From a virus: a DNA stretch of 27,263 nt. The notes below the pieces were generated by a model. The model was given only the letters and a program-made list of their open reading frames with translations. It was not told the origin of the DNA and did not search any database. How positions within the stretch are numbered: the stretch's first letter is position 1; each line of letters opens with the position of its first letter. The DNA lies in IMG/VR virus record IMGVR_UViG_3300048672_000260, positions 1 through 27,263 of that record; one strand, written 5' to 3'. Positions 1 through 27,263 of the stretch are shown piece after piece. The position numbers and the translations under genes are program-made.

Positions 1-160
1 TGTTCCCGTCGCCAAGATTGTTCCTGTCGCCCAGCTTGTTCCTGTCGCCCAGCGTGTTCATGTCGCCCAGCGTGTTCCCGTCGCCCAGCTTGTTCCTGTC
101 GCCCAGCGTGTTCATGTCGCCCAGCGTGTTCCCGTCGCCCAGCTTGTTGTCGTCGCCGTA
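1..160 (-). repeat. 18-bp in-frame tandem repeat array
   Basis: Roughly nine consecutive 18-bp units differ at only a few positions, mainly one codon per unit. A higher-order 54-bp period (three units with Gly, Met and Arg at the variable position) is repeated almost exactly, which suggests recent expansion by slippage or unequal exchange. Read on the minus strand, each unit encodes six residues (LGDxNx). There are no spacers, so it is not a CRISPR array. The array continues past the left edge. Confidence 0.9.
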
Positions 161-166
161 GTTCAT
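1..166 (-). CDS. hexapeptide-repeat (LGDxNx) protein, partial
   Basis: The gene starts at ATG 166-164, overlapping the TGA of the upstream gene as ATGA, and runs off the left edge, so only about 55 residues are visible. After a short start (MNYGDDNK) the protein is entirely LGDxNx repeats, with Gly, Met or Arg at the first variable site and Thr, Lys or Asn at the second. A six-residue period with a leading Leu and Gly resembles the rung spacing of left-handed beta-helices, although the usual small residue is replaced by Asn, so an Asn ladder could form. That fold is inference. The function is unknown; a fibrous or surface-binding role is possible. It is the last visible gene of the leftward operon and is probably translationally coupled. 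Confidence 0.75.
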   Translation of the reverse strand, partial: MNYGDDNKLGDGNTLGDMNTLGDRNKLGDGNTLGDMNTLGDRNKLGDRNNLGDGN

Positions 167-501
167 GCTTGTCCTTTCAGTGCAGCCTCGATGTCGCGGG
201 CGAATTGATGAACAACGCTTCCTTTGTTGTTTGGTGGCCGCGAGGCAATCTCTGAAATCTCCGCATCCGCCAGCGTGCGTGACGGGTGGGTGTAGAGCGG
301 CATCGTGTACTCGCCCTCATAGCTTTCGTGTTCCTCTGATGTAATCACGTCCAGCACCAAGCCATCAGCACGGCGCATGGCCCACGCCACCGGCTCGCCG
401 CCAGCCAGCGCTGCGCGTAACTCGGTGATCTCGGCTTGCATGGCGTCTGCCGGATGGTCGTCGTAGAATTCGAGGCGGTCACGCCACGTTTTGATGGCCA
501 T
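163..501 (-). CDS. phage hypothetical protein with PVAW...LYTHP region
   Basis: A 112-residue soluble acidic protein with no membrane segment. Its N-terminal half is helical (a DAMQAEITELRAALA stretch), followed by EPVAWAMRR and PLYTHP. This arrangement is common in small early proteins of proteobacterial phages, but no function is known to me. Its ATG at 501-499 shares one base with the TAA of the preceding gene, and its own TGA overlaps the start of the hexapeptide-repeat gene. The three genes are therefore one translational chain. Confidence 0.75.
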   Translation of the reverse strand: MAIKTWRDRLEFYDDHPADAMQAEITELRAALAGGEPVAWAMRRADGLVLDVITSEEHESYEGEYTMPLYTHPSRTLADAEISEIASRPPNNKGSVVHQFARDIEAALKGQA

Positions 502-719
502 TACGCACCTCCGTCCAAAACAAGCTCACGCTCCAGCAGGCAGAGCCATGATTCGCCTTCGTTGTCAAGATTCCTGTGCAGGGCATGGCCGTACACATCT
601 GAGATGTGCATTGAGGCACCATATCCACTACTACAGGCATCAGGCAGCCACAGCCACCACGCTGCATTCCACAGCAGTTTGTCTGCTAGCGCTAGCCGCT
701 GACTCTGTTTGTCGTTCAT
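501..719 (-). CDS. small Trp-rich hypothetical protein
   Basis: A 72-residue protein, not recognised. It contains a WNAAWWLWLPDA segment and several Cys and His residues. The ATG (719-717) overlaps the TGA of the upstream 51-residue gene as ATGA, and the TAA abuts the next start. This coupling is the main support for the frame, because competing frames here lack such junctions. No domain can be assigned. It belongs to the leftward early operon driven by the promoter near 901-930. Confidence 0.65.
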   Translation of the reverse strand: MNDKQSQRLALADKLLWNAAWWLWLPDACSSGYGASMHISDVYGHALHRNLDNEGESWLCLLERELVLDGGA

Positions 720-871
720 GCTGCCGCCATTACAGCCAGCATTGCAGCCTTGTTTGACCAGAACTCCAGTTCTTCAGCTGCATCACGCATAGCACGGCGC
801 GACTTTGCTGCCTTGTATGCAGCACGAGCTTGCTCCATTTTTGTGACTGCCTCTGCAAGTTGCTTGTCCAT
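716..871 (-). CDS. 51-residue helical hypothetical protein
   Basis: This short gene starts at ATG 871-869 with a clear GGAG Shine-Dalgarno 8 bases upstream, and ends in a TGA that overlaps the next ATG. The protein begins MDKQLAEAVTKMEQARAAYK. It is Ala- and Lys-rich, probably a single long helix or coiled coil, ending in AAMLAVMAAA. It is the first gene after the leftward promoter at 901-930. Its 18-bp leader around the ribosome site is identical to the one before the gene at 2855-3085. Function unknown. Confidence 0.75.
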   Translation of the reverse strand: MDKQLAEAVTKMEQARAAYKAAKSRRAMRDAAEELEFWSNKAAMLAVMAAA

Positions 872-900
872 TTCAAAATCTCCGGTTAGTTGATAACTGA

Positions 901-944
901 AGTATCACGGCAGGCGTGCATTTAATCCAATTGATTTTTTCTAT
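901..944 (-). promoter_or_regulatory. leftward sigma70-like promoter A with A-tract
   Basis: On the minus strand there is a -35 TTGGAT (930-925), an 18-bp spacer and a -10 GATACT (906-901). A 16-bp A/T tract (944-929) lies upstream and could act as an UP element. The tract and the ribosome-site leader (870-887) are identical to those at 3145-3160 and 3084-3101. This shared arrangement is stronger evidence than the hexamers alone. It would drive the genes 716-871 and leftward. Confidence 0.6.
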
Positions 945-954
945 TGCACGCCTG
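911..954. repeat. perfect 10-bp inverted repeat around promoter A
   Basis: CAGGCGTGCA at 911-920 and its exact complement TGCACGCCTG at 945-954 flank the -35 box and A-tract of promoter A. The 24-bp centre is long for a terminator hairpin and there is no T-run. A bipartite operator for a dimeric regulator is the simplest reading. Promoter B has only a weaker 6-bp counterpart (3134-3139 and 3167-3172). Confidence 0.6.
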
Positions 955-964
955 ATGCTGATAG

Positions 965-1243
965 TTAGAACGGCGGTGCGTCATCATCCTGGCGCTTTGC
1001 TGGACGGTTAGCCTCTTGAGCTTTCGACAAAACCACAGCGGAAAACTTCTCATTTGCCCATATGTGTTGCCAGTATTTACCATCGTTACCCTTGGTGGCC
1101 GGCCATGAAACAAATGGGCCTTTCTGACCGTCAACAATGCGGCAACCCTTGATGGTGATGAATTCCTCCTGCCCCTCTTTTGAATGCAGCAGAACATTGA
1201 ATGAAGGATATTTACCGTCGAAGTGTTTGATTGTGATGTGCAT
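965..1243 (-). CDS. SpoVG-like ssDNA/RNA-binding protein with SSB-type tail
   Basis: A 92-residue protein starting at ATG 1243-1241, two bases after the TAA of the ERF gene. A longer reading to 1318 would overlap ERF and has no ribosome site. The core (EFITIKGCRIVDGQKGPFVS, then a WPATKGNDGKYW region) matches the spacing of SpoVG family proteins, which are small nucleic-acid binders. The end, RQDDDAPPF, copies the acidic aromatic tip that SSB proteins use to recruit partners. Adjacency to an ERF annealase supports a role in binding or presenting ssDNA during recombination. A diverged phage SSB is the alternative. Confidence 0.75.
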   Translation of the reverse strand: MHITIKHFDGKYPSFNVLLHSKEGQEEFITIKGCRIVDGQKGPFVSWPATKGNDGKYWQHIWANEKFSAVVLSKAQEANRPAKRQDDDAPPF

Positions 1244-1245
1244 GG

Positions 1246-1860
1246 TTAAGCCTTGTTCCTTTCCTGTTCGCTCATTTTCTTGATTGCTGTCCGAACCTTG
1301 GAATTGAGCAGGCCCCAAAGCGCAGTTTTCTCTTCAACGTCCGTGATGCTTACGCATTCTTCATATGCGCCCCAATCGTTCCCATCTGCAAACTTCTCTT
1401 CAATAATCAGAGCAAGGTCACGGATAAGCGACTGGCGGCGTGGTGTCAGGTTGTCAATTACTCCCATCGTGGGACTACTGCGGAAACTAGGCGCATCGTT
1501 ATCCTCGTCTGACACAATGCCCAATAAGCTGGACAGTGCATAACGACGTTTATATGTGACCTCTCCGCCAAACCCTTGCATGTTTGCATGGTCTTTGTTG
1601 AGGAAAGTTGACGATTCAATCCATTGCCCGGTGACATGAATCAGCCTGGTTGTCAGGGTGTCTGTATCGACCGCCTGAATAAGACCAAGCTGGTGAGCCT
1701 TGAATAGCGGCTTCAGCATGTCCATGATGCTGTCAAGTGGCGCATACTTGAATTCGTATTTGCCGGTCTTGACGGTCTTGTCCCGCTTGATGGGTTGCAT
1801 GTCTTGCTGCATGGCCGCGATTGCCGCGTAAATCTCTCCTACGTTCTCGCTTGTTCGCAT
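1246..1860 (-). CDS. erf: ERF-family single-strand annealing recombinase
   Basis: A 204-residue protein with the ERF family signature: YEFKYAPLDSIMDMLKPLFK near the N-terminus, then Gly-Leu-Ile-Gln, a MQGFGGEVTYKRRYALSSLL block and GIVSDEDNDA. ERF proteins, such as that of P22, form rings that anneal complementary single strands in phage recombination and genome circularisation. The C-terminal third is helical and charged, as usual. GGAG lies about 8 bases before the ATG at 1860-1858. The downstream SSB-tailed gene is coupled. There is no partner exonuclease next to it on this strand. Confidence 0.93.
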   Translation of the reverse strand: MRTSENVGEIYAAIAAMQQDMQPIKRDKTVKTGKYEFKYAPLDSIMDMLKPLFKAHQLGLIQAVDTDTLTTRLIHVTGQWIESSTFLNKDHANMQGFGGEVTYKRRYALSSLLGIVSDEDNDAPSFRSSPTMGVIDNLTPRRQSLIRDLALIIEEKFADGNDWGAYEECVSITDVEEKTALWGLLNSKVRTAIKKMSEQERNKA

Positions 1861-1991
1861 CTCTTTTCTCCTTGTATTCAGTAACAGCCTATTGGTGGAC
1901 AGTTGAGGGGCGAAGGCAAGCCAACCCTATTCGAGTTAGCTAGCTTCTCAGCCTACCGGAGCCACAGCATCGGAGCTTTGCTGGAGTCGAT

Positions 1992-2216
1992 CTAAAGGCG
2001 CTCCAGTTCGAATCCTTCCACAGTCCTTAGAACCGTGCCCACGGGCGATTCGATTACGCCAAAACCCGTCACCCACCATGTGCCTGTTGGTGGCTTGATA
2101 CCGCTGCACAGTTGTCCCACAGCGGCCAAGAACGCAAAAACCCCTAGTCTGCTGCGCTCTGGTGCTCGACCCACCATTGCCAATAAAGGCTGAACGCATG
2201 AGGCTAGGGGCTTCAT
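1992..2216 (-). CDS. small hypothetical protein (WWVTG...GVIESP)
   Basis: A possible 74-residue protein from ATG 2216-2214. The C-terminal half (TWWVTGFGVIESPVGTVL, ending VEGFELERL) looks like real protein, and the N-terminal half has a hydrophobic stretch (GVFAFLAAVGQL). There is no good Shine-Dalgarno, and a TTG at 2249 is an alternative start. The DNA also holds several exact inverted repeats, so the stretch may be structured RNA or regulatory DNA in addition to or instead of a gene. The 1861-1991 gap below it contains only the ERF ribosome site and a weak CAGCA/TGCTG hairpin. Confidence 0.42.
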   Translation of the reverse strand: MKPLASCVQPLLAMVGRAPERSRLGVFAFLAAVGQLCSGIKPPTGTWWVTGFGVIESPVGTVLRTVEGFELERL

Positions 2217-2238
2217 GGTTGTCTTGTGGGTCGAGCAC
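2073..2238. repeat. cluster of exact inverted repeats
   Basis: Four exact pairs lie within 170 bp: CCACCA/TGGTGG (2073-2078, 2088-2093), CCGCTG/CAGCGG (2101-2106, 2120-2125), CCCCTAG/CTAGGGG (2141-2147, 2204-2210) and GTGCTCGACCCA/TGGGTCGAGCAC (2162-2173, 2227-2238). The last two interleave in pseudoknot order. A further GTGCTCGAC copy lies at 2594-2602. The cluster could be an operator array or a folded RNA overlapping the small gene 1992-2216. The DNA alone does not decide. Confidence 0.5.
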
Positions 2239-2267
2239 TTGACAATCAAAAATATACATGATGTTTT

Positions 2268-2507
2268 TCAGCTTGTAAAGCCAGCAAGGAAAATAGTTGC
2301 CATGAAAGCGCAACCCAGGGCAAACCAGAGCAGGCAGCGCATGGCGCAGCCGTAAATGGCGTCCCACGTCTCATAGGCGCTATCAGCATCCTCGCGCATA
2401 GGGTCGGAGCCGTCAGAGTTGTGTGTAATCATGTCAACTGCTTCCATGGTGGTGATGTGCCTGTCTGTGAGCTTGTGGAGCGTCTGTATAAGCTGCAGCC
2501 TGTCCAT
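2268..2507 (-). CDS. small membrane protein, C-terminal single TM
   Basis: A 79-residue protein. The start is chosen at ATG 2507-2505, which shares a base with the TGA of the upstream gene (TGATG), so it is translationally coupled. Residues 1-55 are polar and helical (MDRLQLIQTLHKLTDRHITT). Residues about 56-77 form a hydrophobic helix (CLLWFALGCAFMATIFLAGF), predicting one membrane span. The upstream neighbour also ends in a hydrophobic helix, so the pair may act together at the inner membrane. Function not recognised. Confidence 0.65.
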   Translation of the reverse strand: MDRLQLIQTLHKLTDRHITTMEAVDMITHNSDGSDPMREDADSAYETWDAIYGCAMRCLLWFALGCAFMATIFLAGFTS

Positions 2508-2668
2508 CACGTCCACCATTGAACAAGTGCCAGAGCCATGACCAGGCCGATAGCGCAAGCAAGGGCGTAGTCATGGAAGCGGCTCGGGCGGTAGTGCTCG
2601 ACAGCGCAGCCGTAGTGTGCATCCTTGAATGCTTCCTGAAGGGTGCGGGGGAATTTGCGGGTGTTCAC
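2507..2668 (-). CDS. small membrane-anchored protein (GTG start)
   Basis: A 53-residue protein. A GTG start at 2668-2666 is chosen because a strong GGAGGA lies 6 bases upstream and the GTG overlaps the preceding TGA as GTGA. The N-terminal 30 residues are polar and contain HYGCAVEHYRPS. Residues about 33-50 (LACAIGLVMALALVQWW) form one membrane helix. It is coupled through TGATG to the next membrane protein. Function unknown; a role in superinfection exclusion is possible but unsupported. Confidence 0.65.
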   Translation of the reverse strand: MNTRKFPRTLQEAFKDAHYGCAVEHYRPSRFHDYALACAIGLVMALALVQWWT

Positions 2669-2862
2669 TTGGTATCCTCCAATACTTGAGCGATAAACTT
2701 CACTTGAGCGGCCCATGCTTCAGAGCCTAGCTGTGCCTCCAAATCGGCCAATTTCATGACGTTATCAAGTGCCCAGCGCAGGCGCTCAATACGGCCATTC
2801 TGAGCCGCCTCATGAGCCTCCAGCGCGTTGTCGCGTGCATTATCGCCTGATAGTTCAAACAT
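2665..2862 (-). CDS. helical hypothetical protein
   Basis: About 65 residues, predicted all-helical and acidic (IERLRWALDNVMKLADLEAQ, ending QVLEDTK). The start at ATG 2862-2860 is favoured by GGAG 6 bases upstream. Nearby in-frame ATGs at 2865 and 2874 are closer to or upstream of that site. It overlaps the end of the upstream gene by 8 bases and the next GTG start by 4. No family recognised. Confidence 0.6.
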   Translation of the reverse strand: MFELSGDNARDNALEAHEAAQNGRIERLRWALDNVMKLADLEAQLGSEAWAAQVKFIAQVLEDTK

Positions 2863-3085
2863 CATATTCTCCATTGAAAGCCAGCCATTCAGTTTCCATC
2901 TGTCCAGCAATCTCGCGCAGGTCTTGCGACTGGGTTTGATAATCGCTTGGGAGGATGCAGTCATGCAGCTCGTAAATGATGGCTGCGGCCTCTGCTGGCG
3001 TCACGCGCATGGTCTTGAGCAAGGCGCGCACCTCGCTGACCTTGCGGTTAGAGTAGATGCGATTGGTGGGAGTGAGTGCGCTCAT
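2855..3085 (-). CDS. first gene of leftward operon, hypothetical
   Basis: A 76-residue protein from ATG 3085-3083, placed right after the conserved leader with GGAG 8 bases upstream. An upstream in-frame extension to 3136 would run through the promoter and is rejected. The sequence NRKVSEVRALLKTM followed by VTPAEAAAIIYELHDCI is helical and could be a small DNA-binding or adaptor protein, but no family is recognised. It is the first gene of the leftward transcript from promoter B. Confidence 0.68.
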   Translation of the reverse strand: MSALTPTNRIYSNRKVSEVRALLKTMRVTPAEAAAIIYELHDCILPSDYQTQSQDLREIAGQMETEWLAFNGEYDV

Positions 3086-3116
3086 TTCAAAATCTCCGGT
3101 TGGTTGGTGTGATTGA

Positions 3117-3160
3117 AGTATCGGGCCTGAGCGCACAAACGTCTAATTGATTTTTTCTAT
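3117..3160 (-). promoter_or_regulatory. leftward sigma70-like promoter B with A-tract
   Basis: The layout is the same as at 901-944: -35 TTAGAC (3146-3141), an 18-bp spacer, -10 GATACT (3122-3117) and the identical 16-bp A/T tract at 3145-3160. The 18-bp leader over the ribosome site (3084-3101) is also identical to promoter A. It lies between the divergent leftward and rightward early operons. I see no equally clear rightward promoter before 3226. Confidence 0.6.
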
Positions 3161-3225
3161 CGTGCTTTTGTGGCGATTAATAAATTCAATTGGCACTGCG
3201 GCGGTTTATCAGCGAGCATTGAGGC

Positions 3226-3783
3226 ATGAAAATACTTATTGCTTGCGAATATTCTGGCCGGGTGCGGGACGCATTCATTGCCAAAGGGCACGACGCCATA
3301 TCATGCGATTTACTGGACACTGAAGCGTTTGGGCCGCATTACAAGGGCAGCGTTTTCGATATCATCAATGACGGGTTTGACATGATGATATGTCACCCAC
3401 CATGCACGCATCTTGCTGTAAGTGGTGCGCGTCACTTTGCTGCAAAGCGTGCTGATGGAAGGCAGCAGGAAGCATTGCACTTTGTGCAGCGCTTGCTTGA
3501 TGCTCCGATACCGCGCATTGCACTGGAAAACCCTATCAGCATCATTTCAAGCATGATTCGCAAGCCAGACCAGATTATCCAGCCTTGGCAGTTTGGCCAC
3601 GGTGAAACAAAAGCCACATGTCTATGGTTGAAAGGACTTCTCAAATTGACACCGACAAACATCGTTTCTGGGCGTGAAGCACGGGTACACAGAATGCCCC
3701 CATCTGCTGATCGCTGGAAAGAGCGCAGCCGTACTTATCAAGGCATAGCCGATGCAATGGCTGACCAATGGGGCAACCTATGA
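3226..3783 (+). CDS. small C5-cytosine methyltransferase-like protein
   Basis: A 185-residue protein with the order of C5 DNA methyltransferase motifs: a SAM-binding start (LIACEYSGRVRDAF, residues 4-17), the catalytic Pro-Cys in CHPPCTHLAVSG (Cys60), the ENP motif (residues 101-103, motif VI) and a motif X-like end (RSRTYQGIADAMADQW). Typical enzymes exceed 300 residues. Here the target-recognition domain between motifs VIII and IX is essentially absent, as in a family of short phage proteins. It may methylate with a partner, have relaxed specificity, or be inactive. It is the first rightward early gene and is coupled by ATGA to the next. Confidence 0.8.
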   Translation: MKILIACEYSGRVRDAFIAKGHDAISCDLLDTEAFGPHYKGSVFDIINDGFDMMICHPPCTHLAVSGARHFAAKRADGRQQEALHFVQRLLDAPIPRIALENPISIISSMIRKPDQIIQPWQFGHGETKATCLWLKGLLKLTPTNIVSGREARVHRMPPSADRWKERSRTYQGIADAMADQWGNL

Positions 3784-3956
3784 AACAACTAACCCTTCCC
3801 CGTGTAACCATCAAGCAGGAGCCTGACTGCCTGACCATCACGCACAAACAGACAGGCCGTAAGACTACGGTCGCGCCCAAGCTGCTGGACAACTGGGCGG
3901 TAAACAAGTTGAGAGCTGATGCTCTGCAAGATTTTTCAAAGGAGAAAGCGAAGTGA
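3780..3956 (+). CDS. small basic hypothetical protein
   Basis: A 58-residue protein starting at ATG 3780, overlapping the methyltransferase TGA. It is rich in Lys and Thr (VTIKQEPDCLTITHKQTGRK), beta-rich in the first half and helical in the second. Its TGA overlaps the GTG start of the following gene. No domain recognised; the coupling on both sides supports it as real. Confidence 0.65.
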   Translation: MKQLTLPRVTIKQEPDCLTITHKQTGRKTTVAPKLLDNWAVNKLRADALQDFSKEKAK

Positions 3957-4336
3957 TAAGCAAACAGCGCAACAAACTGGAGGCGAGAGTAGACGAATGC
4001 ATTGCACTGCTAAACATCAAATACATGCAGTGGAAGGCAGAGTTTGAATCAGAGCTAAACCCGTTCATTGCGGTACAAAAGTATTGCAGCCCTGAGCAAC
4101 GCGCCAGGCGTCAGACATGGATAAAGCCGTGGATTGATGCCAAGCAAACCCTAGAGGTTCATCGTGGCCGTGGCCGCAAGGACATTACCGCTGTAAAGCC
4201 AAATGCAAAGTTCAGCGGCATCTCCCGTAAAGCAGATGAGCGCGTAAAGACTATCCTTGCGCCGCGTCAGTCTATTTCAATCGAGCCAAAGGGCGGCGGT
4301 ATTCGCCGTATGGCAATGTCGAAAGCGAGCATATGA
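3953..4336 (+). CDS. basic hypothetical protein (GTG start)
   Basis: A 127-residue protein starting at GTG 3953, with AAAGGAG upstream and a GTGA overlap. It is strongly basic. A helical N-terminal half (QRNKLEARVDECIALL, and KAEFESELNPF) is followed by Arg/Lys-rich stretches (HRGRGRKD, RKADERVK) that suggest nucleic-acid binding. No family recognised. Its TGA overlaps the ATG of the AT-richer gene at 4333, marking the left edge of the compositional change. Confidence 0.65.
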   Translation: MISKQRNKLEARVDECIALLNIKYMQWKAEFESELNPFIAVQKYCSPEQRARRQTWIKPWIDAKQTLEVHRGRGRKDITAVKPNAKFSGISRKADERVKTILAPRQSISIEPKGGGIRRMAMSKASI

Positions 4337-4725
4337 AAAGGATTTATCACCCTTTTTGGCTTTGGGAAGATATTGAAATGTGGCGAAAAATACCTGCCAA
4401 TAAAGAACGTGAAATGTTGCAAAAAGCAATTGAATTTACTGGCGATCATGTCCTATATGGGCAATGGATGTTAAGAGTTGCAAATCAATGGCCTGTTGCG
4501 TGCGAGCAAAATTTGACTGATGATGGGATTAATCAACGAGCATGGATTGGGCATGCTGCAACACAAATGGCAATCAATTGTCCCGAATACATTACGCGCT
4601 CGGCATGGGGGCATCTTTCAAAACAGCAGCAAAATTTAGCCAATCAACAAGCGGATATTGCAATACATGAATGGAACAAAGCGCGTAAAAAAACGAGTGG
4701 GCAGTTATATCTCGAAATGGCTTAA
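4333..4725 (+). CDS. hypothetical protein preceding IbrA-like cassette
   Basis: A 130-residue protein beginning MKRIYHPFWLWEDIEMWR. The HPFWLWEDI...MW start is typical of small phage proteins found beside PAPS-reductase-like genes, from memory of that family; no enzymatic motif is visible. DNA here is clearly more AT-rich than in the genes before 4330 and stays so until about 7380, which suggests an inserted module. It is coupled to the upstream gene by ATGA and overlaps the next start by about 59 bases. Confidence 0.72.
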   Translation: MKRIYHPFWLWEDIEMWRKIPANKEREMLQKAIEFTGDHVLYGQWMLRVANQWPVACEQNLTDDGINQRAWIGHAATQMAINCPEYITRSAWGHLSKQQQNLANQQADIAIHEWNKARKKTSGQLYLEMA

Positions 4726-4954
4726 GCAAGGCTATGAAAATGATATTCCAGACGAAGCACCGCACAAATTGGAAGAACTTTGTAAAGCTCCATCTTATCG
4801 AATGATTGTCAAAGCACTGCTTAAAAATGAAACCCATTTGGAGTCTTTGGGATTTCAAAGAAGTACATGCCAACTTTATGGCGAACTCAAGCGTATAGAG
4901 CTACAAAAAAAAGGACGTAACGTAACAACATGGATTCAGCTAAAAATGTTTTAG
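4667..4954 (+). CDS. stand-alone homologue of IbrA C-terminal (DUF3440) module
   Basis: About 95 residues; the start is uncertain (ATG 4667, or GTG 4697). After a basic helix (VGSYISKWLKQGY), the segment from DIPDEAP through APSYRMIVKALLKNETHLES to LGFQR aligns with the C-terminus of the following IbrA-like protein. There DFPDE, CPSWKAVCVTIMKND and MGCSR occur at the same spacing. Similar small proteins accompany YbdN-like genes elsewhere. It overlaps the next gene by 25 bases, so co-production is likely. It may bind the enzyme or the same ligand. Confidence 0.75.
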   Translation: MNGTKRVKKRVGSYISKWLKQGYENDIPDEAPHKLEELCKAPSYRMIVKALLKNETHLESLGFQRSTCQLYGELKRIELQKKGRNVTTWIQLKMF

Positions 4955-6303
4955 ATGCAGCTATGGAGCGCATAGCAATGATGTTCGATGATTTTGAACA
5001 TGTATTGGTAGCGTTTTCATGTGGCAAGGACAGCGGAATTTGTCTGAGTCTTTGCTACAAGTATGCCAAAGAAAACAACCTACTTCACAAGATGGCTGTT
5101 TATTACGAGGATTACGAAGCTGGGTATAAATCAACCGACGAATACGCACAGCGTGTTTTCTCTGAAATGACAGACGTTCGCAGATACTGGCTTTGTCTTC
5201 CTATTTCTGCCGCTTGTTCAGTGTCAATGTATGAAACCCGTTGGATACCATGGGACAAGGACAAGAAGCATCTTTGGGTTAAACCAATGCCTGATCTTGA
5301 TTGCGTAATCAATGAAGACAATTGTCCATATCCCTTCGTGAAAGGTACGAAGGGCTTTGATGCTCGGATACAGTTTTCTACATGGTTTTCTTCTGTCAAT
5401 CCTGGGCGAACTGCCGTAGTAATTGGCATTCGCGCTGATGAGTCATTAACACGAAGGGCTATTTTTACAAGCCAGTATCGCAGGCATATGCACAAAGGTT
5501 TGTCATACACAAAAACAATTGATAAGCAGACTGTGAATTTTTATCCAATTTTTGATTGGAAGACTTCAGACATTTGGGTATGCAATGCCAAGTTTGGGTT
5601 TGATTACAACAAGATTTATGACTTGTATTACCAGGCTGGTCTTACGATTGACCAAATGCGTGTCGCAAGCCCATTTCATCAAAGCGGACAAGACAACCTA
5701 AAGTTGTATCGAGTAATTGACCCAAACAATTGGGGCAAGATGGTTGGCCGCGTTAATGGTGTAAATTTTGGCGGCATATATGGCGGAACTACCGCAATGG
5801 GGTGGAAGACGCTTACAAAACCTACGCACTTTACATGGAAGCAATATGCATATTTTTTGCTAGAAACTTTGCCAGATGGTGCAAAAAAAAAGTTTCTGTA
5901 TCACCTGGAAAGATTCCAAAAAATATGGAGTGAGAAGGGATACGGCAGAAACCCAAGGGTAATTGCATTAATGCGAGCAGAAGGCATTGAAATTGAAAAC
6001 ACGCAAGTTATTTCAAAGCTATGCAAGAAGCCAGATGTTTATGAGATTGTCAAAATCAAGTCTGATTTCCCAGATGAGACAAAAGGAAATTATTCAACGC
6101 CATTTAGGCACTGCCCAAGCTGGAAAGCGGTATGCGTGACGATAATGAAAAATGACTTTGCTTTGCAGTACATGGGATGTTCTCGCACTCAAGACCAAAA
6201 CATCACAAAACAAAAAGCGCTTGAAAAGTATCAGCGAAGGCAACAGGCAAAACAAGTTGCCGCATTAGAGGAAGATTTAGGCGACGAAGATTTAGAAGTT
6301 TGA
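4930..6303 (+). CDS. ibrA: IbrA/YbdN-like PAPS-reductase-family protein (DUF3440)
   Basis: A 457-residue protein. The N-terminus has a PP-loop SCGKDSG (residues 30-36) like those of PAPS reductases and N-type ATP pyrophosphatases such as DndC. The middle carries YYEDYEAGY and GIRADESLTRR, typical of YbdN/IbrA proteins. The last 80 residues are a DUF3440-type module. IbrA with IbrB was first described as an activator pair for eib genes in E. coli. The chemistry is unknown; sulfur or nucleotide activation is inferred from the fold. An IbrB-like ParB gene follows after 17 bases, as in known pairs. Confidence 0.88.
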   Translation: MDSAKNVLDAAMERIAMMFDDFEHVLVAFSCGKDSGICLSLCYKYAKENNLLHKMAVYYEDYEAGYKSTDEYAQRVFSEMTDVRRYWLCLPISAACSVSMYETRWIPWDKDKKHLWVKPMPDLDCVINEDNCPYPFVKGTKGFDARIQFSTWFSSVNPGRTAVVIGIRADESLTRRAIFTSQYRRHMHKGLSYTKTIDKQTVNFYPIFDWKTSDIWVCNAKFGFDYNKIYDLYYQAGLTIDQMRVASPFHQSGQDNLKLYRVIDPNNWGKMVGRVNGVNFGGIYGGTTAMGWKTLTKPTHFTWKQYAYFLLETLPDGAKKKFLYHLERFQKIWSEKGYGRNPRVIALMRAEGIEIENTQVISKLCKKPDVYEIVKIKSDFPDETKGNYSTPFRHCPSWKAVCVTIMKNDFALQYMGCSRTQDQNITKQKALEKYQRRQQAKQVAALEEDLGDEDLEV

Positions 6304-6320
6304 AACAACTTGGAGAAACT

Positions 6321-6875
6321 ATGAGCGAATACAAATCACCAGTTTATAACGTGTTGTCAGTGCCCGTATCAAAGGTCAGGGCCAACGCATACAACCCCAA
6401 TAGCGTAGCGCCTCCAGAAATGAAGCTTTTGGAGTTATCTATATGGGAGGATGGATTCACGATGCCAGTAGTTTGTTACTACGTGGAATCTGAAGACATT
6501 TATGAGATTGTGGACGGTTACCACAGATTTACCGTATTGCTGACAAGTGATCGCGTGCGTGAGCGTGAACGTGGAATGCTTCCTGTTGTTGTCATTGAAA
6601 AAGACATATCCAATCGGATGGCGTCTACGATTCGCCACAATCGTGCCAGAGGCTCGCATTCAATTGAGTTGATGTCCAACATAGTCGCTGAATTGGTTGA
6701 TGCTGGAATGTCTGATGCTTGGATTCTTCGCCACGTTGGGATGGATAAGGATGAGCTTTTGAGATTGAAGCAAATTACCGGCCTTGCTGCGCTTTTCAAA
6801 GATGTTGAATTTAGCAAAGCATGGAATGAAAACATGCTATCTGGGCATAAAGAGGTTTCAAATGAAGAGGCCTAG
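6321..6875 (+). CDS. ibrB: IbrB/YbdM-like ParB-domain protein
   Basis: A 184-residue protein from ATG 6321, with GGAG 5 bases upstream; a TTG at 6300 lacks a ribosome site. The ParB/sulfiredoxin fold signature is present: VRANAYNPNSV, then SIWEDGFTMPVV, EIVDGYHRF (the usual DGxHR core) and RHNRARGSHS. A helical C-terminal half follows (MSNIVAELVDAGMSDAWILR). IbrB/YbdM partners of IbrA/YbdN have this layout. Some ParB-like proteins bind CTP or act as nucleases or ATPases. Which activity applies here is unknown. It overlaps the following nuclease gene by 14 bases. Confidence 0.87.
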   Translation: MSEYKSPVYNVLSVPVSKVRANAYNPNSVAPPEMKLLELSIWEDGFTMPVVCYYVESEDIYEIVDGYHRFTVLLTSDRVRERERGMLPVVVIEKDISNRMASTIRHNRARGSHSIELMSNIVAELVDAGMSDAWILRHVGMDKDELLRLKQITGLAALFKDVEFSKAWNENMLSGHKEVSNEEA

Positions 6876-7389
6876 TGTTACTACTTTGCTTGATTTGCTT
6901 GCTAAACCAGCGCTTATTAAGTGGGCAAATAAACAGGGGTTGCTTGGAATTGATATAAACAATGTCAGAAAAAAAGCATTAGCTGGCGGCACATCAATTC
7001 ACGAACAGATTGAAAATTATTGCAAAGGTACTGGAGATTTTGAGCGTGAGATTGACAGACAATCTTTTGAGACTTTTATGCAAGGCAAAAAATTACGTTC
7101 AATGGAATGCGACATTGAAACAGAATGGTTTGTCGGGCGGTATGACGCGGAAATAATGGTTGATGATGAAATATACATTGTTGACTACAAAACAGGATTT
7201 AAAGGCCGTGTGTACCTGGAGCATAAGTTGCAGCTTATTGCGTACACCATGGCAAAACCTGCTCAGATGGCAATTGTTCCAGTTCCTCAGTTTCACCTTA
7301 TTCCGGTAGTGATTGAAAACAGAAAACCGTATGAGGACATATTGAAGGCATTGTCAAACATTTGGCAGATTAAACAGGAGATTGAATGA
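6862..7389 (+). CDS. PD-(D/E)XK nuclease (RecB/Cas4-like fold)
   Basis: A 175-residue protein from ATG 6862, with AGAGG upstream. Motifs: an N-terminal RPSVTTLLDLL and WANKQG region, GGTSIHEQIENY (His47), then GRYDAEIM (Asp95), IVDYKTG (Asp108, Lys110) and HKLQLIAY (Gln124). These match the H/D/DxK/Q order of RecB-like PD-(D/E)XK nucleases. Such phage enzymes act as recombination exonucleases or Cas4-like nucleases. With ERF encoded elsewhere, it could supply the exonuclease partner. Its tight overlap with ibrB instead suggests it belongs to the AT-rich cassette. The two readings are not exclusive. Confidence 0.85.
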   Translation: MKRPSVTTLLDLLAKPALIKWANKQGLLGIDINNVRKKALAGGTSIHEQIENYCKGTGDFEREIDRQSFETFMQGKKLRSMECDIETEWFVGRYDAEIMVDDEIYIVDYKTGFKGRVYLEHKLQLIAYTMAKPAQMAIVPVPQFHLIPVVIENRKPYEDILKALSNIWQIKQEIE

Positions 7390-7721
7390 ACAACATCACC
7401 GACTTTCACGAACACGTCCGACGCCTGTTTATCAAGCCAGACGATGCTACTGGCCGTAGCCTGCACGCTGCTGTCGGAATCTCTGGCGAAGCTGGCGAGC
7501 TTTTGGGCATGGTCAAAGCAAACTGGATTTACGGCCGCGAGTTCGACCACGACAACATGCTGGAAGAGTGTGGCGACTTGCTTTTTTACATCGCCGCCAT
7601 GCTGGACACAAATGGCCTGACCTTGCACCATGCCATGCAAAACAACTACGACAAGCTGAAAAAGCGTTACCCGGACGGCTACACCGATAAAGCGGCGAAC
7701 GAACGCGCGGACAAATCATAA
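7386..7721 (+). CDS. MazG-like nucleotide pyrophosphohydrolase
   Basis: A 111-residue protein with the all-alpha NTP pyrophosphohydrolase signature: GISGEAGELLGMVK (Glu35 and Glu38) followed by LEECGDLLFYIAAML (Glu60/61 and Asp64), which bind magnesium. MazG enzymes hydrolyse NTPs or dNTPs to monophosphates. Phage versions are thought to alter nucleotide pools or lower (p)ppGpp effects. The start overlaps the nuclease stop as ATGA. Base composition returns to that of the rest of the genome at this gene. The 7722-7888 stretch after it holds no feature I can support. Confidence 0.9.
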   Translation: MNNITDFHEHVRRLFIKPDDATGRSLHAAVGISGEAGELLGMVKANWIYGREFDHDNMLEECGDLLFYIAAMLDTNGLTLHHAMQNNYDKLKKRYPDGYTDKAANERADKS

Positions 7722-7888
7722 GGGGCCTTGCACCTCCCCATTGCGGACGCCCACGCGATAACAAGCTCAAGAATGCTAACCGATGCGCTCCCTTACGTTT
7801 CCGGCAGTCGGCATGCACAAACCCGCGCAAGGCTTAATTTCAAAGCGGGGATTCTTGGGAACGGGCACCTATTAACTGGAGAAATGAA

Positions 7889-8197
7889 ATGCAGCTACAC
7901 ATCACAGAGATTACCCCAATCCGTCATCGTCGCCACGACCCTGCTACAAGCGTCAAAGCGGCCCATAACGCCGACCGGTTCGCTAAGACACACGCAGGCC
8001 GCATCCTTCACGCCTTGACCGTTTACGGCCCATTGTCGGCCCATGATATGCACCTGGTCGGCTTGTCGGTTGTCCAGTGCGATAGAAGGCTCAGCGAGAT
8101 GCAGCGGGACGGGCTTATTGAAGTTTTGAAGGATGCCGATGGGGAAGATGTTGTAAGGAACGGTTGCCGTGTTTGGCAGATTACAAAACCCGCTTGA
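7889..8197 (+). CDS. winged-helix DNA-binding protein
   Basis: A 102-residue protein from ATG 7889 with GGAG 7 bases upstream. The region DRFAKTHAGRILHALTVYGP, then LSAHDM and CDRRLSEMQRDGLIEVL, has the pattern of a winged helix: helix, helix-turn-helix, wing. ATSVKAAHNAD at the N-terminus is common in such phage proteins. It sits immediately before the promoter and C4-like RNA at 8194-8340, so it could regulate that locus. This is inference. An overlapping frame (7728-8018) has no family features. Confidence 0.75.
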   Translation: MQLHITEITPIRHRRHDPATSVKAAHNADRFAKTHAGRILHALTVYGPLSAHDMHLVGLSVVQCDRRLSEMQRDGLIEVLKDADGEDVVRNGCRVWQITKPA

Positions 8198-8222
8198 CAA
8201 ATATCGCAACATGCCACAAAAT
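8194..8222 (+). promoter_or_regulatory. sigma70 promoter for C4-like RNA / ash locus
   Basis: A perfect -35 TTGACA at 8194-8199, a 17-bp spacer and a -10 CAAAAT at 8217-8222. The -35 overlaps the stop codon of the winged-helix gene. Transcription would start near 8229, directly before a strong hairpin. This is the best consensus promoter in the window, and it makes the downstream RNA an independent transcription unit within the rightward operon. Confidence 0.72.
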
Positions 8223-8228
8223 TCAATC

Positions 8229-8340
8229 ATCTGCGGACTGGTAACCCGCAGTAGCTCTACAAAAGCGAACCGCAAACCCATTGGGGAGCGGGCTTCGTCA
8301 AAGCTGTGGAATCCTGTTGTAGCAGGCCCATATGCGGCAA
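8229..8340 (+). ncRNA. C4-type antisense RNA (candidate)
   Basis: The RNA would open with the stem CTGCGG/CCGCAG (8231-8236, 8246-8251), then carry a 20-nt segment (8274-8293) complementary to 8352-8371, the start region of the ash/icd-like gene, and a small CCTG/CAGG hairpin (8313-8316, 8323-8326). In phages P1 and P7, C4 RNA is made from the leader of icd and pairs with the icd start region to silence icd and the antirepressor. The promoter-RNA-target-icd order here matches. The ends are approximate. The alternative is that the long hairpin with its T6 tract is simply a terminator. Confidence 0.6.
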
Positions 8341-8371
8341 CCAAGCCTAAAGCTCGTTCCCCAATGGGTTT
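8274..8371 (+). repeat. 20-bp inverted repeat spanning the ash/icd start
   Basis: Arms 8274-8293 and 8352-8371 pair at 18 of 20 positions (14 perfect in a row, the rest with wobble). The right arm covers the ATG at 8364 and runs into six Ts (8369-8374). GGCTT (8291-8295) can also pair with AAGCC (8343-8347). The repeat can act within one RNA as a terminator-like hairpin, or between RNAs as an antisense-target pair. Confidence 0.85.
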
Positions 8372-8849
8372 TTTGCTTTGTGCCACAACCCGCGTTTTTG
8401 TTGTAGGTCGGCGTGGAAGGACACGCATCCGGTCAGTTGGGCAAGGCCTGCTGTCAATTGCTGGATATGGGGAGCATGAAAGCTGGCCGCTTTCGCTGCG
8501 ATGGTTGCTATGCGCCTTAATCAGCCGTCCAGCCCCAGACGTACCCGGTATCGAGTCCGGGGCCTACAACAAAGATGCGGGAACCCGTCAGGGCGCGTTA
8601 GCTAATGGCTTGAATCGGCTGAACCCACAAAAGACCGGCACCTGCAACCTACAGGAACACGCCGCGAAGCCTGTCCGAGAGGGACTTCAAAAGATTGTGC
8701 GGCCAAGTGGTGAGATACGGCTAATCAATCGACTGAATCTCGGCGTCATGCGTGCTGTGGGCCTTTACCCTATAAACAAGGATAAAAGCTGGCAGAGGGC
8801 AGAAACCTTGCGTTTCACCCTTGCTCGATCTTGGGAGAATGAAAAGTGA
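8364..8849 (+). CDS. Ash/Icd-like phage protein
   Basis: A predicted 161-residue basic protein from ATG 8364. MGFLLCATTRVFVVGRRGRT, then a WPLS segment and ALANGLNRLNPQKTG, resembles the Ash / host cell division inhibitor Icd-like group of phage proteins (recognised from memory). Its central WPLS part is diverged from the usual GWPVS core. Its TGA overlaps the next gene's GTG (GTGA), supporting translation to the end. There is no Shine-Dalgarno, as expected if its start is held in RNA structure. A 24-codon ORF (8332-8406) in another frame crosses the start and could be a leader peptide. Icd of P1 blocks host division; this protein's activity is unknown. Confidence 0.55.
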   Translation: MGFLLCATTRVFVVGRRGRTRIRSVGQGLLSIAGYGEHESWPLSLRWLLCALISRPAPDVPGIESGAYNKDAGTRQGALANGLNRLNPQKTGTCNLQEHAAKPVREGLQKIVRPSGEIRLINRLNLGVMRAVGLYPINKDKSWQRAETLRFTLARSWENEK

Positions 8850-9178
8850 TAGCCCTGCCAAGTTACATAGACCCGGAAATGTGGAGCGCTTTTGTAGAGA
8901 CTCGCAAAGCCATGAAAGTACCATTCACGCAGGCCGCTGAAAAGCTCATAGTAAGGCGATTAATGAAAATGCATGGTGAGGGCTGGGACGTAAATGCAAG
9001 CCTTGAAAAGAGCGCCATTTACGGCTATCGTGGGGTGTTTGAAGTGACGCGGAGAGCAGCGAAAACAAAGGACGAAATCGCGCAGCAAGTGACGGAAAAC
9101 GAGAAGGCTAAACACTGCCCGCCACCGCCTGAAATCAAGGCCAGAATCGACGCGATACTTAAAAGGATGCCAGCATGA
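8846..9178 (+). CDS. protein resembling C-terminal tail of phage replication proteins
   Basis: A 110-residue protein with GTG start 8846 and GGAG upstream. MWSAFVETRKAMKVPFTQAA, KLIVRRLMKMHGEGWDVNAS and SAIYGYRGVF follow the pattern seen at the C-terminus of many phage replication or DnaT-like proteins (a Trp, a basic helix pair, an S-I-x-x-G-x-x-G-x-F end). Here it stands alone without an initiator domain. It could be a loader subunit or a relic of a replication gene. The Pro-rich HCPPPPEIKARI end leads into the next ATGA overlap. Confidence 0.6.
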   Translation: MIALPSYIDPEMWSAFVETRKAMKVPFTQAAEKLIVRRLMKMHGEGWDVNASLEKSAIYGYRGVFEVTRRAAKTKDEIAQQVTENEKAKHCPPPPEIKARIDAILKRMPA

Positions 9179-9288
9179 CCTACGCCGAAGCCATCACCAT
9201 CCTAAACCGAGTCCGCGCTGGTGACAAAACCCCTACTCTCGCTGAAATCACAATGGCCCTTTTCCTGACTGGAGACCTTGACGTATGA
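9175..9288 (+). CDS. 37-residue hypothetical protein
   Basis: A short reading frame between two ATGA overlaps (start 9175, stop 9288). The protein is MTYAEAITILNRVRAGDKTP followed by a second amphipathic helix ending TGDLDV. The double coupling and helical character make it likely real. It could be a small adaptor protein. No family recognised. Confidence 0.6.
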   Translation: MTYAEAITILNRVRAGDKTPTLAEITMALFLTGDLDV

Positions 9289-9443
9289 AAACCATCCTTG
9301 TAATCGAAATCACGCATCCAAAGCCAATCAATGAACCGCACTGGGTGAACATCTGCGGACAGCGTATCTACAACTACCTTTTTGCCCGAGGCTTTGCAGT
9401 GGGCGTGAAGGTGCTGGAAACAAAGCAGGATGACACACCGTGA
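9285..9443 (+). CDS. 52-residue hypothetical protein
   Basis: Start ATG 9285 overlaps the previous TGA. The protein runs MKTILVIEITHPKP, then HWVNICGQRIYNYLFARGFA and VGVKVLETK, giving an alternating beta-alpha-beta pattern compatible with a small compact fold. It overlaps the next gene's start by 14 bases. Function not recognised. Confidence 0.62.
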   Translation: MKTILVIEITHPKPINEPHWVNICGQRIYNYLFARGFAVGVKVLETKQDDTP

Positions 9444-9726
9444 ACAAATACTCCAGCACTGCATCTGGCTCGCCAGCCTGGACAAGCATTACGCCTGGTG
9501 GTCGGCTAAGAACTACGCCAGCCAGTGGCCAGAGCTACACAGCGACTTACCTGAGAGGCTGACCAATGCGATACGCGGCCAGAATAGACGCGAACAAGGC
9601 GCAGATAGTGGAAGCGCTGAGACTGCGGGGGGCATACGTGTGGGACTTGAAGCTGCCGGTGGACTTGCTGGTAGGCCACAACGGCAGGACGTGCCTAGTC
9701 GAAATAAAGCGGGACGAAAAGGCTAA
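9430..9726 (+). CDS. hypothetical protein with disordered C-terminus
   Basis: A 98-residue frame from ATG 9430. The first about 50 residues (HREQILQHCIWLASLDKHYA, then WWSAKNYASQWPELH) look like a genuine small helical phage protein. From about residue 47 on, the frame overlaps the VRR-NUC-like gene at 9566 by 161 bases and becomes Gly/Arg-rich low complexity. The tail is probably constrained mainly by the other frame. AGG lies close to the start. Confidence 0.58.
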   Translation: MTHREQILQHCIWLASLDKHYAWWSAKNYASQWPELHSDLPERLTNAIRGQNRREQGADSGSAETAGGIRVGLEAAGGLAGRPQRQDVPSRNKAGRKG

Positions 9727-9835
9727 GCTAACCGGCCTGCAGCGTCTATTTTTCAGCGAATGGAAGGGTGGCGCACTGGTGCGGATTGATTCGCCAGAAG
9801 CCGCTATCCAGCTTTTGAAGGTAATGGAATCATGA
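9566..9835 (+). CDS. VRR-NUC / PD-(D/E)XK-type small nuclease
   Basis: An 89-residue protein. An N-terminal helix with Glu16 (NKAQIVEALRLRGA), then LPVDLLVGHNGRT (Asp33), LVEIKRD (Glu46-x-Lys48) and LTGLQRLFFSEWKGG complete the minimal E/D/ExK/Q nuclease set of small phage VRR-NUC or resolvase-like proteins. It lies in a run of recombination and nuclease genes next to ninB. A Holliday-junction or flap-cleaving role is plausible from the family but not shown. ATGA overlap with ninB. Confidence 0.78.
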   Translation: MRYAARIDANKAQIVEALRLRGAYVWDLKLPVDLLVGHNGRTCLVEIKRDEKAKLTGLQRLFFSEWKGGALVRIDSPEAAIQLLKVMES

Positions 9836-10236
9836 CCGACCGCCTGACCATGCCCATGGTGAACCCGCAACAAGGCCACCAAGCCCTGCAAACCATCTGG
9901 CAGCACGCTAAAAGCCTCTTGATGGCAGGGCATAGGCTTACCCTAGAGCTTCGCCCGGAAAAGCGTACAGACGCTCAGAACCGCCGTTTGTGGTCGATGC
10001 TGGGCGAAATATCCGAGCAGGTCGAATGGTACGGGCAGTATCTGACGGACGAGGACTGGAAACACATCTTTACGGCCAGCCTGAAAAAGCAGCGAGCAGT
10101 TCCCGGACTGGACGGCGGTTTTGTGGTGCTAGGGTTATCCACAAGCAAGATGACCAAAGCGGAAATGTCAGACCTGCAAACGCTCATGGAGGCTTTTGGG
10201 GCTGACAACAACGTGAAATTCAAGGCGCAGGAATGA
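9832..10236 (+). CDS. ninB: NinB-like recombination protein
   Basis: A 134-residue protein, close to the usual NinB length (about 140). Landmarks: LTLELRPEKRTDAQNRRLWS near residue 36, a LGEISEQVEWYGQYLTDEDW segment, FTASLKKQRAVPGLDGGFVV, then STSKMTKAEMSDL and a C-terminal helix. Lambda NinB (Orf) binds ssDNA and assists recombination, partly replacing RecFOR. Its company with ERF, a resolvase-like nuclease and an HNH-like nuclease fits. It is coupled on both sides by ATGA. Confidence 0.9.
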   Translation: MTDRLTMPMVNPQQGHQALQTIWQHAKSLLMAGHRLTLELRPEKRTDAQNRRLWSMLGEISEQVEWYGQYLTDEDWKHIFTASLKKQRAVPGLDGGFVVLGLSTSKMTKAEMSDLQTLMEAFGADNNVKFKAQE

Positions 10237-10412
10237 CCGACTACCCATGCACAGGCGAACCGCCTAAGAAAACTAAAGTTCTAATTGTGGACTGCACAAA
10301 GCATGAACGCAGGCAGTTCGATAAAGGTGAATGGGCATGGGCCAGCATGAAGCGCGAACCCGTGCAAGTGGTCGATTTTTACAAAGGCGTTCCAAATGAA
10401 CCCTCAGCCTAA
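10233..10412 (+). CDS. 59-residue hypothetical protein
   Basis: Start ATG 10233 overlaps the ninB stop. The protein runs MTDYPCTGEPPKKTKVLIVD, then KHERRQFDKGEWAWASM and VQVVDFYKGV. It is charged with no membrane segment, and its last 17 bases overlap the nuclease gene that follows. No family recognised; retained because of the consistent overlaps. Confidence 0.6.
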   Translation: MTDYPCTGEPPKKTKVLIVDCTKHERRQFDKGEWAWASMKREPVQVVDFYKGVPNEPSA

Positions 10413-10752
10413 GACAATCCCAAAGCGCAACCCGGCATTGCTCAAGCTGGCCCATGGTCAACGATGCCTGTTAAACGCCGTCTATGGCTGTGCTGGTGAC
10501 CGTGGCGATACAACCGTGGCATGTCATAGCAATTTTGGCATCCATGGGAAAGCCAAAGGCCGGAAAGCTGATGACTGTTATACGGTCTGGGGCTGTGCAA
10601 TTTGCCATTCATGGCTCGACCAGGGGAATGCCACCAAGGCAGAGAAGGAACAGGTATTCATGGCCGCGCATCTGAGGCAGGTATTGGAATGGCGAAAAAT
10701 GGCGCATCCGGCGGCAAGATGGGCACTGGAGCAGATTAATGAACGACCGTGA
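10396..10752 (+). CDS. YbcO-family (DUF1364) Zn-binding nuclease
   Basis: A 118-residue protein. The metal-site pattern Cys24/Cys32 (RCLLNAVYGCAGDRGDTTVA), His44, then WGCAICHSWLDQG (Cys67, Cys70, His71) follows the DUF1364/YbcO layout, a beta-beta-alpha-metal (HNH-like) nuclease family encoded beside recombination genes in lambdoid prophages. The GKAKGRKADDCYTVW segment corresponds to the family's GMGxKxxD region. It probably cleaves branched or single-stranded DNA. It overlaps the next gene by 14 bases. Confidence 0.85.
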   Translation: MNPQPKTIPKRNPALLKLAHGQRCLLNAVYGCAGDRGDTTVACHSNFGIHGKAKGRKADDCYTVWGCAICHSWLDQGNATKAEKEQVFMAAHLRQVLEWRKMAHPAARWALEQINERP

Positions 10753-11008
10753 AACCGTCCTAGCCGCCATGAGACAAGGCTACAAGTGCCAGCCAGACAT
10801 ATGCCAAGCCACCGGACTGCCTGAAAAGCGGGTACGTAGCGCCATCAATAATCTGAGATATGAAGGCCGGATTGAAGCGGAAAGCCACCAAAGCGCCGGC
10901 AGGCACAAAGGACGGATGCACAGCATTTACCGGGAAAAGCTGGAAAAGCCACGGTCAGCACGGGTAAGCGATGTTTTTGCACTAGGAGCAATGTATGCGA
11001 ATCAGTGA
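10739..11008 (+). CDS. small winged-helix/HTH protein
   Basis: An 89-residue basic protein. RETVLAAMRQGYKCQPDICQ, TGLPEKRVRSAINNLRYEG and RIEAESHQ give a clear helix-turn-helix with a following wing. RRSxHxxxxY-like chemistry (GRHKGRMHSIYREKLE) follows. It probably binds DNA near the Q gene, and could regulate the late switch, though a replication-linked role is equally possible. Overlaps Q by 14 bases. Confidence 0.72.
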   Translation: MNDRETVLAAMRQGYKCQPDICQATGLPEKRVRSAINNLRYEGRIEAESHQSAGRHKGRMHSIYREKLEKPRSARVSDVFALGAMYANQ

Positions 11009-11471
11009 GCGATACAGCACGGCCCGGAACACGTCAAACCTGAAAACCGGCGCATCAGCGAACGATATCCTGATGGCGGTGGGCATGGCTGGACAGCGTG
11101 ACCCGGAAGCGATAGCACTGCTAAACCTTGCTTTCGGGCACCATCCGAGCGCCAGGGTAGCATTTGCCAAGCTGATTGAAGGCAAACTGACTGAGAAGAT
11201 GCTGACAGCAAGATGGCCCGGTAAACCCAGGCAGACGGCTATGGAAGCGATAGCATGGTACTTAGACGGCACATGCCAGCCATGCGGAGGGCGAAAATAC
11301 GAGGTAGCGCCCGGAACCCCCATGCTGACAGACAAGGCATGTAAGCACTGTCACGGGACTGGAAAGCTGCCTAAACCGCCAGAACAGTTATTCCAGTATG
11401 CAATAGACCTGATTGAAAGGCTTGTAGTTTTAGCGGAATCAAGGCCAAAAACAAAGCTATTGCGGAACTAA
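10995..11471 (+). CDS. Q-like late antitermination protein (Zn-finger type)
   Basis: A 158-residue protein from ATG 10995 with AGGAG 7 bases upstream. The N-terminal two thirds are helical (ILMAVGMAGQRDPEAIALLN, MEAIAWYL). A DnaJ-like zinc site follows: CQPCGGR (Cys94, Cys97) and CKHCHGTG (Cys116, Cys119). This composition and its place as the last early gene, directly before a long leader and the packaging genes, match the Antiterm/Q proteins of phage 82-type lambdoids, which load on RNA polymerase at the late promoter. The late promoter candidate overlaps its stop codon. Confidence 0.75.
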   Translation: MRISERYSTARNTSNLKTGASANDILMAVGMAGQRDPEAIALLNLAFGHHPSARVAFAKLIEGKLTEKMLTARWPGKPRQTAMEAIAWYLDGTCQPCGGRKYEVAPGTPMLTDKACKHCHGTGKLPKPPEQLFQYAIDLIERLVVLAESRPKTKLLRN

Positions 11472-11487
11472 ATGAATGTGCTATATT
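11460..11487 (+). promoter_or_regulatory. late promoter candidate with extended -10
   Basis: A -10 TATATT at 11482-11487 is preceded by TG (11479-11480), an extended -10 element. A poor -35 TTGCGG lies at 11460-11465 with a 16-bp spacer. Initiation would be near 11494. A CACGG/CCGTG hairpin follows at 11505-11521. This is the expected place for a Q-controlled pR' promoter. A second candidate, TTGACT (11587-11592) with TATCTA (11609-11614), lies inside a stem and is less convincing. Confidence 0.6.
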
Positions 11488-11576
11488 CTAAGAACTGCGA
11501 CAAACACGGTGTTTTGCCGTGAGAAAAACAAACGCAACTAGGCCCCTAATGGATAGGTGTCTGTGCATGTTTTGTC

Positions 11577-11761
11577 CTAACGCATGTTGACTAGGTGCCG
11601 AGTAACGCTATCTATCAGGCATGGTAGGTGTCGCGGAAAGTCAACATTCGTTAGCGCGAATGCGTAGGCTGATACGCAGCAATGCACTTGATCAATGCGG
11701 CTACTGGCTTAGAAGACCAGCGTGCGAGCCAAATCCGGAGACCAGCACCGGACGCGCTAAC
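11577..11761 (+). ncRNA. structured late leader, domain 1 with competing stems
   Basis: A 16-bp stem with one mismatch pairs 11577-11592 with 11639-11654. A perfect 9-bp stem pairs GTTAGCGCG (11650-11658) with CGCGCTAAC (11753-11761). The two share 11650-11654, so they exclude each other. Inside the second stem sit four hairpins: TGCGTA/TACGCA (11661-11666, 11673-11678), a bulged one at 11684-11698, GGCT plus CTGG with their complements (11699-11730) and TCCGG/CCGGA (11734-11738, 11748-11752). The last stacks directly on the closing stem. No open frame of note crosses it. RNA status is inference from the exact pairings. Confidence 0.5.
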
Positions 11762-11819
11762 ATAAAAACCACATTAAAGTAGCACAAAAGCAAACAGCGT
11801 GCCATAATCGCGCCACTGA

Positions 11820-11964
11820 TGCGCAGGGAATGCGCAACCCGGCCCGGCACATGTTTCGGGCTTGTCCGACATAAGGACGTGCATCACCGAGAGGCCAGCA
11901 GTCATTACGATTGTCTGGCCTTTCCCATTTCCGCAAACCCGCACCGCCAGACCGTAAAGGCCAG
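11820..11964 (+). other. structured late leader, domain 2 with competing hairpins
   Basis: Short hairpins occur at 11820-11836 (TGCGCA, GGGAA loop), 11842-11861 (GCCCG/CGGGC) and 11864-11878 (GTCC/GGAC). CTGGCCTTT at 11915-11923 can pair either upstream with AGAGGCCAG (11890-11898, one wobble) or downstream with AAAGGCCAG (11956-11964, perfect). These again are mutually exclusive. The upstream version could serve as a weak terminator, the downstream one as its antiterminator, but the T-run is poor. No gene is visible in 11523-12138. Confidence 0.42.
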
Positions 11965-12012
11965 CACACAGCAATTCACACGATGCTGACCCGTGCACCA
12001 GGCGCGGCCCTT

Positions 12013-12094
12013 GATTGATGGGCAAATCAATCTAACTACCGCAACAAAGCCCAGTCAGTCCCATTCCTCCTAGTGGGTGCTGACTGGGTGCGGT
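12013..12094 (+). other. hairpins before the packaging genes
   Basis: GATTGAT/ATCAATC (12013-12019, 12026-12032) is followed by a long hairpin: ACCGCA/TGCGGT (12038-12043, 12089-12094) enclosing CCCAGTCAG/CTGACTGGG (12050-12058, 12080-12088) and CCCA/TGGG at the tip. No T-run follows on either strand, so it is not a standard terminator. Possible roles are an mRNA-stabilising end, a processing site or a packaging signal near the terminase genes. All are inference. Confidence 0.5.
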
Positions 12095-12138
12095 TAAGTA
12101 AAAACCCTTATGTGGACAATCCGCAAGGAATCCAAAGC

Positions 12139-12297
12139 ATGAAAACAATAGTTTTGCCGTATCCAAAAGATTACGCTGACCTCAAGTCATACATGGATGC
12201 TGTAAAGCCAGTCCGAAATGAATGGAACAGTCTGCACGCCAAAAGCGAGTTTAAATCGCCAGCCCAATTGTGGGCATGGGTGCAGAGCAATGGATAA
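12139..12297 (+). CDS. first late gene, 52-residue hypothetical
   Basis: ATG 12139 with AAGGA 9 bases upstream; an upstream in-frame GTG extension would run into the leader hairpin and is rejected. The protein runs MKTIVLPYPKDYADLKSYMD, then a helix and FKSPAQLWAWVQSNG. No family recognised. It is the first open frame after the structured leader and is immediately followed by the terminase small-subunit candidate. Its RBS (CCGCAAGGAATCC) closely resembles that of the next gene. Confidence 0.62.
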   Translation: MKTIVLPYPKDYADLKSYMDAVKPVRNEWNSLHAKSEFKSPAQLWAWVQSNG

Positions 12298-12314
12298 TCC
12301 GAAAGGAACCCATC

Positions 12315-12590
12315 ATGAATACAAAAGCATTACCACGAACCGCCTTTGTAAAAGGTGAGAAAAGACCAGGACAAGGGCGCCCCAAGGGTATGCTGAATAA
12401 GAACAATCAGCAAATCCGGGACATCATCGTCCAGACATTAGACAACCTCGGCGGCGCTGCCTATCTTGAAGAAGTGGCGCGCAGTCATCCCCCAGCATTC
12501 ATGGCGCTGATTGGCAAGACCATGCCGCTGCAGGTGACTGGTGACCCGAATAGCCCGCTCCATACCAGCCTTACAGTCACATTCAAGTGA
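12315..12590 (+). CDS. putative terminase small subunit
   Basis: A 91-residue basic protein from ATG 12315 with AAAGGA upstream. It begins with a basic GRPKGMLNKNNQQIR (AT-hook-like Gly-Arg-Pro) segment, then helices (IIVQTLDNLGGAAYLEEVAR) and PPAFMALIGKTMPLQV. This RPKG...FMxLxGKxxPLQV layout is widespread directly upstream of terminase large subunits. It probably recognises packaging DNA. The GTGA overlap with the large subunit supports the assignment. It is shorter than most small subunits, so an auxiliary DNA-binding role remains possible. Confidence 0.7.
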   Translation: MNTKALPRTAFVKGEKRPGQGRPKGMLNKNNQQIRDIIVQTLDNLGGAAYLEEVARSHPPAFMALIGKTMPLQVTGDPNSPLHTSLTVTFK

Positions 12591-13828
12591 TCGAACTACC
12601 GGGAAAGCTGAAGCCGCTATTCGAGCCATGCCGTTACAAAGTGATGTACGGTGGGCGTGGTTCGGCCAAAAGCTGGTCAGTAGCCCGGGCTTTGCTGATT
12701 CTGGCTTGTCAGAAGCCCATTCGGGTTCTTTGTGCGCGTGAGACACAAAAATCAATCCAGGAATCAGTCCACCGGCTACTAAAAGACCAGATTGAATTGA
12801 TGGGCCTCCAGGACTTTTTCGAGGTTCAGGAAACCAAGATCATAGGTAAGAACGGCTCAGACTTCGCCTTTGCTGGCATCAGACAGCAGGGTGTTACGAA
12901 CCTCAAGAGCTTCGAAGGCGTCGATGTGGTTTGGGTTGAAGAAGCCCAAGTGGTCACCCGCAAGTCTTGGGATGTGCTGATTCCGACCATCCGCAAGCCA
13001 GGCTCTGAGATATGGATAACCTTCAATCCTGAGCTTGATTCGGACGAGACTTACGAGCGCTTTGTCTTGACTCCGCCAGACGGGGCAAGAGTCATCCCGG
13101 TGAACTGGAGTGATAACCCATGGTTTCCGGCTGAACTGGAAACCGAACGGCTGGCTTGGAAAAAGCGTGACCCGATAGGTTATGAGACTGTATGGGAAGG
13201 CAAGTGCCGCCCAGCAGTTGAAGGCGCTATTTACGCCCGTGAGATTGACGCGCTACAGCGTGATGGCAGGCTAAGGAATGTGCCGTATGACCCGATGCTT
13301 AAGGTGCATACAGTCTGGGACTTGGGCTGGAATGACGCCATGTCTATTGTGTTTGTCCAGCGCCAGGCCTCTGAAGTTCGGGTGATTGACTACATTGAAG
13401 ATAGTCACCGGACGCTTGATAGCTACGTGGCTGAGATAAAGGACAGGCGCTGGAACTGGGGCACTGACTATCTGCCCCATGATGGCAGGGCAAAGAACAT
13501 CCAGACCGGGAAAAGCGCAGAGGAAATTCTCAGGGCTTTAGGCCGGACTGTGCAAATCACGCCGAATCTGGACATTGAAAGCGGAATCAAAGCTGCTCGG
13601 ATGATGTTCCCCAGATGCTATATCGAGCAGACCAAGTGCAAAGCATTGGTTAACGCCTTGAAGCGCTACAAACGGCAAATGAATCAAATCACAAACGAAC
13701 CCGGCGCACCTTTGCACGATGAGAACAGCCACGGAGCTGATGCTTTCCGATACCTTGCTGTGGTGGTGGATAAGCTGTCTAACGACGCTTGGAAGCCCCT
13801 GAAATACCCAGAGATGGGCATCGTATGA
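12587..13828 (+). CDS. terL: terminase large subunit
   Basis: A 413-residue protein with GTG start 12587. ATPase: Walker A YGGRGSAKS (21-29), Walker B VDVVWVEEA (112-120, catalytic Glu118/119) and coupling motif ITFNPE (144-149). RNase H-like nuclease: VWDLGWNDA (Asp245), LPHDGRAKN (Asp299) and SHGADAFRY (Asp385). This is a PBSX/Sf6-type (Terminase_3) packaging motor that cuts and threads DNA through the portal. All motifs are intact. The C-terminus overlaps the next ATG as ATGA. Confidence 0.97.
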   Translation: MIELPGKLKPLFEPCRYKVMYGGRGSAKSWSVARALLILACQKPIRVLCARETQKSIQESVHRLLKDQIELMGLQDFFEVQETKIIGKNGSDFAFAGIRQQGVTNLKSFEGVDVVWVEEAQVVTRKSWDVLIPTIRKPGSEIWITFNPELDSDETYERFVLTPPDGARVIPVNWSDNPWFPAELETERLAWKKRDPIGYETVWEGKCRPAVEGAIYAREIDALQRDGRLRNVPYDPMLKVHTVWDLGWNDAMSIVFVQRQASEVRVIDYIEDSHRTLDSYVAEIKDRRWNWGTDYLPHDGRAKNIQTGKSAEEILRALGRTVQITPNLDIESGIKAARMMFPRCYIEQTKCKALVNALKRYKRQMNQITNEPGAPLHDENSHGADAFRYLAVVVDKLSNDAWKPLKYPEMGIV

Positions 13829-13974
13829 GTATTGCAATCATCGGCAAGCTGAAAGAGATTGAGGCCAGGCTTGAGGCGCAAGAGAAAGCCATGAAAGCTG
13901 CTTTGGAACTGATTGACAAGCTACTGAAAGAGAAGCGGCCTCCGGGCAGACCTAGGAAAACAGATGACCGATAA
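13825..13974 (+). CDS. small coiled-coil protein between terL and portal
   Basis: A 49-residue protein from ATG 13825. GKLKEIEARLEAQEKAMKAA and LELIDKLLKEK form one long coiled-coil helix, followed by a basic PPGRPRKTDDR tail with a Gly-Arg-Pro-Arg element that could bind DNA. It overlaps the portal start by 11 bases. Small proteins of this type are frequent at this spot. The function is unknown; a packaging accessory is possible. Confidence 0.7.
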   Translation: MSIAIIGKLKEIEARLEAQEKAMKAALELIDKLLKEKRPPGRPRKTDDR

Positions 13975-16081
13975 CGAACTGCTAGCCATTGTCGAGGAGC
14001 ATGAGGCGCTCGCCACCTCTGGCGACTTGAACGATGCACGGGCGACGGCTATCGACCTGTACATGGGCCGGCCCTATGGTGATGAGGTTGTAGGCCGTTC
14101 GCAGGTTGTAATGCGTGATGTGGCCGACACCATCGAATGGATCAAGCCAAGCCTGTTGAAGGTGTTTGCAGCCGGTGATGACATCGTAACGTTCGCCCCT
14201 GAAGGCCCGGAAGACGAAGCACAGGCACAGCAGGAGACAGACTACTGCAACTACGTCTTGATGCAGAAGAATAACGGCTTCATGGTCATGCATGATTGGT
14301 TTCATGATGCATTGCTCCAGAAGAACGGCTATGTAATCTGCAGCTACGAGGAAAACGAAAGCACGGAAAAAGAGTCTTACAAAGGCTTGGCACCTGAAGA
14401 AGTCTCCCTATTGCTGCAAGACGGTTGCGAGATTATCGAGGCAACTGTCAATGAGGACGGCCTGACAGATATCAAGGTTAAAAACTCCAAGTATGACGGC
14501 TGTGTCAAGATTAAGAACATTCCCCCTGAGCGTGTTTTGGTCAGCCATTCATGCTCAACAGTTGACTTGTGGGAAGCTGACTTTGTTGAAGTGGTTGAAA
14601 TTACCACTGTAAGCAAGCTGCGCGAGGCTGGCTACGACATTCCAGACGGCATCAACGACGACACGCGAAGCGACTATGAAACGGTCGAGGAACGCCGGAC
14701 TAATGGCATGTATGACACTGATGAAGAACGCACTGGCGACAAGGCTACAAGGCCCATTCACTGCCGCCGCGTCTGGATTCGTGTTGACCAAGACGGTGAC
14801 GGAATCGCAGAACTGCGCCGCATGGTCATTGTGGGGAAGACGATCCTCGAAAATGAAGAAGATGACCTGATCCCCGTAGCGGCAATCACCGCGATGAGGC
14901 TGCCGCACGAGCATATTGGCATGTCTGTGGTCGATATTGTCGAAGACCTCCAGCGCATCCGCACGGCCTTGACCCGTGGGTTTTTGGACAATATGTACCT
15001 AGCCAACAATGGCCGGTTCGGTGTTGACGCTAACCGCGTGAACCTTGACGACATGCTGACCAGTCGACCAGGCGGGATTGTGCGGGTTAACGGTGGACTG
15101 TCTGATGCTATCCAGCCACTTGTCCAGCCGCAGAACGGCGCACAAATCATCCAAGCTATTGAGTATGTGGACACGGTACGAGAAAACCGCACCGGGGTTA
15201 CAAAGTACAACCAAGGCATCGATGCAAACAGCCTGAACAAAACTGCGCACGGCATCACGCAAATCATGAACGCCAGCCAGCAACGCATCGAGCTAATCGC
15301 CCGTGTGTTCGCTGAATCAGGTGTTAAGAGTTTGATGCGGATTATCCAGGCTGTGAGCATAAAAAACGGGCGTAAGCCTGAAATGATGAAGTTGCGGAAT
15401 CAGTGGGTTGCAGTGAACCCGTCGGAGTGGAAGCGCCGGACTGATATGAGCGTCTCAGTAGGCCTTGGGATCGGCAACAAAGACCAGAACCTGATGCACC
15501 TGCAGAACATCATTGCAGCACAACAACAGGCCTTCCCGCTGGGTGTGGCTAGTCCGACAAACATCTACAACGCATTGGCCAAACTGACACAGAACGCCGG
15601 GTTTAAGAACGTCGATGACTTTTGGACTGACCCGCAAAAAGCACAACCCAAGACGCCGCAGGTTCCGCCAGAGGTTCAAAAGGCGCAAATGGAAATGCAG
15701 GCCGATGCGCAGAAGTTCCAAGCGCAGACGCAGAACGATATTCAAAAGTACCAAGCTGATGCACAACAAAAAGAGCTAGATAGGCAGGCTGAGACTGCAC
15801 GGGCCATGCAGCTTGAGCAAATGAAACAGCAGGGCGAGACTGAGCGCGAAGCCATGAAGCTGCAGGCTGAACAACAAATGAAACTGCTGGAAGTGGCTGG
15901 GCAGATTCTCGGTCGTCAGCCGGTAGAGCAGGAAGTTGACACTGGCCCGGATGCTAACCAAGAGGCTCTGATGAACGTCATGCAGACCGTCCAGCAACTG
16001 GCAGCGGTCATCGCTTCGCCTAAGCAGATTGTTCGCGATGCAACAGGCGCAATTATCGGCGCTCAACACGTAGGAATGTAA
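13964..16081 (+). CDS. portal protein (P22/Sf6-like)
   Basis: A 705-residue protein, within the 650-750 range of P22-type portals. Landmarks: an N-terminal DLYMGRPYGDEVVGRSQVV (landing on DVADTIEWIKPSLLKVF), CRRVWIRVDQDGDGIAELRR in the middle, then LPHEHIGMSVVDIVEDLQRI and ENRTGVTKYNQGID. A long Gln-rich coiled coil spans about residues 570-650 (QKAQMEMQADAQKFQAQ). The portal forms the dodecameric ring for DNA entry and exit and joins the adaptor. The Gln-rich barrel-like tail is a normal feature of P22-like portals, though strongly repetitive here. Confidence 0.93.
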   Translation: MTDNELLAIVEEHEALATSGDLNDARATAIDLYMGRPYGDEVVGRSQVVMRDVADTIEWIKPSLLKVFAAGDDIVTFAPEGPEDEAQAQQETDYCNYVLMQKNNGFMVMHDWFHDALLQKNGYVICSYEENESTEKESYKGLAPEEVSLLLQDGCEIIEATVNEDGLTDIKVKNSKYDGCVKIKNIPPERVLVSHSCSTVDLWEADFVEVVEITTVSKLREAGYDIPDGINDDTRSDYETVEERRTNGMYDTDEERTGDKATRPIHCRRVWIRVDQDGDGIAELRRMVIVGKTILENEEDDLIPVAAITAMRLPHEHIGMSVVDIVEDLQRIRTALTRGFLDNMYLANNGRFGVDANRVNLDDMLTSRPGGIVRVNGGLSDAIQPLVQPQNGAQIIQAIEYVDTVRENRTGVTKYNQGIDANSLNKTAHGITQIMNASQQRIELIARVFAESGVKSLMRIIQAVSIKNGRKPEMMKLRNQWVAVNPSEWKRRTDMSVSVGLGIGNKDQNLMHLQNIIAAQQQAFPLGVASPTNIYNALAKLTQNAGFKNVDDFWTDPQKAQPKTPQVPPEVQKAQMEMQADAQKFQAQTQNDIQKYQADAQQKELDRQAETARAMQLEQMKQQGETEREAMKLQAEQQMKLLEVAGQILGRQPVEQEVDTGPDANQEALMNVMQTVQQLAAVIASPKQIVRDATGAIIGAQHVGM

Positions 16082-16474
16082 ATGGCACTCGCATACTCAA
16101 CCACGCTCCGTAATGCAATGCTGGACGCCATCACATCCGCTGTGGGCGCGTCTGGACTACTGCGGATTTACGATGGCACCAGGCCAGCAACCGGAGGCTC
16201 AGCAACTACTTTGCTGGCTGAACTGACGTGCAACGCAACCTTTGCCCCTGCCGCGTCTAGTGGTGTTTTGACGCTGAACGCCATCACTCAGGATAGCTCT
16301 GCCAACGCTACAGGGACTGCAACATGGTTTCGAATCGTCACCAGTGGCGGCACGTTTGTGATTGATGGCAACGTCGGGACTTCAGGCAGTGACCTGAACC
16401 TGAACAGCACGAGTATTAGCTCAGGTGTAGCCGTATCTGTGACCAGTTTTACGATTACTGAAGGCAACCCATGA
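16082..16474 (+). CDS. hypothetical structural protein (RIYDGTRP type)
   Basis: A 130-residue protein starting at the base after the portal stop. LRIYDGTRPATGGSATTLLA and ATWFRIVTSGGTFVIDGNVG mark a known family of phage proteins of unknown function found near portal and capsid genes. It is rich in beta-strands, Ser, Thr and Gly. It is probably a virion decoration or head-tail component. Coupled to the next gene by ATGA. Confidence 0.75.
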   Translation: MALAYSTTLRNAMLDAITSAVGASGLLRIYDGTRPATGGSATTLLAELTCNATFAPAASSGVLTLNAITQDSSANATGTATWFRIVTSGGTFVIDGNVGTSGSDLNLNSTSISSGVAVSVTSFTITEGNP

Positions 16475-16671
16475 TTACCTTTGATGTGCTGTATGACATC
16501 GGTCAAAGCGTTACGTCATCCGCCGGTGTTGGTATTGTCAAGAGCATCACGATTGGCTCTGACAAACTGCCGTATTACATGGTTGAGTTTGCAACTGAGC
16601 AGGATGGGAAAATAACGTATTCCAGCGCGACTATCAGCGAGCGCGGGTTGTCAACTCCTGATGAGACATGA
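16471..16671 (+). CDS. small beta-rich hypothetical protein
   Basis: A 66-residue protein with ATGA overlaps on both sides. FDVLYDIGQSVTSSAGVGIV, then YYMVEFATEQDGKITYSS, reads as a small beta-barrel (an SH3-like pattern: a D-x-G turn, GIV strand and a VEF strand). A structural accessory is probable. No family recognised. Confidence 0.68.
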   Translation: MITFDVLYDIGQSVTSSAGVGIVKSITIGSDKLPYYMVEFATEQDGKITYSSATISERGLSTPDET

Positions 16672-17006
16672 CATTAAGCGTCAACACCAGCGGCAGCCAG
16701 ACTGCGACAATCAGCACTGAGCACACTCTGGCGACGGTCACAAGTGCCAATGTGTTACAGCTTGCAGTTGATGTTGCAAATATGGTTGGTGGTACTACGC
16801 CTGACATATTGGAGCTTAGGGAATATGGCAAGGCCAGAAGCTCTGATACTGAGAGATTGATCAAGACTTACACAGTGATCGGCGCTCAAGTAGAAACGCT
16901 TGTTTTGACAATCCCGAGGATAAGCCCACACAGCTACAAGGTCACACTGAAGCAAACCCAAGGGACTGGCAGGGCTTTCCCATGGGCCATCTATCAGGCG
17001 CAATAG
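16668..17006 (+). CDS. hypothetical structural protein
   Basis: A 112-residue protein. A Thr/Ser-rich start (LSVNTSGSQTATISTEHTLA) is followed by QLAVDVANMVGGTTPDILEL and a strand-rich C-terminal half ending in TGRAFPWAIYQAQ. The start overlaps the previous stop as ATGA. Its position between portal and capsid and its beta content suggest a minor head or fibre-anchoring protein, but no family is recognised. Confidence 0.68.
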   Translation: MTLSVNTSGSQTATISTEHTLATVTSANVLQLAVDVANMVGGTTPDILELREYGKARSSDTERLIKTYTVIGAQVETLVLTIPRISPHSYKVTLKQTQGTGRAFPWAIYQAQ

Positions 17007-17007
17007 C

Positions 17008-17799
17008 ATGTTCCACTATGCTCCTGAGACTAAAAGCGCAAGATGGGAAACGTTGGGCTTTAATTCTGGCAGCACAACTGGGACGGTTGTCACTGCTAGC
17101 GCTTCTACAAACACATACGGTAGTTGGACAACTATAGGAACATCAGGGTTTTCATACGAACAAATTCGTGCTGTCATGGGGATACAAAGCGCCAATGCCG
17201 CAAGCTATGCAATAGATATTGGCATAAGTGACGGAACAAATACATGGGTTATTGCTGAGGCCATCATGGCTACTAACTCATCTACTGGTGCTCAAATTTC
17301 TGCTGGATTAATTCTCCCTCTGCACATACCAGATGGATCAATTATTAGAGCAAGGTGCATGTGTTCTACAGGGTCTGCAACTATCCAGGTCACGATTAAC
17401 GGATGCACGCAAGGAATAAATGGTTCGCATGGATATGCGCGGATGGTAAACATTACAACGCTTGCAAGTTCCGCTGGAGTAGTATGTACATCCGGTAGTG
17501 CAAACACAAAAGCCAGGACGCAGGTTGTCGCATCTTCATCTGTAGATGTTGCGGCAGTTGTCGCAATGTTTCGTATGGGTTCATCAACAACAAGTTATTG
17601 TCTTGATGTAGAGGCTGGTTCTGCTGGATCGGAAGAAGTTATATTTCCAAATCACTTTTTGCGAGGGCAAACAGTAAATGAATATCAGCCAAGCCCAATT
17701 ATTGCCAGGTATTTCCCATCAGGGACGCGGTTTAGCGTAAATATGCAAGCCATCTCAGCGTCTCAAACGGCTAGGGTGACACTCTACGGCTTCCAGTGA
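17008..17799 (+). CDS. beta-rich structural protein
   Basis: A 263-residue protein, one base after the previous stop. It is rich in Ser, Thr, Ala and Gly, with no charged helices and many short strands (SWTTIGTSGFSYEQIRAVMG, ISAGLILPLHIPDGSIIRAR, GSATIQVTINGC). The composition resembles jelly-roll or Ig-like decoration proteins. Its DNA is slightly more AT-rich than the portal's, with different codon preference (more A/T third bases), which suggests a separate origin. Function not recognised; host-interaction or head decoration is inferred. Confidence 0.7.
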   Translation: MFHYAPETKSARWETLGFNSGSTTGTVVTASASTNTYGSWTTIGTSGFSYEQIRAVMGIQSANAASYAIDIGISDGTNTWVIAEAIMATNSSTGAQISAGLILPLHIPDGSIIRARCMCSTGSATIQVTINGCTQGINGSHGYARMVNITTLASSAGVVCTSGSANTKARTQVVASSSVDVAAVVAMFRMGSSTTSYCLDVEAGSAGSEEVIFPNHFLRGQTVNEYQPSPIIARYFPSGTRFSVNMQAISASQTARVTLYGFQ

Positions 17800-17807
17800 G
17801 GTAACGT

Positions 17808-18992
17808 ATGAATTCCGGCCATCTTGCGCATATATTGCTGGCGGCGCAAGCATCTGCCATAACCGGAACAAGCGCTACAACTAACGCGAATGACGCCTCT
17901 ACGGCCAGTGGAACCGTTCCATATACTGGCACAGTAGCAGCAACAAACGCGAACGACACTAGCTCATCTAGTGGGCTTGTCACAGTAACCGGCACAAGCG
18001 CAACAACGAACGGCAACGACCTTTCAAGCGCATCCGGCTCGCTGACAGTTACGGGAACTGTAGCCGATACAAACGGCAACGATACATCAAGCGTCGCGGC
18101 GCTGATAACCGTCACTGGCACGTCTGCGGCAACTAACGGGAGCGACACCAGTGCTGTAGTAGCTCTAGTTACTGTTGCCGGGACAAGCGGCACTACAAAT
18201 GCCAATGACACGTCTACGGCATCCGGCAGTGTGGCTGGTGCTGGGATTGACGGCGCATCAGCGACAACGAACGCTAACGATACAGCGTCTGCTAGTGGCC
18301 TGATAACGGTCACTGGGACTGTAGCAAGGTCGAATGCGGACGATACAGGATACGCTAGCGGACTGCTGACAGTAACTGGAACGGTAGCTAATAGCAGCGC
18401 GAACGACACAAGCACGGCTAGTGGTTTGCTGACAGTCACCGGCACGGTAGCGAAAACAAACAGTAACGACGCATCAAGCGCATCAGGCGCATTGACGGTA
18501 TCCGGGACTGTTGCCTACAGCAACGCTAACGACACGGCTAGTGGTGCAGCGCTGGTAACTGTCAGCGGCGCGGCAAGTGTTACGAATGCTGATGATTCAG
18601 GGATTGGAAGCGGCGAACTTCGCGCAGCGATTGGAGCGCCTGGCCGCAAGCCTGTTTACACAGTCAAAGTAAACGGGCAGTTAATCACGGGCTCATATCA
18701 AGACATTCAGGCGCTGATTCAAAGCCTGGCCGAGCAGGACGCTAAAGAAGCTGCTACGCAAGCGATAGAACAGGCCAAAGCGCCACGGCGTGCAAAGTTC
18801 TTGAGGGTTATGCCGGTAAAGCCTGTAGAGGCTGCACAAGAGCAGATAACAGAACCGATAGTCGCTAAACCGCTGGTGTTTGAATACGAGCAGGCGTATC
18901 AAACATTTCTTCAAACCCTGTTGTCTAACGCAATAGCTCAAAAGGCCATGCGTGATGACGACGATGAAACAGCTTTGATGCTGCTTTTATGA
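17808..18992 (+). CDS. TNANDT-repeat structural protein
   Basis: A 394-residue protein with GAGG upstream of ATG 17808. Residues 1-16 form a short helix. Residues 17-271 are twelve repeats of about 21 residues (TVTGTxAxTNANDTSxASGL). Residues about 280-394 form a different domain (KPVYTVKVNGQLITGSYQDI, helical AKEAATQAIEQAKAPRRA, and an acidic MRDDDDETALMLLL end). Repeats with alternating strands and Asn/Asp turns suggest an elongated beta-structure, perhaps a fibre or head spike. The C-terminal domain probably anchors it. It is coupled to the next gene by an ATGA overlap. Confidence 0.75.
   Translation: MNSGHLAHILLAAQASAITGTSATTNANDASTASGTVPYTGTVAATNANDTSSSSGLVTVTGTSATTNGNDLSSASGSLTVTGTVADTNGNDTSSVAALITVTGTSAATNGSDTSAVVALVTVAGTSGTTNANDTSTASGSVAGAGIDGASATTNANDTASASGLITVTGTVARSNADDTGYASGLLTVTGTVANSSANDTSTASGLLTVTGTVAKTNSNDASSASGALTVSGTVAYSNANDTASGAALVTVSGAASVTNADDSGIGSGELRAAIGAPGRKPVYTVKVNGQLITGSYQDIQALIQSLAEQDAKEAATQAIEQAKAPRRAKFLRVMPVKPVEAAQEQITEPIVAKPLVFEYEQAYQTFLQTLLSNAIAQKAMRDDDDETALMLLL
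17856..18620 (+). repeat. twelve 63-bp coding repeats
   Basis: Units of 63 bp are in frame. Unit 6 carries 4 extra codons and unit 7 lacks one. The protein consensus is well kept (G-T at positions 4-5, N-A/G-N-D at 10-13, S-G near 18-19), yet the codons for the NAND core vary freely. This indicates old repeats held by selection on the protein, unlike the nearly identical array at 1-160. Confidence 0.9.
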
Positions 18993-19273
18993 CCGAACAA
19001 GACGAAATTGCACGCGGCCACGATGCTGAACGACTGTTGAATGACCCGATGCTTAAAGAGGCATTCAGCAAGGTAGAAACAGGCATTGTTGATGGGCTGA
19101 AACAAACACCCATCGGTGATCGCGACACGCAACATGAATTAACCCTGTGCCTTCAACTTTTGGGCAGGGTTAAAAAGAACCTTGAGGAAGTCGCAACAAC
19201 TGGCAAATTCGCATTGCACCAAAAGCAAGAGCGCGAAAGCTGGATGAAGCGGCAACTTAAAAAGGTGGCCTGA
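18989..19273 (+). CDS. small helical protein before scaffold
   Basis: A 94-residue helical protein, ATGA-coupled to the repeat protein. GHDAERLLNDPMLKEAFSKV and RDTQHELTLCLQLLGRVKKN, followed by a C-terminal basic helix (WMKRQLKKVA), match a widespread family of short phage proteins encoded beside capsid genes (the AERLLxxPxxxEAF start is typical). Its function is unknown; a capsid assembly aid is likely from position. Confidence 0.75.
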   Translation: MTEQDEIARGHDAERLLNDPMLKEAFSKVETGIVDGLKQTPIGDRDTQHELTLCLQLLGRVKKNLEEVATTGKFALHQKQERESWMKRQLKKVA

Positions 19274-19320
19274 GCATTCGCTTGGGTTATTGGCCTTGAT
19301 GGCCTTGAAAGTGAGAAGCA

Positions 19321-20286
19321 ATGACCACTCCCGCAACGGAAGTCACACAGGAAGCCCCTGTATCCCCGGAATCACGGCTAGAGGAAATTTTCAGTAGAGG
19401 CGATAAAAAGCCTGAGACTGAAGCCAAACCTGAACCGGAAACGCAAGAAACCGAAAGCGAAGATGCCGCAGAGGAAGAGGCTGCCAGTGATGGCGAGGCT
19501 GAAACCAAAGCAGAGGACACGCCAGAGGATGACGGCGAAGAAGTGGAGTTTGACGGTGAACTGTACAAGCTGCCCAAGAAGCTGAAGGAAGCTGTACTGC
19601 GCCAGAAGGACTACACCCAAAAGACGCAAGAGGTAGCGGAAATTCGCAAGCGTGTTGAGATGCGCGAACAGTATCTTGAACAGGCTGAGAAAATCCAGAC
19701 CGTAGCGTTTGAAAAGGCCGCAGAAATGAAGGCCTTGGATAATCAGATAGCGCAGTATCTGCAAGTTGACTGGAATGCACTAGCTGACCAAAACCCGACT
19801 GAGTTTTTGAAACTTGACCGGCAATATCGACAGCTTGTCGAAGTGCGCGGACAAAAGCTCGGGGAAATTCAGACCATTGCCCAAGAGCGCCAGACGCTGG
19901 AGAGCCAGACCCGTGAGCGACAAATCGCAGAAGGTCAAAAGGAACTCAAGCGCCGCCTTCCAAAGCTGGATGCATCCATGCTAGGGAAGATCAAGGAAAC
20001 GGCCTCTGGCACATACGGATTCACGGCCACAGAGCTAGGCAACATCTACGACCCGCGCGTGGTGCATGTGCTGCACGACGCTGCAAAGTGGCGAGAGTTG
20101 CAAGCAGGCAAACCGGCCATTGCCAAAAAAGTGACTGAGGCGAAGCCAATCCAAGCTACGTCTCGCAACGCATCAAACAACCAGGCCACAGCCGCAATTG
20201 ACCAAGCTAAATCAAGGCTTGCAAAGACCGGCAAAACAAGCGACGCAGAAGCGTACCTTGAGCGCCTATTTTCACGAAAGAAGTAA
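19321..20286 (+). CDS. capsid scaffolding protein
   Basis: A 321-residue protein. Residues about 25-75 are strongly acidic and disordered (Glu/Asp/Ala-rich). FDGELYKLPKKLKEAVLRQK begins a folded helical part, followed by a long coiled coil to about residue 210 (MREQYLEQAEKIQTVAFEKA). The C-terminus is basic. Scaffolds directly preceding the major capsid gene have this make-up: they direct shell assembly and leave before or during packaging. The ends carry matching motifs (LEEIFSRG near residue 20 and LERLFSRKK at the C-terminus). Confidence 0.85.
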   Translation: MTTPATEVTQEAPVSPESRLEEIFSRGDKKPETEAKPEPETQETESEDAAEEEAASDGEAETKAEDTPEDDGEEVEFDGELYKLPKKLKEAVLRQKDYTQKTQEVAEIRKRVEMREQYLEQAEKIQTVAFEKAAEMKALDNQIAQYLQVDWNALADQNPTEFLKLDRQYRQLVEVRGQKLGEIQTIAQERQTLESQTRERQIAEGQKELKRRLPKLDASMLGKIKETASGTYGFTATELGNIYDPRVVHVLHDAAKWRELQAGKPAIAKKVTEAKPIQATSRNASNNQATAAIDQAKSRLAKTGKTSDAEAYLERLFSRKK

Positions 20287-20289
20287 ATC

Positions 20290-21261
20290 ATGGCCCAAGT
20301 ATCTGGAACCACTGACACGCTCGATATCGTTGGCATTGCTGAAGATATCGAAGACGCAATTTTCTCGATCAGCCCCGAGGAAACCCCTCTGCTGACCATG
20401 GCGAAGCGCAAGACCGCCTCCAACACTCTGCACCAGTGGCAGACTGACGCGCTGGCTGCTGCTGCGGCTAACCGTCAAGTTGAAGGTGATGACGCAAGCT
20501 TCACCACGGCTACCCCTACTACTCTGCTGTCCAACTACTCGCAAATCGCACGCAAGACGCTTATCCTGTCTGGCACTGCTGATAGCGTGCGTTTGTATGG
20601 CCGCGCAAAGGAAATGGCCCGTCTGACGACCAAGTACGGCAAGGAACTCAAGCGCGACATCGAATACGCGCTGGTTCGCAACCAAGCATCTTCCGCTGGT
20701 GGTAACACTACGGCGCGTAGCTCTGCAGGCCTTGAGTCGATGATTAGCGGTAACCGCATCCTGTCAACCTCGTCCAGCACTGGCACCACTCCCGGCTATT
20801 CTGGTGGTGTGTGGGCGGCTCCGACTGACGGTACGGCTACTTCAACTTTGGCTGAAACCGACCTGTTCAATGGCCTTCAGGCTGCTTGGACTGACGGTGG
20901 CGACCCGAGCGTCATCATGACCAACACGACCCAGAAGCGCTATATGGCGGCTTTTGGTGGTGCTAGCAAGTTTGCGGGTACTTATGTTCCCAACGCTGGC
21001 AAAACCCAGTCGATGGTTGTTGGTGGTGTTGACCTGTACATCAGCGACTTCGGCGAGCACAAAATCACGCTGAACCGTCACATGCGTGCATCGACCGTGT
21101 TCTGTCTTGACCCTGAATACGTGTCTGTTGCATTCTTGCGCGGCATTCAGATGACTGACCTTGCGAAGACTGGCGATGCCAACAAGAAAATGATGTTGGC
21201 TGAGTTCACGTTGGTGTGTGACAACCCCGACGCGCACGCGAAGCTGCAAGACTTCGTTTAA
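20290..21261 (+). CDS. major capsid protein (DUF5309/SU10 type)
   Basis: A 323-residue protein, three bases after the scaffold stop. An N-terminal arm (IVGIAEDIEDAIFSISPEET, PLLTMAKRKTA), LHQWQTDALA, then RQVEGDDASF and NYSQIARKTLILSGTADSVR are diagnostic of the DUF5309/SU10 major capsid family (HK97 fold). DLYISDFGEHKITLNRHM and PEYVSVAFLRGIQM form the P-domain and A-domain end. It forms the icosahedral shell. Codon use is biased to C-ending codons more than in neighbours, as expected for a highly expressed gene. Confidence 0.94.
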   Translation: MAQVSGTTDTLDIVGIAEDIEDAIFSISPEETPLLTMAKRKTASNTLHQWQTDALAAAAANRQVEGDDASFTTATPTTLLSNYSQIARKTLILSGTADSVRLYGRAKEMARLTTKYGKELKRDIEYALVRNQASSAGGNTTARSSAGLESMISGNRILSTSSSTGTTPGYSGGVWAAPTDGTATSTLAETDLFNGLQAAWTDGGDPSVIMTNTTQKRYMAAFGGASKFAGTYVPNAGKTQSMVVGGVDLYISDFGEHKITLNRHMRASTVFCLDPEYVSVAFLRGIQMTDLAKTGDANKKMMLAEFTLVCDNPDAHAKLQDFV

Positions 21262-21270
21262 CCCTTGAGA

Positions 21271-21299
21271 GTCTAGGGGGGAAACCTCCTAGACCTTTT
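21271..21299 (+). terminator. hairpin terminator after capsid gene
   Basis: GTCTAGGGGG (21271-21280) pairs with CCTCCTAGAC (21285-21294) through ten base pairs with one G-U, closing a GAAA tetraloop. A CTTTTA tract follows at 21296-21300. The T-run is short, so termination may be partial. It would limit expression of the downstream cassette relative to capsid, or protect the capsid mRNA 3' end. Confidence 0.7.
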
Positions 21300-21303
21300 A
21301 CCA

Positions 21304-21621
21304 ATGCGTGAAATACTCTCTAATACTGCTGGCGTCATCACTACGATGGAAGTGGACGAAATAACCAATAAAATGGTTATCAAGAAGCATCAAGATATTG
21401 AAGCCAATATTGAGATGACAAACCGGCTGAGAAACAACGATGAATACACCCGCAACGGGATTAAAAAAGGCTGGCTACACGCTGCCCACATCCCTGAGGT
21501 TGTCATTGTTGAATTGCTGCAAAACGGCATTAATGTGTTTCATGCATCGGCAAAAGAAATAGTTGCAGGATTGAAAAAGATTGGCAAAGACAACTTGCTT
21601 ACCACTCGTGCCCGTATCTGA
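21304..21621 (+). CDS. hypothetical phage protein (DDYTRxGIKKGW-type)
   Basis: A 105-residue protein. A middle segment NNDEYTRNGIKKGWLHAAHI followed by PEVVIVELLQNGINVF is typical of short proteins encoded downstream of capsid genes in this phage group, though their function is unknown. N-terminal strands (GVITTMEVDEITNKMVIKK) precede a helical C-terminus. It overlaps the next gene by about 14 bases. The start at 21304 lies just after the terminator hairpin and lacks a strong ribosome site. Confidence 0.75.
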   Translation: MREILSNTAGVITTMEVDEITNKMVIKKHQDIEANIEMTNRLRNNDEYTRNGIKKGWLHAAHIPEVVIVELLQNGINVFHASAKEIVAGLKKIGKDNLLTTRARI

Positions 21622-22939
21622 AGTTGCAAGGGCTCATGCCCTTATAGACGATGACCCGGACGCGGCATACGGTATCTGTAACGAGGTTTTATCTGACAAC
21701 CCGGATGACCCTCTAGCCCTGTTTGTGATTGGCACGGTACTGGCAAGGTCAGCACGGCATGGGATCGCTTTGCCAGTGTTTGAACGTGTTGCCAGGATAG
21801 TACCAGGCAAGCCGCAAGCATGGAACAACATTGGCATGTGCTACGCGGAATGCCACGATTACGGCAAAGCACGCGAAGCATTCATGAGGGCTGAGAAGCT
21901 ACAAGCGACGGCTACGCATAAGGCCAATATTGCCCTGACATGGCTGAATGATGGCGACTACAAAAAGGCCATTGAATGGTGCAAAAAGGCCATGGAGTCA
22001 GAGCCTGAGCATAACGGCGCATGGACTACATTCGGCTTCGCCTCGCTGGCTGTCGGCGATTGGGCGAACGGCTGGAAAGGCTTTAGCCGGTGCTTAGGTG
22101 GTAAGTTCCGAAAGGAAGTACACCATCAAGACGCACCTAGATGGACTGGTGAAAAAGGCCAGACTGTTTGCGTGTATGGGGAACAAGGCATAGGCGATGA
22201 AATCATGTACGCCTCATGCTTTGATGATGTGATACGCGATAGCAAGCAGGTCGTGATTGAATGCGATAACAGGCTTGAAGGCTTGTTTCGGAGGTCATTC
22301 CCTGATGCGCTGGTTTACGGAACACGGCGGCTTGATGCGCCTTGGGTTGATTCTGTCAAACTGGATGCGAACTGCGCCGCTGGTGAACTTCCGAGGTTCT
22401 ACAGGCCAGATCGCAAAGACTGCCCACAAACGCCATATTTGAAGGCTGACCCTGAGCGCAGGCTGCAATGGCGTGCATTGTTTGATTCGTGGCCTAAAAA
22501 GCCTGTTATAGGGCTTTGCTGGACTGGTGGAAGGCAGAGTACACAGAGCAAGCGCCGGCATGTCGGGCTAGAGGCCATGCGGAGCCTGATTGAAAGCACA
22601 GACGCGCACTTTGTGAGCCTTCAGTACAAAGACCCGACAGCGGAGATTGAAGCGAGCGGACTGCCTGTTAAGCACTTCGCCCGTGCTGCACAGTCTCCAG
22701 ACTTTGATGACACTGCGGCGCTGGTGGCTGAGTGCGATATTGTGATTGGTATCCATACCACGGTTCACCACTTGGCCGGGGCTTTAGGGGTTCCATCAAT
22801 CATCCTGGTTCCAGACCGGCCGATGTGGAATTACGCCACGGGTGATAGCCTGCCATGGTACGGAAAACAAAAGTATCACAGGCAGCGTGCAAATGAATCA
22901 TGGGCCGATTGTGTAAAGCGGATCCAATGGACAAGCTGA
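21608..22939 (+). CDS. TPR protein with GT-B glycosyltransferase-like domain
   Basis: About 443 residues; the start is uncertain (GTG 21608 chosen, TTG 21581 possible; no ATG). Residues about 10-170 hold tetratricopeptide-type repeats (AWNNIGMCYAECHDYGKARE, KKAIEWCKKAMESEPEHNGA). The rest resembles GT9/GT41-like glycosyltransferases: VYGEQGIGDEIMYASCF, IGLCWTGGRQSTQSKRRHVG and CDIVIGIHTTVHHLAGALGV, which are typical heptosyltransferase-style donor-site motifs. It probably transfers a sugar to a protein or glycan. It sits between capsid and adaptor genes with two other sugar-type enzymes. Confidence 0.82.
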   Translation: MPVSEVARAHALIDDDPDAAYGICNEVLSDNPDDPLALFVIGTVLARSARHGIALPVFERVARIVPGKPQAWNNIGMCYAECHDYGKAREAFMRAEKLQATATHKANIALTWLNDGDYKKAIEWCKKAMESEPEHNGAWTTFGFASLAVGDWANGWKGFSRCLGGKFRKEVHHQDAPRWTGEKGQTVCVYGEQGIGDEIMYASCFDDVIRDSKQVVIECDNRLEGLFRRSFPDALVYGTRRLDAPWVDSVKLDANCAAGELPRFYRPDRKDCPQTPYLKADPERRLQWRALFDSWPKKPVIGLCWTGGRQSTQSKRRHVGLEAMRSLIESTDAHFVSLQYKDPTAEIEASGLPVKHFARAAQSPDFDDTAALVAECDIVIGIHTTVHHLAGALGVPSIILVPDRPMWNYATGDSLPWYGKQKYHRQRANESWADCVKRIQWTS

Positions 22940-23616
22940 AAATCTACACCGGGTACGACAAGCGCGAAGCTGTCGGTTATCACACATTCTGCGCAAGCGT
23001 GATTGAACGGGCTACGAAGCCGGTTAGTTTCACACCCCTTCACATTGATACGCTGAATTTTTACAAAGGAGGTGAGCGTGATGGTACGAACGCTTTCGCC
23101 TTCAGCCGGTTCCTGATTCCATACATGGAACGGTATAACGGCTGGGCGTTGTTTGTTGATGGTGCGGACATGATTTGCCGGACTGATATCACGACCATCA
23201 TGGATGAGGTGGACTTGTACAACGCGGTAAGCGTGGTCAAAAACGTGTACGAATCCAAACACCCGAGGAAGTATGTCGGAACGCTTATGGAGGCTGAAAA
23301 CAGGCCCTATGAGCGTAAGAACTGGTCTAGTGTTATGGTGATTAACTGCGCACACTTTGCATGGCGCTCGATTACACCTGACACGGTAGCGACGATGAGA
23401 GGGCTAGACCTTCACCAGTTCAGGTTTATTCCTGACCAGAGAATCGGCAGTTTGTCACCAGAGTGGAACTGGCTGGCAGACGAATACGGGCCTAATGACA
23501 ATGCCAAAATCGTACATTGGACAGCAGGAATCCCCGGCTTTCCACACTACAAAGATGCTCCCATGTCAGAGGTATGGCGAGCAGAGCACGCAAGGGCAAA
23601 CCATGCTACTGAGTGA
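22927..23616 (+). CDS. GT-A (GT8-like) glycosyltransferase
   Basis: A 229-residue protein from ATG 22927, overlapping the upstream gene by 13 bases. KIYTGYDKREAVGYHTFCAS resembles the N-terminus of GT8-like enzymes. FVDGADMICRTDI (Asp78 and Asp81) gives the metal-binding Asp-x-x-Asp variant of DxD, and KIVHWTAGIPGFPHYKD matches the C-terminal H-x-x-G-x-x-P feature. It would use a nucleotide sugar with Mn2+. Acceptor unknown; from position, the virion or host surface glycans. Confidence 0.8.
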   Translation: MDKLKIYTGYDKREAVGYHTFCASVIERATKPVSFTPLHIDTLNFYKGGERDGTNAFAFSRFLIPYMERYNGWALFVDGADMICRTDITTIMDEVDLYNAVSVVKNVYESKHPRKYVGTLMEAENRPYERKNWSSVMVINCAHFAWRSITPDTVATMRGLDLHQFRFIPDQRIGSLSPEWNWLADEYGPNDNAKIVHWTAGIPGFPHYKDAPMSEVWRAEHARANHATE

Positions 23617-24118
23617 GCCTTACCGGGAGATGCAGGCGGCGCTACATGCAAAAGGGAACTATGGCACGGCTAGCCTGTCATTTGGCAAGCTGGTGAGCAA
23701 AGTAGTCAACGACATGGACGCTAAAACGCTGCTGGACTACGGCTGCGGCTCCATGTGCAACCTTGCGAAAGTGCTGGAGCCTGACCACGATTTAGAGTAT
23801 GCGGGATATGACCCTGCTGTACCTGAATATGCATCATTGGCTGAACCGGCTGAGCTTGTGGTGTGTATTGATGTGCTGGAGCATATCGAGCCGGAATTCC
23901 TGGACGCTGTGCTGGACGACCTAAAGCGCTGCACATTGAAGGCTGGGTTCTTTTCAATCCATACCGGGCCAGCGGTCAAGGTTCTGCCTGATGGCCGTAA
24001 TGCCCATTTGATTCAACAGCCTCCTAAGTGGTGGCTTGAGAAACTGTTTCAACGATTCGAGGTAGCCACAATGCAAAAGACGAATAACGGATTCTGGGTG
24101 GTGGTGTATGTCGATTAG
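23603..24118 (+). CDS. SAM-dependent methyltransferase (class I)
   Basis: A 171-residue protein from ATG 23603. TLLDYGCGSMCNLAKVL (motif I), YAGYDPAVPEYA (the Asp70 acidic loop) and LVVCIDVLEHIEPEFLDAVL (motif IV region) are clear. FSIHTGPAV and WWLEKLFQRFEV close the fold. This is the methyltransferase-11/23 type often found in sugar pathways, here overlapping the glycosyltransferase by 14 bases. It is probably an O- or N-methylation of a sugar or of the same acceptor. It overlaps the adaptor gene by 11 bases. Confidence 0.85.
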   Translation: MLLSEPYREMQAALHAKGNYGTASLSFGKLVSKVVNDMDAKTLLDYGCGSMCNLAKVLEPDHDLEYAGYDPAVPEYASLAEPAELVVCIDVLEHIEPEFLDAVLDDLKRCTLKAGFFSIHTGPAVKVLPDGRNAHLIQQPPKWWLEKLFQRFEVATMQKTNNGFWVVVYVD

Positions 24119-24716
24119 CACATATGGTGGTTTGAAAACATCGGTTGCCGCGTGGCTTGACCGCTCAGACCTTACATCCATCATCCCTGACCTGATTTAT
24201 CTAGGTCAAACACGCATCTGGCAAGACTTGGCTGGTAAGGGCGGTGTGGGTGCGTTGGAATCCAGCGTTACCAGTACGACAAGCGGCACCATCACGCTAC
24301 CGTCTGATTTTGCCTCTGTACGGGCTTTGTACGTCACCCTTGTGGGTAAAGACGTACCCATGCGCCCAATGTCCACAGAGGGCTATCAAAGCACGTCCAG
24401 TCTGCCGGATAGCTATTACCTGACCGGCACCACTGCGGTGCTGTCACCGGCACCTGATGCCACGTATTCCTACCGTCTGATGTACTACAAGACGCTGGCC
24501 GCATTCTCTGCTGATGCGGATTACGACACGATCCTTACCAAAGCCCCCCATCTGTACCTTTACGCAACCCTGCTTGAGGCAGAGCCGTACCTGAAAAATG
24601 ATAACCGCGTGCAGGTGTGGAATGCCATGTACACAGAGCGCTTGAATGCATTTGTTGCGGCTGACAGGCACCGCTTTGGCCCTATGACAATCCGAGCCGA
24701 TAGGGTAGGCGGATGA
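24108..24716 (+). CDS. head-tail adaptor protein (SU10-adaptor-like)
   Basis: A 202-residue protein. TYGGLKTSVAAWLDRSDLTS and IPDLIYLGQTRIWQDL begin the typical helical adaptor. TTSGTITLPSDFASVRALYV, YYLTGTTAVLSP and YSYRLMYYKTLAAFSADADY complete the pattern, with LYLYATLLEAEPYLKNDNRV near the end. These phage adaptor proteins bind under the portal and extend the neck in P22/SU10-like tails. Strongly conserved order with the hub gene that follows. Confidence 0.88.
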   Translation: MSISTYGGLKTSVAAWLDRSDLTSIIPDLIYLGQTRIWQDLAGKGGVGALESSVTSTTSGTITLPSDFASVRALYVTLVGKDVPMRPMSTEGYQSTSSLPDSYYLTGTTAVLSPAPDATYSYRLMYYKTLAAFSADADYDTILTKAPHLYLYATLLEAEPYLKNDNRVQVWNAMYTERLNAFVAADRHRFGPMTIRADRVGG

Positions 24717-26164
24717 GCCCGTTACTAGGTTTTACGCCAGACGTAGACGCTACTACGCCGGGAGTTATAACGGACTGCACCATGTTCATCCCGTATGAGA
24801 ACGGGATGTGCGGTGCCCCGGCTCCGACAACGCCAGGGAGTACTCCAGCATTGGCCGCAGAGTGCCGTAACGCTGCCGTATTGACCAACCTGAGCGACAC
24901 GCGCAGGGTGTTTGCTGGTACACAAACCAAGATGTATGAACTGACCGGAGGGGCTTGGTCAGACATATCAAGAGCGGGAAACTACGCTGGCGGTACTGAA
25001 ACACGGTGGTCATTCGCGCAGTTCGGTAATTCGGCTTTGTGTTCTAACAAGGTAGAGGCGATTAACCGATCAACTGGCGCGGCATTCGCCGATATCGCAA
25101 CGGCACCGAAAGCAAAAATCATCTTCAGCGTGGGCGCATTTGTGATGGCGCTGAATGTTGATGATGGTACTGACAAGCCAGACGGCTGGCATTGCTGTGC
25201 GGCTTTTGATGAGACAGATTGGACGGCTGCGGTATCCACTCAAGCCACTAAGGGCCGGTTGGTATCAACGCCAGGGGCGATTGTTTCAGGCGGTAGGATG
25301 GGTGAATATGCCATTGCCTACAAGGAACGCGCCATTTACGTGGGCCAGTATGTAGGTGCGCCGGCTGTGTGGGACTGGGTACAAGTTCCAGGTGGGGATG
25401 CTGGATGTATCGGGCAAGATGCGTGGTGTGACGTTAACGGCGCACACTTCATTGTCGGACAGGATAACTTTTGGTCATTCGACGGAACCAGGCCACAGCC
25501 CGTAGGCGATAACCAGATTCGGCAATGGTTCTTCAATAACTCTGATTCGACCTACCGCTACAAAACAAAGTGCATCTATGACCGACAGAATAACCGTGTG
25601 TGGGTTTTCTTTGCCGGGATCGGTTCTACCACTTGCGATAAGTGCATTGTTTACCATGTGGTCACAAAGCAATGGGGCAAGGCTGACCAGTCTATCGAAG
25701 CTGTATTGAACTATGTAGCCTCTGGTGTGACGATTGATGGGCTAGCGTCGATTAGCTCCACGATTGATGGCCTACCTGATATCCCATTCGATTCGCAATA
25801 CTGGCAAGCCGGTGGACGTGCGTTGTCTACGTTCAACACTTCGCATCAATTGCAACTCCAGACCGGAACTAGTGCGTCTAGCGGCTTCACCACGGGCGAT
25901 ACTGGTGATGATGAAGGGGTTAGCACGGTACAGGGTGCAAGGCTGCGCTATGCGGCTGGATACGCGCCAGTAAGTGCAACTGCGACTGGCTATTACAAAA
26001 TGAACGAGGGCGACAGCCTGACAACCGGGAATAGCGGGGCTATGGCAAATGGAAAGTTTGACATGCGCCAGACGGGACGTTTTCACCGGCAATCGTTTTC
26101 ATTTACTGGAGATGTGCGGGTGACTGGCATATCCCTAAGAGTTGTTCCGACAGGTGCGCGGTGA
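24713..26164 (+). CDS. tail hub / packaged-DNA stabilization protein (P22 gp10-like)
   Basis: A 483-residue protein, almost all beta, with repeated strand pairs and Gly/Asp turns (DTRRVFAGTQTKMYELTGGA, SFAQFGNSALCSNKVEAINR, YKERAIYVGQYVGAPAVWDW, GQDNFWSFDGTRP). This is the beta-propeller-like hub that plugs the portal-adaptor channel in P22-type tails. The C-terminal part (residues about 370-483) has Ser/Thr/Gly repeats and RHFRQSFSFTGD-like strands (actual RFHRQSFSFTGD). It overlaps both neighbours by 4 bases. Confidence 0.8.
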   Translation: MSPLLGFTPDVDATTPGVITDCTMFIPYENGMCGAPAPTTPGSTPALAAECRNAAVLTNLSDTRRVFAGTQTKMYELTGGAWSDISRAGNYAGGTETRWSFAQFGNSALCSNKVEAINRSTGAAFADIATAPKAKIIFSVGAFVMALNVDDGTDKPDGWHCCAAFDETDWTAAVSTQATKGRLVSTPGAIVSGGRMGEYAIAYKERAIYVGQYVGAPAVWDWVQVPGGDAGCIGQDAWCDVNGAHFIVGQDNFWSFDGTRPQPVGDNQIRQWFFNNSDSTYRYKTKCIYDRQNNRVWVFFAGIGSTTCDKCIVYHVVTKQWGKADQSIEAVLNYVASGVTIDGLASISSTIDGLPDIPFDSQYWQAGGRALSTFNTSHQLQLQTGTSASSGFTTGDTGDDEGVSTVQGARLRYAAGYAPVSATATGYYKMNEGDSLTTGNSGAMANGKFDMRQTGRFHRQSFSFTGDVRVTGISLRVVPTGAR

Positions 26165-26454
26165 AACTGAACACAACGCCACGGCTGAACACGCAGGATG
26201 TTGACCTAGTGCGTGAGCTGAGAAACCACGCCTATCAGGTCAACCTGCTTTCAACCGGAAAGATTGAAGCGACAGACAACGCATACACAGCGGCACCGAC
26301 TACTGGGACATATGTGATAGGCGACATTGTGAAAAACAGCGCACCCGCAGAGGCTGGCGGCGCTGGATCGAAGTATGTCGTGATCGGGTGGATATGCACG
26401 GCGAGCGGAACGCCTGGGACATGGCTTGCAATGAGAACTCTTACAGGAAACTAA
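26161..26454 (+). CDS. small tail-associated hypothetical protein (GTG start)
   Basis: A 97-residue protein with GTG start 26161 overlapping the hub TGA. VDLVRELRNHAYQVNLLSTG begins with a helix, then AYTAAPTTGTYVIGDIVKNS and KYVVIGWICTASGTPGTWLA form a small beta domain with the TGTYxxGDxVxNS...GWICTxxGTPGTW pattern often seen in tail-fibre and tailspike adaptor domains (G-W-x-C-x-x-x-G-T-P-G-T-W). It may link or cap the tail hub. Confidence 0.75.
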   Translation: MKLNTTPRLNTQDVDLVRELRNHAYQVNLLSTGKIEATDNAYTAAPTTGTYVIGDIVKNSAPAEAGGAGSKYVVIGWICTASGTPGTWLAMRTLTGN

Positions 26455-26457
26455 ACT

Positions 26458-27060
26458 ATGGACAACCTTTTTGGCTCTAATCCATTCCTCGGAAAAGACA
26501 ACCCTTACTTGCAGAACGTCATTGATTCAACGCTGGGTGACGTAACGCGCAACTACAACCTGGCCGTGAAGCCTCAGACTGAATCTGCAATGGTGCGCTC
26601 GGGTTCTTTTGGGAACTCTGGCTTACAGCAGATGCAAGGCGAACAACAACGGCAACTGGCACAGACACTTGGGAACACGGCATCGAATCTGCGTGCTAAC
26701 GACTACAACCAACAGCAACAGATGTACCAATGGGATCAAGGCTTCAACAAGAACATCTACGACACGACTTTCGGCCAGAATCAGCAGAACCTTCAAAGCC
26801 TGTTAGGCCTGTTTAACGCTGGCTCCGGGTTCAATTCTCAGGACATCAATAACGCCACGGCTGTGCAGAATACGCCATTCAACTATTTCAACCAATTCTC
26901 CAATGTTGCAAACGGCATTGGTGGCCAAGGCGGTACGGCTAGTAGCACGATGACCGGCACGGGTTCGCCATTGCTCGGGGCTCTGGGTGGGTATCAACTC
27001 GGCGGCGCATTGGGCAAGAATCTCGGGTTTGGTGGCTGGACTAATAACCCCATCGGTTAA
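26458..27060 (+). CDS. Gln/Asn-rich probable ejection protein
   Basis: A 200-residue protein. NPFLGKDNPYLQNVIDSTLG, VRSGSFGNSGLQQMQGEQQR (helical, Gln-rich), then YNQQQQMYQWDQGF, with a Gly-rich C-terminal end (SPLLGALGGYQLGGALGKNL) that may insert in membranes. Proteins with this NPYLxxxIDxTxxD...RSGSFGNSGLQ pattern are found just after the tail hub and are usually treated as internal or ejection proteins, a role supported by position rather than biochemistry. The next gene starts with a similar Gly-rich motif. Confidence 0.7.
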   Translation: MDNLFGSNPFLGKDNPYLQNVIDSTLGDVTRNYNLAVKPQTESAMVRSGSFGNSGLQQMQGEQQRQLAQTLGNTASNLRANDYNQQQQMYQWDQGFNKNIYDTTFGQNQQNLQSLLGLFNAGSGFNSQDINNATAVQNTPFNYFNQFSNVANGIGGQGGTASSTMTGTGSPLLGALGGYQLGGALGKNLGFGGWTNNPIG

Positions 27061-27070
27061 GGAGAAATAC

Positions 27071-27263
27071 ATGGAACCGACAACGATGCTTCAATTGGGC
27101 GGCGCACTGCTTGGCGGCCTGTTTGGTGGCGATTCACAAGGCGGCACGCAGACATCAGAGAAAACCCCGTGGGGGCCTTCGCAAGACTGGCTAAAGCAGA
27201 ACATTCAGCAGGGCCAGAACCTGCAGAACTACTATCAGCAGAACCCATTTAGCCAAGCGCAAC
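27071..27263 (+). CDS. probable ejection/internal virion protein, partial
   Basis: Starts at ATG 27071 with GGAG six bases upstream and runs off the right edge (64 residues visible). An N-terminal Gly/Leu-rich stretch (MLQLGGALLGGLFGGDS) resembles the Gly-rich end of the previous protein, then TPWGPSQDWLKQNIQQG and Gln-rich helices (LQNYYQQNPFSQ). This start is typical of phage proteins thought to be ejected with DNA. It is probably a longer protein. Confidence 0.72.
   Translation, partial: MEPTTMLQLGGALLGGLFGGDSQGGTQTSEKTPWGPSQDWLKQNIQQGQNLQNYYQQNPFSQAQ

Follow-up and report, generated by a model that had tools for sequence, protein, structure and literature searches.

The window analysed here is a virus record of 27,263 bases from IMG/VR, and the gap of approximately 670 bases between its Q-like ORF and its packaging genes contains a structured RNA (11577–11761) that is an undescribed relative of the STnc100/PasD RNAs. 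The phage RNA family to which it belongs is very common, almost entirely unannotated and absent from Rfam as such. Comparison of aligned relatives shows that a scaffold of three stems (P1, P2 and P3) is conserved at the RNA level around an insert that varies from phage to phage. The core runs in the order P1, which is variable in sequence, AAT, P2 (5 bp with the loop GGCTGA), the insert, P3 (5 bp with the loop AGATCAGCA and variants of it) and the returning strand of P1. The insert is 24 to 176 nt long in relatives, with a median of 72 nt. The features of the window copy and its surroundings are collected in Table 1.

Table 1. Features of the RNA element of the window and of the region around it.
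Feature	Position	Strand	Remarks
Q-like zinc-motif gene, 158 aa	10995–11471	+	Immediately upstream of the RNA element; weak matches
Candidate extended -10 promoter, TGC-TATATT	11479–11487	+	Sequence reading; predicted RNA start near 11494
P0 5' arm	11577–11592	+	Outer part 11577–11582, inner part 11584–11592; partner 11639–11654
P0 3' arm	11639–11654	+	11650–11654 common to P0 and P1
P1 5' arm, GTTAGCGCG	11650–11658	+	Covariation over 49 cores
P2 hairpin, GCGTA-GGCTGA-TACGC	11662–11677	+	Identical 20–21 nt in three unrelated phages
Loop L2	11667–11672	+	GCUG at 11668–11671 complementary to 11743–11746; kissing partner
Hypervariable insert, 56 nt in the window	11678–11733	+	Sequence differs among members with the same scaffold
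P3 hairpin, TCCGG-AGACCAGCA-CCGGA	11734–11752	+	Abuts the P1 3' arm
P1 3' arm, CGCGCTAAC	11753–11761	+	Partner of 11650–11658
Separate structured domain, 256 nt	11863–12118	+	Closed by a 13-bp helix, 11863–11876/12106–12118, probability about 0.9
Small terminase-like gene	12315–12590	+	phrog_11043, E 2e-14; phrog_18735 terminase small subunit, E 3e-4
Terminase large subunit	12587–13828	+	PF04466, E 1e-37

The gene upstream of the element was named Q-like in the first-pass annotation. This assignment is supported by its place and by a CxxCxGxG zinc motif, and the direct database match to Q is weak (TIGR02642, E 0.004; phrog_8027, E 6e-4; Q-like phrogs, E 0.2–0.7). A distant relative of the protein encoded in L072 matches phrog_127 (Q-like) with an E-value of 0.016, and L072 shares the gene order of the window, namely wHTH, Q-like, non-coding gap and terminase. 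The Q-like and wHTH proteins of the window are themselves nearly without relatives. The promoter candidate at the head of the gap was not returned by a stricter consensus scan of the window. The gap had been described as holding no convincing gene, and the small ORFs within it are indeed without any match. The TerL relatives of the window phage bear unrelated leaders, and tRNA genes are found upstream of TerL in three of these relatives (L036, L044 and L080). The early region of the window encodes a PAPS-reductase/DUF3440 gene (4930–6303).

Most of the stem architecture first proposed for the window copy holds. P0 is paired at 15 of its 16 positions (11577–11592 with 11639–11654), P1 at nine of nine (11650–11658 with 11753–11761), and both stems need 11650–11654. 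The last of the four hairpins described inside P1 was proposed to stack on the closing stem, and this hairpin, P3 (11734–11752), does abut the P1 3' arm. The first and last of these hairpins (P2 and P3) covary in relatives; the second and third (approximately 11681–11725) are not family features and fall within the hypervariable insert, so the 'five-way junction' holds for the window copy only. Dinucleotide shuffling of the 600-nt gap produced a 16-nt stem of the P0 type within 150 nt in none of 200 shuffles and at least one 9-bp stem in 40 of 200; the 16-nt stem is beyond chance and the 9-bp stem alone is not. The fold energy of 11494–11800 corresponds to a z-score of -0.77, and 120-nt windows across the region give z-scores of -0.5 to -1.6. 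Energy alone would not single out 11577–11761, and the proof of the stems is the comparative covariation read from relatives. The window copy lacks a strong consensus promoter at P1, and no terminator follows P1; the copy must therefore be excised from a longer transcript or work in cis.

Rfam contains no family that matches the window RNA at the gathering score, and a blastn search of the gap against phages at an E-value of 1e-5 identified no DNA similarity. The P2 motif recurs in non-coding gaps of unrelated phages, found only at blastn E-values of up to 10. Three phages have exact matches of 20–21 nt to P2 in non-coding gaps: Alcaligenes phage CASP1, the D3-like phage IME307 and Pseudomonas phage ZC08, whose copy is surrounded by an array of tRNA genes. 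All three also carry P3 and a closing stem that differs in sequence and still pairs: GTTAGCGCG/CGCGCTAAC in the window stands beside GATGGTG/CACCATC and ATGCAGGTG/CACCTGCAT, and the stem of IME307 extends over at least 19 pairs. A scan of viral contigs with a 17-mer from P2 returned at least 120 stretches, as did an independent scan with P3 only, and the L3 variant of the window, used as a third query, returned 35 contigs, in most of which covarying P2 and P1 are in place. A synthetic consensus query, run with a permissive cut-off, matched 204 phage records, some of which are expected by chance, and each of the 60 matches listed joins two pieces that correspond to both conserved parts. Approximately 200 relatives were gathered from viral contigs and from named phages of several genera. 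Among 5426 complete E. coli genomes, 722 match the mEp460 locus over 80% or more of its length as queried, and the number rises to 1857 when a match to any part counts, the flanks among them; none of the E. coli genome matches listed for this locus carries an RNA annotation over the core. Two kinds of candidate were rejected. Skatevirus-type sequences (L092–L094) share 20–21 nt with the window and lack the 3' arm of P2, and were judged to be chance or coding matches. The cloverleaf-like look of the element led to a tRNA, tmRNA or tRNA remnant being considered; relaxed ARAGORN settings gave nothing credible and Rfam gave no match.

Covariation was assessed in two sets of cores. The first consists of 87 distinct cores picked by the sequence of P3 alone, with P1 and the P2 stem unselected for pairing; here the six inner pairs of P1 form in 90–97% of cores, each with several pair types, and the pairs of P2 form in 93–100%. 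P1 pairing stands at 0.869, whereas dealing out the 3' arms anew gives 0.645 at most. The second set is an alignment of 49 cores that includes the window row and leaves out the inserts, in which 96.5% of cells are paired, compared with 28–43% when partners are slid, and 18 of 23 pairs are changed on both sides. Its covariation score is 0.430 against 0.101 for shuffled alignments, and none of 500 shuffles reaches any of the measures; the last two rows of this alignment come from a structure descriptor. By stem, both-side changes are present in all eight scored pairs of P1 (91.8% paired), in all five pairs of P2 (98.8% paired), whose loop GGCTGA served to locate it, and in four of the five pairs of P3 (99.6% paired), which the search pattern had held partly constant. 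G-U pairs are tolerated. Homologues with compensatory changes, which the first-pass annotation had named as the check on its stems, thus exist, with P1, P2 and P3 all covarying.

The loops of P2 and P3 are predicted to kiss. The L2 sequence GCUGA is complementary to UCAGC of L3 in nearly all cores, and 98.8% of the L2-L3 cells in the 49 cores are paired, the two sequences being mostly invariant. The window copy forms four of the five pairs, all clean, with a single A-C mismatch. Loop variants that keep complementarity are GGUGAU/AUCACC (L255), GCGA/UCGC (L287) and GUGC/GCAC (L265), the last being of the STnc100 type. These variants were found by a sequence-free descriptor over 2.7 Mb that also returned many chance matches with unrelated loops, and the assignment of L255, L287 and L265 rests on the common AAT spacer and ground plan. 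Covariation between L2 and L3 is suggested by these few descriptor-found variants together with STnc100.

An upstream P0 helix that terminates at or within the P1 5' arm and scores at least 20 is found in 102 of 179 members, compared with 12 of 179 when each core is given the upstream sequence of another member. At a lower cut-off 116 members have P0, of which 34 overlap the P1 arm directly by at least 3 nt; among the other 82, an outer extension of P0 brings 56 into such overlap, a fraction of 0.68 that compares with 0.31 for controls. The overlap ranges from none to 8 nt in relatives, and the P0 duplexes reach up to 20–24 bp. P0 is absent or weak in a large minority of members and is therefore not part of the core. 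The motif ACGCATG occurs in P0 of 24 of 179 members against 10 and 3, an enrichment too weak to define P0. In the window copy the ensemble energies with full P0 and with P1 are -65.9 and -66.2, a difference of 0.3 kcal/mol, and kissing, which lies outside the energy model, would favour P1. When the growing window RNA was modelled, outer P0 was predicted to be formed until position 11752 and at about one half once 11762 was reached. A sigma-70-like promoter ending at P1 is found in five of 179 members (3% against 1%), none of which has P0; P0 seems dispensable where a copy defines its own 5' end, small as these numbers are. The element had been proposed to be either a leader RNA that switches or a phage ncRNA not described before. 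The homologues and their compensatory changes agree with an ncRNA, and switching stands as a layout: the mutually exclusive arrangement of P0 and P1, in which the outer half of P0 often contends for the P1 5' strand, is shown by comparison of relatives to be conserved, and its use as a regulatory switch is inferred.

In the relatives whose context was examined, the RNA lies between Q and holin or terminase genes or among tRNA genes. Antitermination Q genes are located upstream of the RNA in L246, L268 and L133. Downstream, holin genes are found in L246, L133, L138 and L232, with a near-identical holin in L268, and a terminase in L172; many relatives lie far from terminase genes. Erwinia phage phiEt88 has the order Q, RNA, tRNA-Phe and holin. 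Members are also near tRNA genes in Aeromonas phage ST4, Klebsiella phages KlebP_265 and Magnus and a 97-kb E. coli plasmid. This plasmid, pCREC-532_2 (59302–67450; L223), encodes rdgC, a Dam-type methyltransferase and dnaB and looks P1-like. A tRNA lies within 600 nt of 16% of the 179 members, compared with 5% of random positions, and all 53 of these tRNAs are on the strand of the RNA. A terminator-like (intrinsic) hairpin follows 12% of members, compared with 2% for control windows, and a start codon with a Shine-Dalgarno sequence follows 27% against 12% in controls. Tandem arrays of at least two RNA copies with different inserts, approximately 200–430 nt apart, are present in L180, L196, L199, L130, L207, L222 and L099. 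In another seven sequences (L110, L132, L161, L176, L189, L190 and L205) the insert is nearly the same and the upstream flanks differ, a pattern that resembles an exchange of inserts or flanks by recombination.

Further downstream in the gap of the window lies the separate structured domain, closed by TGTCC.ACATAAGG/CCTTATGTGGACA. The plus strand between 11821 and 12000 gives the strongest fold signal in the 27 kb (z-scores of -5.1 and -6.5), and for the domain z-scores reach -6.5 on the plus strand and are about -0.4 on the opposite strand. No homologue of this domain was found; a scan of genome contigs with a pattern taken from it returned one match, on a Thermodesulfobacteriaceae contig. 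At 2161–2280 of the window, the two strands alike give fold z-scores of about -5, suggestive of an inverted repeat in the DNA.

Of the known RNAs, STnc100 (RF02076) is closest in plan. Its model has the order P1 (GGUG), AAU, P2, variable region, P3 and P1' (CACC), and the window fits this order with GTTAGCGCG/CGCGCTAAC as P1 and with P3 stacked on the P1 3' strand. The loops of STnc100 are complementary in our reading (GUGC/GCAC), as are L2 and L3 of the family, and both occur in prophages or phages with multiple copies per genome; the loop sequences and the P2 and P3 stems differ. The RF02076 model matches the window neither at the gathering score nor at E-values of up to 10 in 11440–12130, and it does not match the family members of named phages in L089–L091 and L215–L224. 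Because of this the window RNA was not filed as STnc100. A separate RF02076 match lies near the family member in Klebsiella phage Magnus, and it is directly followed by a long near-perfect hairpin (L218, 4769–4842), for which the miRNA-family matches reflect the palindromic shape only. In PMC13192938, PasD and STnc100 are described as structurally related prophage sRNAs, with PasD near the antitermination gene Q, and the term 'kissing' is absent from the part of its text that was searched. The PasD RNAs are detected by northern blot, are stabilised in an Hfq-dependent manner and have RIL-seq targets (PMC8550237), and STnc100_4 gives a northern signal in EHEC (PMC5331693). The EPEC prophage sRNAs PasD1 and PasD2 resemble the window RNA by description in their phage origin and their relation to STnc100; they lie near Q, and the window RNA lies near a gene that is Q-like by motif and place. 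The Pas sRNAs are reported to be largely restricted to Escherichia and Shigella, whereas members of the window's family occur in phages from several genera. GOLLD and ROOL belong to the ornate RNAs, large structured RNAs of bacteria and phages with complex folds (PMC12286853). The window RNA has no Rfam match, a core of approximately 110 nt and another fold plan. The antiterminator RNAs HK022 put and EAR are structured leader RNAs at the head of operons; by description alone, the family differs from them in its variable insert and frequent downstream terminators.

The best explanation, and one that we consider probable, is that the window RNA is a late phage sRNA of the STnc100/PasD kind whose insert carries the specificity. 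It would probably serve to regulate messages of the host or of the phage during late infection. The sRNA would form part of the leader of the late genes, or be cut from it, downstream of the Q-like antiterminator. The P1-P2-P3 clamp, with L2 and L3 locked, may protect and present the insert, which could then base-pair with host or phage messages, as is reported for PasD on Hfq. During transcription P0 is modelled to take the 5' strand of P1 first; it may thereby keep this strand from mispairing with the insert and release it once the 3' strand of P1 has been made. In copies that lie inside longer transcripts, the long P0 duplex would be a possible RNase III processing site.

Members head late operons after Q, lie upstream of tRNA arrays and are always on the same strand, which would also suit a cis-acting late-leader element that confers termination resistance on RNA polymerase in the manner of HK022 put or the Bacillus EAR, with the P0/P1 exchange setting the timing. 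We regard this as unlikely: an intrinsic terminator directly after 12% of members is odd for an antiterminator, a hypervariable insert in a fixed clamp is unexpected and tandem copies exist. The length of the P0 duplexes, the nearby tRNAs and the Shine-Dalgarno start codons that follow members would fit a processing or stability module, in which P0 would be an RNase III hairpin, the P1-P3 clamp a protected 5' end for maturing tRNAs or late transcripts and the insert neutral filler. Members with their own promoter or an immediate terminator have nothing downstream that needs such protection, and this too appears quite improbable.

The conserved layout in which two stems vie for one strand, with nearly the same energy in the window copy, could belong to a riboswitch-like cis switch in which a ligand or trigger controls the next gene through the P0/P1 exchange. 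Such a switch is very unlikely given that the downstream features vary (tRNA, ORF, terminator or terminase), that the P0/P1 overlap can be nil and that a conserved expression platform was not seen among relatives. An element acting as DNA, such as a packaging site or recombination hot spot with no RNA function, would account for the position of the window copy just upstream of the terminase genes and for the same insert occurring with different flanks. The tolerated G-U pairs, the terminators after many members, the many phages in which relatives are distant from terminase genes and the expression of the STnc100 relatives as sRNAs make this explanation hardly tenable.

For the favoured late phage sRNA of the STnc100/PasD kind, a more general role can be put forward tentatively. 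The shared STnc100-type kissing-loop clamp may be a general phage platform on which interchangeable inserts act as separate regulators of late infection, with the strand-exchange hairpin guiding folding or release and with copies swapped and stacked into arrays as tRNA genes are. A defined scaffold would allow the RNAs of this family to be annotated, their inserts to be read out and their targets to be predicted. It would also make testable the long-standing question of what role is played by phage late-leader RNAs and by the unexplained RNAs beside phage tRNA genes. The three-strand layout would in addition provide a simple natural RNA, open to mutation, in which to test strand exchange during transcription.
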